DNA from: Methanobacteriaceae archaeon
GTDB taxonomy: Archaea; Methanobacteriota; Methanobacteria; Methanobacteriales; Methanobacteriaceae
Assembly: GCA_020854915.1 (NCBI GenBank)
Contig: JAHKLT010000033.1
Location: forward strand, 1-53,839
Direction: 5' to 3'
DNA length: 53,839 bases
A model generated the notes under the pieces. The model was given only the letters and a program-made list of their open reading frames with translations, was not told the origin of the DNA and searched no databases. Below are positions 1 to 53,839 of the stretch, piece after piece (the stretch's first letter is position 1; every line of letters begins with the position of its first letter). Position numbers and translations under genes: made by a program.

Positions 1-157
1 AAAACATGCATTTATATGAAAAAGTTTAGTAACACACTATAATATTTATATATAAATAAAACATGCATTTATATGAAAAAGTTTAGTAACACACTATAAT
101 ATTTATATATAAATAAAACATGCATTTATATGAAAAAGTTTGGTAACACACTATAAA
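1..157. repeat. 57-bp tandem direct repeat, three copies
   Basis: Three head-to-tail copies with a 57-bp period begin at 1, 58 and 115. The first two look identical; the third has one substitution (TTTGG for TTTAG) and stops after about 43 bp. Each copy holds the TATA-like TTTATATG, and copies 1 and 2 end in TTTATATATAAAT. The array touches the window edge, so more copies may lie to the left. No coding potential was seen. There is a single uniform unit and no spacers, so it is not a CRISPR array. Confidence 0.9.
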
Positions 158-235
158 AGTAAGAATGATACAATTCCTAGATTAATTCATCATCTAATTG
201 GTGAATCATAGTGTTTAGGTTCTTTTCTTACTTAA
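155..235 (+). other. nested stem-loop element, possible small RNA
   Basis: AAGTAAGAA (157-165) is the exact reverse complement of TTCTTACTT (225-233). Inside it CCTA can pair with TAGG, and ATTCA with TGAAT, giving a nested fold. The TTTATATG at 125-132 would place a transcription start near 155, at the base of the fold, and T-rich sequence follows at 245-255. It could instead be a 3' structure of the converging transporter gene. No ORF is present. Confidence 0.35.
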
Positions 236-259
236 CAAAAACTATTATTTTTAAATTAT

Positions 260-1735
260 TTAAGAAATAGCTGAACTATCTTTTTTTTTAATATTAGTTA
301 ATATTAAAGGAATTATAACGAGTATAAGAACTAAAATAAGTACAATAATATTTTCTTCAATACTACTAGTTAAAATATTATCATATGCTCCTTTAATAAG
401 TAAAATACTTAAAACAACAGGTAAAACATATTTAACAATATTTTTCCACCAATTACCTATTTTAATAAAGGAATTTTCATTTAATAAATCCATTAAATCA
501 TCAATAGAATAGAACCATCCAAATATTACACATTCTAAAACTATTCCTAAAATTAAAGCAACATTATTTAAAAATGAATCATAAACAATTAATAAATAGC
601 TCCCAAATCCTGTTGAAAAGACCATAGAAGCTAAGAATCCAATAGTACAAATTAATGTTGTAGATTTTTTTCTTGAAAAGTCAAATTTTTCACTAATAGA
701 ATGTGTAAATGGTTCAATTAATGAAATAATAGAAATTATACCTACAAATAATATACATAAGAAGAACATTGGACCAAGAATATATGCAACATCCCCCATC
801 GCATTAAAAACCTGAGGAAGTGCTATAAATGCTATTCCTTTTCCTTGACTTATTATGTTATATAATTGAATTTCACCAAAAATACCCATAAAACCTAATA
901 TTGAAAAAATACCTATTGTATTAAAAATTTCAAAGCCAGAATTAATTATCAATACAATAAAAGTATTCTTAACTAATTTTGCACCTTTAGGTAAATAGCT
1001 AGAGTAAGTTATTAAAATTCCCACACCTAATGAAAGTGAGAATAAAGTTTGTCCAAAAGCTGCAATCCATACATCTAGATTTAATAAAACATTCCAATCT
1101 GGAGAAAACATTGTTTTATACCCCATAGATGCACCAGGCAAGGTTAAAGAATATAAAACAAATATAGTAACCATAATAAATAATAAAGGAACTAATATTT
1201 TACTAATTTTAGATATTCCTTTATTAATATTTTTATGGGAAATAAGCCATATTATAACCCAAGCTATACACGTACCCATAAAAACTAGAGGAGAAATCAA
1301 AAATAATCCATTTAAAGAATCATCCCTCATCAAAATATCATTTGCAAAAAATAAATTAGGATCTGATCCCCATCCTTTAAAAAAACTTAAAAATAAATAT
1401 ATTAAGTCCCATCCAATAATTGTAGCATGGTATAAAACTATTAAAAAAATAGTTAACAAAATAAACCATGCAAGATATTCAAATTTTGGTTTAATTTTAT
1501 AAAAAATATTTATAAACGATTTTTTAAATCTATAACCAATAACATGCTCCAATAATGAAAAAGAGAAACCTAAAATGAGAACAGCTATAATATATGGGAT
1601 TAAAAATGACCATCCACCATTAGAATATAATACATATGGAAATCTCCAAATATTCCCAAGGCCAATAGCAGCCCCTGTCATAACCATTAAATATCCAAAA
1701 TTGCTATTCCAACGATTTTTAGTAGTTTCACTCAT
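260..1735 (-). CDS. sodium-dependent transporter, NSS/SNF family
   Basis: A membrane carrier expected to use the sodium gradient to take up an amino acid or similar small solute; the substrate cannot be told from sequence. The N-terminus carries the family signature (RWNSNFGYLMVMTGAAIGLG, then NIWRFPY) in the unwound first helix, and about 11-12 hydrophobic segments follow over 491 residues, the usual size of prokaryotic NSS proteins. The glycine-rich NGGGAF segment reads NGGWSF here, an unusual change near the substrate site. The ATG at 1735 is preferred because it follows GGATGGAG and overlaps the ftsY stop by 8 bases; in-frame ATGs at 1741 and 1747 are possible. It is the last gene of the ribosomal/SRP gene series and probably co-transcribed with ftsY. 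Confidence 0.88.
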   Translation of the reverse strand: MSETTKNRWNSNFGYLMVMTGAAIGLGNIWRFPYVLYSNGGWSFLIPYIIAVLILGFSFSLLEHVIGYRFKKSFINIFYKIKPKFEYLAWFILLTIFLIVLYHATIIGWDLIYLFLSFFKGWGSDPNLFFANDILMRDDSLNGLFLISPLVFMGTCIAWVIIWLISHKNINKGISKISKILVPLLFIMVTIFVLYSLTLPGASMGYKTMFSPDWNVLLNLDVWIAAFGQTLFSLSLGVGILITYSSYLPKGAKLVKNTFIVLIINSGFEIFNTIGIFSILGFMGIFGEIQLYNIISQGKGIAFIALPQVFNAMGDVAYILGPMFFLCILFVGIISIISLIEPFTHSISEKFDFSRKKSTTLICTIGFLASMVFSTGFGSYLLIVYDSFLNNVALILGIVLECVIFGWFYSIDDLMDLLNENSFIKIGNWWKNIVKYVLPVVLSILLIKGAYDNILTSSIEENIIVLILVLILVIIPLILTNIKKKDSSAIS

Positions 1736-3329
1736 CTCCATCCTCATTAATAGCTATTTCTTCATTATTAGTAGAAAATAGTTGATTTAACATCCATTCA
1801 GAGTCATATTCTTTTATATCATCATAACCTTGACCCATACCTAAAAATAGTATTGGTTTTTTAATTACATACCCAATAGAAAGAGATGCACCACCTTTAC
1901 TATCTGCATCAGCTTTAGTTAATATAACACCATCAACACCAATAGCATCGTTAAACTTACTAGCTTGTTCTGTTGCATCATTTCCTGTTAAAGCATCACC
2001 TACAAAAACTACAAGATCAGGTTTAGCTACCCTATTAATTTTTTTCATCTCATCCATAAGATTAGTATTATTCTGCATTCTACCTGCTGTATCAATTAAA
2101 ACAAGTTCTTTATTTTTAGATTTTGCATGTTCAACAGCATCATAAGCAACTGCAGCAGGATCAGAACCCTTTTGATGTTTTATAATCTTAATATCTAAAT
2201 TTTCCGCATGATGAGAAATCTGTTCAATAGCTCCAGCCCTAAAAGTATCTGAAGCAGCTATTACAGGAGTATATCCTTTTTTAAGATAATAGTTAGCTAT
2301 TTTACCAATAGTTGTAGTTTTACCAGTACCATTAATTCCAACAAACATAATGACTAAAGGCTCTCCATTAGCTTTTTTCTCTTCAATCATTTCAGTCATT
2401 GTTTTTCCAGGAATATCAATGATTTTAGATACTGCATTTCTTAAAGCTTCAAAAGTATATTCTTGAATATCATTACTTCTTTTAATCTTTTGACCAATTA
2501 AATCATTTTTAACAGAATCAACAACTGTGTTTGCAACATCAATAGCTACATCACCTTCTAAAAGACCCATTTCAAGTTCCCACAATATATCTTCAACATG
2601 TTTTTCAGATATTGTTTTCTCTCGAATGAATGAAAATATTCCTGATTTTTCATTATCTTTATCTTTTTTTATCTTAGAAAGAAAACCAGATTTTTCAGAT
2701 TCTTCTTCAACATTTTCATCTACATCAAGATTAGAAACTTCATCTACAAATTCTTCATCATTAGACTCAGAAACCTTATCTTTTTTAAACCGAGACCAGA
2801 AACCAGATTTTTTAGTAGAAGAATCATCTTTAATACTATCATCTACATCTATTTGATTAGAACCTGTATCTTCCTTGGAATCATCTTTATTATCTTTTTT
2901 GAATCTAGAAAAAAATCTTGATTTTTTTTCATTAACTTCATCTTCAGATTTTTTTATTGTATCTAAATGTTTTTGATTTTCAATAATTTCTTCTAAATCT
3001 TTTCCAGATTCCATTTTAGAAGGTTCATCAAAAGGTTCTGCAATTTCCTTTTCAGTTTCTTCTATTAATTCTTCGTCTTCCTTAATAACTTCATCTAATG
3101 GAATATCATCCTTACTTTCAGTGATGTCTGAATTTGCATTTTTTTTCTTTCTAAAAGATGATAAAAATCCAGTCTTTTCTTTATTATTTGAATCATTAAT
3201 TTTATTATCTGATTCTGTTTTTATATCTTTAGAATCTTCTATATTATTTTCTTCTTTAGCTTCTTCTTTTAATTCATCAGTTAATTTATTACTAGTTCTT
3301 GAAAATTTCTTTTTTAATGATTCAAACAA
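1728..3329 (-). CDS. ftsY: signal recognition particle receptor FtsY
   Basis: The GTPase that docks SRP-ribosome complexes at the membrane for co-translational insertion. The C-terminal NG domain (about residues 235-533) has the P-loop GINGTGKTTT, the insertion-box motif DTFRAGAIEQ, DTAGRMQNN and TKADADSKGG, all diagnostic of SRP GTPases. The first 230 residues are very acidic and interrupted by six short basic-aromatic modules: FESLKKKF at 2, GFLSSFRKK at 54, RFFSRFKK at 138, GFWSRFKK at 176, GFLSKIKK at 215 and GIFSFIRE at 230. They resemble repeated amphipathic membrane-binding helices. The start is TTG, behind AGGATGGT. At 533 residues it is longer than many archaeal FtsY because of this extension. 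pfdA lies just upstream. Confidence 0.96.
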   Translation of the reverse strand: MFESLKKKFSRTSNKLTDELKEEAKEENNIEDSKDIKTESDNKINDSNNKEKTGFLSSFRKKKNANSDITESKDDIPLDEVIKEDEELIEETEKEIAEPFDEPSKMESGKDLEEIIENQKHLDTIKKSEDEVNEKKSRFFSRFKKDNKDDSKEDTGSNQIDVDDSIKDDSSTKKSGFWSRFKKDKVSESNDEEFVDEVSNLDVDENVEEESEKSGFLSKIKKDKDNEKSGIFSFIREKTISEKHVEDILWELEMGLLEGDVAIDVANTVVDSVKNDLIGQKIKRSNDIQEYTFEALRNAVSKIIDIPGKTMTEMIEEKKANGEPLVIMFVGINGTGKTTTIGKIANYYLKKGYTPVIAASDTFRAGAIEQISHHAENLDIKIIKHQKGSDPAAVAYDAVEHAKSKNKELVLIDTAGRMQNNTNLMDEMKKINRVAKPDLVVFVGDALTGNDATEQASKFNDAIGVDGVILTKADADSKGGASLSIGYVIKKPILFLGMGQGYDDIKEYDSEWMLNQLFSTNNEEIAINEDGDE

Positions 3330-3407
3330 ATTAATACCATCCTAAATTAGTAGTACTTATTAAAAATTATATAAAAAAAGTATATATTAAAAATTAAAAA
3401 ATAAATT

Positions 3408-3827
3408 TTATTGTGTTTGAGTTTTAGACATCAATTGTTCAGCTTGAGGAGAGAGTTTTGCTAAAATATCAGAAACCTGTTGTAAGTTAGCAAGCATTTT
3501 ATCTAAATTCTCTTCAAGATCCTTTTTTTGAGTAGAAATTGTTTCTTTTGCACCTTCAACGTCTTTAGCAACAGCTACACCTGAACCAATACTCATGATA
3601 ACTTCATTAGTATTTTTTATTTCTCCTTTCATAAAAGAACCAGCACCTAATGGTACAAAAGCTTCAACAGAATCTTTCTCTTTTAAATCATCTAAAGTAT
3701 TTTCTAAAACTTTTACTTCAGTAATAGAAGAGCGAATCATATCAATTTGCTGTTGAATTAAATCAGATTGTTGTTTGTACATATTAATTTCATTTGCTAA
3801 TTCTTCTAATTTTTGCTGGTCTTCCAT
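3408..3827 (-). CDS. pfdA: prefoldin alpha subunit
   Basis: One subunit of the jellyfish-shaped prefoldin hexamer (two alpha, four beta), which holds unfolded proteins and passes them to the thermosome. The 139 residues show two long coiled-coil segments (about 1-50 and 85-135) around the beta-hairpin region EAFVPLGAGSFMKGEI, typical of prefoldin alpha. A good ribosome site (GGTGTT) lies 6 bases before the ATG. It sits between rplX and ftsY, an order common in Methanobacteriales. An 80-base AT-rich gap separates it from ftsY. Confidence 0.94.
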   Translation of the reverse strand: MEDQQKLEELANEINMYKQQSDLIQQQIDMIRSSITEVKVLENTLDDLKEKDSVEAFVPLGAGSFMKGEIKNTNEVIMSIGSGVAVAKDVEGAKETISTQKKDLEENLDKMLANLQQVSDILAKLSPQAEQLMSKTQTQ

Positions 3828-3843
3828 TATAACACCTTTTTAA

Positions 3844-4068
3844 TTATAAAATTTGTTTAAGAATAGGATCAGTAACATCATCACTACTAATCTCTTTTAT
3901 ATTTTTAATAAAAATTTGATTATTATTTATTCTATGTTTACTTCCAAATTGAGAATTAATCTTATCTTTAATATCATCTTCAGAAGTTCCTTTTAATTCT
4001 TTAGTAAATTTTTGAGTATCATCACCTAATACAAATCTACCTTTAACTCTATAAATTTTAGTAATCAT
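3844..4068 (-). CDS. rplX: 50S ribosomal protein LX (L18Ae/L20A)
   Basis: A small archaeal large-subunit protein, 74 residues, matching the LX/L18Ae family in size and in the start ITKIYRVKGRF followed by a KELKG segment and a C-terminal IKEI strand. It follows eif6 by 18 bases and precedes pfdA by 16, in the usual archaeal order L39e-L31e-aIF6-LX-pfdA. A GAGGGA ribosome site precedes the ATG. Confidence 0.93.
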   Translation of the reverse strand: MITKIYRVKGRFVLGDDTQKFTKELKGTSEDDIKDKINSQFGSKHRINNNQIFIKNIKEISSDDVTDPILKQIL

Positions 4069-4086
4069 ATTTTTCCCTCAGAATAT

Positions 4087-4758
4087 TTAAAAAGCCTCTA
4101 AAAATCCTAATGCTTCTTCAATTCTAGCCATTTCTGGACCAGTACTGTTTTCAGCAACAATAGCTCCTTTTGTATTAGCTATACAACATGCACCTACAAA
4201 AGATATTCCTCTACCAACAGTACCCACATTTCCTTCAACAGCAAAAATTTCCTTAGCATATTCAAGTTCTTTAGGACTTGCATTTTTATCTATTAAAAAA
4301 CCATTATTTGTAACAGTAATTAAAGAACCAATAATATCCTTACCAATAATTGAGCTATTTTTAACATCAATATCTAATGTATCTTCTATAACTTCAATAG
4401 ATTCACTAGAAATAAAAGGACTAGCTATTCCTCCAACATCATTAACTGCTACAATATTACCTACAGCAGAATATTTATCTGGAAGTTTTGCTACATTTAA
4501 ACCATAATCCACTAATACTTTAATTTCTCTATCAAAAGTATAAGGAGAAACAATAATACCTTTAGAATTAGCTATAGCTAAAGATCCAATGAGATTACTT
4601 CCAGAAATGGAAGATTTAATGATATCTACTTCTAGAACTTCTTTTATTTGATTAATTTTATCATCAGCAAGATTAAATGGGACGATAGCTACATCTTCTG
4701 TAACTAATATAAAAACTCCCAAATTAGGATTTCCTACAATATCTAATCTTTTTAACAT
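4087..4758 (-). CDS. eif6: translation initiation factor aIF6
   Basis: The anti-association factor that binds the 50S subunit (contacting the L14 region) and blocks premature 30S joining. It has the expected 223 residues and the internal pseudo-repeats of the pentein fold, for example GSLAIANSKGIIVSPYTF, GSLITVTNNGFLIDK and GACCIANTKGAIV. The ATG follows GGTAATTAA. It lies between rpl31e and rplX in a conserved translation operon. Confidence 0.96.
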   Translation of the reverse strand: MLKRLDIVGNPNLGVFILVTEDVAIVPFNLADDKINQIKEVLEVDIIKSSISGSNLIGSLAIANSKGIIVSPYTFDREIKVLVDYGLNVAKLPDKYSAVGNIVAVNDVGGIASPFISSESIEVIEDTLDIDVKNSSIIGKDIIGSLITVTNNGFLIDKNASPKELEYAKEIFAVEGNVGTVGRGISFVGACCIANTKGAIVAENSTGPEMARIEEALGFLEAF

Positions 4759-4777
4759 TTAATTACCTTTTTTAAAA

Positions 4778-5023
4778 TTATTCAGATAATGTAGCTTCAA
4801 CTACCCCATCATCATCTTTTGTAGCTTTAACAGTTATTTTAGAAGGAATTTTTTGAATACCTCTTGTCCATACTTCTTCATTAATAGAAGGGTCAATAAT
4901 AACTTCTTCAGCTTTCATATGTTTAATTAAAAAATTTTTAATTTCTCTAATAGCTCTTGGAGCTCTTATAGTTCTTTGAACTCTTTTAGCATTCCTAAGT
5001 GGAATTGTATAAACTCTTTCCAT
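4778..5023 (-). CDS. rpl31e: 50S ribosomal protein L31e
   Basis: An 81-residue protein with the L31e signature: [14 protein letters not shown] at the start, a basic helix [16 protein letters not shown], and [13 protein letters not shown]. The very strong ribosome site GGGGGA overlaps the end of rpl39e, so the two are translationally close. It precedes eif6 by 19 bases. Confidence 0.96.
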
Positions 5024-5034
5024 AAAAAATCCCC

Positions 5035-5190
5035 CTATACTTTAAGACTATTCCTTCTCCAATGTCTTGGTTTAGGTTTATATCTAAGATTTCTATTAGT
5101 TTTACCATAAGCCCAAATAGGAATTCTTCTATTTTGCTTATTTGCTTTTGCCATTCTCAACTTTTTAGGTAATACTTTATTTCTACTCAT
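5035..5190 (-). CDS. rpl39e: 50S ribosomal protein L39e
   Basis: A 51-residue, highly basic protein beginning [20 protein letters not shown] and continuing with [14 protein letters not shown] and [10 protein letters not shown], the universal L39e pattern. L39e lines the lower part of the peptide exit tunnel. The ATG at 5190 is preceded by GGTGATTAA. The stop codon lies 11 bases before the rpl31e start, within that gene's ribosome site region. Confidence 0.97.
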
Positions 5191-5208
5191 TTAATCACCA
5201 TATAATAA

Positions 5209-5790
5209 TTATTTGTATCCAATAACACGTGATTGATAGTGTTCAGGAAACATTTCACAAGATCTTTCATTTTTTTCATCGATTAAGATTCGAATTTCAA
5301 CTTCATAGTCAGAATTATTATCTTTATTACTTTTCTCATTTGAAAGTTCGAAAATTTTTGATGTTAAGAAATTTATTGATTTATAACCAAAACTATCTAA
5401 ATTTATATATTGAATATCATTTTTATCTTCTAAACTTCTAATTTGATTTTTATTAAATTTAGGAGTTTTATCATCCCGACGAGTTCCGTCAGCTACAACA
5501 GGATATATCTGAGCCATATATTCAATAGCTTCTTTATGAATTATGTTTATTCCTTCATTTGGAAACATATTATCAATAATAACATCTGTTGCATTGTCTA
5601 AAATTTTAAAATCCATTTTTAAAATTTTATGATCAAAACCTAATATTTTAGCAGTATTTTGTGCAGGTAAATAAGAATCATAAACCCCAAAATTAGCAGT
5701 GCATAATTCTACATCAAAACCTAGCTTTTTAAGTGTAAAAGCTATAAGTGAGCTGTCTTTTCCTCCACTATATAAAACACCTGCTTTCAT
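5209..5790 (-). CDS. PP-loop ATP pyrophosphatase-like protein
   Basis: The N-terminus MKAGVLYSGGKDSSLIAF is a perfect PP-loop (SGGKDS) as in ATP pyrophosphatases that adenylate a substrate (asparagine synthetase, tRNA thiolation and related families). A second conserved region, VVADGTRRDDKTP (about residues 97-109), resembles the GT.R.D motif of this archaeal family, which I recall as DUF7411. The 193 residues hold one catalytic domain and a charged tail; no zinc fingers or THUMP domain are seen, so a tRNA thiolase is not proved. The ATG overlaps the PDCD5 stop by 4 bases. The neighbours suggest a role in translation or RNA modification, which is inference. Confidence 0.72.
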   Translation of the reverse strand: MKAGVLYSGGKDSSLIAFTLKKLGFDVELCTANFGVYDSYLPAQNTAKILGFDHKILKMDFKILDNATDVIIDNMFPNEGINIIHKEAIEYMAQIYPVVADGTRRDDKTPKFNKNQIRSLEDKNDIQYINLDSFGYKSINFLTSKIFELSNEKSNKDNNSDYEVEIRILIDEKNERSCEMFPEHYQSRVIGYK

Positions 5791-6143
5791 TTTCTTGTAA
5801 TGTTTATATCTCTTTTTTGACCTGAAATTTGTTTTAAGAGTACTTTTAATTGTTCATCAGTAACTTTTCCTCTTAAACTTCCTGATTGGGCAGATTGAAT
5901 CAATTGCATTTCAATTTGCTGAACAAGCTCTTGTTTTGTTAACTTTAAATTAGATAACCTATTACGAGCTTCAGTTGTCAAAATTTGTGCTAGAACTTGT
6001 TTCTTTTGAGCTTCCATTTCTTGTTGCATTTGTTGCTGTTGTAATTGTTGCTGAGCCTGTTGTTGATTTGGATCAGCATTCATAGCTTGTTGACGTTCCA
6101 ATTCAGCCATTCTTTTACGTCGTATTTCTTCAAGATCACTCAT
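5787..6143 (-). CDS. DNA-binding protein, PDCD5/TFAR19 family
   Basis: A 118-residue member of the PDCD5 family found in archaea and eukaryotes. An N-terminal charged helix (SDLEEIRRKRMAELERQQ) precedes a glutamine-rich linker (about residues 25-50) and a compact three-helix core, with ILTTEARNRLSNLKL and a C-terminal KRDINI.RK stretch. The family binds double-stranded DNA or chaperonins in different reports, and its cellular role in archaea is unsettled. The gene follows rps19e by 25 bases, the usual archaeal arrangement. Confidence 0.93.
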   Translation of the reverse strand: MSDLEEIRRKRMAELERQQAMNADPNQQQAQQQLQQQQMQQEMEAQKKQVLAQILTTEARNRLSNLKLTKQELVQQIEMQLIQSAQSGSLRGKVTDEQLKVLLKQISGQKRDINITRK

Positions 6144-6168
6144 TTAAAACTCTCCAAATATATTTTAA

Positions 6169-6606
6169 TTAATATTTTGCAAGATCAGGAATATTTTTAA
6201 TGATTTCAGAAGAATTTTTATCTAAAAAAGATCTTCCAGATGGTGTTATTATCCTTCCACCTTCTACTTTCTCAACAAATCCTGCATCTTCTAATTGATG
6301 TAAAGCACCTCTAACAATAGCTCCACTACCCTTCCTAAATACTTCAGGAGTAACTCCACGGTCTTTTTTACCACCGTAAAAAGTTCTTAAACTAATAACT
6401 CCAACAGGACCATCAATATACACTCTTCTTAAAATAGATGCACATCTTACATACCACCAAGAACTGTTTTCTGGTTTTCTTTCTTTATGAACTCCAGTTT
6501 TAACAAAAACAGACCATTCCGGTGGGTTTATCTTATCATTATTCTCTAATTCAGCTGCAGTTTGATTTATTAATATTTCTGCAGGAACATCATATACAGT
6601 AGTCAT
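6169..6606 (-). CDS. rps19e: 30S ribosomal protein S19e
   Basis: A 145-residue S19e: [13 protein letters not shown] at the start, the hallmark [20 protein letters not shown] (about residues 50-69), [12 protein letters not shown], and a winged-helix tail with [13 protein letters not shown]. It is needed for 40S/30S maturation. A GGAGAATTAAA site precedes the ATG. The 106-base leader between yhbY and this gene contains two direct repeats (see findings). Confidence 0.97.
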
Positions 6607-6712
6607 TTTAATTCTCCAATAATTAAATTATTTTCTCTTAATCAACTGTAAATTTAAGACCTTGGTCAAATTCTTAAATCCATTGGCCTGTAACTCTAAA
6701 TTTAAGTAATAT

Positions 6713-6970
6713 TTAAGATTTTTTTTTGTAAATAACAGCAACATTCCCTCTTAAATCAATAAGTTGGGATCTAGTTTTTTCAACAATGCTGTTAATATAA
6801 GTTTCTTTATCACTGGCAATATTCTTTGCAAATTTCAATTTAATAATCTCATTTGCTTTAAGCTGACGTTTAATTTCATCGATGACATTGTCATTAATCG
6901 TAGCTTTGCCAATGTTAATAGTCATAGCGGAAAGAGCCCTATTCATCATTTCTTTTTTTGATTGATTCAT
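6713..6970 (-). CDS. YhbY-family (CRM domain) RNA-binding protein
   Basis: An 85-residue single CRM domain protein: a helical start, NIGKATINDNVIDEIKRQL, IKLKFAKN, and a C-terminal strand LRGNVAVIYKKK. These small proteins associate with pre-ribosomal large subunits in bacteria, and the archaeal ones are assumed to act in rRNA maturation. It overlaps the end of rnp4 by 32 bases and has a strong GGAG ribosome site, so the two are translationally coupled. Confidence 0.88.
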   Translation of the reverse strand: MNQSKKEMMNRALSAMTINIGKATINDNVIDEIKRQLKANEIIKLKFAKNIASDKETYINSIVEKTRSQLIDLRGNVAVIYKKKS

Positions 6971-7304
6971 TTTTAGTTCTCCTCCTATTTTTTTTCTCTT
7001 TGTAATAAGGAATTTTCATTACATGACCACATTCTACACATTTAATGTTAACTTTTTCGTTAACGAGCCGGACGGTAGAATTTGAGCCATAAGACAGGAA
7101 TTTAAAACAATTTTTACAAAATCGCCTATTCCAATTTCGAGGAATCTTAGTATTATACTTAGTAGATAATTTCCTAGCTATTTGAACATAACGATGAGAT
7201 CTCTCAGGATAATCATCGAATTCCTTTTCTGCACGTGAAAAAAGAATATTCATACGTTCTTTAGCAATATCAATCATCCACTTAGGTTTTTTTCCTCTAC
7301 TCAA
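6939..7304 (-). CDS. rnp4: ribonuclease P protein component 4 (Rpp21/Rpr2)
   Basis: One of the archaeal RNase P proteins for tRNA 5' maturation, working with Rnp1. It has a basic helical N-terminus (SRGKKPKWMIDIAKERM), the PERSHRYVQIARKLS helix and a zinc ribbon CKNCFKF...CVECGHVMKIPYY with four cysteines (residue span about 60-95), then a very basic tail. I place the start at TTG 7304, behind AGAGGGGTAT; the ATG at 7319 is inside the region that looks like that ribosome site. It is the first gene of the minus-strand translation cluster. Confidence 0.92.
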   Translation of the reverse strand: MSRGKKPKWMIDIAKERMNILFSRAEKEFDDYPERSHRYVQIARKLSTKYNTKIPRNWNRRFCKNCFKFLSYGSNSTVRLVNEKVNIKCVECGHVMKIPYYKEKKNRRRTKNESIKKRNDE

Positions 7305-7810
7305 TGATACCCCTCTCATAATTAATCAAATAACTATTTTAAATGAGATGTAATATTCAAAATCTTGAATTAAATAGATTTAAGCAATTTAAAACAAAAT
7401 CCCTATAGTTATAAATAACAATTAGGTATAAGAAGAATATTAATGTAAAATTTGTTTTTCTAAGTTTATAAATCTTTTCTTGAACTATCAATATTTACAA
7501 ACTTAAAATTTTTTTATTAATATTCTTTTAATTTTATTTTTCAATCTTTAAATTAGTTTTTTATTATATTAATAGATTAATCTTAGTTATTTCTATATAA
7601 TACAAATAATAACAAAATTAATAAGTAAATTAATAATTTAAATTTAAGTTTAAACATTAATAAATTAATTAAAGTAAAATAAATAAAATTTTAATTAGTT
7701 TTGATTCTGATTTTGATAAAGTAAAAGGTTTAACAAGAATACATTGAAAAATCAGTTTATAAATCATATGAAAATAAAATATGATGCTTTTTAGAATGGA
7801 TTAATTAAAT
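7305..7810. other. 506-base AT-rich gap without a gene
   Basis: I read both strands and found no ORF with a ribosome site, no tRNA and no clear hairpin. The sequence is almost pure A/T and holds the candidate rnp4 promoter near 7400. The two flanking genes are both on the minus strand, so this gap separates two transcription units. Confidence 0.6.
7385..7415 (-). promoter_or_regulatory. candidate promoter of the rnp4-to-ftsY cluster
   Basis: On the minus strand the sequence TTTATAAC (complement of 7408-7415) is the best TATA-like box upstream of rnp4. A start about 25 bases further on would give a leader of roughly 80 bases. The call rests on resemblance only, in a region where A/T runs are frequent. 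Confidence 0.3.
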
Positions 7811-8392
7811 TTAAAAATTTTGAATTATCCAATCCATATAATCAACTTGCCCTGGAGGATATTCTTTTTTATTATTAATAATGTCTAAAAAAATAGCTAA
7901 GATTTGATTTAAATCCAATGATGTTGTATCAATTTCATTTGTTTTAATTCCATGAATATCATAGGATTCATTAGAACAAATAGCTAAAGCTTCAGCTTCT
8001 AAGTTTTCATTAATCTTTTCAATAGAATAATTTCTCTTTAAAAGACGTTTTTTAAGAATATCTGGATCAAGTCTTAGAACAATAACTTTATCTGGATTAG
8101 AACAAAAATGTGAAAGATGGCCTTCAACAATAATTAATTTAAAACAATTATCTTCTAATTTAAAAAAATTATCTATTGTTTTTTGAAGAACAATATCTAA
8201 TCTATCTATATCAATGATTTTATATTGTTTATTAAAGTCTTCATCAATAACTAAATCATTTTCAATAGCTAAATCATTAATTTTAATAAGTTTTACATTA
8301 AAATTATCTTCTAATTTATCAAATAAAAAGTTAGCTATTGTTGTTTTTCCAACACCAGGAGTTCCTGTAATAAAAATAGATTGATTAGTCAT
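7811..8392 (-). CDS. adenylate kinase-like NTPase (AK6/Fap7 family)
   Basis: A 193-residue P-loop kinase: SIFITGTPGVGKTTIANFL at the start, an AMP-site-like segment, VEGHLSHFC (Walker B region), and VLRLDPDILKKRLLKRNYS, the LID-like arginine-rich part. This is the archaeal family formerly called putative adenylate kinase and related to eukaryotic Fap7/AK6, which acts in small-subunit assembly with S11/S14 and also has adenylate kinase activity. The C-terminus PGQVDYMDWIIQNF fits the family. It starts 4 bases after the DRG gene stop, so the two are one transcript. Confidence 0.87.
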   Translation of the reverse strand: MTNQSIFITGTPGVGKTTIANFLFDKLEDNFNVKLIKINDLAIENDLVIDEDFNKQYKIIDIDRLDIVLQKTIDNFFKLEDNCFKLIIVEGHLSHFCSNPDKVIVLRLDPDILKKRLLKRNYSIEKINENLEAEALAICSNESYDIHGIKTNEIDTTSLDLNQILAIFLDIINNKKEYPPGQVDYMDWIIQNF

Positions 8393-8395
8393 ATT

Positions 8396-9490
8396 TTATT
8401 TTTTAAGAATTATTCTTAAAACATCTTCATCATCTAGTATATGATCTGGACCAACTTTTTGTCCTGGAAATTTAACAGAACTTCCCCAAATTTTAGCATG
8501 ACGAAAATTTTTAACAAATTCTCTGTGTAATTTTCCACATGCATCAATAACAGATGAACCTTTTTTTAAAACTAAAGGATCTTCCATATCAGCTTTTTTA
8601 CCTTGTGGTTTTAAGTATATACGTATTAAGTTAAGATTTTCAAAAATTTGTTCTTTTAAAAAATCAATATTCATGTCTTTATCTGCAGATATTGGAATAA
8701 ATTCAGGAATTGATTTTTTAATTTCATCTAAGTATTGTTTATCTACAAGATCCACTTTATTTAAAAGTATTATCATTGGAACATATGATTTATTCCTATC
8801 AAGAACATCAATAAATTGATCGATACTTACATCATCCCTAAAAAGAATATCTGCATTATGCATACCATACTCATTTATAATAGATCTTATAGTTTTTTCA
8901 TCTAAATGTGTTAAAGGAAGAGTTGATGAAACATTAACTCCCCCAATTCTTTTAGGATTAACAGTAACATCAGGTTTTTTTTCATTAGGCCTAATACCAA
9001 TATTCCTAAGTTCTTTTAAAATAACATCTAAATGTTGTGGGTTAAATGTATCTAAAACAGCTACAATCAAGTCAGCAGTTCGAGCAACAGACAATATTTC
9101 TTTACCTCGACCTTTACCTCCAGAAGCACCAGTGATAATACCTGGAACATCAAAAATTTGAATTTTTGCATTACGATATTCCATTATTCCAGGAATAATA
9201 TCCAAAGTAGTGAATTGATATGCTCCTACTTTACTTTCAGCATTAGTAATCTTATTAAGTAAAGTTGATTTACCTACAGAAGGAAATCCTACAAGTACTG
9301 CAGTAGCATCTCCAGTTTTTTTTACATGAAATCCTTGACCCTTATTTCCAGAACTACTTCTTTGAATAGCTTCTTCTTTAAGTTTAGAAATTTTTGCTTT
9401 TAATTTTCCAATATGGTGAGAAGTAGCTTTATTATAAGGTGTTTTTTGAATTTCTTCTTCTATAGATTTAATTTTATCCTCAATACCCAT
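8396..9490 (-). CDS. DRG-family GTP-binding protein
   Basis: A 364-residue GTPase of the developmentally regulated GTP-binding (DRG/Obg-HflX) class. After an N-terminal helical hairpin ([18 protein letters not shown]) it has G1 [12 protein letters not shown]2 with TTLD, G3 DVPGI, and G4 NKVD (about residue 240), then a C-terminal TGS domain ending [20 protein letters not shown]. Family members associate with translating ribosomes. It lies 4 bases upstream of the AK6-like gene and 30 bases downstream of aglB. Confidence 0.94.
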
Positions 9491-9519
9491 AAAAAATCAC
9501 ATAAAAAATAAAAAAAAAA

Positions 9520-12240
9520 TTAAGTTTTAGATGAAGAATTAGTTATATTTGTTGAACCGTCTCCTCCACCACCAGCTACTGTATTATTAAATTGTACTTC
9601 CCACAATGTAATACCAGTATCCATGTGAACATTTTTGAAGATAGTTTGATTAGCTCCTCCTAAAAGATAGAGTTTAGTAAACATTGAATTTTCAAGTTCA
9701 TTACTCATAAGAATAGGAGAAACGCTTTCTCCATTAACCATTAATAATAAAGTATAATTTGCATCATCTGAATCATTCAAAGTCTCGTTTTTAACTAAAT
9801 ATCCATTTTCGATCACAATCAGCTTGGAAGCATTAAGTGGATTGTAAGTAGTATTATTAATATGTATCTCACTTCCATTGTTAGCATTAACTGCTTCTGT
9901 ATATGCAGTAGTTGTATTGTTTTTATCTCCTCTTTCTACAACAACATTAAATAAAATACCACTATCATTTAATATTGGTAATTTCTCAGTTGTATTGTTT
10001 TGTACCTTGAATTCTTCATTTGCAACATAATAGTTATAATGTTCTGAACTTTGATTATCGAAATCCCAATTACCAAAGTAGCTCCACCAACCAGCTTTTT
10101 GAAGCATATCTGAACTTGCAACAAATATAGTTGGTCTTGGATTATCAGGATGAGAGTATTGTATTACATCATCCGCTTCAGTACCACTTAAATTATATTT
10201 ATCAACCATTGTATTTTTAGCATCTTCCTTTGTAAGAGGTAAAGTTTCAAGTAAAATTTCAGTAGATAAACCAGAATCACCATCAGTATAATTATTTAAA
10301 GCTTCAACAGATTTATCTCCCGTAGTATCAAGCATTCTAAAAATACCTGCAGATAGTTCTAGATTATCTGTAGTCATCGCTTGACCAAGCCAGAAAGCCC
10401 GTTCACCTGATTGGAAACCACCATCAAAAGTAGCTTGTCTATCAGCAGCAATCTCAAATACATAACCAAAATCCCACCAAGATATAATTACAGTGTCTTC
10501 AGGAGTATTATCCTCAATCCATTCCATAGCATTCCACATTGGATCACTAGTACCTGGAACAACAGAATTAGCAGTTTCATAAGCACCACAAATAGTAGGT
10601 GAAACTAAAGCTATACAAATTGCAAATACAACAATATATTTCTTAATTGGAATTTCCCTAATAAAAAATTGTTTATTTTTAGTTCCATAAATTAATAATG
10701 CTCCAATTAATACAATAGCAGCAAATAAGATAATACCATATTCCCTATTTATTTGCATTAAAGGATAAGCAGCTAAGAATGCAGCTACAAAATCGATTAC
10801 CATCAACCAATTATTGTTATTTTGTTTATATTTTATGTAATCAACACAGTAACCAACAAATATTCCAGCTAAAAATGAAAATGGTAATACTAAAGTAGTA
10901 ATAAATCTTGAACCTTGTGTTACAGCTACAATAGAAACTAGAGTCCATACAAAGAACAATGTTCCATACATTAAAGTTAATCTTTTGCTTTCATTAACAT
11001 CATCAGTTTTAAAGAAATCTTCATCACCAAAAGGTAATTTAAACTTATTTTTCTCGTCTATTTTCCTAGAAGCAGCTTTTCTCTCAGATTTAGGAGGTTT
11101 TTTATTTTCATAAGATATTTTATTAGATTTCAATTTCCAGATTTTTTTTCCAAAGATATATAATACAATTAAAGAAGCAAATAAAATTGTTATACTTCCC
11201 ATACCATTTACAACACCATTAGTATTAGCTAAAAATGCTGCACCCATTCCTCCTGAAAGTAATACAGGAATTTGCATCTCTGCAACAGAAACTAAAACAT
11301 TTGGAAAAGCTACTGCATGTCTTGAAGCTGCTTGAAGTGAAAGTAAACTGAATAAACGATCAAAAATATTGAAAATTGCATCTGGACCTTTGAATAATGA
11401 TAAACTAACTATTCCTAAAACAATAATTATCACAATAGATAAAAACTCTTTTTGATGAAATACATGTTTAATTCTTTCAACAAAGCTCTTAGAACTTGAA
11501 TAACGATTTAATAATAGACTTAGAATTCCATATACAATTACAAATAGTCCCATTACACCAATGTAAAAAATGTAACCTGTCCATGAAATTGAAAACAAAC
11601 CAATTGAAATTACTGATAAAATAGCAAATATTATTTTCAAAACAAGGTTTTTCGATCTCATACTCTCCATAAAGAATAAAATGAAAAATATTGAAAATAT
11701 GAAATAAAACATATCCGTATCAAAAAATCCTGGAAATGTATGTGCAAAATAGTTTGGAGCCAATCCTATAAGTAATGTCGATACAATTGCACCATAATCA
11801 TTCGTTAACCGTCTTGCAAATATATACGCTGGAATAACAGCTAAACATGAGATTAAAGCACCTGTCCAGAAAGCAACTTCTTTTACTGAATATGATCCAC
11901 CAAATAAATCATATAAAAACGAAGTAACATAAACAATTCCCAGCTCATAATTTACTTCCAGCCCATCTGGAGATGCACGATGCATATCCATTTCCGTCCC
12001 ATTAATAAAAGTATCTCCAACGTAACCATGTTCAATATAGTTTTCTGTAAGTCTTAAGTTATAATATGAATCCATTTCACTGAAATAAGGGAGTCCTGTA
12101 GAATCGACGTAATCTGCTCTAATATCTGTTGGAATAACATTAAGATCTGCAGCTGGAGCTCTTAATGCGAAAACAACTCCTAAGATTAGCAATATAAAAA
12201 CTGCCGATTTAAGTATATCAAAAATTATTTTTCTCTTCAT
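9520..12240 (-). CDS. aglB: oligosaccharyltransferase AglB (STT3 family)
   Basis: Catalytic enzyme of archaeal N-glycosylation: transfers a lipid-linked glycan to Asn in N-X-S/T of exported proteins. At 906 residues it has an N-terminal part with about 12 membrane helices and a large extracellular C-terminal domain. Visible motifs are DSYYNLRL in the first external loop (acidic metal ligand), DTDMFYF (the second acidic motif), and WWDFG (about residue 585), the local form of the sequon-binding WWDYG. A KKP.RK.A.RK loop is cytoplasmic. The ribosome site is GAGGAT. The large secreted proteins encoded at 41-50 kb are rich in N-X-S/T and would be plausible substrates. Confidence 0.96.
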   Translation of the reverse strand: MKRKIIFDILKSAVFILLILGVVFALRAPAADLNVIPTDIRADYVDSTGLPYFSEMDSYYNLRLTENYIEHGYVGDTFINGTEMDMHRASPDGLEVNYELGIVYVTSFLYDLFGGSYSVKEVAFWTGALISCLAVIPAYIFARRLTNDYGAIVSTLLIGLAPNYFAHTFPGFFDTDMFYFIFSIFFILFFMESMRSKNLVLKIIFAILSVISIGLFSISWTGYIFYIGVMGLFVIVYGILSLLLNRYSSSKSFVERIKHVFHQKEFLSIVIIIVLGIVSLSLFKGPDAIFNIFDRLFSLLSLQAASRHAVAFPNVLVSVAEMQIPVLLSGGMGAAFLANTNGVVNGMGSITILFASLIVLYIFGKKIWKLKSNKISYENKKPPKSERKAASRKIDEKNKFKLPFGDEDFFKTDDVNESKRLTLMYGTLFFVWTLVSIVAVTQGSRFITTLVLPFSFLAGIFVGYCVDYIKYKQNNNNWLMVIDFVAAFLAAYPLMQINREYGIILFAAIVLIGALLIYGTKNKQFFIREIPIKKYIVVFAICIALVSPTICGAYETANSVVPGTSDPMWNAMEWIEDNTPEDTVIISWWDFGYVFEIAADRQATFDGGFQSGERAFWLGQAMTTDNLELSAGIFRMLDTTGDKSVEALNNYTDGDSGLSTEILLETLPLTKEDAKNTMVDKYNLSGTEADDVIQYSHPDNPRPTIFVASSDMLQKAGWWSYFGNWDFDNQSSEHYNYYVANEEFKVQNNTTEKLPILNDSGILFNVVVERGDKNNTTTAYTEAVNANNGSEIHINNTTYNPLNASKLIVIENGYLVKNETLNDSDDANYTLLLMVNGESVSPILMSNELENSMFTKLYLLGGANQTIFKNVHMDTGITLWEVQFNNTVAGGGGDGSTNITNSSSKT

Positions 12241-12411
12241 AAAATCCTCTGTCTTATTTTATTAATAAATAAAAATTAATACTTATTAAATAAAAGAATT
12301 TAAAACAGTATTAAAAATTATAATTATTATTAAAAATAAAAATATAAAACGAATAATATTTTTATTAAAAATAAATTTATATTTTTATATTATTAAATAT
12401 TGTTATGTTTT

Positions 12412-14565
12412 TTAATTTTCATTATTTAAGCTTTTAAGTTCCTCAAGTGAAGAAGTATATCTACATTTAGGAAATCCTTTACAACCTACAAAATCACCAT
12501 AGCGACCAGAACGTTTTAGTAAATCATTGCTACATTCAGGACATTTGCCTACAACCTCTGGATCATGTCTTTTAATGTTTTCTTTACCACAATTTGGATC
12601 CAAACACGCATGTTGGCGAGGTTTTCCAAAAGAAATTATAGGAAGATTACATTTTTCACATCTCTTTTTCAAGAAATTTGAACCTTTTGGGAAAGAATAA
12701 GTCACATCACAATCTGGATAATTAGAACAACCTACAAAATTACTCTTATTTTTAGGAGAATATTTTATAACAAGATTTCCACCACAAACACATTCACCAA
12801 CAATTCTACTTTCCTGATAAGCATCATAAATTTTAGAACCTATTTTTGATTCGTTCTTTTCAATATCATCTAAAATAGATATTAATTCTTTTTTAGCTCC
12901 ATCAACTACTTTATTTTTTGTAGTCTTATTTGTGTTAATACTTTTTAAATCTTTTTCAAGTTCACGTGTTAATTCTTCACTAGTTAAATCTTTACAGTAA
13001 TCAATTAATGTATCAGTAATATTTTCCCCTAGTTGATTAACCTCTATTTTTTTACCAGATATATATTTCCTATCATATAATTTAGCTATTATATCTGCTC
13101 TAGTAGCTTTTGTTCCAAGCTCTCTTTTTTCAAGTTCTTTAATTAAAGATGCTTCATTATATCGTGCAGGAGGTTTTGTTTCTTTTTCTTCAGAAATAAT
13201 TTCATTTACGCCAATAATGTCTCCAACATTAATATCTGGAAATTCTTCATTATCAATATTTTTAAATGGATAATGTTCTAACCATCCCATATGATAAACT
13301 CTTCTTCGTTTGAATGAAAATTTTTCATCAGATATCTCTAATTTAGTTTTCATTGTTTCAAACTTAGCATCCTCACAAAAAACACTTATAAATCTATAAA
13401 CTACTAATTCATAAATTTTACGTTCATCTTTACCAAGATTTGAAGGTAAAACACCAGTAGGGTGAATTGCAGGGTGAGCTGCATCTTCTTTTTTACCTTC
13501 ATTAGGTCTTAATTTAGATGGCATTTTAGAAATATGCTTTTTAAATTCTTCATCTTTTGATAGTTTTCCTAAAATACCTTTAAAACCTAAACTTTCTGGA
13601 AGTTTTTGAGAAGAAGTACGTGGATAAGAAGTAAATCCTTCAGTATACAAATTCTGAGCTATAACTTGAGTTTTTTTTGGAGAAAATCCAAAAACATTAT
13701 AAGCTTCAGACTGTAATCCTCCTAAATTAAACGGAACTGGAGGTTTTGTGAGACTTTTACTTAATTTAATGTCTTTAACTATCGCATCTTCATTTTGACA
13801 TTGATTAAGAATCTCTTCAGCCCTAGATTTATCAAAAATCTTACCATCTGAATGATCAGCAACTATATCCCCTTTTAATAATGCTTTAATAATCCAAAAA
13901 GGTTCTGGAACAAATTTTTTAATTTCTTTTTCTCTTTCAACTAAAATAGCTAAAGTAGGTGTTTGTACTCTACCTGCAGATAATTTTAAAAATCTTTTTT
14001 TAGCTTTATTCACGGATCTCATTAATGCTTTTGAAATATTAACTCCAAAAATAAAATCAACAATATGCCTTGCAATACCACTATCAACTTGATTTAAATC
14101 TAAATCTATTCTATTTTCATAGGATTCTAAAATATCTTGTTTAGTTAAGGTTGAAAATTTCATTCTTGAAACATTTTTTAATGAATTTTCACCAGAAGCA
14201 TATTTTAAAGCATTATAACCAATCAATGTACCTTCAATATCATAATCACAAGCATGTATAAAAGAATCTGCATTTTTTGAGAATTTTTTAATAGCTAAAT
14301 CATAATCTTTAACATATTTTTTATTTTTATCTAATTCATATAAAGGAGCCCAATGTAGATTCAAAAAAACTTTCTCTTTAGGATTATCAGGAGTTAAAGA
14401 ATACAAATGACCTACTGCAGATAAAACAGTTATTTCTTTGTTTTCTTCTTCAATTTTCCAATAACCTACTTTTTTATTATATTTGTACTTTTTAGCTTTG
14501 CTTGATAAAGCCTGAGCAATTTTTTCTGCAGACTTTGGTTTTTCGCAAATAATAACTTCATGCAT
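12412..14565 (-). CDS. topA: DNA topoisomerase I (type IA)
   Basis: Relaxes negative supercoils by a covalent 5'-phosphotyrosine intermediate. The 717-residue protein opens with the TOPRIM domain ([20 protein letters not shown], then CDYDIEG with the metal-binding acids), has LSAGRVQTP, the catalytic Tyr in [14 protein letters not shown], and HPAIHPTG. The C-terminus holds three zinc-finger modules (CVCGGN...C, CEKCNLP...[10 protein letters not shown]...C). I prefer ATG 14565, directly before the TOPRIM strand; an in-frame GTG at 14574 is the alternative. No clear ribosome site was seen. A TATA-like ATTTATAA lies near 14625-14633. Confidence 0.96.
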
Positions 14566-14746
14566 TATAAACACAACTTAAAACTTAATGAAAATTTTCA
14601 TAATATTGATTACTTATCTAAATTTTTATAAATTAATCATATATTTAATACTTTCTATGAAAATATTTTTAATTTAAAATTAGTTAAATAAATTAAAACA
14701 AATAAGAAATAATAAAAAGAAATAAAAAATAAGGAAATTAGAATTT

Positions 14747-14893
14747 TCAATAAAAACCATAATAATTACTGCAATCAGCACAAATAGGATACTTTTTATA
14801 CCTATAATAGCTTCCATCATCTGAATTTATGTTGAATTTTTTACCACACAAATAACAAATTTCGCAATTATCATTATCTTGAGATTCACTCAT
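14747..14893 (-). CDS. small zinc-finger protein, 48 residues
   Basis: A short ORF beginning MSESQDNDN and containing CEICYLCGKKF and YPICADCSNYYGF. The paired C..C clusters, about 22 residues apart, form a one-knuckle zinc ribbon. The function is unknown; it could be an RNA- or protein-binding adaptor. The coding case rests on the cysteine pattern and on intact reading through a region that is otherwise very A/T-rich. There is no strong ribosome site (only GGTTAAAAA before the ATG). It lies between topA and the phosphatase gene on the same strand. Confidence 0.72.
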   Translation of the reverse strand: MSESQDNDNCEICYLCGKKFNINSDDGSYYRYKKYPICADCSNYYGFY

Positions 14894-14940
14894 TTTTTAA
14901 CCAAAATTAAAAAAAAGTAATTAAAATAGTAAAAATACTA

Positions 14941-16701
14941 TTATCCAATATTGTATTTTTGTAAGAGTAAAAGTTCTTCGGTAGAAAGCTTTTTACCTTT
15001 TTTAAATTTATCGAATATAACTTCAGCTCTTTCTTTTTCCTCAGCATTTTTATTAGCACCAGAACCAGATTTTTTATCAGATTTCCTTCTTCTAGGTCTT
15101 TGATTACCAAGTTTTTTATTTATAACATGAATTTCACTTAAAACTTTCTTAAAATCTTCATGTTTAGCTGAAGCATTTTTTCTAGCTTCAATAAATTTTT
15201 TGTGTGCTTCATCACCAGCAGTTCGAATTTCATCAGTCTTTTTAAAGTAGACTAACATATTTTCATGCGCTTTCTGAGCTTTTTCTGAAAGTTCTACAAC
15301 AACAGAGTGATGTTCTTCAGAATCTTTTTTAAGATCATTAGCTTCGCCTTTAATAGATTCATCTTCATGAATATCCATTAATTGTTTTCTAAGATCATTA
15401 GCATTTTTAACTAATTGGTTTTCCTTTTTAATATCTAAAACACGAGTTTCAATAATCTTATCGATTTTTTTAATCTCGTTTTCTATTTTAATTTTATCTT
15501 TTTTACCAGAAGACCATTCTAAATTTTTAATTTTATTGTTGACTTCATTACGTAATTTTTTAGCTTCTACAACTTCTTTGTTTACTTCATTACGTTCATT
15601 TCTATATTCAATAGCTTTATTTAAATTTTCTTTTAAAGAATCATTTAGTTGATCACGAATTTTACGTTGTTCTTTAGCTATTTGATTATATTCTTCCCTT
15701 TCATCAGCAATTTTAGAAATTAAAATTTCTCTTTCATCTTTTTGCTTTTTGACACCTTCCATAGTGTCTGCAAGATCAAAATCAGGTTCTGGTAATTTAT
15801 CTTTTCGAGATTTAGGATTCTTTTTAGAAGATCTATCCTTAGATCCATCACCTTTAGATCCATCCTTAGATTCATCACCTTTAGATCCATCCTTAGATTC
15901 ATCACCTTTAGATTCATCCTTAGATTCATCCTTAGATTCATCACCTTTAGATTCATCACCTTTAGATTCATCACCTTTAGATTCATCACCTTTAGATTCA
16001 TCACCTTTAGAAGATTTTTCTTTTTTAGAACTTTCTTCATCAACAGAATTTTCAGTACGAGAATTTTCAGATGATTTACTTGTTATAACACTTAAAACAT
16101 TAGTTAAATCATTGCCATCAACAATAACATTAGCTACTTCTTTTAAAGCAGGTTTAGCATTGAATGCAATTCCACAGTTAACAGCTTCAATCATGGAAAT
16201 ATCATTTGCTCCATCCCCTACTGCAATAATTTCATCTAATGAAATATCTTCATCTTCAATAAGAGAATTAAGAACATCTAATTTACTTCCTTCAACTAGT
16301 GGCCCTGTAACTTCTCCAGTTAATTCACCATCCTCAACAACTAATGAATTAGTAAAAATGTGGTCTATATCAAGTTTATTTTTTATTAGATCTCCAACTA
16401 CATCAAAACTTCCACTAATAATAACTACTTCGAAACCATCTTTTTTTAGTGAAGAAATAGTTTCTTCAGCACCTTTCATTAAAGAAAGATTTTCAGCTAA
16501 TTTTTCTAACTCTTCTGATGAAATTCCTTTAAGAAGTTTAACTCTATCTTTAATAGATGTTTCAAAATCAATTTCACCATTCATAGCTTTTTCAGTAATT
16601 TCTGAAATCTCTTTTTCTACATTTGCAAGTTTTCCAATCTCATCTATTGCTTCACCATCAATAATAACATTATCCAAGTCAAATACTATAAGTTTAATCA
16701 A
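14941..16701 (-). CDS. SerB-like HAD phosphatase fused to a coiled-coil domain
   Basis: Residues 1-210 are a HAD hydrolase of the phosphoserine phosphatase type: VFDLDNVIIDGE (catalytic DxD), VIISGSFDVV (motif II, Ser), and GDGANDISMIEAV (motif IV). Motif I reads DLDNV rather than the usual DxDGT/S. A low-complexity linker of KGDES repeats follows (about 225-290), then roughly 290 residues of charged coiled coil (EEYNQIAKEQRKIRDQL and similar) with a basic patch RPRRRKSDKK near the end. Related fusions occur in Methanobacteriales. The phosphatase may act on phosphoserine or another metabolite; the coiled coil suggests an additional structural role. The start is TTG behind GGTGGT, 12 bases after tbp. 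Confidence 0.82.
   Translation of the reverse strand: MIKLIVFDLDNVIIDGEAIDEIGKLANVEKEISEITEKAMNGEIDFETSIKDRVKLLKGISSEELEKLAENLSLMKGAEETISSLKKDGFEVVIISGSFDVVGDLIKNKLDIDHIFTNSLVVEDGELTGEVTGPLVEGSKLDVLNSLIEDEDISLDEIIAVGDGANDISMIEAVNCGIAFNAKPALKEVANVIVDGNDLTNVLSVITSKSSENSRTENSVDEESSKKEKSSKGDESKGDESKGDESKGDESKGDESKDESKDESKGDESKDGSKGDESKDGSKGDGSKDRSSKKNPKSRKDKLPEPDFDLADTMEGVKKQKDEREILISKIADEREEYNQIAKEQRKIRDQLNDSLKENLNKAIEYRNERNEVNKEVVEAKKLRNEVNNKIKNLEWSSGKKDKIKIENEIKKIDKIIETRVLDIKKENQLVKNANDLRKQLMDIHEDESIKGEANDLKKDSEEHHSVVVELSEKAQKAHENMLVYFKKTDEIRTAGDEAHKKFIEARKNASAKHEDFKKVLSEIHVINKKLGNQRPRRRKSDKKSGSGANKNAEEKERAEVIFDKFKKGKKLSTEELLLLQKYNIG
15838..16015 (-). repeat. in-gene 15-bp tandem repeat coding for KGDES
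   Basis: Runs of the unit TCACCTTTAGATTCA (plus-strand reading) and shortened or mutated versions encode repeated K-G-D-E-S and K-D-E/G-S. At least five near-perfect copies lie in a row at about 15940-16012. The number of units is a multiple of three in bases, so length changes would keep the frame. The same tract opens a long false reading frame on the plus strand. Confidence 0.9.
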
Positions 16702-16713
16702 TCATACCACCAA

Positions 16714-17259
16714 TTATAATAAGTCCAACTCGTGAAGTCTGTCATAAGCTCTTTCAACACCAAGCTTAGCATCTGCACGTGTTTTTGCTCCAGTACATAC
16801 GACTTTACCAGAACCAAATAATAATAAAACGACCTTAGGGTCAGATAATCTATATACTAAACCTGGAAATTGTTCAGGTTCGTATTCAGTATCTTCTAAC
16901 TCTAATGCCACAATTTCTAAATTTAATGTGGAATTTAAATTAGATGATGCAACAATATTTTGAATTTTTATCTCAAATTCAGTAGGTATATCAGCATCAA
17001 TAGTTCTCATTAAATCCACTGTTTTTTTAATAGCTAATTTTGAATCTTCTATAGATTTTGCTCCAGTACAAACAAGTTTACCAGAACTAAAAATTAAAGC
17101 AGCAGTTTTAGGATCTTTGAGTTTGAATACTAATCCTGGAAACTGTTCACGATTAAAATCAACGCCTTCTAACGCTTTAGCAACATCAGTAAGGACTATA
17201 TCTTTACCAATACTAGCAGAAGAAACAATATTTTCAATTTTTATATCGACATCAGTCAA
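16714..17259 (-). CDS. tbp: TATA-box binding protein
   Basis: The general transcription factor that binds the archaeal box A. Its 181 residues form two pseudo-repeats: FNREQFPGLVFKLKDPK with LVCTGAKSIEDSK, and YEPEQFPGLVYRLSDPK with VVCTGAKTRADAK, the classical saddle halves. The acidic tail is short. The start is TTG (TTG ACT GAT) at good spacing from GGAGG. The SerB-like gene follows 12 bases downstream, probably in the same transcript. Confidence 0.98.
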   Translation of the reverse strand: MTDVDIKIENIVSSASIGKDIVLTDVAKALEGVDFNREQFPGLVFKLKDPKTAALIFSSGKLVCTGAKSIEDSKLAIKKTVDLMRTIDADIPTEFEIKIQNIVASSNLNSTLNLEIVALELEDTEYEPEQFPGLVYRLSDPKVVLLLFGSGKVVCTGAKTRADAKLGVERAYDRLHELDLL

Positions 17260-17337
17260 TTTAATAAACCTCCAACTATAGTTTTTAAAAAGTGAGTAAA
17301 GAATTTAAAAAAAATAAGTATGTTCAAATTTTTACTA

Positions 17338-17368
17338 TATTGTTAATTTCATTTAAATACTATATAAA
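17338..17368 (-). promoter_or_regulatory. candidate tbp promoter
   Basis: Minus-strand TTTATATA (complement of 17361-17368) has a purine/A-rich flank where a BRE would lie and would place the start near 17338, about 80 bases before the tbp start codon. This is the best match in the intergenic stretch. Confidence 0.45.
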
Positions 17369-17479
17369 CCTATTTATAACTAAAAAAAAATTTATTTAAA
17401 AAACTGTATATTAAAAAAATCATTCTAAAAAATTTAAAAAATGTCTTTTAAGATGAATATGAAATAGTCTGTGAAAAAA

Positions 17480-18019
17480 ATGATAGAAGTAGAAATCAAA
17501 GCAAAAATAAATAACTTAAATAAAATTAAAGAAAAATTAAAAAATTTAAATATAGAACAATTAAAAATAGAATATCAAAAAGACATATACTTTAAAAGCC
17601 CAATAGTAAATTTCGCTAAAACAGATGAAGCTTTAAGATTGAGGAAAACAAAATCAAATAATGAAGAAAATATATATCTAACATATAAAGGATCTAAAAT
17701 AGACAGTGAAAGTAAAACTAGAGAAGAAATAGAAATATCTATTGAAGATATTGAAAAAGCTAGTGAAATACTTAAAAAAATAGGATTCACACCAAGTGCA
17801 ATTGTTAAAAAAAATAGAGAATATTATAAATATCAAGATTATACACTTAGTTTAGATTTTGTTGAAGGATTAAGTCCATATATAGAGATAGAATATATTT
17901 TAAATGATAAATCAAACTATGAAAGTGTTCAAAAAGAAATTTTTGAATTATTTAAAGAATTAGGAATTGAAGATGGATTTGAAAGAGATTCTTATTTAGA
18001 ACTTTTAGAAAAAAAATAA
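17480..18019 (+). CDS. CYTH domain protein (class IV adenylate cyclase-like)
   Basis: A triphosphate tunnel enzyme with the EVEIKAK signature (ExExK) at the N-terminus, a row of charged strands (LRLRKTK, YLTYKG, REEIEISIED) and LSLDFVEGLSPYIEIEY. Archaeal members are called CyaB-like or thiamine-triphosphatase-like; real substrates may be triphosphates or polyphosphate. The 179-residue length is normal. The ATG at 17480 places the family motif right at the start; a GTG at 17471 would add three residues. No ribosome site decides between them. Confidence 0.85.
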   Translation: MIEVEIKAKINNLNKIKEKLKNLNIEQLKIEYQKDIYFKSPIVNFAKTDEALRLRKTKSNNEENIYLTYKGSKIDSESKTREEIEISIEDIEKASEILKKIGFTPSAIVKKNREYYKYQDYTLSLDFVEGLSPYIEIEYILNDKSNYESVQKEIFELFKELGIEDGFERDSYLELLEKK

Positions 18020-18092
18020 AATAAATAGAAAAATAATTAAAATAAAAAATACAAAAATAAGGATTAATTTAAAATATAGAGATGTGTTGAAA

Positions 18093-19259
18093 TTGAAATA
18101 TTATATAAGCCCTTATAATAAAGAAGCACCATTAAAGTTTCCCGATAAAATTACAATATATGATACTACTTTAAGAGATGGTGAACAAACACCTGGTGTT
18201 TGTTTTAAAAAAGAAGAAAAATTAGAAATAGCTAAGAAGTTAGACCAGTTTAAAATTCATCAAATTGAAGCAGGATTTCCTATTGTTTCTGAACACGAAC
18301 AAAAATCAATAAAAAATATAGTTAGAGAAGATTTAGATGCAAAGATTATAGCTCTTTCTAGATGTAAAAAAGAAGATATTGATGCTGCTTTAAAATGTGA
18401 TGTTGATGGAGTTATAACCTTTATGGGAACATCAGACATCCATCTACAACATAAAATGAATATTTCAAGAGAAGAAGCAATTAATGTAGCTATGAATGCA
18501 ATTGAATATGCAAAAGATCATGATTTATTTGTTGCATTCTCAGCAGAAGATGCTACAAGAACAGATTTAGACTTTTTAAAAAGAATTTATAAAAAAGCAG
18601 AAAGCTACAAAGTAGATAGAGTCCATATAGCAGATACTGTTGGAGCAATTACTCCTCAAGGAATAACATATCTGATAAGCGAACTTAGAAAAGATATTAA
18701 AACAGATATAGCTATGCACTGTCATAATGACTTTGGTTTAGCTGTAATAAATTCTATTACAGGAATTTTTGCTGGAGGAAATGCTATATCAACTACAGTA
18801 AATGGTATTGGTGAAAGAGCAGGAAATGCTTCTCTTGAAGAAGTGGTTATGAATTTTAAAATATTATACGGAAAAGATTTAGGTTTTAAAACAAAATATA
18901 TTAAAGAATTATCTGAAATGGTTGCAAAATATAGTGAATTACCAATTCCATATAATAAATCTATTGTAGGTAGAAATGTTTTCAGACATGAATCTGGAAT
19001 TCATGTAGATGCTGTTATTGAAGAACCTCTTACCTATGAACCATATATGCCAGAACTTGTAGGTCAAAAAAGACAGTTAGTATTAGGTAAGCATTCAGGT
19101 TGTAGGGCTGTTAAAGCAAAATTAGATGAATGTGGATTAGAAGTAACTAAAGATAAACTTTGTAAAATCGTTGAAAAAGTTAAAGAACAACGTGAAGAAG
19201 GAAAATATATTAATGATGAAGTTTTTGTTGAAATTGTAAAAAGTATTAATGAGGATTAA
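18093..19259 (+). CDS. aksA: homocitrate synthase AksA (coenzyme B pathway)
   Basis: Condenses 2-oxoglutarate (and its chain-elongated homologues) with acetyl-CoA, the first step toward 7-mercaptoheptanoyl threonine phosphate (coenzyme B). The protein is a DRE-TIM metallolyase: YDTTLRDGEQTPGVCF near the N-terminus, HCHNDFGLAV (metal-binding His), NGIGERAGNASLEEV, and the C-terminal HESGIHVDAV. The IPMS/citramalate regulatory domain is absent, as expected for AksA (about 390 residues). The neighbouring aksD supports AksA over citramalate synthase. The start is uncertain: TTG 18093 gives MKYYISPYN; GTG 18084 and TTG 18087 are alternatives. Confidence 0.9.
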   Translation: MKYYISPYNKEAPLKFPDKITIYDTTLRDGEQTPGVCFKKEEKLEIAKKLDQFKIHQIEAGFPIVSEHEQKSIKNIVREDLDAKIIALSRCKKEDIDAALKCDVDGVITFMGTSDIHLQHKMNISREEAINVAMNAIEYAKDHDLFVAFSAEDATRTDLDFLKRIYKKAESYKVDRVHIADTVGAITPQGITYLISELRKDIKTDIAMHCHNDFGLAVINSITGIFAGGNAISTTVNGIGERAGNASLEEVVMNFKILYGKDLGFKTKYIKELSEMVAKYSELPIPYNKSIVGRNVFRHESGIHVDAVIEEPLTYEPYMPELVGQKRQLVLGKHSGCRAVKAKLDECGLEVTKDKLCKIVEKVKEQREEGKYINDEVFVEIVKSINED

Positions 19260-19269
19260 TGTGAACTAA

Positions 19270-20523
19270 ATGAATATTACTGAAAAAATTTTATCAAAAA
19301 AAGCAGGGTATGAAGTAAATCCTGGTGAAATAATAGAAATTAATGTAGATTTAGCTATGTCTCATGATGGTACTTCTCCACCAACGATTAAAAGTTTTGA
19401 AAAAATAACAGATAAAGTATGGGACAAAGAAAAAATAGCTATTGTTTTTGACCACAATATTCCAGCAAATACCATTGGTTCTTCTGAATTTCAAAAATTC
19501 ACAAGAGATTTTATTAGAAAACAAGGAATAAAAAATCATTTCATACACGGAGAAGGTATTTGTCATCAAGTACTACCAGATAATGGATTAGTAGAACCTG
19601 GAAAAGTTATAGTGGGTGCTGATTCACATACTTGTACTTATGGAGCATTTGGTGCTTTTTCAACGGGAATGGGTGCAACTGACTTGTCTATGGTCTATGC
19701 TACAGGAAAAACATGGTTTATGGTACCTGAAGCTTTAAAATTGGAAGTAGTAGGTGAACTTAAACCTAATATTAAAGCAAAAGACATAATTTTACATTTA
19801 ATAGGTGAGATTGGTGTAAATGGTGCAAATTACAAAACTACTGAATTTTGTGGAAGCATTATAAACCAAATTGACATTGAAGGTAGACAAACTATCTGTA
19901 ATATGGCAATAGAAATGGGTGCAAAAAATGGAATTATCAATCCAGATCAAAAAACATTAGATTATGTATCTAAAAAAACTAAAAAACCAATAGATTCATT
20001 AAATATATTAAAGTCTGATGACGATGCAATATATAAAAAAGAAATTATCTTTGATATTAGTGATTTAGAACAACAAATAGCCTGTCCAAATGATGTAGAC
20101 AATGTGAAACCAATCTCAAAAGTTGAAGGGACAAGTATTGATCAGTGTTTTATAGGTTCATGCACCAATGGTAGATTATCTGATTTGAAAGATGCAGCTG
20201 AAGTTTTAAAAGGTAAAAAAATTAATGAAAATGTAAGATTGATTATAGCTCCTGCATCACGAGAAATATATAAAAAAGCAATGGAAAAAGGTTATATGAA
20301 AATATTTATTGAATCTGGAGCTATTATATGTAATCCAGGGTGTGGACCTTGTCTTGGAGGACATATGGGCGTTTTATCAGAAAATGAAGTTTGTATATCC
20401 ACAACAAATAGAAATTTCAAAGGGAGAATGGGAGATCCAAAATCAGAAGTATATTTATCTAATTCTGAAGTCGTTGCATCTTCAGCTATTGAAGGAATTA
20501 TTACAAAACCAGATAATTTATAG
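19270..20523 (+). CDS. aksD: homoaconitase large subunit AksD (LeuC family)
   Basis: The 417-residue large subunit of an aconitase-type hydro-lyase: dehydrates and rehydrates homocitrate-type acids in coenzyme B synthesis. It has an N-terminal DLAMSHDGT, HQVLPDNGLVEPG, GADSHTCTYGAFGAF, and the [4Fe-4S] ligands in CFIGSCTNGR and CNPGCGPCLGG. The LeuC paralogue for leucine synthesis is very similar; assignment to AksD rests on being 10 bases after aksA. The small subunit (AksE) is not in the window. Confidence 0.86.
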   Translation: MNITEKILSKKAGYEVNPGEIIEINVDLAMSHDGTSPPTIKSFEKITDKVWDKEKIAIVFDHNIPANTIGSSEFQKFTRDFIRKQGIKNHFIHGEGICHQVLPDNGLVEPGKVIVGADSHTCTYGAFGAFSTGMGATDLSMVYATGKTWFMVPEALKLEVVGELKPNIKAKDIILHLIGEIGVNGANYKTTEFCGSIINQIDIEGRQTICNMAIEMGAKNGIINPDQKTLDYVSKKTKKPIDSLNILKSDDDAIYKKEIIFDISDLEQQIACPNDVDNVKPISKVEGTSIDQCFIGSCTNGRLSDLKDAAEVLKGKKINENVRLIIAPASREIYKKAMEKGYMKIFIESGAIICNPGCGPCLGGHMGVLSENEVCISTTNRNFKGRMGDPKSEVYLSNSEVVASSAIEGIITKPDNL

Positions 20524-20537
20524 TATTAAGTGAGATA

Positions 20538-21101
20538 ATGGTAAATGAAGATAATGAAACTAATAAAAGATTAATTGAAAAAATTAATAGTGTTGAAAAA
20601 AATTATAATACTGATTTTTCAAATACACAAAAAATATTATTAACAACTGATGGATCTGTTACAGCTATTTTAGATGTTTTAAATGGAAAAATTGATTTAA
20701 AAACATTAGAGCAACACTTTGAAAAATCAACAAAAGAAATAGCTAAATTAATTAATATCAATCCTGGAGAAGATATAAATTATAGGGAAGTATTAATGTA
20801 TAAAGATGAAAATCCACTAATTTATGCAATCTCATATATTCCAATAAAAAGACTAGATGGAAATTTTAAATCAGATTTAATAAGAGCAGATATTCCTATT
20901 GGAAGAATACTAAAAAAATATAATATTGAATCAAGAAGAGAAGTTAAAAATATTCAAGTTGAACCATCTAATTCTAAATTAGAAGAAATATTTAAAACAG
21001 ATGCAGATCTACTAACTAGAGAGTATACTATTATAAAAAATGGAGAAATATTAATTTGGATAAAAGAAATTTTTCCAGTAAATAATTTTAAAGAAAATTA
21101 A
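20538..21101 (+). CDS. DUF98 chorismate lyase-like protein
   Basis: A 187-residue protein with QKILLTTDGSVTAILDVL near the N-terminus, YREVLMY, and LIRADIPIGRILKKYNIES in the C-terminal half; these are the marks of the DUF98 / chorismate pyruvate-lyase-like family. Such enzymes release 4-hydroxybenzoate from chorismate, and in methanogens this is a proposed source of the aryl unit of methanopterin; that is family knowledge applied here, not shown by the window. The gene lies between aksD and fen with short gaps (14 and 2-11 bases), so the five plus-strand genes probably share transcripts. Confidence 0.78.
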   Translation: MVNEDNETNKRLIEKINSVEKNYNTDFSNTQKILLTTDGSVTAILDVLNGKIDLKTLEQHFEKSTKEIAKLININPGEDINYREVLMYKDENPLIYAISYIPIKRLDGNFKSDLIRADIPIGRILKKYNIESRREVKNIQVEPSNSKLEEIFKTDADLLTREYTIIKNGEILIWIKEIFPVNNFKEN

Positions 21102-21112
21102 AGGTGTTTAAA

Positions 21113-22096
21113 TTGGGTGTTAAATTTAAAGATATTGTTGAATCTGATAAAATAAATTTTAAAGATTTAGAAGGAACTACAATAGCTATTGATGCTTATA
21201 ATATAATATATCAATTTTTATCAAGTATAAGGCAACAAAATGGTCAACCATTAATGGATTTAGAAGGAAATATAACATCTCATTTAAGCGGTATTCTATA
21301 CAGAAATTCATCTATAATTGACAAAGGTATAAAACTTATCTATGTTTTTGATGGAGAAAGTCATGTTTATAAACAAAAAACAATTAGTAAAAGACAAGAA
21401 ATTAGAAGTGAATCTGAAAAAAAATGGAAAGATGCATTAGAAAGTGGAGATGATGATTTAGCTCGAAAATTTGCAATTAGATCTTCAAAAATATCTCCAT
21501 ATATATTAGACTCTTCTAAAAGATTACTAGATTTAATGGGAATACCTTATATACAAGCTAAAGGAGAAGGTGAAGCACAAGCAAGTTATCTAGTTCAAAA
21601 AGGTGATGCATGGGGTGTTGGTTCACAAGACTATGATTGTCTTTTATTTGGTGCTGATCAGATTGTAAGAAATTTAACATTAACAAACAATATTGGTGAG
21701 TTAGAACTTCTTAAGCTTAGAAATGTATTAAAAAAATTAGAAATCACAAGAGAAGATTTAATTAACATTGCAATACTTGTTGGAACAGATTTCAATGAAG
21801 GAGTTAAAGGAATTGGTGCTAAAAAAGGTTTAAAACTCCTAAAAGATAATAAAATCCAAAAAGCTATTGATGAATATGAAAAAAAATCTGATGAAGATAT
21901 TGAATCTGTCAAAAACATTTTTTTAAATCCATATATCAATAAAGACTATAAAATCAAATGGAAAAAAGTAGATAAAGACGGAATTTTAGAATTTTTATGT
22001 GAACAACATGGTTTTTCAAAAGAAAGAGTTATTAATGCATCAAATAAACTCAAAAAATTAAATAACACTCAAAAAAGCTTAGAAGACTGGTTTTAA
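21113..22096 (+). CDS. fen: flap endonuclease FEN-1
   Basis: Removes 5' flaps in Okazaki fragment processing and repair. Start GVKFKDIV, then the N domain with IAIDAYNIIYQFL, metal-binding acids in VFDGE, GEGEAQASYL, GSQDYDCLLFGAD and LVGTDFNEGVKGIGAKK (helix-hairpin-helix), and the C-terminal PCNA-binding PIP box QKSLEDWF. The TTG at 21113 is chosen because an N-terminal Gly after Met is conserved in FEN-1 and AGGTG lies 6 bases before it; a GTG at 21104 overlaps that ribosome site. The length of 327 residues is typical. Confidence 0.96.
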   Translation: MGVKFKDIVESDKINFKDLEGTTIAIDAYNIIYQFLSSIRQQNGQPLMDLEGNITSHLSGILYRNSSIIDKGIKLIYVFDGESHVYKQKTISKRQEIRSESEKKWKDALESGDDDLARKFAIRSSKISPYILDSSKRLLDLMGIPYIQAKGEGEAQASYLVQKGDAWGVGSQDYDCLLFGADQIVRNLTLTNNIGELELLKLRNVLKKLEITREDLINIAILVGTDFNEGVKGIGAKKGLKLLKDNKIQKAIDEYEKKSDEDIESVKNIFLNPYINKDYKIKWKKVDKDGILEFLCEQHGFSKERVINASNKLKKLNNTQKSLEDWF

Positions 22097-22261
22097 TTAT
22101 AATTAGCAGTATAACATTTAACATGAATTTTACTATTATTCTTAATAGATTTTTCATCGAATAAAATAACAAGTGAAAATTATTTGTTTATAAGTAAATT
22201 AAAAAATAAATAAATAAATATATATCTTAAAAAGAAACATAAATATAATTTGGTGATATTT

Positions 22262-22513
22262 ATGACAGATAGTGTAAAAGTTCAAACATTGAAAACTATT
22301 GGAACATTAATGACAACTGCATTTGCATTTGTTGCAGGTTTAGCTTGGAATGAAGCTATTCAATCATTCATAGAAGATTTCCTATCAAAAGGATCTGCTA
22401 CAGCAGGATTATTAATTTATGCAATTGTTGTAACCATAATAGTCGTTATTGCAACCATAATCATTACAAGAACCTTTGCTAAAATGGGTGTAGAAATAGA
22501 TACTGATGATTAA
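22262..22513 (+). CDS. small membrane protein, DUF5654-like
   Basis: An 83-residue protein with two hydrophobic segments (TLMTTAFAFVAGLAWNEAIQ and IYAIVVTIIVVIATIIITRT) joined by a short polar loop, and an acidic tail. It resembles the archaeal DUF5654 family of unknown function. The ATG at 22262 follows GGTGATATT; an upstream TTG at 22250 would start inside that site. A TATA-like TTTATAAG lies near 22189. It has its own transcription unit after fen. Confidence 0.8.
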   Translation: MTDSVKVQTLKTIGTLMTTAFAFVAGLAWNEAIQSFIEDFLSKGSATAGLLIYAIVVTIIVVIATIIITRTFAKMGVEIDTDD

Positions 22514-22526
22514 ATAATCTATTAAA

Positions 22527-23159
22527 TTAAAAAATTGGAAAATCAGATCCAAAAATTTCTTTCGTGTATTTAATAGCTAAATTAGACTCATTAGGATATT
22601 TAGCTACTACTTCTTTTTCAAAATTTTTTCTTGATTTAGCTATTGATAACAATTTAATAAAATCATTATAGCGATTAATAGACTTTTTCATATCAATATT
22701 ATCTTCTAATTTATCAAAACAAGGAAATTCTAAAGTTTTACAGATTGTTTCTCTTTGTAAATACTTTAAACGAATATATGGTGATACTGAACTTACTAAA
22801 ATAAAATCTCCAATATCAATAAGTGGTGGAACACCATCAAAATTCATTCTATCTTTTGAAGTCAGCTTTTTAAAGTTTTTTATATTATAACAATGTAGTT
22901 CAATATAAAAGTCAGGTTTAATAGTTTTTATTAAAGAGATTACTTTTCTACCAATAGCTGATTCATAATAATTTTTTTTTAAAGTTGAAATATATTCTGA
23001 TTTATCAAAATTAACAATAAAAATTTGACCATTTGAAAAATCTTCTTTTTTTAAATCTTTTAAAAAATGAAAAGAGGTTTTACCTTCATTTCCATGAAGT
23101 CCCCCAATAAATAACTTTTTAGGACCCCTCCCATTATTTATATAATGATAATAAGTCAT
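22527..23159 (-). CDS. DUF2119-like protein, zinc carboxypeptidase-type fold
   Basis: A 210-residue protein with KLFIGGLHGNEGKTSF (an H..E zinc-binding pattern like that of succinylglutamate desuccinylase and M14 peptidases) and FYIELHCY, which provides the third His. This fits the methanogen DUF2119 family, whose substrate is unknown. The ATG at 23159 sits just after the adenosylhomocysteinase stop; a longer frame up to 23237 would overlap that gene by 65 bases and adds only a hydrophobic stretch. It is probably co-transcribed with ahcY. Confidence 0.75.
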   Translation of the reverse strand: MTYYHYINNGRGPKKLFIGGLHGNEGKTSFHFLKDLKKEDFSNGQIFIVNFDKSEYISTLKKNYYESAIGRKVISLIKTIKPDFYIELHCYNIKNFKKLTSKDRMNFDGVPPLIDIGDFILVSSVSPYIRLKYLQRETICKTLEFPCFDKLEDNIDMKKSINRYNDFIKLLSIAKSRKNFEKEVVAKYPNESNLAIKYTKEIFGSDFPIF

Positions 23160-23172
23160 GAAAAATCTTAAA

Positions 23173-24423
23173 TTAAGTGCCTTCTTCCCAATTTTCCATA
23201 TAATCACACTGACAATCAGAAAGACAATCAATTTCAATACCTAATGATTGTAATTTGAGTTTAGCTACTTTATCATCAATAGAATCTGGAGTTTTTTTAA
23301 CAGAAATATCTAAATCGTTTTCTAAAATATATTTAACAGATAATGCCTGAACTGCAAAGCTCATATCCATAATTTCTGCAGGATGTCCTTGACCTCTTGC
23401 AGCTGCTAAGTTTACAAGTCTACCATCAGCTAGCAAGTATATTTTTCTACCATCTTCCATAGTAAACATTTCAATACTTTCTTTAACTTCTTCAACACTA
23501 ACAGCCTGATTTTCTAAATCTTTTCTATTAATTTCAACATTAAAATGTCCAGAATTAGCTAATATACATCCATCTTTCATATTTTTAAAGCTATCACCAC
23601 AAACGATATCGATATTACCAGTTACAGTAATCAGTAAGTCAGCATATTTAACAGCTTCAGAAGTCGGCATGACCCTAAATCCATCCATTCTAGCTTCTAA
23701 TGCTCTTATAGGATCTACTTCTGTAACAATTACATTACCACCAAGTCCTTGAGCTCTTGAAGCCACTCCTCTACCACACCAACCATAACCACATACAACT
23801 ATAGTTTTTCCAGCTATTAACATGTTAGTTGTACCCATTATTGCATCAAAAGTTGATTGACCAGTTCCATAACGATTATCGAATAGATGTTTAGTGTAAG
23901 CATCGTTAACAGCAACAACAGGAAATTTTAAAGCATTATCCTTATGCATAGCTTCTAATCTATGAACACCAGTAGTTGTCTCTTCACAAGCTCCCTGAAT
24001 ATTATTTAAGACATCTTTTCTTTTATTATGAATAACCATAATCATATCTGCACCATCATCAATAATAACATCAGGTTTATGATCTAAAACTGCATCAATA
24101 GTTTCATAGTATTCTTCATCAGTTTGTTCCCTCCATCCATACATATTCAAACCAAGAGCTGCTCCTCCCGCTGTAGCATCATCATGTGTTGAAAGAGGAT
24201 TGCATCCAGTCATAGCAACTTCAGCTCCGCCTTCTTTTAGTGTTAAACCTAGATTAATAGTTTTTGGTTCTAAATGTAAACATGAACCTATTGTTATTCC
24301 TTCAAAAGGTTTTTCTTCTCTAAACACTTTTTTAATATGTTCTAAAACTGGCATGTGTTTTTGAACCCATTTAATCTTACGAATACCTTCATCTGCTAAA
24401 CTCATATCTTTTACATTACTCAT
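23173..24423 (-). CDS. ahcY: adenosylhomocysteinase (S-adenosyl/S-inosyl-homocysteine hydrolase)
   Basis: Hydrolyses the by-product of SAM-dependent methylation; methanogen enzymes are reported to prefer S-inosyl-homocysteine. The 416-residue protein has the NAD-binding motif VVCGYGWCGRGVASRAQGLG, the substrate region DDGADM, and NDAYTKHLFDNRYGTGQS, and the C-terminal region VNLAAARGQGHPAEIMDMSF. The ATG follows GGTGAAAA. DUF2119 gene follows 13 bases downstream; the tRNA-Met gene diverges on the other side. Confidence 0.96.
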   Translation of the reverse strand: MSNVKDMSLADEGIRKIKWVQKHMPVLEHIKKVFREEKPFEGITIGSCLHLEPKTINLGLTLKEGGAEVAMTGCNPLSTHDDATAGGAALGLNMYGWREQTDEEYYETIDAVLDHKPDVIIDDGADMIMVIHNKRKDVLNNIQGACEETTTGVHRLEAMHKDNALKFPVVAVNDAYTKHLFDNRYGTGQSTFDAIMGTTNMLIAGKTIVVCGYGWCGRGVASRAQGLGGNVIVTEVDPIRALEARMDGFRVMPTSEAVKYADLLITVTGNIDIVCGDSFKNMKDGCILANSGHFNVEINRKDLENQAVSVEEVKESIEMFTMEDGRKIYLLADGRLVNLAAARGQGHPAEIMDMSFAVQALSVKYILENDLDISVKKTPDSIDDKVAKLKLQSLGIEIDCLSDCQCDYMENWEEGT

Positions 24424-24477
24424 TTTTTCACCATTAAAAAATTAATATTTATCTATTATTAACTATTAAAAACAAAA

Positions 24478-24510
24478 CATTTAAATGATATGATAATCTG
24501 ATAGATTATT
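24478..24510 (+). promoter_or_regulatory. candidate tRNA-Met promoter
   Basis: AAAACA followed by TTTAAATG (24480-24487) resembles BRE plus box A and would start transcription near 24508, about 10 bases before the tRNA 5' end. Confidence 0.4.
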
Positions 24511-24517
24511 GTCTGAT

Positions 24518-24626
24518 GCCGGGGTGGCTCAGCTGGTTAGAGCGCACGGCTCATAGGGTTTTAAGCAGTGCTCTGACTAATTCCTGGGATACCGTGAGGC
24601 CGCGGGTTCGAATCCCGCTCCCGGCA
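24518..24626 (+). tRNA. tRNA-Met (CAT), elongator type, with a 35-nt intron
   Basis: The acceptor arm GCCGGGG pairs with TCCCGGC (one G-T pair), and A is the discriminator; CCA is not encoded. D arm GCTC/GAGC, anticodon stem CACGG/CCGTG, loop CTCATA plus A, T arm GCGGG-TTCGAAT-CCCGC. The anticodon is 24552-24554. The intron occupies 24556-24590 at the standard 37/38 position. A full bulge-helix-bulge forms: anticodon stem, a 4-bp central helix (24550-24553 with 24585-24588, one G-T), and 3-nt bulges TA^G and AT^A. G1-C72 rather than A1-U72 argues for elongator, not initiator. tRNA-Ile2 with a modified CAT anticodon is less likely. Confidence 0.92.
24556..24590 (+). other. archaeal tRNA intron (bulge-helix-bulge substrate)
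   Basis: A 35-nt intron from GGGTTTTAAG to CCTGGGAT. It would be removed by the splicing endonuclease at the two 3-nt bulges described for the tRNA. Its last 11 bases, ATTCCTGGGAT (24580-24590), are perfectly complementary to the trailer at 24633-24643. Confidence 0.88.
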
Positions 24627-24632
24627 TCTTCA

Positions 24633-24643
24633 ATCCCAGGAAT
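24633..24643 (+). repeat. tRNA 3' trailer, 11-nt inverted repeat of the intron end
   Basis: ATCCCAGGAAT is the exact reverse complement of the intron's last 11 bases and starts 7 bases after the discriminator. Pairing would cover one strand of the splicing motif's central helix and the 3' bulge. Confidence 0.8.
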
Positions 24644-24766
24644 ATTTATTATTAATTATTTTTTTAATATTATAAACTAATTTAAACAATACTATTTTTA
24701 ACATAAAATTAATTAAAAACAACTTACATAATTAATTATTAATAATCCATTTTTATAGATGAAATC

Positions 24767-25939
24767 ATGTTATATCGAGAACTTGGAAAAACAAAAGAAA
24801 AAGTTTCAATCTTAGGTTTTGGGGCTATGAGATTACCAACAAAGAATTCTAATGGTAATATCGATGAAGAAAAAGCAAATGAAATGCTTTCATATGGAAT
24901 AGATAATGGTATTAATTTAGTGGATACTGCATATACTTATCATTCAGACAATTTTAGTGATGAAATAGGGAATTGTGAACCTTTTTTAGGTGAATTCTTA
25001 TCTACAGGATACAGGGAAAAGATTTTATTATCAACAAAATCCCCTTCTTGGTTAGTAGAAAAAAAAGAAGACCTTGATTTTTATTTAGATAATCAATTAA
25101 AAAGATTACAAACTGATAATATTGATATTTATTTATTACACACTTTGACAAAAGATCATTGGGATAAATTAAAATCATTAGATGTATTTGAATTTATGGA
25201 TAGAATACTCGATGATGGTCGTATTAAACATATAGGATTTTCATCCCACACAGAATTTGATACTTTAATAGATATTGTAGATAATTATGATAAATGGGAA
25301 ATTGCATTAACTCAAATGAATTATATAGATAAAAATTATCAAACCGGTATCGATGGATTAAACTATTTACATGAGTTAAATATAGGAAACATGATAATGG
25401 AACCATTAAGAGGTGGAAGACTTGTCCAAAATATACCAGACAATATAAATAAATTATGGGATAAAGCTGAAATAAAAAGAACACCTGTAGAATGGGCTTT
25501 AGAATATCTTTGGGATATGGAATCTGTGGATTGTGTTTTAAGTGGTATGACAACATTGGATCAAGTTAAAACAAATATTAAAATAGCAAATAAAGCAGAA
25601 ATTGGTTCTATTTCTCCAAATGATAAAGAAATTATTAGAGAAGTAGGTAGAGAATATAATTCTAGAAAAGGTAATGAGTGTACAGAATGTATGTATTGTA
25701 TGCCCTGTCCAGAAGGTGTAAATATTCCAGGTTGCTTTAAAGAATACAATATAGGAAAAATGTTAAATAACCCTTCAGCAAGTGCTATGCAATATTTTTC
25801 ATTAATAAGCCCTGAAGAACATGCAGAAAACTGTACTTATTGCAAAAAATGTTTAAGCCATTGCCCTCAAAATATTAACATTCCAGAAGAATTAGAAAAA
25901 GTTCATGAATTGTTTGGAGAAGAATACAATCATTACTAG
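24767..25939 (+). CDS. aldo/keto reductase with C-terminal ferredoxin-like domain
   Basis: Residues 1-290 are an aldo/keto reductase barrel: YRELGKTKEKVSILGFGAMR, VDTAYTYH (catalytic Asp and Tyr), a Lys in STKSP, and IDIYLLHTL (catalytic His). The C-terminal 100 residues hold CTECMYCMPCPEGVNIPG and CTYCKKCLSHCPQ, two cysteine clusters that could bind two [4Fe-4S] centres. This architecture is common in anaerobes; the substrate is unknown, and electrons may pass to ferredoxin rather than NADPH alone. The length of 390 is typical. It stands alone between the tRNA and a decayed gene. Confidence 0.9.
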   Translation: MLYRELGKTKEKVSILGFGAMRLPTKNSNGNIDEEKANEMLSYGIDNGINLVDTAYTYHSDNFSDEIGNCEPFLGEFLSTGYREKILLSTKSPSWLVEKKEDLDFYLDNQLKRLQTDNIDIYLLHTLTKDHWDKLKSLDVFEFMDRILDDGRIKHIGFSSHTEFDTLIDIVDNYDKWEIALTQMNYIDKNYQTGIDGLNYLHELNIGNMIMEPLRGGRLVQNIPDNINKLWDKAEIKRTPVEWALEYLWDMESVDCVLSGMTTLDQVKTNIKIANKAEIGSISPNDKEIIREVGREYNSRKGNECTECMYCMPCPEGVNIPGCFKEYNIGKMLNNPSASAMQYFSLISPEEHAENCTYCKKCLSHCPQNINIPEELEKVHELFGEEYNHY

Positions 25940-26015
25940 AAATGTGAAAATACATCAAATATAATGATAGGGATTATTTGGAAATGATTAAAGATTAAAT
26001 AGCTATTGTTTCTAA

Positions 26016-26368
26016 AATTGTGATATTGTCATTTATACATTAAATACTATTCTTACAAGAGTAATAGTGTCCAGATATCATGGAGCTATAAGTTAATTAA
26101 CAGTATTGACTTAAAATACTATATTTTATGAAGAATTATTTTCAATGAACTCCATTAATTAAGAATCAAATGATGAAATTAAAAAGAAATAAATAAAATT
26201 TCAACAGAATTACCTCCTATAATTGGTCCTGCTTCTAATATAATTAGTTGTTTAGAAGCTATAAAGGTTTTTATAATAATAACCATAATGGGTGAGATAT
26301 CTCTAATACCAAATATTTTAAAATTTGATTTGTTATATTTCAACTCTTTTAATTTAGAAGAAATATAA
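26016..26368 (+). pseudogene. decayed ThiF/MoeB/HesA-family (E1-like) gene
   Basis: Fragments in two frames recover the C-terminal half of an E1-like adenylyltransferase. In the first frame 26016-26096 reads NCDIVIYTLN, TILTRVIVS and RYHGAIS, close to the family's 'CDvvvd.tDN..tR...iHGAi'; after a stop, LTVLT and NTIFYEELF follow. In another frame 26207-26368 reads ELPPIIGPASNIISCLEAIK and ends at TAA, matching the conserved 'P.lG...G..G..eAiK' end. Stops, a frameshift and a shortened middle show that it cannot make protein. The N-terminal nucleotide-binding part was not found. Such enzymes activate sulfur carriers for thiamine or molybdopterin. Confidence 0.65.
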
Positions 26369-26478
26369 TTACTACTCTTTTTTTATAAATTATAAATTAA
26401 ACTAAAAATTTTATAATCAAAATTCTTTTTAAATTATTTTTGTTTAGTTATTAAATCTATTTTTAAATATAGAAAACA

Positions 26479-26486
26479 TTTATATA
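26479..26486 (+). promoter_or_regulatory. glnA-nrpR promoter, box A
   Basis: TTTATATA preceded by GAAAACA, a good BRE-box A pair. The start site would fall near 26510-26513, just before the first NrpR operator, leaving a leader of about 100 bases to glnA. Confidence 0.7.
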
Positions 26487-26514
26487 CTATTAGTTTACGA
26501 ATATAGTATTAACT

Positions 26515-26548
26515 GGAAATATATTTCCGATGTAGGAAGTTTGTTTCC
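26515..26548 (+). promoter_or_regulatory. two tandem NrpR operators
   Basis: GGAAATATATTTCC (26515-26528) and GGAAGTTTGTTTCC (26535-26548) both fit the methanogen NrpR consensus GGAA-N6-TTCC exactly. Their centres are 20 bp apart, two helical turns, so two NrpR molecules could sit on one face of the DNA. They lie directly downstream of the expected start, the arrangement known for the nif operators of Methanococcus maripaludis. 2-Oxoglutarate would release the repressor under nitrogen limitation. Confidence 0.85.
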
Positions 26549-26610
26549 GACTAAATATAATTCAATTTAATATTAGTTATATTTATTTATCCGAGAGGAG
26601 AATGTTTTAA

Positions 26611-27954
26611 ATGTCAAACGAAATAGATTTAATGATTAGTAAAATGGAAGAAGATGACATAAAGTTTGTTAGATTACAATTTGTAGATATAAATGGTATT
26701 TCTAAAAACATAGCTGTACCATTTGATTCAGAAGATATGGAAACTGTATTTACTGAAGGAATGTTATTTGACGGATCATCTGTTGATGGATTCGTAGAAA
26801 TTCAAGAAAGTGATTTATTATTAAAACCAGATATAAACACTTATTCAAGATTATCCTGGAGGCCAGAAGAATCTGCAGTATGTAGATTTATTTGTGATAT
26901 TTGTACTCCTGAAGATAAACCTTTTGAAGGAGATTCAAGAGGCTTGTTGAAAAAAACTTTAGAAAAATTAAAAAAGAAAGGTTATAAATATAATATAGGT
27001 CCTGAACCTGAGTTTTTTATTGTAGATGTCGATGAAGAAGGATATCCACTACCTTATGATGATGCAACCTATTTTGATGTAGAGCCAAAAGACAAAGGCC
27101 TTGACTTTAGAAGGGAAATAGCTTTAAATTTAGAAGAGTTAGGTTTTGAAGTTGAAGCAAGTCATCACGAAGTAGGACCTGGTCAAAATGAAATAGCTTT
27201 TAAGTTTGATGACGCATTAAAAACTGCTGATGCAGTTATAACTTTTAAACAAGCTATTAAAGCTATTGTAAGTAATATGGCTGCTTTTGATTCCCAAGAT
27301 TATACTGTAACATTTATGCCAAAACCATTCTTTGGAGTTAATGGTAGTGGAATGCACTGCCACCAAAGTTTATTTAAAGATGGAGAGAACTTATTTTATG
27401 ATGAAAACTCTGAAACAGGCTTATCTGAAGAGGCAAGGTATTTTATGGGTGGTTTATTAGAACATGCCCCTGCTTTAACAGCAATTACTAACCCAATTGT
27501 AAATTCCTACAAAAGATTAGTTCCAGGTTATGAAGCTCCAGTATATAGAGCATATGGTCTTAAAAATCGTTCAGCATTAATAAGAGTACCAGCTGCAAGA
27601 GGAAAAGGTACACGTATTGAATATAGGGTACCTGATCCATCATGTAATCCTTATTTAGCATTTACAGCTATGCTTGAAGCAGGAATGGATGGTATTAAAA
27701 ATAAAATAGATCCTGGAGACCCTGCAGAAATTAATATATATGAATTAACAGAAGAAGAACGTCTTAAAAAAGGAATTAAAGTTTTACCATCTAGTCTGTG
27801 GGAAGCATATCATTCACTTGAAGAAGACCCTATTATGTTAAAAGCTCTTGGAAATCATATTAGTGAAAAATTCTTAGAAGCTAAGTATGCAGAATGGGAT
27901 GAATACAGAGTTCAAGTCTTCGGATACGAACAAAGAAGATATTTAGATTTATAA
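26611..27954 (+). CDS. glnA: glutamine synthetase, type I
   Basis: Makes glutamine from glutamate, ammonia and ATP. The 447-residue protein shows FDGSSVDGF, the catalytic GPEPEFFI and [13 protein letters not shown] regions, [12 protein letters not shown], and the C-terminal [13 protein letters not shown]. The length matches the archaeal GlnA-alpha class. I do not see the NLYDLPPE adenylylation-site tyrosine motif; the equivalent segment reads [12 protein letters not shown], so adenylylation control is unlikely. GAGAGGAG is the ribosome site. Two NrpR operators precede it, and nrpR follows 28 bases downstream. Confidence 0.98.
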
Positions 27955-27982
27955 ATAAATTTTATATATAACAGGTTATATC

Positions 27983-29662
27983 ATGTCAGAATCCACATAT
28001 AGGATGATAGAAATATTAAGGATTTTAGATGAATGTGAAAACCCGACAGGTTCAAAATTAATAGCTGAAGAATTAAAGAAAAAAGGATTTAATTTAGGAG
28101 AGAGGGCTGTTAGATATCACATGCAAATTCTAGATGAAAAAGGCTATACTGAAAAAATGGGCTATTCTGGCAGAAAAATAACCGAATTAGGAAGAGAAAT
28201 ATTAGAAAAAGGATTAGTATATAATCAAGTAGATTTTATTTTCTCAAAGTTTCAAGAAATGATATATTTATGTGATTTTGATTACGAAAATAAAAATGGA
28301 AATGTTGTTGTAAATATATCTAATATTTATCAAAAAGAAGCATATAATATTATAAAAAAAGTTTTTAATGCTGGTTTATGTATAAGTCCTTTTACAGATG
28401 TTAAAAAAATAGATAAAGGAAAGGGTTATGAAATAAAAATCATCTGTGGAACAACTATAGATGGAATATTATTAAATAACAACATTCCTTCATTACCTGT
28501 TTATGGAGGTCTTTTAGAAGTAGAAGATCACGTACCTACAAAGTTTACTGAGTTAATCTCCTATAAAAAAACATCTATAACACCATTAGATGCATTTATA
28601 GGTAAAGACATGACTTCAGTTTTAAATATTGTAGAAGAAGGTAGTGGACGAATGCCTGCAAATTTCAGAGTAATCCCAAGTTCTGCAAGAGAAAAAACAA
28701 TAGCTATATTTGAAAAACTTAAATCAATAGGCATAAACGGCATTATAGATATTGGAGAATCTGGAGAAAATGTTTTAGGAATTCCTGTAAGTGAAAATAT
28801 GACTGGAATAGCTATTATTGGAGGAATTACACCATTATGTGCTGCTCAAGAAACAAATTATAATGTTAAAATAAAGATGGGAGAAGATTTTACAAGTTTT
28901 GATAAATTAGCTCCAATAACACCCCCAGATAAACATATTTTAAAATCATCAAATCAACATGACACCCCACCTATTCCTTTTTTACTATCAAAATCTTGGA
29001 ATTTAATTGAAAAAGTAGATTTTGATGTTAAAACTAAAAAAGGAAATATTATTGCAAATGTATCACGTATAGATTATTCAGATGTTGATAATGCATTAGA
29101 AATTATGGAAAAAACTTATGAAAGTTCTCCAGATTACATTAGTCCTTATTATAATATTAAAACTAATGAAAATGGAACTATAGACATATCTACTGTTTGT
29201 AGTTTATCAGTTGATGGAATACTAATAAATAATGGAATAATGAGTACTCCCAAATATGGTGGTCTTCTTGAATTAAGTCAAAAACCATTATTTATAGAAT
29301 TAATTTCTTATGATGGCTCATCTATAGATCCTCATAAAATTTTTATTTATAAAAATTTAACTTCTGTAAATTCATCTATGAATAAACCAAATAGAATTTT
29401 AGCATCATTAAAAGAAGTTCCATATATTTCAAGAAGTGAAAGTGAGAAAGTTATTTCAAAATTAAGGAATCTGGATTTTTCCATATATAAAGTTAGCAAT
29501 CCACGAGAATTAATGTATAATGCAAAAATAGACAATTATAATTTTGGTATTGTTGCAGGTAGTGGTTTAAATACCATTGCAGCTATAAAAGAAGAAGGTA
29601 TTCAAATTGATGTTAAAGCTTTAGAAAAAATGATGCCTCTAGAAAAGATGAAACATCTATAA
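27983..29662 (+). CDS. nrpR: nitrogen repressor NrpR
   Basis: The global repressor of nitrogen-assimilation genes in methanogens. Residues 1-75 form a winged helix (MIEILRILDECENPTGSKL, GERAVRYHMQILDEKGY), followed by two tandem NrpR (DUF128) ligand-binding domains, about 85-320 and 335-555. The domains carry parallel motifs: GTTIDGILLNN with PVYGGLLE, and SVDGILINN with PKYGGLLE. The 559-residue two-domain form can act as a single polypeptide. It lies 28 bases after glnA, and the glnA promoter carries two NrpR sites, so it probably represses its own operon. A weak hairpin follows at 29685-29701. Confidence 0.95.
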   Translation: MSESTYRMIEILRILDECENPTGSKLIAEELKKKGFNLGERAVRYHMQILDEKGYTEKMGYSGRKITELGREILEKGLVYNQVDFIFSKFQEMIYLCDFDYENKNGNVVVNISNIYQKEAYNIIKKVFNAGLCISPFTDVKKIDKGKGYEIKIICGTTIDGILLNNNIPSLPVYGGLLEVEDHVPTKFTELISYKKTSITPLDAFIGKDMTSVLNIVEEGSGRMPANFRVIPSSAREKTIAIFEKLKSIGINGIIDIGESGENVLGIPVSENMTGIAIIGGITPLCAAQETNYNVKIKMGEDFTSFDKLAPITPPDKHILKSSNQHDTPPIPFLLSKSWNLIEKVDFDVKTKKGNIIANVSRIDYSDVDNALEIMEKTYESSPDYISPYYNIKTNENGTIDISTVCSLSVDGILINNGIMSTPKYGGLLELSQKPLFIELISYDGSSIDPHKIFIYKNLTSVNSSMNKPNRILASLKEVPYISRSESEKVISKLRNLDFSIYKVSNPRELMYNAKIDNYNFGIVAGSGLNTIAAIKEEGIQIDVKALEKMMPLEKMKHL

Positions 29663-29805
29663 TTTTTCTTTTTATTAAATCAATTTTTCATCTGATGAAA
29701 ATAAAAAACAAGATAGTAAGTACTAATTTTTTAAAAGATCTTTTTTAAAATTTTAATAGTAGTTTATAAAATAGTATAATTAAATATTTATAAGTATATA
29801 TTCTA

Positions 29806-30102
29806 TCATACAATTGTTATGAAAACATCTTCTCCATTTTTAGGATAATGATGAAATTCTATTAAATCATCTCGAACTTCATTAATATCTATTTCAATAG
29901 TAGGATTTGAAGAATCATTTTCCAAATTTAATAAAATTTTAAAACCAGGTTTTCCATAATATTCTGAAAAATCCATATTTAAAATTTCTCCTTCTGCAAA
30001 AATACGATTATAAGATATTTCAATCTTATCATGAATTTTAACATTATCTTTTAAATAATCTACAGCTTCATCATTGCTTAATTCAAGTGATTTATCATTC
30101 AT
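29806..30102 (-). CDS. uncharacterised acidic protein, paralogue of the next gene
   Basis: A 98-residue protein of unknown function. It shares a pattern with the gene at 30133-30435: EAVDYLKDNVK, DKIEISYNRIFAEGEIL, and a C-terminal EIDINEVRDDLIEFHH. The pair must come from a duplication. It may belong to a small Methanobacteriales family (I recall DUF2097, unchecked). The ATG at 30102 lies 5 bases after GGTGGT; an ATG at 30114 would be within that site region. The pair sits at the end of the fwd operon. Confidence 0.75.
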   Translation of the reverse strand: MNDKSLELSNDEAVDYLKDNVKIHDKIEISYNRIFAEGEILNMDFSEYYGKPGFKILLNLENDSSNPTIEIDINEVRDDLIEFHHYPKNGEDVFITIV

Positions 30103-30132
30103 TTTAACCACCAAAATATAATTATCAAATTA

Positions 30133-30435
30133 TTAACTATTTTCAAAATCAATCTCAACAACAGTTTCATTATTCTCAGTAATATGTCTAAATTCTAACA
30201 AATCATCTTTGATTTCATTAAAATCTATAACAATAGCTTGATTTAAAATTTCACCTGTAAGTTGTAAATTAACTCTGAAACCCTCACCAGTAACTTCATC
30301 AGGATCAATAAAACCTAAAACTTCCCCTGGAGCAAATATACGGCTATAAGACACTTCCAAGATATCATTTTTTTTAACACTTTTTTTAATATAATCCACT
30401 GCATCATCATAGCTTAAACAAATTTCATTTTTCAA
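30133..30435 (-). CDS. uncharacterised acidic protein downstream of fwdC
   Basis: A 100-residue protein with DDAVDYIKKSVKKND, LEVSYSRIFAPGEVLGF and VIDFNEIKDDLLEFRH, the same plan as its neighbour. The start is TTG with GTGAT close before. It begins 40 bases after fwdC ends, on the same strand, so it is probably on the fwd transcript. No cysteine or metal-binding motif is evident, and no membrane segment. The predicted fold is a small beta-rich domain; function unknown. Confidence 0.75.
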   Translation of the reverse strand: MKNEICLSYDDAVDYIKKSVKKNDILEVSYSRIFAPGEVLGFIDPDEVTGEGFRVNLQLTGEILNQAIVIDFNEIKDDLLEFRHITENNETVVEIDFENS

Positions 30436-30475
30436 AATATCACAACATAATTGTTAAAAAAGAAGATAAAAGGAA

Positions 30476-31342
30476 TTATAAATTCCTATATTCTCTAATT
30501 GAAGTATATTCGTCATCACTTTCGCCATATTCTCCAAGTTTATCCCTATTGACATCAGCATTGATTAGAAGTGTGCCTTTTCCATTCAATCCAATATCAC
30601 CAGTATATTTTATAAATCTACCATCATAAACTTTACCTTCAATATCCGGATTATCAACAACTTCATCAAAGACAAATCCTTCAAGTAAACGACCTAATTT
30701 ACCATTAATAACAATAGTACCATTTTTCATTTGACCTCCAGGCCAACGGTTAACATCCCCTTGGATTTCCATAACTCCTTTAGACATATGAATACCTGCT
30801 AAGATATCACAATTGCCTAAAACTGTAATTTTTCCACCACTAAGACATTCACCACATTGTTTTCCAGCATTACCATGAACAATGATTTCTCCACCAGTCA
30901 TACCTCTCCATTCACCAATGTAAGAAGCACCAGTAAATTCTTTAGTGTTACCTTTAATTTCTAAATATCCACCAGACATTTCTCTTCCAGCATGAGCAGC
31001 AGCATTACCATCAACAATTATAGTACCTCCACTCATTTCAGCACCAACATGAAGATCAACACTACTATTACAAAGAATTTCACCACCAGACATTTTACAT
31101 CCAATATATTTAACCCTATTTAAATCTCCATTAATAATCATTTTAACCTCATCTGGAGATTCAGCTTCTCCTTCAACTTTAATGTCAAAATAATCTGTTA
31201 ATGGAAATCTTGAATTTCCAATAGGTACTTCATATTTATTAAAATCTGATTCTCCCCAAGTGTATATTTCATCAGGAATTAACTCATCAAATTCTAAAGC
31301 AATAGAAGAAGTTTTTTTCTGTTTAAAAGTAATAGTTTTCAC
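30476..31342 (-). CDS. fwdC: formylmethanofuran dehydrogenase subunit C
   Basis: A structural subunit of Fwd with homology to the C-terminal domain of glutamate synthase. The 288 residues include repeated right-handed beta-helix turns with G-x-x-M-S/T/K-G-G patterns ([51 protein letters not shown]). It forms the side of the tunnel with FwdA in known structures. The GTG at 31342 is preferred (GAGGTG lies 6 bases before); GTG 31351 lies inside that site. It follows fwdA by 11 bases and is the last fwd gene before two small unknown genes. Confidence 0.94.
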
Positions 31343-31353
31343 ATTAAACACCT

Positions 31354-33060
31354 CTATTTACTTGCTTCAACATCAACCCTAATAGGATTAGATAAGTAAT
31401 GATCATGGACTGGGTAATTTTCCCATTTAATAGAATAATATTGATTGAAGAAAGGCATAATACCCTCAATAACAGCTTTTTCTTCTTCTTCATATCCTTT
31501 TACATTTGTCCAAATAGTACTACTTTCTTTTACTTTAACAATTTCTTTATCTTTAACTAATATTTCACCATCTTTAATAGTGTAATCAGTTAAACCAAAT
31601 TTTTTCTCAATAAGTTCATGTTCTTTAGATGGATCAATATCATTAGGATTAATATCATAAACCGCGATATCTGCATTGTATCCTGGAGTTAATTCTCCTC
31701 TATCGCTAAATCCATGAATTTTAGCAGGAGCAGCTCTTGTAATTGTAGCTATATCATAGAAATCATACTCCCTATCAAGTGTTGGAAGAGTTGTTCTAGA
31801 GTGAACCCATTTATGAACTTCATTGTCAATCATTTCCATTCTTCTTTCATTACTCATCAACCAAGAAATAATTCTTGGATATCTTATGAATGGACCTGCA
31901 TTAGGATGGTCTGTAGTTAAACAAACTTTCCATGGATCATCAATATGTAAAAATAATTCAAGACCAATTGCCCATTGTAAAGTATTAACTGGACTTTTTG
32001 GTGAATAAATTATAGGAATAATCCCTGCTGCAGTTTCACATTCTATATCTTTATTAACCCATTTTAATCCAGATAATTTGAAAAGATCATATTCCATAGG
32101 AGCATCTGCTGTCATAGTAGTTGTTTCATCAAAAGTTACTTGTCCAACATCACAAGTAATATTATCTGCTTTATTCACATATTTAGCAACTTCTTCAGCT
32201 CCAGAAGAAGCATCTTTCCAACTGTTTCCAGAATATGAATGGAATTGAAGGTGACAACAATGTAAATTCTGATTTCTTACAGCTGCATTTTTATCAATAT
32301 CTTTTACAGATTCAAAGGTTTCAAGAGTAGTTGGTACATTTCCAGGATGCCCTAAATCATTAGGATGAATATGTATAGAATGTGGAAGACCTAATTTTTC
32401 ATTTGCTTTAGCTAAAGCTCTTATAACTTCTTTTGAAGTTACATCAAAATAAGGTGCTTTATCATTTATACCATGTACATTCATACCCCAACCCCAAGCT
32501 TCACTACCACAAGGATTTACAATTTTTACACCGTAACCTTTAGATATTTTAAGCCAAGCAGATATAAACGCAGCTAGTTCATCAATTTTACCTTCTCTTG
32601 CAAATTCCAATACAAACCAATTATTACCAAACAAAGGCAATGCAGGTATATCAATATTTGGAATTGTAGCTATCTCATCATGTGTGTGTTTTGCTTCAAG
32701 AGGAGGCATAGCTGCTTCAACAACAGTCCCATAACCTAACCTTGAATACCTATAACCTGTTGTAGGACAACTAGGAATAGAAAATCCTGATTCACCCCTT
32801 AATAAATTTGTTTTTTGAGTAACTCCTTTTCTTGAGTCTTCTGGGCGGTATAATCTACCTACAACTAATTTAGGGCCTGCAACATGAGAGTGTGGATCAA
32901 CACCAGCCGGCATGACAATTTTATCTGTTACATCAAGGACTTTTGCATCAGAAGAAACTTTTTCCACGATTTTACCATCTTTGAACATTACGTCCTTTTT
33001 TTCTCCATTTACTTTATTAGCTGGGTCATATACAATACCATTTTTAAGTATATATTCCAT
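31354..33060 (-). CDS. fwdA: formylmethanofuran dehydrogenase subunit A
   Basis: The amidohydrolase subunit that condenses formate with methanofuran after CO2 reduction in FwdB. The 568-residue protein has the binuclear zinc site [45 protein letters not shown] and [13 protein letters not shown], typical of the family. The ATG at 33060 is placed after GGTGATT; the in-frame GTG at 33069 is part of that ribosome site. It is located between fwdB and fwdC. Confidence 0.97.
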
Positions 33061-33071
33061 TAAAATCACCT

Positions 33072-34448
33072 CTATTGTGCAGCCGGATTAGGAATGTATT
33101 CAGGAGCAACATTTGGCTCTTTTCTAAGCTTCATTACTCTTTCTTTTAGTTCACGAACAATCCATTCATCATCACGACAAGTTTCTGGTTTATCAATAGC
33201 TTTTTTCATAAAGATAAGTACTCCATCCATACGATAGCTAGTTCCACCACATTCTACACCAATAAATGAACCAGGTAAAACAACATCAGCAAGTTCTGTT
33301 GATGGCCCCCAGTGAATATCTATTTGTATAACTGGTATTTTAGCTAAATGTTGATTAGCTTTATTAGGGAAATGTGCACCTGGATCTGCTGCGATAACTA
33401 AAAATACATCAGGTTCTCCTCTTGTTAACAAATCAATAGTATTAGTTTCACCTAAAACATATCTTGCATAACCCCTTGCAAAATCAACACCAAATGGGAA
33501 TCCTGTTTCAAATGCCATGAAAATATTAAATCCATTAACATTAAAATGCCCTCTCATAGGAGTAAGACCCCATTTACTAAATTTATTTAAATCTTGTACC
33601 ATTTTAATAGCTATATCAATATTTCTTTGTTTAGATAATGTATGAGTTAATCCTAAACCAAAGAAAAGAACACCAAATTCTGCATTTTTCATTTCTTCAA
33701 CTAATTCATAGATATCTTCTTTAGGAATTCCAGAAATAACATCTTGTGAAAGTTCTTTACCTTTTAATACTGCTCTTATAGCATTATAAAATCCATAATC
33801 TCCATTTTGTTCAAATCCAATCCATTTATCTGACATTTTAGCAGTATCAGTAAATTTTGGATCCATAGTTACAACAGTTCTATCAAATCTACCTCTTGAT
33901 CTGAAAAATCCTCGACAAAATACGGAGTATCTTGCTAAATGTCTTGGATGTGAGTTCATAGCATTACTTCCAGAATAAACACATACATCAGCTCTGTTTT
34001 GAACTTCACCTAGTGTTTGAATAGGATATCCTGCATTTTGAACAGCTTGTAAACTAGGACCATGACAAATAGTAGCTTGATTATCTAATACCGCACCAAT
34101 ATATTCACCTAAAGCTAAACCTTCTTTCATACATTCTGTAGAAGTTTCTGACCAACCATACATAACTGGCCTAATAGAATTAGCAATATATTCTGCAGCT
34201 TTATCAAGAGCTGTGTCCCAATCTACTTCTTTTAATTCCCCATTATCATCTCTGACCATAGGTACTATTAACCTTTGATCCATGTCTTCCATTATTTTAC
34301 TTGCACCTAATCTACAAGCATGTCTAACACCAACAACATGACCATCTTTAACTAAATAATCCAAATCATCACAATTACAACCACAGAAAGCACATGTACA
34401 ATTTTCTACGATTTCATCATAATCAGTGATTGGTTCTTCATATGCCAT
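33072..34448 (-). CDS. fwdB: formylmethanofuran dehydrogenase subunit B (W/Mo-pterin)
   Basis: The catalytic subunit that reduces CO2 to formate at the tungsten or molybdenum bis-pterin centre. The 458-residue protein has the N-terminal [4Fe-4S] site [14 protein letters not shown], the metal ligand Cys in [12 protein letters not shown] (no selenocysteine codon), [14 protein letters not shown], and the C-terminal [19 protein letters not shown]. Whether it uses W or Mo cannot be told from the sequence alone. It follows fwdD by 12 bases; mobB and moaA diverge from the same locus to supply cofactor steps. Confidence 0.97.
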
Positions 34449-34460
34449 TGTAAAATCCCC

Positions 34461-35012
34461 CTACTCCTTTTTTTTATAAACAGGTAGTTCTCCAAGAGAT
34501 GGCATATTTTCAATAGTTTCATCATCATCTTCATCTACATATTTTTTGTAGACTAATCTCATTAAATCTGCCATTAATAAAACTTTCCTATCTGTTTTTT
34601 CAACAGTACAATGAATTCCTTTATAAGTAGGATCAGAACAACAATAAGTATCAGAACTAACTACAGTATTTGCCCATGGACCTTTACATATAAATACTGT
34701 GCCTTCATGAGGTGCATCTCTAGATGCAGCTGCATTTACAACAACTTCACCCCAATCTGTTTTAACTAAGACATTCTCCCAGTTATTAACACCTAATTTT
34801 TCCATATCCCGAGGATCCATATAACAAGTACCAGAAACATTTTTATACTCTTCTTTAAGAGTAGAACCTCTTTTTTTACACGCACCCTGATAAATATCAG
34901 AACCAGTGTTTAACATACATTTAAGTACTATTTCACTGCCTTCTTTATTTATATTAACATCAGGAACAACTGGTTTATCTAAATAAGTATTTGCATAATG
35001 CATAAATATCAT
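34461..35012 (-). CDS. fwdD: formylmethanofuran dehydrogenase subunit D
   Basis: The molybdopterin dinucleotide-binding beta-barrel subunit that completes the active site with FwdB. The 183-residue protein has [11 protein letters not shown], a [20 protein letters not shown] stretch as in the C-terminal domain of formate dehydrogenases, and [20 protein letters not shown]. It has an acidic [14 protein letters not shown] tail segment that is longer than in some homologues. ATG 35012 immediately follows the fwdG stop; ATG 35003 is an alternative. Confidence 0.95.
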
Positions 35013-35243
35013 CTACTCCAACCATATTGCATCAACTGGACAGAACATTTGACATGTTCCACATTTTTTGCATTTGTCTTTATCAAACAGTTTTATAAAA
35101 CCATTTTCAACCATCATAATAACTTCTTCAGTTTTTGAACCATTACCCCCAGCAACTTCTGGACTAATTGCAGCATTAACAGGACATGCAACTACACAAA
35201 CCCCGCAACCTAAGCAATTATCTTGATTCACTTTAAGTTCCAT
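35013..35243 (-). CDS. fwdG: formylmethanofuran dehydrogenase subunit G (2x[4Fe-4S])
   Basis: A 76-residue dicluster ferredoxin: CLGCGVCVVACPVNAAISPE and CKKCGTCQMFCPVDAIW. It carries electrons between FwdF and the FwdB active site. The stop is immediately followed by the fwdD start, which shows tight operon packing. The ATG follows GGTGATA. Confidence 0.96.
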   Translation of the reverse strand: MELKVNQDNCLGCGVCVVACPVNAAISPEVAGGNGSKTEEVIMMVENGFIKLFDKDKCKKCGTCQMFCPVDAIWLE

Positions 35244-35251
35244 ACTATCAC

Positions 35252-36343
35252 CTAATTTTTTAAAGCATTTAAAGCATTAATCCAAGTTTTAGAATTAGTA
35301 GGAGTATGATCAATATTAGTGATTTTTACAGTAATCGCATCATTTGGACATGCTTTAGCACATGCACCACAGCGTATACAATATTCCTCTTTTTTAAGGA
35401 TTTTATCTAATTTTTGTCCAGGGCCTGTAGGAACAACGAAACTTAAAACATTACACGGACAAATGTCAATACAAGCACCACAAGTTTGACATTTATCTTG
35501 ATCAATTTCTAATGTTCCTTCAAATGCTTTTTTAGTTTTAGCAGCATTTGTAGGACAAACACCTTCACACCAACCACATTTAACACATAGTTCCTGGTCA
35601 AGTACAGATGAGCCAAGAACAATAGCATTTTCTGGATTTATATCATATTCTCCATAAGAACAAATTCTACATAATGCATCAATAGCATTTGTAGGACAAG
35701 ATTTCTTACAAACTAAACAATAAACACATTTATCTTTATCGATAACAATGGATTCTTTACCTGTTTCTCTATCAACTTCAATAGCTTCTGCAGGACACAT
35801 TTCTGCACATATTCCACAATAAATACACTTATCTTCAGTTACGTCTATTTCACCAGTTACTAAATCAGAACGTTTTGGTAAATTACGTTCAATAATAATT
35901 GCATCCCTAGGACATGCAGTTTGACATTTTTGACAATAAATACATTCATCATCATCAATTCTTGCATAGTCATTATAATGAGGATAAATATCCATTTCCC
36001 TAATAGGAGTATCATCAATTGTGAGCTTTAATGCATCAACAGGACATAATCCACTACACATACCACAAAGAACACATTTATGTTCATCAATAGTTAGTTT
36101 TAAATCTTCATTATCTTCAATAATATTTTGATTTAATTTATCATGTCCACTAAATTCTGTATTAAATTTATTTCTAGAAATAGCTCCCATATCTTTTAAA
36201 TCAATTGCTTCAACAGGACAGGTAGATTCACAAATCCCACATCCAATACAAACATGATTATTAAAAGACAGATTTCTAACTTCTTCTGCTGCTCTTTTTA
36301 TATCAAAATCATTGCCTTTAGATTCTTTCATATTCTTAATCAT
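35252..36343 (-). CDS. fwdF: formylmethanofuran dehydrogenase subunit F, polyferredoxin
   Basis: An electron-storing polyferredoxin with eight C-x2-C-x2-C-x3-C-P clusters ([96 protein letters not shown]), so eight [4Fe-4S] centres, as in known FwdF. I place the start at ATG 36343, overlapping the fwdH stop by 8 bases (ATGATTAAG); a frame extends to 36406 but would overlap fwdH by 71 bases. Length 363 residues. Confidence 0.95.
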
Positions 36344-36794
36344 CTTCAATCTCCAAAATTTTAATAGAATTAGTTGGGCACTCATTCTCGCAAGTTTGAC
36401 AGCCACAACAATGTATTGAATTTATTTGAGCTTTTAATGAAACTAATGTAATAGATTTCATAAAACACAAATCTACACATAATCCACAACCAATACAAGA
36501 ATCATCAACAAATGCATCATATTCATATTTTTTACAAATAATAACAATTTTTCGACTCTTTTCTGGATCCTGAATAATTGCCTGAACCATAGTTAAAAAA
36601 TCTTTAGGATATAAATCCGTTATTGTCTTAGCAACATCGATGGAGTTCCAAGACAAATTACGACCGTTAAGATAGTGAGAAACAGTTGATCTATCAATAT
36701 CTAGCTCTTCAGCTATTTTTTGTTGATTATGACCTTGTTCCTTTAATTTAACTGCAGCCAAATATTTTAACCCAGACGCAATATGTTTTGGCAT
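36336..36794 (-). CDS. fwdH: HTH-ferredoxin fusion, Fwd subunit H type
   Basis: The first gene of the operon, 152 residues. An N-terminal helix-turn-helix ([20 protein letters not shown], about residues 24-43) is followed by two cysteine clusters, [16 protein letters not shown] and [16 protein letters not shown]. In the first cluster the usual final Pro is Phe. The HTH makes it a likely DNA-binding, iron-sulfur-sensing regulator rather than only an electron carrier; the family is named FwdH in methanogens. The ATG at 36794 follows GGTGAATAAA; the ATG at 36806 lies in a 19-bp inverted repeat. It may bind its own promoter (see the operators). Confidence 0.86.
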
Positions 36795-36804
36795 TTTATT
36801 CACC

Positions 36805-36823
36805 ATGTGTATTGATTACACAT
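36805..36823. promoter_or_regulatory. candidate fwd operator 1 (perfect inverted repeat)
   Basis: ATGTGTATTGATTACACAT is a perfect 7-bp inverted repeat with a 5-base spacer. It lies just upstream of, and partly overlaps, the ribosome site of fwdH, downstream of the promoter. It resembles operator 2 at 36882-36900 in length and spacing (TGTGT and ACAC halves 12 bp apart). Confidence 0.6.
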
Positions 36824-36870
36824 TTATTTCCTATTAATAAATATTTACCTACTAAAAAAAATAAGTAAAG

Positions 36871-36878
36871 TTTATATA
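36871..36878 (-). promoter_or_regulatory. fwd operon promoter, box A
   Basis: Minus-strand TATATAAA (complement of 36871-36878) would start transcription near 36846, about 50 bases before the fwdH start codon. It is the clearest box A in the divergent gap. Confidence 0.55.
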
Positions 36879-36881
36879 GTA

Positions 36882-36900
36882 TTGTGTTACTACTACACTA
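36882..36900. promoter_or_regulatory. candidate fwd operator 2 (imperfect inverted repeat)
   Basis: TTGTGTTACTACTACACTA has the same 19-bp arrangement as operator 1, with TGTGT and ACAC at the same 12-bp offset but imperfect outer bases. It lies immediately upstream of the fwd box A, where it would cover the BRE. Confidence 0.45.
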
Positions 36901-37085
36901 TTTAAAAATAAAAATAGTTAAAAAATATTTAAAAATAAATTAAACAAATAAAATAGCTATTATAAATAAAATAATAATAATGATTAATCAATAGCAAAAA
37001 ATAAAACTAATTTAAATAAGATAATATAATTCTAAATAAAATGAAATATTAAAAAATTTTTACTATAAAATCAAATATAAAATAA

Positions 37086-37097
37086 TTTATATATAAA
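37086..37097 (+). promoter_or_regulatory. mobB-moaA promoter, box A
   Basis: TTTATATATAAA lies 28 bases before the mobB ATG. The start would be near 37112, so the transcript is nearly leaderless apart from AGGTTTTAAT. Confidence 0.5.
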
Positions 37098-37124
37098 ATT
37101 AAATAAAATTATTTAGGTTTTAAT

Positions 37125-37844
37125 ATGAAAATAATTTCAGTAGTTGGTAAAAAAAATAGTGGTAAAACTTCATTGACTATTAAAATAATCAAAGAACTTA
37201 AAAAAAGGAATTATAAAGTAGCTACTATTAAGGATTCCCATCATAAAATGGAAATGGATAGAGAAAATACAGATACATGGAAACACAAAGAAGCAGGATC
37301 TGAAATTATAATAGGTGTAGGTGAAACAAGTTTTATAAATATACAAGAAAGATTAAGCCTTGAAAGGTTATTATTTTTAATCAAAATATTAGAAGAGCCT
37401 GATTTTGTAGTTATAGAAGGATTTAAAGAATATAAATATTCTAAAATAGCTACTTCTAAAGAATCATTTGATGATTATACAATACAATATGTTGATTCTT
37501 TTAATATAACAGATGATGAAATTGTAAATTTAGTAGATGAAATTGAAAATAAAAGTTATGATATTTTAAACACATTATTTATAAATAATTGTGGATTTAA
37601 TGATGGTGAATCAATAGCTAAAGGAATAATTAATGAAAAAATAGAATTAGAAGATCTAGATAAAACTAATGTTAATTTATCAATTGATGGAAAAGTTATT
37701 GGTTTAAATAAATTTGTAAATAAATTCATTAGTGATACTATAATGGGTATGTTAAATTCACTAAAAACTAAAGAATATTCTGCAGATAAAAAAGAAAAAA
37801 TAGAAATAATCATTAACAATAAAAAGGAAATGAATGATGAGTGA
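37125..37844 (+). CDS. mobB: molybdopterin-guanine dinucleotide protein MobB
   Basis: A GTP-binding partner in the making of the guanine dinucleotide form of the W/Mo cofactor. The 239-residue protein has a P-loop ([12 protein letters not shown]), [20 protein letters not shown] with the DT.. motif, GAxxI.. ([11 protein letters not shown]), and [14 protein letters not shown]. The C-terminal 80 residues, including [19 protein letters not shown] and [17 protein letters not shown], are an extra domain seen in methanogen MobB. It overlaps moaA by 11 bases. Fwd, encoded divergently, needs this cofactor. Confidence 0.88.
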
Positions 37845-38768
37845 ATTTAAAACAAAGGATAGATATGAACGACCTATTATTTCACTTAGAATTTCAATAA
37901 CAACAAGATGTAATTTAAACTGTGTTTATTGCCATCACGATGGAATGCTTCCTTCAAATGATGAAATAACACCGGATGAAATATATTTAATATGTAAAAT
38001 TGCAAAATCTTTAGGGATTAGTAAAATAAGAATCTCTGGTGGTGAACCATTAATAAGAAAAGACATTATCGAAATCATCTCTAAAATAGCTAGCTTAAAT
38101 TTTAAAGATATCTCAATTACAACAAATGGAACTTTATTAGAAGATTATGCTTTAGAGCTTAAAAACGCTGGATTAAACAGAGCAAATATTAGTTTAGATA
38201 GCTTAAAAGATAAAACTTATAAATTTATAAGCGGTAAAAATTGTTTAGATAAAGTTAAAAAAGGTATAATTAAAGCAGTAGAAGTTGGACTCTATCCTGT
38301 TAAAATTAATATGGTTTTAATGAAAAATATCAATGATAAGGAAGTTTTTGATGTTTTTAAATTTACAAAGAAACATGGAGCTATTTACAATTAATAGAGC
38401 TAGTTAAAAGTGAAAATTGTGATAATAGCTATTTTAACGAAGAATATCATTATGATTTAAAAGATTTGGAGAGCATATTAGAAAAAAGAGCTAGTGATAT
38501 TAAGGTTAGAGAGTATATGCAAAATAGAAAGAAATATTTTATAGATGATGGAGAATTAGAAGTAGTACACCCAATAGATAATAGTGATTTTTGTAGTAAC
38601 TGTACTCGCCTTAGAATAAGTCCTGAAGGTAAAATAAAACCTTGCTTACTTAAAAATGATAATTTAATAGATTTTGTTAAATTTATAAGAGAAGGATATT
38701 CACAAAAAGAATTAAAAAAAATTTTTTTAAATGGTATTAATAAAAGGGAACCATATTATAAAAATTAA
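37834..38768 (+). pseudogene. moaA: molybdopterin biosynthesis MoaA, single-base frameshift
   Basis: A radical SAM protein for the first step of molybdopterin synthesis (GTP to cyclic pyranopterin). The first part (186 codons) has [15 protein letters not shown] with the SAM cluster, ISGGEPLIR and ITTNGTLL. It stops at 38392 after KKHGAIYN. The +1 frame from 38386 continues as [18 protein letters not shown] into the next frame through EYMQNRKKYFIDDG, DFCSNCTRLRISPEGKIKPC (the second cluster) and on to 38768. One added T in the TTT at 38384-38386 restores a 311-residue protein of normal length. The lesion may be real, a sequencing error or a translational slip. Genes that need this cofactor surround it, which argues that moaA function is required. 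Confidence 0.85.
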
Positions 38769-38823
38769 TTATAATTTTTTTAATAAAAAAAGAATTAATA
38801 TTTATTTAAATAAATATTAAAAG

Positions 38824-39606
38824 TTATTTTCTTCTTAAATATACAAACCAATAAATAACTGCAACAAAAATAGCTCCACCAACAATATTACCTAATGTAA
38901 CTGGAATTAAGTTGTTGAACATATCCATTACTGTAATATCTCCTCCTAAAAATATAGCTAGTGGCAAATAAAACATATTAGCAACACAATGCTCAAATCC
39001 AATAGCTGCAAAAGCCATAATTGGGAACCATATAGCAAAAATTTTACTTATTATATCTTCTGCTGCAAAAGCAAGATAGACTGCAAGACATACTAACCAA
39101 TTACAACCTATACCTCTGAGGAATGATTGATCCCAAGATAGTGCAACTTTTTTACTAGCTAATGTTATTACTCCTTCAGAATACAATGCATCACCCATCA
39201 TTCCAGCTAGATACACAAGAACAAAACCAACAAATATAGCTCCTACAAAGTTAAATATCCAACTTAATGACCAATTTCTAATAAGACTTGTAATACTTGC
39301 CTTTTTCTCTAATATTCCAAAAGTCATATACATTGTATTTCCAGTAAATAATTCAGAACCAGCAATAAGAACTATTATCAAACCAACTGGAAACACTGCA
39401 CCATAAATAAGTCTTATTAATCCAATAGGATATCCAGCATCAGCCATACCAGTAACTGACATTTGGGCAAGCATTCCCCCAAAAGCAACATAAGCCCCTG
39501 CTAAAATTGCAAGTATAATTGTGTTTATAACAGGAGACTTGTCTTTTATACCACCAGTATCTGCAATTGCTTTTGCAGTTTCTTGTGGTGTTTTATACGA
39601 ACTCAT
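38824..39606 (-). CDS. fdhC: formate transporter FdhC (FNT family)
   Basis: A pentameric formate channel, here with 260 residues and six membrane helices. Family marks are the GAYVAFGGMLAQ helix, the broken helix region GSELFTGNTMYM (about residue 85), and a His-containing region GFEHCVANMFYLPLAI that matches the FNT central His. No formate dehydrogenase gene is next to it. A strong GGTGAAA site precedes the ATG. The downstream neighbour on the other strand is moaA; the upstream gap carries a perfect inverted repeat next to box A. Confidence 0.94.
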   Translation of the reverse strand: MSSYKTPQETAKAIADTGGIKDKSPVINTIILAILAGAYVAFGGMLAQMSVTGMADAGYPIGLIRLIYGAVFPVGLIIVLIAGSELFTGNTMYMTFGILEKKASITSLIRNWSLSWIFNFVGAIFVGFVLVYLAGMMGDALYSEGVITLASKKVALSWDQSFLRGIGCNWLVCLAVYLAFAAEDIISKIFAIWFPIMAFAAIGFEHCVANMFYLPLAIFLGGDITVMDMFNNLIPVTLGNIVGGAIFVAVIYWFVYLRRK

Positions 39607-39638
39607 TATTTCACCTCAATTTAATAATGTTTTTATTA

Positions 39639-39663
39639 TAACATTAAGATAAGATTAATGTTA
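39639..39663. promoter_or_regulatory. fdhC operator candidate (perfect inverted repeat)
   Basis: TAACATTAA and TTAATGTTA form a perfect 9-bp inverted repeat around GATAAGA. A box A (minus-strand TTTTATATG, complement of 39665-39672) directly adjoins it, so the repeat covers the expected start site near 39640-39645. It would suit a repressor that blocks fdhC transcription. Confidence 0.6.
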
Positions 39664-39664
39664 C

Positions 39665-39672
39665 ATATAAAA
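39665..39672 (-). promoter_or_regulatory. fdhC promoter, box A
   Basis: Minus-strand TTTATATG lies 59 bases before the fdhC start codon, leaving a leader of about 35 bases. Confidence 0.5.
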
Positions 39673-39759
39673 AGAATTTGTTATTTAGTCTAAAAAGCAA
39701 GTTTTAAATAAAAAAAATTATAAAAATAATTGTTCATGATTAATCATGCAAAATTTATT

Positions 39760-40068
39760 TTAATTGGAAACCATCACCAAATCACCAGTTTCTGGATCTT
39801 TAAAAACTTTACCTACTTCATTATACCCTTTATCTTCAACTTCACCTGTAGTACTAGAATCATTAGTAAATGAATCCCCAGTAACTACATTTTGAGATGA
39901 TTGAGAATCTTTAACATCACTAATTATATCAGGATGGGTACTTAAAGCCATAATGGCAAAAATCAAAAATCCTAGTGCTAAAACTAACATAGCATCTGAA
40001 AGATTTGCTATACCAGACATCGGATCATCATCTTCAGATTCTAAAAGTTTTTTTCTTTTTCTAAGCAT
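39760..40068 (-). CDS. DUF2149/ExbD-like membrane protein
   Basis: A 102-residue protein with one N-terminal membrane helix (ANLSDAMLVLALGFLIFAI) and an extracellular tail ending GKVFKDPETGDLVMV. The Asp at the entrance of the helix (SDAMLVLAL) is in the place of the proton-binding Asp of ExbD/TolR (IDVMLVLL). It is the small partner of the ExbB-like channel at 40061-40711, overlapping it by 8 bases. Start ATG 40068 is preceded by GGTGATTTTA; ATGs at 40080 and 40083 are less likely. I recall the trio DUF2149, ExbB and DUF2162 beside CobN-like or Hmu proteins in other prokaryotes. Confidence 0.8.
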   Translation of the reverse strand: MLRKRKKLLESEDDDPMSGIANLSDAMLVLALGFLIFAIMALSTHPDIISDVKDSQSSQNVVTGDSFTNDSSTTGEVEDKGYNEVGKVFKDPETGDLVMVSN

Positions 40069-40711
40069 TAAAATCACCATCATTTAAAGATTCAAGTTCA
40101 GCTTCAGCTATTGCTTCAACAGTAGAAACATCATTTTCATACCATTGTTTTTTAAATTTAGAAATCAAATAAGCAATTGCACCAATAGATAATCCTAATA
40201 CAGTAGTATCAAATGCTATTATTAAAGATTCAGCTAAAGTAGCAATATCTCCAGAACCTAAAGCTGCAAGACCTGGGCCTAAAGGAATTAAAGTTCCAAG
40301 AAGTCCTAAAATAGGTGCTAATCTAATTAAAACATCTGTTTTAGAAGTATTTTTAATTAAATTTAGTTCTTCTTCTCCAATTAATTTGCTTGCTAATGCT
40401 TTTCTAGCATCAATCCCAATATCATGATTATTAGCTATTTTAATTAAGATATCTTTTTGATAAATAAAGAGATTACTATTATTAATTATACCTTTAATAT
40501 CATTAGGCTTTGAAAGAGAAATCTCTCTAATTAATTTTTCTAATTCTTTAGAATCAATCGGTTTTCTAGATATTGCCTCATTAATAAAAGAACCTAACGA
40601 CAATATAACAATTACTAAAAATATTATTAAGATTAATATAACTGGAGTAAGTAAACTTTCCGATATAATATGTATTAAAGACGTTAATGTTTCTGTACCT
40701 TGTAAAATCAT
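40061..40711 (-). CDS. MotA/TolQ/ExbB proton channel family protein
   Basis: A 216-residue protein with three hydrophobic segments: near the N-terminus (PVILILIIFLVIVILSLGSF), a central one (LIRLAPILGLLGTLIPLGPG), and a third (ESLIIAFDTTVLGLSIGAIA). The last two match the conserved core of ExbB/TolQ. It would conduct protons with the DUF2149 protein to drive a mechanical task. The gene starts 9 bases after the DUF2162-like gene ends. Confidence 0.88.
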   Translation of the reverse strand: MILQGTETLTSLIHIISESLLTPVILILIIFLVIVILSLGSFINEAISRKPIDSKELEKLIREISLSKPNDIKGIINNSNLFIYQKDILIKIANNHDIGIDARKALASKLIGEEELNLIKNTSKTDVLIRLAPILGLLGTLIPLGPGLAALGSGDIATLAESLIIAFDTTVLGLSIGAIAYLISKFKKQWYENDVSTVEAIAEAELESLNDGDFNA

Positions 40712-40720
40712 TTAAGAACC

Positions 40721-41392
40721 TCATCTAAATTTTTTTTTCATTTCTTGATCATTTAAATATAATCCAATAAGTAATAAAGTTACAATACCAATAGCAATAT
40801 AAATTAATTTATATGTAGGAGTTAATATTAAAAAGGAATTAAACATTGAATAATCTAAATTTTTAATAGAATCATAAGTTAAAGCAGACAAAAAGAAAAA
40901 AATAGATTGTAAAATAATAAATTCACTAATTAATAATGGAAATGGTTTTTGAGCATATTTTAATAAATTTGACATGAAAAAAGATAAAAATATACTTATT
41001 ACTAAAACCAATCCAAGAAATATAATAAACAAAACATCATTAGCAAAAATAAGATTTAATATAATAGCTAGTGTAAAAAGTGAAAAAATAGCTAAAATCA
41101 AAGGATTATATGATGAAAAATCTTTTTTATAATTTAAAATTAAAATTACACTAAACAATAATAGAAGAATAGCGATAATCAAAAATATGATATTTAAATA
41201 GCTATTTAAAAAATTAAAATTAATATTAAATAATTTTATTAATATTAAAACGATAATAAAAATAAAAAATAAAAATAAACTATAAGCAGATGTTTTTTTA
41301 GGGTTTAAATTTTTATTAGAACATAGAAAACCATTATTTAAACCAATAAATATTATTGTAACAAATAAAAACCCTAAAATTAAATCATACAT
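40721..41392 (-). CDS. polytopic membrane protein, DUF2162-like
   Basis: A 223-residue protein with about seven membrane segments and few charged residues (for example ILGFLFVTIIFIGLNNGFLC at the N-terminus and YIAIGIVTLLLIGLYLND near the end). No catalytic motif is seen. The position next to ExbB- and DUF2149-like genes makes it the DUF2162-type partner I recall from other genomes. Exact family assignment is not provable here. The ATG follows AGAGATGTTTAA. Confidence 0.65.
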   Translation of the reverse strand: MYDLILGFLFVTIIFIGLNNGFLCSNKNLNPKKTSAYSLFLFFIFIIVLILIKLFNINFNFLNSYLNIIFLIIAILLLLFSVILILNYKKDFSSYNPLILAIFSLFTLAIILNLIFANDVLFIIFLGLVLVISIFLSFFMSNLLKYAQKPFPLLISEFIILQSIFFFLSALTYDSIKNLDYSMFNSFLILTPTYKLIYIAIGIVTLLLIGLYLNDQEMKKKFR

Positions 41393-41403
41393 TTAAACAT
41401 CTC

Positions 41404-43356
41404 TTAATTTTTTCTTCTTTTTGAAAGCATAATTTTAATATCTTTACTATAGTATACAATAATACTTAAGATTATAAGAATTATTAAAGTTCCAATTCCT
41501 GTAGCTCTAATAATCTCATCATCAATTTCTATTTTTTTAATAACACTTTCTTTTTCAGCTTTATTTTCAGAATTTAATGGTTTTGAAGAAGCATCAGAAG
41601 AGGGATTAGTATTTGAAGGAGCATTTGAAGAAGAAGTAGATGAACTTCCAATATCTGCCCCATCATTACTATTACTTCGACCTAAATTGACTTCATTAGA
41701 ATAAGCAGGATTGATAGCATTATTATTAGAATTTGTGGAGTTAGTTTCTTGTGGATTGAAATTATTATATTCTATATTTGCTTCATTATTATTAATATCG
41801 CCTCTATTAATATTATCATTATCATTTGGAAGAGATGGATTTTCTTTACTATCTTCAAAAGAATTATATTTAAAATATTTAGAATCTAATCCTGCAGATA
41901 GAGATAAAGAACCTCCATTTTTATTTAAACCATCAATGATAGCAGAAGATCCATCGAAATTAGTACTATGAAAATTTTTCCCATCATAAGTATAAACTAT
42001 ATCAAAGTTTGGAAGATTATTCTCCCCTCCTACAAATTCAACAATAACCTTAGAATCTTTTTGATTTAAAACCATAGAATATAATTTTACATTAATTTTA
42101 TGACAAATTTTTAAAAATGTATAATCAATACCACCAAACCAGTTATATCCAAAAGATATAGAATGATCATCATAGTATATACTATTTTTTGCTTGTAATT
42201 CCCATTCACCATTTCCAAAAATAGAATTTTCTTTTAAAACAAAATCTTTTCCATTATTTTTCCTATAACCTTCATTAATAGAAATCCCTTCATTTGAATT
42301 TTCACTAATGAGATTACTAAGAACATTTAATCCATCTACTTTAGAATTAACATTAATACCATATTCATTTTTAATGATTTTATTTCCAATGATTTCAAAG
42401 TTAATAGAATCTTTATTTAGGTTTATAGTATATCTCTCATTATAAGACAATAAGTTATTTTTAATACTGATTTTCTCATTATTTTCATTAACTAAAATCC
42501 CTTCATAATTATTGGAAATATTATTATCCATAATAAAAGAATTTTTTGAATTAAACAATATTATACCATACTTATTCTTAAAAATAGAATTATTAAATAT
42601 ATTAATATTTAAAACATTATTTAATAAAATTCCATTAGTATTATCATATAAAAGATTATTAAATATACGTATATTCGATGAATTAATAATTTCAATTCCA
42701 TTTAGACCTTTAGCTATTTTAAATCCAGAAATTTTAGAATTATGTGAATTTTTAAATTTAAAAACAGAATCAGAACCTTTACCATTTAAAGTAGTTCCAA
42801 CATAACTAATAATATTCAGTTGTTTTGAAATTAGAATGGAAATGTTATTATAATATTCTCCAATAAACACTATAGTAGAATTTTCACTAGCTAAATCAAT
42901 AATATCTTGTATTTCTTCATTATCCATATCTTCTAAAATATATATAGTAGAATTTTCTCCTATACTACTAATATTATTAATGATTTTTTTATTATCTTTA
43001 AATTCTGTATTAAAATTGATTTTATCAGAATTTAAATCATTATTATAATCAGTTATTTCTTTTTCATCTATTATTTGATTATAATTTATTTCAGTATCAT
43101 TATAATTAATCGATTTATTGTCTAATGGTTTATTATTAATTAATAATTTATCTTCATTATTTGAAAATGAATCATTAAAATAACTTGGTTTTTCATCAAT
43201 ATACATATCGGATCCAAATAAAACCACATCATCATTAGAAAATTTAAAATCCTTATTTAATGTAGAATTAGAATTTTCAGAAGATACAGCATTAATATTA
43301 GTTATTGAAGTGATGATTATCAATAATAAGAACAATAAAAATATTTTATTTCCAAT
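41404..43356 (-). CDS. membrane-anchored beta-helix surface protein
   Basis: Residues 1-25 are a signal peptide. A parallel beta-helix follows (about 130-400), with many NNIS.N and IFNN-type turns (NSSNIRIFNNLLYDNTNG, NIFNNSIFKNKYGI). A Ser/Asn-rich linker (about 500-600) leads to a C-terminal membrane helix (GTLIILIILSIIVYYS) with a basic tail, so it is anchored and faces outward. The strong GGAGGTGA site at about 43360-43368 is 5 bases before an in-frame ATT at 43354-43356; MGNKIFLLFLLL then makes a proper n-region with Lys. The next in-frame starts (TTG at 43335) are too far. It is the first gene of the ExbB/DUF2149/DUF2162 operon. 650 residues. Confidence 0.78.
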   Translation of the reverse strand: MGNKIFLLFLLLIIITSITNINAVSSENSNSTLNKDFKFSNDDVVLFGSDMYIDEKPSYFNDSFSNNEDKLLINNKPLDNKSINYNDTEINYNQIIDEKEITDYNNDLNSDKINFNTEFKDNKKIINNISSIGENSTIYILEDMDNEEIQDIIDLASENSTIVFIGEYYNNISILISKQLNIISYVGTTLNGKGSDSVFKFKNSHNSKISGFKIAKGLNGIEIINSSNIRIFNNLLYDNTNGILLNNVLNINIFNNSIFKNKYGIILFNSKNSFIMDNNISNNYEGILVNENNEKISIKNNLLSYNERYTINLNKDSINFEIIGNKIIKNEYGINVNSKVDGLNVLSNLISENSNEGISINEGYRKNNGKDFVLKENSIFGNGEWELQAKNSIYYDDHSISFGYNWFGGIDYTFLKICHKINVKLYSMVLNQKDSKVIVEFVGGENNLPNFDIVYTYDGKNFHSTNFDGSSAIIDGLNKNGGSLSLSAGLDSKYFKYNSFEDSKENPSLPNDNDNINRGDINNNEANIEYNNFNPQETNSTNSNNNAINPAYSNEVNLGRSNSNDGADIGSSSTSSSNAPSNTNPSSDASSKPLNSENKAEKESVIKKIEIDDEIIRATGIGTLIILIILSIIVYYSKDIKIMLSKRRKN

Positions 43357-43607
43357 ATTTTCACCTCCTTTTAAAGTTTATTATAATTATAATAGTTTTT
43401 TTATAGTCTAAAACATAAAAACATTTCGAATTGAATTCAAGTTAAATTCGTTATAAAAACATTTATTTAGCATAAAAAGATAAAAATAGTTTTAAAAAGA
43501 AAAATTAAAATTAAAAACTATATTTATTTTAAAAATAATCTTGAAATTAAGTTTAAAACCAAAATAAAAAAATAATTATGTTTTTTTATTAAATGAAATT
43601 AATAAAA

Positions 43608-43621
43608 TTTATATATATATA
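43608..43621 (+). promoter_or_regulatory. promoter of the 606-residue adhesin-like gene
   Basis: TTTATATATATATA is a long box A, giving an expected start near 43635-43640, just before the 26-bp palindrome. The leader to the ATG at 43688 is about 50 bases. Confidence 0.55.
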
Positions 43622-43641
43622 TTCATGTCATATTTAAATTC

Positions 43642-43667
43642 ATTACTAATAATTAATTATTAGTAAT
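43642..43667. promoter_or_regulatory. 26-bp perfect palindrome at the adhesin start site
   Basis: ATTACTAATAATT is followed without spacer by its exact reverse complement. It lies at the expected start of transcription, 15 bases before GGAGG. It is a good operator candidate, or a hairpin in the leader. Confidence 0.6.
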
Positions 43668-43687
43668 ATATAATTCGGAGGAAAAAA

Positions 43688-45508
43688 ATGAATATTAAAA
43701 AAATTACTCTTCCTTTATTAATATTATTCATCTTAGCTACATCAATTTCAATGGTAGCTGCAGAAAATGTAGCTGTAGATAATATAGCTACAGAATATGA
43801 TAGTATAGAAGAAGTTGAAGAAGTTAATAATGTTGAATCAGCATCATATGCTGATAGTTCAAGTAATTATATAGATATGGATGAATATAAGATTGTTAAT
43901 GAAAATCCTGCAGTAATAACTGCTCAAAATAGTGAGAACATCCATAATGTGAATGATACTTATACTAATTCAGAAATTCAAACAGTAATAAATAATGCTG
44001 CAAGTGGAGATACTATTTCTTTTGCTGAAGGTAACTACAATAATATTTCTTTAAGTGTTGATAAAACATTGAAATTTGTAGGTGCAGGTATTAATAAAAC
44101 AAACTTGTATTCTACAAGTGCAGATGATGCTGACATGTTTAATGTTAAAACAAGTATTGATTCCATAGATGGAACTTCATTTAAAGGCATGAGTTTCCAC
44201 ATAATGGCTTCTACTGATTGGAATGGTCGTGGAATATACATTGAAGGTGGAAAAGATATTGTCGTAGATAGCTGTGCTTTTATAAATGGTAATGCTGGAG
44301 TTTATTTAAGAAGTAATAAAGGTAATACATTAGTTACTAACTGTTTCTTTACAGGAGATACAAATAGAAGTACTATTCATACAACAAATGAAGTAGGAAC
44401 TAAAGCTGTAAATATTATGGGTGGAGATGGAATTCGTGTTACAAATAATACTTTCATGGGGTCTGTTTTAGATGGTGTTTCTATTGCATCAAACTCTAAA
44501 AATGTTTATGTTGGAGAAAATAAATTCATTGATAACATTTATGGTATCTTCTTTGGTGGAGGATTAGTTAATATAAGTGTTGATAAAAATTTATTCGAAA
44601 ATATAGAAGTATATGCAGTAGGACTTGCAAAAGCTGCTAGTTACAGTAAAGTAACAAATAACACATTCATTTTAGCTAATAAATCAATAGCTGTTTACTT
44701 AGAACAAGGAAATACTGCTCATGGAGCTCCAACTAATATTAAAGAAGTATATATAAATGGAAATTCCTTTAAAGCAGCATCTAATGCAAATCCATTTTCT
44801 ATTAATGCAGTATATGTTAAAAGTCAAAATGGACCATTGCAAGTACAAGGTGCTTTAGAAGTAAGAAAAAATACATTAGATGGTGGAATAAAATTATTCG
44901 AATTCTTTAATGATGGATGGTTAGATGGTGATGATATTGTTATTAAACCTGAAACTTTAAACAGTACTATATCAGGTAAAAATGTTACAATTATCTCATC
45001 TGTTGGAAATAGATTCGAAGTTGTTGTAAAAGATCAAAATGGAAAAGTAGTTGTTGGAGAAAATGTAACTTTTGAAATTAATGGAGTTAAATATAACAGA
45101 ACCAGTGATGAAAACGGTGTTGCAGGTTTAAATATTAACCTTAACACTGGAAATTACACAATTACTGCTGCATATGGTGGTACACAATATCTTAATCCAA
45201 GTAAGGAAACTTACACTATTACTACAGTTCCAGGTATGACCCAGTTAATTGGAGAGAATGCTAATTTCACAGAAAAAGGTTCCAAATATACAACAAAACT
45301 AGTTGATGCAAGAGGAAATGCATTACCTGGAGAAGTTGTTTCAATTACTATCAATGGTTTAACCTATTATAAAACTACTGATGAAAATGGAATCGCTTCT
45401 TTAAATATTAATTTAATTAAAGGAATATATTCTATTTACAATAATTTTAGTGGTACTTATCAATATGCTGCAACAACTGGAGGAAACAGAATTACCACAA
45501 ATTGGTAA
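43688..45508 (+). CDS. secreted beta-helix protein with Ig-like domains
   Basis: Signal peptide (residues 1-25, ILFILATSISMVAAE), an acidic linker, a right-handed parallel beta-helix (about 95-385, with turns such as NTFMGSVLDGVSIASNS), and two C-terminal Ig-like (Big_1-type) domains, each with a G-x-Y-x-R/K-T-S/T-D-E-N-G pattern (YNRTSDENGVAGLNI, YKTTDENGIASLNI). The protein resembles Methanobrevibacter adhesin-like proteins, which sit on the cell surface and may mediate host or syntrophic contact. No C-terminal anchor or pseudomurein-binding repeat was seen, so how it is held is unknown. 606 residues; GGAGG ribosome site. Confidence 0.88.
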   Translation: MNIKKITLPLLILFILATSISMVAAENVAVDNIATEYDSIEEVEEVNNVESASYADSSSNYIDMDEYKIVNENPAVITAQNSENIHNVNDTYTNSEIQTVINNAASGDTISFAEGNYNNISLSVDKTLKFVGAGINKTNLYSTSADDADMFNVKTSIDSIDGTSFKGMSFHIMASTDWNGRGIYIEGGKDIVVDSCAFINGNAGVYLRSNKGNTLVTNCFFTGDTNRSTIHTTNEVGTKAVNIMGGDGIRVTNNTFMGSVLDGVSIASNSKNVYVGENKFIDNIYGIFFGGGLVNISVDKNLFENIEVYAVGLAKAASYSKVTNNTFILANKSIAVYLEQGNTAHGAPTNIKEVYINGNSFKAASNANPFSINAVYVKSQNGPLQVQGALEVRKNTLDGGIKLFEFFNDGWLDGDDIVIKPETLNSTISGKNVTIISSVGNRFEVVVKDQNGKVVVGENVTFEINGVKYNRTSDENGVAGLNINLNTGNYTITAAYGGTQYLNPSKETYTITTVPGMTQLIGENANFTEKGSKYTTKLVDARGNALPGEVVSITINGLTYYKTTDENGIASLNINLIKGIYSIYNNFSGTYQYAATTGGNRITTNW

Positions 45509-45515
45509 TTTTTTA

Positions 45516-45554
45516 AAACTTCTATTTAATTATAGAAGTTTCTAATTTTTTTTT
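45516..45554 (+). terminator. hairpin terminator after the 606-residue gene
   Basis: AAACTTCTAT pairs with ATAGAAGTTT (10 bp, 45516-45541) and is followed by a run of T (45546-45554). It begins 8 bases after the stop. Confidence 0.7.
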
Positions 45555-45648
45555 AAATAATAATTATATTGTTTTTACCTAAAGAGGGTTGGCCAAAATT
45601 CAAAATCATTTTCTTAAAACGATAGATTAATCCTTTGTTTGAGATTTG

Positions 45649-45664
45649 AAGAAAGATCTTTCTT
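45649..45664. repeat. 16-bp palindrome in the inter-adhesin gap
   Basis: AAGAAAGATCTTTCTT is a perfect palindrome. The surrounding 45580-45700 also has GGTTGGCCAA and GTCCGACACTCC, which are more GC-rich than the local background. Its role is not known; it may be a remnant of a mobile element or a control site for the next gene. Confidence 0.4.
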
Positions 45665-45737
45665 GAAAAAGGTATTTTTGTCCGACACTCCTAAAATTAA
45701 AATAATATAATTATTAAAAAACTAAAAGAGGTTTACT

Positions 45738-48700
45738 ATGAATAGAAAAATGATTTTCTTAATATTGATTACTTTAGCTATTATTTTTTCTTTTACTACA
45801 CAATCTATGGCAACAGATATTAATAAAGAAAGTAATTTTAAAGAAACAATTAATAATGTTGATGATTCCTTAAATAAAGAAAGTAATTTTGAAGAAATAG
45901 TAGCTAATAGTGTTATACATACTGTTGATGGCTCAGCAAATAATCAAATGAGTGACCCAACAATACAAAATGCAATTGATAAAGCATCATCAGGAGATAC
46001 AATACTTATTACAGGAAAAGATTATGTACATTGCCACTTTGTAATAAATAAAAAATTAAATATAGTTAGCGAAGTTGGAACTAAAATGTCAACTTGTCCA
46101 TCAAATACTGATGGATCTAAAGGTGTTGGAATATTTTACTTTGGAGAAGGTGCAAGTGGATCTGTGCTTTCTGGTTTTACTCTTATAAATTCTGAAAGTA
46201 AAAAAGGAAGTATTGACCCTTATAGTGTTTATATTAAAGGTAATGATAATGTAACTATAAAAAATAGTAATATAAAAACAAGTGAAGGTCCAGGGATTTA
46301 TATTTCTGATACAAGTAACACTTTAATAATTAAAAATAATGTTTCAGACTCTAAAAATGGAATTTTAATTGAAAAATCTAATAATGTTAATATAATCGAT
46401 AATGAAATTAAAGAAAATAATATAAGTGGTATAAATATCGGTTTAAATGTCTTAAATCCATATATATTTAAAAATACCATACATGCAAATAATTATTTTG
46501 GAATCAGTTTTTTTTCATCAGTAAATGCAATTATACAAAATAATAGAATTACTGAAAATAGAGATGATAAAAATATAAATAGAGCAAAAAACGGTGCTGG
46601 AATTTATGTTGACTGTAATATTACAAATATGAAAATATTTGGAAATTATATACAACAAAATGGAGCATATGGAATATATGATACAGATAATGTTAAAAAC
46701 CTAATCAATCAACATGTACAAGTAATAAATAATAATTATTTTGTAAATCACAACCAAAGAGTTGCATACCATAGTGTTAATGGTAACACAGGACCTATAT
46801 ATTTATGGAGTAATTACTATTCACAAGAACTATTTTGTGGAGGAACCGCTTATGAACCTGGAGTTTTAATAAGTAATCATGAAAGAGATTTAGTTATTAG
46901 TAATATTAAACAGATTGAAAAAGGTCTTTATTCAATATCATTTTTAAGACAAGATACTGGAGAAATAGCTAGCTATTTAAGTTCTGTGGACATTACATTT
47001 TTCTTAAATAAAGTAGATTCTAATCCAATTCCATCAAGCAAAGACATATACAAAATAGTTAGAATAGTTAATGGAACTGCAACAGTGGACTTTAGAGATG
47101 CTAACTATTTAAGTACAGGAAATAATATAACAGCTATAGGTCCTGGAATTGGTGCAATAGACTATTCTGGTTCTTACAGACCTGTTGTATTTTTAAAAAT
47201 TAGCGATACAGATATTCCTAAAACTGTTCAAAGCATATTAACAGGAAATGATTTAAACTTAACATTTGGAAATGAAAACTATTTCTCTGTAAGGTTAACA
47301 GATGTTAAAGGAAATATTTTAAGTAATAAAGAAATAATCTTTAATATAAATGGTAAAAATTATTCTAGAACAACTAATGATAAAGGAATAGCTTCACTTA
47401 AAATAAATCTAATAAAAGGAACTTATATAATTAGCACATTATTTAAAGGTGATGATGATTATAGTACAAGCTCTATTAAAAATAAAATATTAGTTAATGA
47501 AGGAAAATCTGAAAAAATTCAAACAATATTGAAAGGAAATGATTTAATTCTAACTTATGGAAATAATAATGTATTTGAATTTTTATTAACAGTAAATAAT
47601 AATCCATTAGTTGGAGAAACTATTAAGATAAGTATTAGTGGAGTGGATTATTTTAGAACCACAGATGAAAATGGAATAGCTAAATTAAATATAAGATTAA
47701 TTCCAGGAGCTTATTCTATAAAAGGAGAATTTTTAGCTAAAGATAATTATTTATCTTCTTCAGCAAACAATAATATTATTATAAATAGTCCTTCAAATGA
47801 AAAAATAGAAACAAAATTAAATGGAAACGATTTAAATCAAATATTTGGAGAAAATAAACCATATACAATATTTTTAAAAGATATTAATGATAATCCATTA
47901 GTTAGACAAAATATTAAAATAACAATAAATGGTGTAGATTATTATAAAATTAGTGATGATGAAGGAAAAGCAAAAATAGCTATTAAATTAATCCCAGGAA
48001 CCTATTCTGTTTCTTCTTTTTATGAAGGTAATGATTTATACAGTACAAGTTATAATAAAAATGAATTAATAATTCGTGAAAGTACTACTAAGCTTGATGT
48101 TAATTTAAATATTCAAAAAGAAAATTGGTTGTTTGGAGAAAATAAACCTTTAATTATTAATTTAACTGAAAAAAATAGTAAATCACCTATTTCAAATCAA
48201 AATATTTTAATTAATATAAATGGTGTTATCTACGAACGTATAACAGATGAAAATGGAATAGCTAAATTAAATATAAGATTACATCCAGGAAATTATCAAT
48301 TTTCTGTTAATTATTTAGGAAATAGCTATTATAATTCTTTTAATTTAGAGGATACAGTTTTAATAAAAGAAATTAGTGGATCAAAAGTTAAAACAAATTT
48401 AACTGGTATTAATTTAGTACAAACTTTTGGAGAAAATAAAGCTTATACAATTTCACTAAAGGATATTAATGGAAATAATTTAATTGGACAAAATATTAAA
48501 ATAAGCATTAATGGAGTAGATTATATAAGAACTACAGATGAAAATGGCCAAGGAAAAATAACAATAAGATTACATCCAGGAGATTATCATGTGAAAACAG
48601 AATACTTAGGTAATTCATTATATGAGATAAGTAACTGTGAAAATGATATAAAAGTATTAAAAGGAATATTTATTTTTGATAAATCAAGTAATGAACAGAT

Positions 48701-49988
48701 TCAAAATATTATAAATTCTGCTCATGAAAATTCTATTTTAATTTTTAATGGAAAAACTTATGAAAATATAGCTTTAAATATAAATAAACCTTTAAAAATT
48801 ACAGGCCTTAAAAATACAACAGTAAAAGGAAGTTTAAATAAAGCAATATTTACTGTTAACTCTAAAAATGTTCAAATAAATAATTTTAATATAATAGCTA
48901 AAAATGCTTCTGGAATTTTACTTAAAAATAGTGATTTAAGTAAAATCATTGGAAATAATATCACTAATATATTAGATGACTCTAAAAAAGAAAATTATAT
49001 GAATGGAAAAGAATTATTATCAGGATATGGAATTAAAATAGAAGATAGTTCAGATATTCTAATTTCAAATAATAATATCTCTTTATTTTACTCTGGAATA
49101 GAATTAGAAGATTCAAAACATATAATAATGAAAAATAATTTAATAAATAAAAATAATTATGGAATACTTTATGAAAACAATGTATCAGATACATTAGTAG
49201 AATTTAATAACATAACTAATAGTATAGGCATTATAACAATGAAGGTTGTTGAAGGACCATTAGGATATGGAATTTATTTAAAAGATTCAGCAGATAGTGT
49301 GAAAATTTTAAATAATAATCTTTTAAATAATTATATTGGTATTTTTATTGATTCAAAAAATAGTACAGCTATTAAAATCGCTGGAAATTTAATTACTGAA
49401 TCCACTCTTGAAGGAATAGTATTTTATGCAAATTATACATACCTTAAAAATGGAAAACAACCTTTAATTGAAAGTAATGCTATTTTTAATAATGCCAAAG
49501 GACCTGGCTTAATTGTTCTTGGAGAAATAAGTGCTAATCCTGGAGGTATTTATGGTCCAGGTGAATTTAATAACTCACTTAGATTAAAATTAGGTTCAAA
49601 TTGGTATGGAACCAATGAATACCTAACTTGGTCAGAAAATGGAACACAAGGTGCTGGAACAATATGTCCAAGAATAAACACAACTTTAATCATCTTTAAT
49701 ATCAGTTATATAGATAATGGAAAATATAAAGTTTCTTTTTATAATAATGGAAAAGTAGATAAATTACTTCCTGAGTTTAAAATGTATTTTACTTTAAATT
49801 ACCTAACTAATAAACAAATAGAAAAAATAATCACAATAAAGAATGGTGAAGGAATTCTAGAATTTAAAAAAGATGATTACAGTGAAAATAATATAGTTGA
49901 AGGATCATGTGGTTCATTAAACGATATCAATCGAATATACCATGTTATATTTAAATATATAATTCCAAATAAAGAAATTCCTAAATAA
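45738..49988 (+). CDS. large secreted protein: beta-helix, five Ig-like repeats, beta-helix
   Basis: 1416 residues. Signal peptide (1-26), a first beta-helix (about 60-350), a spacer, five Ig-like repeats of about 95 residues (about 496-974), and a second beta-helix to the C-terminus (about 985-1340). The repeats share a T.L.GNDL...FGEN start and a NGVDY.RTTDENG (or close variant) core with G-x-Y. The second helix begins IFDKSSNEQIQNIINSAHEN, very like the entry to the first helix (DPTIQNAIDKASSGD). No membrane anchor or wall-binding repeat was seen. It is an adhesin-like surface protein and rich in N-X-S/T sites for AglB. Ribosome site AGAGGTTTA. Confidence 0.88.
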   Translation: MNRKMIFLILITLAIIFSFTTQSMATDINKESNFKETINNVDDSLNKESNFEEIVANSVIHTVDGSANNQMSDPTIQNAIDKASSGDTILITGKDYVHCHFVINKKLNIVSEVGTKMSTCPSNTDGSKGVGIFYFGEGASGSVLSGFTLINSESKKGSIDPYSVYIKGNDNVTIKNSNIKTSEGPGIYISDTSNTLIIKNNVSDSKNGILIEKSNNVNIIDNEIKENNISGINIGLNVLNPYIFKNTIHANNYFGISFFSSVNAIIQNNRITENRDDKNINRAKNGAGIYVDCNITNMKIFGNYIQQNGAYGIYDTDNVKNLINQHVQVINNNYFVNHNQRVAYHSVNGNTGPIYLWSNYYSQELFCGGTAYEPGVLISNHERDLVISNIKQIEKGLYSISFLRQDTGEIASYLSSVDITFFLNKVDSNPIPSSKDIYKIVRIVNGTATVDFRDANYLSTGNNITAIGPGIGAIDYSGSYRPVVFLKISDTDIPKTVQSILTGNDLNLTFGNENYFSVRLTDVKGNILSNKEIIFNINGKNYSRTTNDKGIASLKINLIKGTYIISTLFKGDDDYSTSSIKNKILVNEGKSEKIQTILKGNDLILTYGNNNVFEFLLTVNNNPLVGETIKISISGVDYFRTTDENGIAKLNIRLIPGAYSIKGEFLAKDNYLSSSANNNIIINSPSNEKIETKLNGNDLNQIFGENKPYTIFLKDINDNPLVRQNIKITINGVDYYKISDDEGKAKIAIKLIPGTYSVSSFYEGNDLYSTSYNKNELIIRESTTKLDVNLNIQKENWLFGENKPLIINLTEKNSKSPISNQNILININGVIYERITDENGIAKLNIRLHPGNYQFSVNYLGNSYYNSFNLEDTVLIKEISGSKVKTNLTGINLVQTFGENKAYTISLKDINGNNLIGQNIKISINGVDYIRTTDENGQGKITIRLHPGDYHVKTEYLGNSLYEISNCENDIKVLKGIFIFDKSSNEQIQNIINSAHENSILIFNGKTYENIALNINKPLKITGLKNTTVKGSLNKAIFTVNSKNVQINNFNIIAKNASGILLKNSDLSKIIGNNITNILDDSKKENYMNGKELLSGYGIKIEDSSDILISNNNISLFYSGIELEDSKHIIMKNNLINKNNYGILYENNVSDTLVEFNNITNSIGIITMKVVEGPLGYGIYLKDSADSVKILNNNLLNNYIGIFIDSKNSTAIKIAGNLITESTLEGIVFYANYTYLKNGKQPLIESNAIFNNAKGPGLIVLGEISANPGGIYGPGEFNNSLRLKLGSNWYGTNEYLTWSENGTQGAGTICPRINTTLIIFNISYIDNGKYKVSFYNNGKVDKLLPEFKMYFTLNYLTNKQIEKIITIKNGEGILEFKKDDYSENNIVEGSCGSLNDINRIYHVIFKYIIPNKEIPK
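47220..48660 (+). repeat. five in-gene Ig-like domain repeats
   Basis: Five consecutive units of about 280-290 bases, each coding for one Ig-like domain. They are diverged in sequence but share ACAGATGAAAATGG-type stretches (TDENG) at matching places, so recombination between them is possible. Confidence 0.75.
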
Positions 49989-49990
49989 TT

Positions 49991-50030
49991 ATAAATGTGA
50001 TTAATTTATTCACATTTATTTACTTTTTTT
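49991..50030 (+). terminator. hairpin terminator after the 1416-residue gene
   Basis: ATAAATGTGA pairs with TCACATTTAT (10 bp, 49991-50019), with T-rich sequence at 50020-50030. It follows the stop codon by 3 bases. Confidence 0.7.
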
Positions 50031-50208
50031 AAAAATTTTAAGTTCATAGTTATTTTTAAATATTTATTAAAATAAATTAATTAAGAGAAGTGTATTTTTT
50101 ATTTTTATAAATAATAATTTTTAAATTTATTAAAAAATAACTCATTTTTAGTTAACTTTTTATTTTAATTAAATTAAAATTAGGTATTATTATTACATAG
50201 GTGATGAA

Positions 50209-51792
50209 ATGAAACATTGGATTGAGAGAATAGCTGATAAATTAAATGAAAGAGATGTGGAAAAACATGTCATAGCTAGTGGTACATCTATATCAGGAAC
50301 AATACATATTGGAAATTCTTGTGATGTATTCATAGCTAGTGCTGTAGGGCGAGCTTTAAGAAATTTAAATAGTGAAACAGAAACAATATGGATAGCTGAC
50401 GACCATGACCCTCTAAGAAAAGTTCCATATCCATTACCTGAAAGTTATGATAAATATCTTGGAATGCCATATTCAAATATCCCTTGTCCTGAAGGATGTT
50501 GTGAAAATTTTGTAGAACATTTTGAAGAACCGTTTTTAAGTGTTTTAGATGATTATGGAATAGACATCACTTTAAAATCAGGTTTTCAGATGTATAAAGA
50601 TGGAGAATATAATGAGTATATTAAAACTTCTCTTGAAAATGCTTCTAAAATAAGAGAAATATTTAATCAATATAGAAAAACTCCGTTAGATGAAGAATGG
50701 TTACCCTATAATCCAATATGCGAAAACTGTGGAAGAGTAAATACTACTTTTGCATATAATTATGAAGGAAATAATATTTCTTATAGATGTGAATGTGGTA
50801 ATGATAGTGAAATGAATTATACACAAGGAAATGGTAAATTAACATGGAGAGTTGAATGGGCAGCTAGATGGAAAATATTTAATGTAACTTGTGAACCCTT
50901 CGGAAAAGACCATGCAGCTAGTGGTGGATCATATGATGTTAGTAAAATCACATCAAAAGAAATATTTAATTATGAAGCACCATATCCAGTTCCTTATGAA
51001 TGGATTACATTAGACGGAGAAGCAATGAGTAAATCAAAAGGAGTATTTTTCTCACCAAAACAATGGTTAGATATTGGTCCTGCAGAAAGCTTAAATTATT
51101 TCATCTTTAGAAGTAAACCAATGAAAGCAAAAGATTTTTCACCAAAAATGCCATTTTTAGATTTAATGGATCAATTTGATAAGGTTGAAAAAGTTTTCTA
51201 TAATGAAGAAGAAGCACCATCAGAAAAAGAAGATAAAAAATTTAGAAAAATCTATGAAATGAGCCAAATAAATAAAAATTCAACTTTACCCTTTAGACCA
51301 CCATATAGATTCTTAGTTAATGCATATCAAATAGCTGGAAATAATCTAGAAAAAATATTTAATATACTAAAAAAGAATTCACAGTTAAGTGAAAGTTTTA
51401 AAAATAAAGATTTCAATTCTTTAAGTGAAGATGAATTATACCAGTTCCAAAAAAGAATTGATAATGTAGATAATTGGTTAGAAGAATATGGGCCTAAATT
51501 TGTAAAATTCAAAGTTCAAGAAAATAATATTCCTAAATTGCCATTACCAGATGAACAAGTAGAATTTTTAAAAGAATTAGCCATTTTAATGGAAGATAAT
51601 GATTTTGATAAGCCAGAAAAATTACATGATGCAATGTATGAAATTTTAGAATCTAAGAATATAAAACCTCAAAAAGGATTCCAAGCTATTTACAAAATGA
51701 TACTTGGTCAAAAACAAGGTCCAAGAGCTGCATCATTCTTATTATCACTTGATAAAGATTTTGTTATTAAAAGACTTAAAATGGAAGGTTAA
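50209..51792 (+). CDS. lysS: lysyl-tRNA synthetase, class I
   Basis: The archaeal class I enzyme, not the class II one of most organisms. The 527-residue protein has the class I signatures TIHIGN (about residue 35) and EAMSKSKG (about 273), a zinc-binding pair CENCGRVN...CECGND in the middle, and a helical C-terminal anticodon-binding part. A clear GGTGATGAA ribosome site precedes the ATG. It is a single gene between the adhesin terminator and the converging decayed gene. Confidence 0.97.
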
Positions 51793-51832
51793 TATGATAA
51801 TGTTTTTTATTAAAAATAAGATAGGTAGATAT

Positions 51833-52394
51833 CTATTCAAAAAGAGTATATTGCTTGTCCTTATTATACTTAGATTTGTAATTAAACGAAAGACCATAGG
51901 CAGATTTAAGCTCTTGAAGTTTATTAAATAGTTCTTTTTATATTCTACATCTAATTTATTTTTTTTAAAAAGTTCTTTTGTTTTAATATACTCTTCTGGA
52001 AAATCTTTTTTTAAAAAATTAAAGTATTCCTTTTTAGTTTTACCAAACAAATTCAAATGAGAAGGTAGAACATAATCAACTTTAATTTTTAGCTATTTTA
52101 TAATAAAGATTCCAAATTCTCATGGTATTCTGCTTATGATATGGATCAGAAATTGTCACAATTGCAAACAATTCTCTATTATTTTTTAATTCTTTTTTTA
52201 ATACATCCACTATATTAATTTTAACAAAAGTATCATTAATAATCTTTAGAATTTAAATATTTGTGTGAATAAATTGCATAACAGTATTTACATTTATGAT
52301 TACATCCCCTATATATATTTAAATCATATTTATAGGGTAAATTTCTCTTTAAATTATTTAAAGCATATTTACAATTAATTTTTGTATAATTCAT
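51833..52394 (-). pseudogene. decayed SPL-family radical SAM gene
   Basis: Read on the minus strand from 52394: MNYTKINCKYALNNLKRN, then YRGCNHKCKYCYAIYSHKYL, the radical SAM cluster C-x3-C-x2-C. It then meets a stop; a frame change continues as NDTFVKINIVDVLKKELKNN and FAIVTISDPYHKQNTMRIWN, after which a large middle part is missing. The third piece reads VLPSHLNLFGKTKKEYFN, KKDFPEEYIKTKELFKKN, then after another frame change ELFNKLQELKSAYGLSFNYK and ends QYTLFE-stop at 51833. All parts fit the spore photolyase-like (SPL) radical SAM family, in order. It has at least three lesions and cannot be functional. Confidence 0.8.
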
Positions 52395-52398
52395 GGAA

Positions 52399-52872
52399 TC
52401 AAATTTTAAGTTCTGTAGAATTACCTACTCTTTTTAATTCTTCATCCCATAAGTCACTATTTTCTTTAAATTCATTAAAAAGATTTTTAATTTTTTCAAG
52501 ATTTAAGTTTATAAGTTCAATATTATTTTTAATTAAGAGATTTTCAGAACCTTTTAAAGTTTCATTTTCTCCAATAACAACTCGAGGTATATTATACATT
52601 ATAATAGCTCCAGAACACATTGGACAAGGAGATAATGTAGTATAAAGAGTAATATTTTTATATTGAGAATTTTTTAATAATCCTGCATTATTTATTGCAT
52701 CTAATTCACCATGTAGAATAGGTGAATTTTTCTGAATCATTTTATTATGGCCTTTAGAAATTACTTCATTATTCATAACTAAAATAGAGCCGATTGGAAT
52801 TCCACCATTATCAGTAGATTTTTGAGCTTCCTCAATAGCTAAATCCATAAAATAATAATCATCAAAAGACAT
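52399..52872 (-). CDS. nucleoside/cytosine deaminase family protein
   Basis: A zinc-dependent deaminase of 157 residues: HGELDAINNAG (zinc His and catalytic Glu) and SPCPMCSGAIIMYNI (two zinc Cys). IPIGSILVMNNEVISKGHNK is the typical substrate-side strand. It may act on cytosine, guanine or an adenine-type base; TadA-type tRNA editing is less likely in archaea. The ribosome site is poor. The coiled-coil gene ends 33 bases upstream of it and shares the strand. Confidence 0.88.
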   Translation of the reverse strand: MSFDDYYFMDLAIEEAQKSTDNGGIPIGSILVMNNEVISKGHNKMIQKNSPILHGELDAINNAGLLKNSQYKNITLYTTLSPCPMCSGAIIMYNIPRVVIGENETLKGSENLLIKNNIELINLNLEKIKNLFNEFKENSDLWDEELKRVGNSTELKI

Positions 52873-52905
52873 TTTAAAATTTAAAAAAAAGAAAAATTGA
52901 ATGAA

Positions 52906-53839
52906 TTATTTATCATCAATTTCAATAGGTTTGTTAGATAATCTATCAATTAAACCTCTTTTAGAATGAGATTCAATAGCTTTATTTAATTTATCGTTTT
53001 CTTCTTTGAAATTTTTAATAGTTTTATCTTTGTTTTCTAAATCAGTGTAAATTTTATCATAATTTCTTTGTTTTTCTCTTACAACGTTTTCAAGTTCACT
53101 TATTCTATTTTCAAGTTTTAATAATTTATCTTTAGAATTTTTGTCAACTTGTTCTTTATAATTACCTATATCAATTAAATCTTTTCTTAATTCATCAACT
53201 TCTCCTTGAAGAGTTGAATTTTTTTCTTGTGCTTTTCCAAGTTCTAATTCTTTTTCTCTTAAATTATTAGATAAATTATTGTTTTCTTGTTTTAAGTTTT
53301 CTAGTTCATCTGGAGATCCTTCACTAATTTGATTTTTCAAATCATTAACTTGTTTTTGAGAATCTTCTTTGATTTTTTCCATGTCATTTTCTAGATTATT
53401 GACTTTAACTTTAGCTACTGCTAATTCTGCACCATTTTTAGCTAGTCTATCACTGAAATCTGCATTAATATCCAATTGTTCATAATATTTTTGAGTACTT
53501 TTTTCAAGTGCATCAGTTAATTCTCTTTTTGTATTGAGTAATTCTTTGTTTTCTTCTTTGAGTTTAGGTATTATATCATTAGTTAAATGATTAAGTTCAT
53601 TTGCTTGATTGTTTAGTTTTGATTCTTGTTCTTCTCTTAATCGCTCTTCTTCTTCAATTTTTTGAAGCTCTTCTATCTCTTGAACTTCTTCAGTTATTTC
53701 TATCTCTTGAACTTCTTCAGCTTCATCAGTTTCTTCTATTTCTTCAGCTTCATCTATCTCTTGAACTTCTTCAGCTTCATCAGTTTCTTCTATTTCTTCA
53801 GCTTCATCTATCTCTTGAACTTCTTCAGCTTCATCAGTT
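52906..53839 (-). CDS. coiled-coil protein with acidic tandem repeats, 5' end outside window
   Basis: The frame is open from the stop at 52906 to the right edge, so the start codon is beyond the window. The visible C-terminal 311 residues are nearly all charged and coiled coil (QKQVNDLKNQISEGSPDEL, LREKELELGKAQEKN). They end RGLIDRLSNKPIEIDDK. The first visible part is an acidic repeat of 18 residues, TDEAEEVQEIDEAEEIEE. An internal TTG at 53475 is not a credible start, because the frame runs on through coiled coil upstream (DALEKSTQKYYEQ). No enzyme motif was seen. It may be a structural or chromosome-related protein; function unknown. Confidence 0.8.
   Translation of the reverse strand, partial: TDEAEEVQEIDEAEEIEETDEAEEVQEIDEAEEIEETDEAEEVQEIEITEEVQEIEELQKIEEEERLREEQESKLNNQANELNHLTNDIIPKLKEENKELLNTKRELTDALEKSTQKYYEQLDINADFSDRLAKNGAELAVAKVKVNNLENDMEKIKEDSQKQVNDLKNQISEGSPDELENLKQENNNLSNNLREKELELGKAQEKNSTLQGEVDELRKDLIDIGNYKEQVDKNSKDKLLKLENRISELENVVREKQRNYDKIYTDLENKDKTIKNFKEENDKLNKAIESHSKRGLIDRLSNKPIEIDDK
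53671..53839 (-). repeat. in-gene 54-bp tandem repeat (acidic)
   Basis: TTGAACTTCTTCAGCTTCAT recurs at 53707, 53761 and 53815, exactly 54 bases apart, with a degenerate shorter copy before it. The last copy runs off the window. Each unit codes for 18 acidic residues, so copy changes would keep the frame. Confidence 0.9.

Follow-up and report, generated by a model that had tools for sequence, protein, structure and literature searches.

ExbB-type motors are understood as passing force to the outer membrane or to the cell wall, and a relative of the motor described here powers the uptake of haem and iron in Gram-negative bacteria. The methanogens of the Methanobacteriaceae are expected to have neither an outer membrane nor peptidoglycan. 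In P. gingivalis, the hmuYRSTUV operon includes a CobN, a hypothetical protein, an ExbB, and a DUF2149 protein (PMC10434189), and HmuT together with HmuV has been described as diagnostic of haem transport (PMC10100974). The locus that we describe here lies in a 53,839-nucleotide stretch of DNA (the window) from a gut methane-making archaeon and encodes the archaeal form of this trio, so that the kinship to HmuTUV proposed in the initial annotation holds. The operon encodes no CobN/HmuS partner; its partner is a beta-helix surface protein (BH) with a C-terminal membrane anchor.

All four genes are called on the minus strand, in the order BH, DUF2162-like protein, ExbB homologue, and DUF2149 protein. 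BH and the DUF2162-like gene are separated by 11 bases and the latter and the ExbB gene by 9 bases, while the ExbB and DUF2149 genes share 8 bases if the latter begins with the ATG at 40068, the start position of its orthologues (MLRKRxx). The genes are real, with order and spacing as initially annotated. The limits of the operon needed one correction: the gene set stands, but position 43368, given as its upper end, is the first base of GGAGGTG, the ribosome-binding site of BH, with which the operon begins (43362 to 43368, minus strand). The order of the trio is kept in dozens of species, and the arrangement is therefore not a matter of chance. Downstream, a formate/nitrite transporter gene (FdhC-like by Pfam; 38824 to 39606, minus strand) is a conserved neighbour of the trio and is probably context rather than part of the machine. 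Upstream, a divergent gene for a secreted beta-helix/Ig-like protein that lacks a C-terminal anchor (43688 to 45508, plus strand) adjoins BH in every window-type locus with a readable upstream gene; relatives retain it next to the operon, and it is probably a member of the same cluster. A scan for sigma-70 promoters and terminators, a method unsuited to archaea, returned no more hits than shuffled sequences.

The ExbB homologue (40061 to 40711, minus strand), an HmuU-like member of the ExbB/MotA/TolQ family by Pfam and alignments, scores 39.8 bits against Pfam MotA_ExbB (cut-off, 22.9), and its Thr140 and Thr170, invariant in both trio classes described below, align with Thr148 and Thr181 of ExbB. 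The best matches of its profile in the PDB were weak and were to PomA; those of the single sequence to recA came from fused proteins over a 27-residue stretch and were judged spurious. The HmuV-like DUF2149 protein (39760 to 40068, minus strand; Pfam and alignments) has one transmembrane (TM) helix and scores 47.5 bits (cut-off, 27.1). At the mouth of this helix, in a position matching Asp25 of ExbD, it carries Asp30 (107-amino-acid numbering), which is present in 76 of 76 archaeal members and is likewise invariant in a 14-sequence set that includes bacterial ones. The ExbD-like aspartate noticed earlier is in this way borne out, and its non-conservation, named beforehand as refuting the proposal, was not observed. 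An extracellular tail, GxVYKDPxTGxLxMV, is also conserved. When compared with the ExbD profile, the TM segment alone aligned, and weakly (19 columns; probability, 4%), and Pfam found no ExbD (PF02472) with its periplasmic domain among the four proteins. By homology to ExbB/ExbD, the ExbB and DUF2149 proteins would form an ion-driven motor. DUF2149 genes occur in 123 of the 139 Methanobacteriaceae genomes compared, many of which have several copies.

The third member, a DUF2162-like, putatively HmuT-like protein (40721 to 41392, minus strand), reaches 32.9 bits against Pfam DUF2162, just below the cut-off of 34.4. Synteny and seven predicted helices agree with the name, which is marginal by sequence. 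The structure model has seven TM helices (pLDDT, 88), and a fold search of the PDB gave no usable match, the best being MFS-type transporters (E value, 0.24). Profiles of DUF2162 and DUF2149 retrieved nothing meaningful among PDB sequences, the trio proteins had no match in NCBIfam, and our literature search found no paper on DUF2149 or DUF2162 in methanogens.

BH (41404 to 43356, minus strand) starts with a signal peptide, followed by a beta-helix at residues ~128 to 384 (643-amino-acid form), then, with less certainty, beta-rich sequence as far as ~478, an Asn/Ser-rich disordered linker at ~468 to 606, and a single C-terminal membrane helix. Pfam recognizes NosD (56 bits) and Beta_helix (55 bits), and the AlphaFold2 model has a confident beta-helix core and a TM helix at 606 to 628, confirming the architecture first proposed. 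Matches of the model to PDB folds are to beta-helix polysaccharide lyases/epimerases and the surface adhesin PfbA. A role in NosD-type copper maturation was rejected, the repeat alone matching NCBIfam, at 38 bits against a 300-bit cut-off. Translation of BH likely begins at a near-cognate ATT codon (43354 to 43356, minus strand) downstream of GGAGGTG, to judge from the sequence; orthologues with the trio directly downstream have ATT, CTG, or ATA at the same aligned position, and those in other gene arrangements start mostly with ATG. The juxtamembrane and anchor tail (KKIEIDDEIIRATGIGTLIILIILSIIVYYSKDIKIM...; 41404 to 41541, minus strand) is more conserved than the rest of BH and is present in about one copy per genome, and we consider it a probable docking element for the motor. 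Across the 139 genomes, 53 have both this tail and an ExbB of the window's subfamily, 4 the ExbB alone, 8 the tail alone, and 74 neither, a co-occurrence that is partly due to shared ancestry.

This distinct ExbB subfamily (the w class) is found in 57 of the 139 genomes, and identities fall into a bimodal split, with 58 to 100% within the class and at most 53% for paralogues. The gene immediately upstream of the trio is BH both in the window and at 18 other w-class loci, which belong to several genera and are spread over the subfamily tree. Anchored BH is the ancestral upstream neighbour of the w-class trio. Its retention in relatives agrees with the view of BH as a kept partner, the loss of this linkage having been the refuting observation envisaged at the outset. 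In one derived clade, the neighbour of the w-class ExbB is instead a FecBCD-type ABC importer with FmdE. At one locus (L098), a single run of genes encodes a secreted beta-helix protein, anchored BH, the trio, one more protein, and a binding protein-FecCD-ATPase-FmdE set. At another (L217), the importer is directly followed by a tail-bearing BH, and the w-class ExbB is gone. The w-class neighbourhood also contains formate and Mo/W enzymes alongside the MolA-like importer.

The reading that we prefer, at a probability of roughly 45%, is that of a motor with its own BH partner that aids the capture and import of a metal compound via the FecBCD-type importer. It draws on gene order, conservation, co-occurrence, the dedicated tail, the separation of this class from CobN-linked trios, and published co-induction in one relative; the ion coupling, the physical contact between BH and motor, and the cargo we infer. 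If homology to ExbB/ExbD is a guide, the stator would consist of ExbB subunits, and DUF2149, whose Asp is embedded in the membrane, would be the moving or force-bearing core. The motor might act, directly or via the DUF2162-like protein, on the membrane helix of BH and the conserved segment adjoining it, and the beta-helix of BH would project through the pseudomurein on the long flexible linker. A metal compound captured there would be delivered to the MolA-like importer and, in what is the weakest step, serve Mo/W enzymes, formate and formylmethanofuran dehydrogenases among them. In the genome studied here, the importer genes lie next to FdhD on a separate contig, unlinked to the operon. Among proteins of solved structure, MolA HI_1472 is a match to the importer's binding protein and a relative by sequence; the best match, however, is a protein described only as a periplasmic binding protein, and haem and B12 binders are among the weaker matches in NCBIfam. 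From gene context, molybdenum or tungsten as the w-class cargo seems possible rather than probable. In M. ruminantium treated with lauric acid, RNA-seq found mru_0251 to mru_0253, mru_0327, and mru_0329 all upregulated (PMC5816558), which our mapping identifies as importer, BH, and ExbB, respectively. FdhC went down, opposite to ExbB and BH, and many other transporters (nickel, cobalt, and ModAB) also went up (PMC5816558). More doubtful is a bolder version, in which a Ton-like motor would pull the BH anchor helix, harvest Mo/W or another metal through the wall, and hand it to the ABC importer; BH, CobN, and perhaps a large anchored protein encoded next to CbiM would be its swappable partners.

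Alternatively, the motor might move or tension BH so that it can adhere, bind glycans, or contact partner cells, the association with the importer being indirect. The resemblance of the BH fold to polysaccharide-acting enzymes and a streptococcal adhesin fits this idea, as do the divergent secreted protein beside BH and the dominance of adhesin-like genes in the lauric acid response (PMC5816558). We nevertheless regard it as rather improbable, given that the BH tail stays with the FmdE importer even without the subfamily ExbB and that L098 joins the whole set to the importer.

Capture of haem, cobalt, or tetrapyrroles as by HmuSTUV, with BH in the place of CobN, is unlikely. HmuTUV kinship speaks for it, as do a canonical trio and a surface-anchored CobN elsewhere in the genome, and substrate-binding proteins of the importer's class do include B12 and haem binders. 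Yet CobN-linked trios form a separate tree group with a PCPxC motif in DUF2162 in 27 of 27 cases, compared with none in BH- or importer-linked trios, the window's DUF2162 having lost it. The genome's single CobN lies on another contig, away from both trios, and the neighbours of the operon are formate and Mo/W genes. The haem/cobalt lead of the initial annotation is weakened because CobN-linked trios are another class and the genome's CobN is unlinked, and a role in haem or cobalt capture or with CobN is not supported at this locus. Plain replacement of CobN by BH was likewise rejected, since the trio classes are separate. Least likely is a Tol/Mot-like envelope system that would remodel or stabilize pseudomurein or help surface proteins to emerge, which is in keeping with the PomA matches, the expected absence of an outer membrane, and induction by membrane-damaging lauric acid but at odds with the failure of Pfam to find a pseudomurein-binding domain in the four proteins and with the persistent link to a metal-type importer.

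With its dedicated anchor tail, BH is a defined partner that offers a handle on the role of ExbB-type motors in single-membrane cells, and the conserved gene set makes the motor's target in cells without an outer membrane testable. If the anchor-pulling version is true, single-membrane archaea would possess a Ton system without TonB or an outer membrane; if the cargo is Mo/W, the system would bear on how methane producers of the gut and rumen are supplied with trace metals. The use of HmuT and HmuV as haem transport diagnostics (PMC10100974) is now qualified because the window-type trio occurs with different partners and no longer carries the motif associated with CobN.

Compared with known systems, the operon resembles HmuTUV, encoded in the haem operon hmuYRSTUV of Bacteroidota (HmuU being ExbB and HmuV being DUF2149), in having a three-protein set of like kind, with an ExbB-like and a single-TM Asp protein. 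It differs in lacking CobN/HmuS, a TonB receptor, a hemophore, and the PCPxC of DUF2162, in having an anchored beta-helix protein as partner, and in a host expected to have one membrane. The CobN-linked DUF2162-ExbB-DUF2149 loci of Methanobacteriaceae and Gram-positive bacteria have the same trio and a partner that also carries a signal peptide and a C-terminal membrane helix; that partner, however, is CobN with a different anchor tail, and their trios, with a PCPxC DUF2162, group separately. With ExbB-ExbD of the Ton system, the common features are the ExbB fold family, the pore threonines, and an Asp in the corresponding position of the partner helix (PMC7014051), whereas DUF2149 lacks the ExbD periplasmic domain and the operon lacks TonB. 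The molybdate/tungstate importer MolABC (HI_1470-1472) has the FecCD permease and ATPase in common with the associated importer, whose binding protein is a relative of HI_1472; the latter importer comes with FmdE, is unlinked in its own genome, and has a putative cargo. Methanobrevibacter adhesin-like proteins combine, as BH does, a right-handed beta-helix with a membrane-anchoring helix (PMC11532034), but BH lacks Pfam-recognized Ig-like repeats and has a C-terminal anchor with a dedicated conserved tail and a fixed genetic link to a motor.

The window operon is conserved and linked, encodes a dedicated anchor tail, and belongs to a separate class. Its four genes lie on the (-) strand where the initial annotation had placed them, as the ORF coordinates confirm: those for the beta-helix surface protein BH (41404-43356), the DUF2162-like protein (40721-41392), ExbB (40061-40711), and DUF2149 (39760-40068), with spacings of 11 and 9 bases and then an 8-base overlap. 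The beta-helix, ExbB, and DUF2149 matches are above the Pfam cut-off, and DUF2162 is just below it. A GGAGGTG ribosome-binding site has its first base at 43368, the end point given in the initial annotation; the BH start codon is probably ATT (43354-43356, (-) strand). Wherever the trio lies directly downstream of BH, the BH start is non-ATG at every readable site, and BH starts in other arrangements comprise 9 ATG, 1 ACG, and 1 ATC. The apparent near-cognate starts align with the ATG of orthologues in other arrangements. Genes for anchored surface proteins carry a strong GGAGGTGA-like site followed by an apparent near-cognate start (ATT, ATC, ATA, or CTG), as in the window (43354-43368, (-) strand), at loci L044, L048, L049, L052, L056, L057, L070, L085, L088, L089, L092, L094, and L218, and in the CobN gene of L006.

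DUF2149 is present in 123 of the 139 Methanobacteriaceae genomes. With the window ExbB as query, 57 genomes hold a copy at 58 to 100% identity, here called the w class, and the remaining copies reach at most 53%. The named records whose ExbB aligned as w class belong to Methanobrevibacter; among the more distant matches are Gram-positive bacteria in which CobN adjoins the trio. Among 82 neighborhoods annotated by sequence search and hydropathy, with automatic partner labels and many MAG fragments with contig edges, the genes upstream of DUF2162 in w-class loci encode either an anchored BH or the importer PBP-FecCD-ATPase-FmdE. The former is found in the window and 18 other loci, bearing out the expectation that BH is kept beside the trio in relatives. 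This count includes L098, an outlier whose ExbB is 53% identical yet groups with the w class, and in which a secreted BH, an anchored BH, the trio, one more gene, and the importer form one run. FdhD adjoins importer-type w-class loci wherever checked (Pfam). In an ExbB plus DUF2149 tree, a quick one that leaves some forks open and has long branches, BH-type loci are found throughout the w class, and the roughly 33 importer-type loci form a single clade; read by parsimony, this suggests that adjacency to BH is ancestral. In L050 and L055 the importer precedes the trio and the BH gene follows it; in L217 a tail-bearing BH directly follows the importer, with no trio. In L176, L186, and L191, a trio comes after CbiM-like genes and the gene for a large anchored protein, and in Gram-positive bacteria (L195, L202, and L208) an ExbB-DUF2149 pair without DUF2162 adjoins either a FecCD/ATPase/binding-protein importer or the binding protein of one.

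Trio-linked BH proteins share the C-terminal motif K-x-[ILV]-x-[ILV]-[DE]-[DE]-E ... G ... YYRxDI. Identity of w-class BH to the window protein is about 38 to 49% in the tail and 28 to 35% in the body, figures that hydrophobic segments inflate. A tail profile retrieved essentially one copy per genome across the 139 genomes; a second, weak match in the window genome is another anchored protein, on contig C28. Tail and w-class ExbB occur together in 53 genomes, ExbB alone in 4, the tail alone in 8, and neither in 74; in the largest genus, these numbers are 42, 1, 7, and 17 (Fisher values of 8e-25 and 1.6e-9, respectively, inflated by shared ancestry). The within-genus pattern shows that the two are jointly absent too. 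In genomes whose trio adjoins the importer, BH is encoded at a separate position, in many cases some 20 kb off on the same strand.

Methanogens use sodium gradients besides proton gradients, and the motor would be driven by ions. The DUF2149 Asp highlighted by the initial annotation, Asp30, is conserved in 76/76 family members, is invariant also in a set with bacterial members, and aligns with ExbD Asp25 at a weak profile score. The window ExbB has Thr140 and Thr170 at the aligned positions of the Thr148/Thr181 ring, the roles of which in ExbB have been described (PMC7014051). The DUF2162 model has seven TM segments and is confident (pLDDT, 88); a fold search of the PDB gave no match to it. 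BH, which may contact the motor, is modeled as a confident beta-helix (residues ~128 to 384), a disordered linker, and a TM helix (606 to 628). Its matches are the adhesin PfbA and enzymes with a beta-helix; they speak for the predicted fold, not for an activity.

The cargo may be a metal. Circumstantial pointers to Mo/W are the neighboring FdhD, formate dehydrogenase, and formate transporter genes, the MolA-related binding protein, and FmdE. In the window, a frameshift at ~38394 breaks a MoaA-like gene (37834-38768, (+) strand) into a 186-aa part and a 100-aa part read in a different frame; contig C64 (L130) has an intact MoaA-like ORF next to FdhAB. The closest relative (L007) has FdhAB between its formate transporter and MoaA genes, a place from which it is missing in the window. 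In M. ruminantium M1, lauric acid raised expression (log2) of mru_0251 (2.06), mru_0252 (1.71), mru_0253 (1.97), mru_0327 (1.73), mru_0329 (1.56), and mru_0326 (5.04) and lowered that of FdhC, mru_0332, by 1.11 (PMC5816558). ModAB, nickel, cobalt, and other transporters were also up (PMC5816558), so the response is not specific. Gene order in the M. ruminantium-like genome G018 fits the mru numbers (ThiC, 0247; PBP, 0251; BH, 0327; ExbB, 0329; FNT, 0332), from which we infer that it is strain M1. By published gene numbers, its importer and BH-trio operons (L225-L226) flank a prophage (mru_0256 integrase onward) and would be near neighbors if this were removed.

The window genome has a second, canonical trio on C45 (L005: a NifH-like gene, then DUF2162 with APCPCC, ExbB, and DUF2149) and a canonical ExbB-ExbD pair (C67:707-1579; G000, L227 and L228), which makes three ExbB-type proteins. 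Its importer, on C59, adjoins FdhD and is unlinked to the window operon. Contig C75 (L131, 1683-6151) has the same kind of set as the CbiM-linked loci L176, L186, and L191, here including CbiM and an anchored protein of 903 aa that bears two FmdE domains, with no trio in the stretch read.

HmuTUV has been described as uncharacterized or putative (PMC13227078). HmuU/HmuV have been likened to ExbB/ExbD, HmuT/HmuV were suggested to be diagnostic of heme transport, and 337 species have T, U, and V without Y, R, and S (PMC10100974). Our literature search turned up no publication on the archaeal trio linked to BH. The heme/cobalt reading of the initial annotation is weakened for this locus: the motif PCP(C/F/L/A)C is present in DUF2162 of CobN-linked trios (12/12 archaeal and 15/15 from the wider set) and was not found in that of BH-, importer-, or CbiM-linked trios in the sets compared, and the single CobN of the window genome (1666 aa, with a signal peptide and C-terminal membrane helix) lies on C3, apart from both trios. 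Two further DUF2162 proteins carry the motif, those of L189 (a short contig) and of the C45 trio. This motif sets the window operon apart from the CobN-linked heme/cobalt-type loci named in the initial annotation. The tail of trio-linked BH also differs from CobN tails and from those of most other anchored surface proteins that we looked at.
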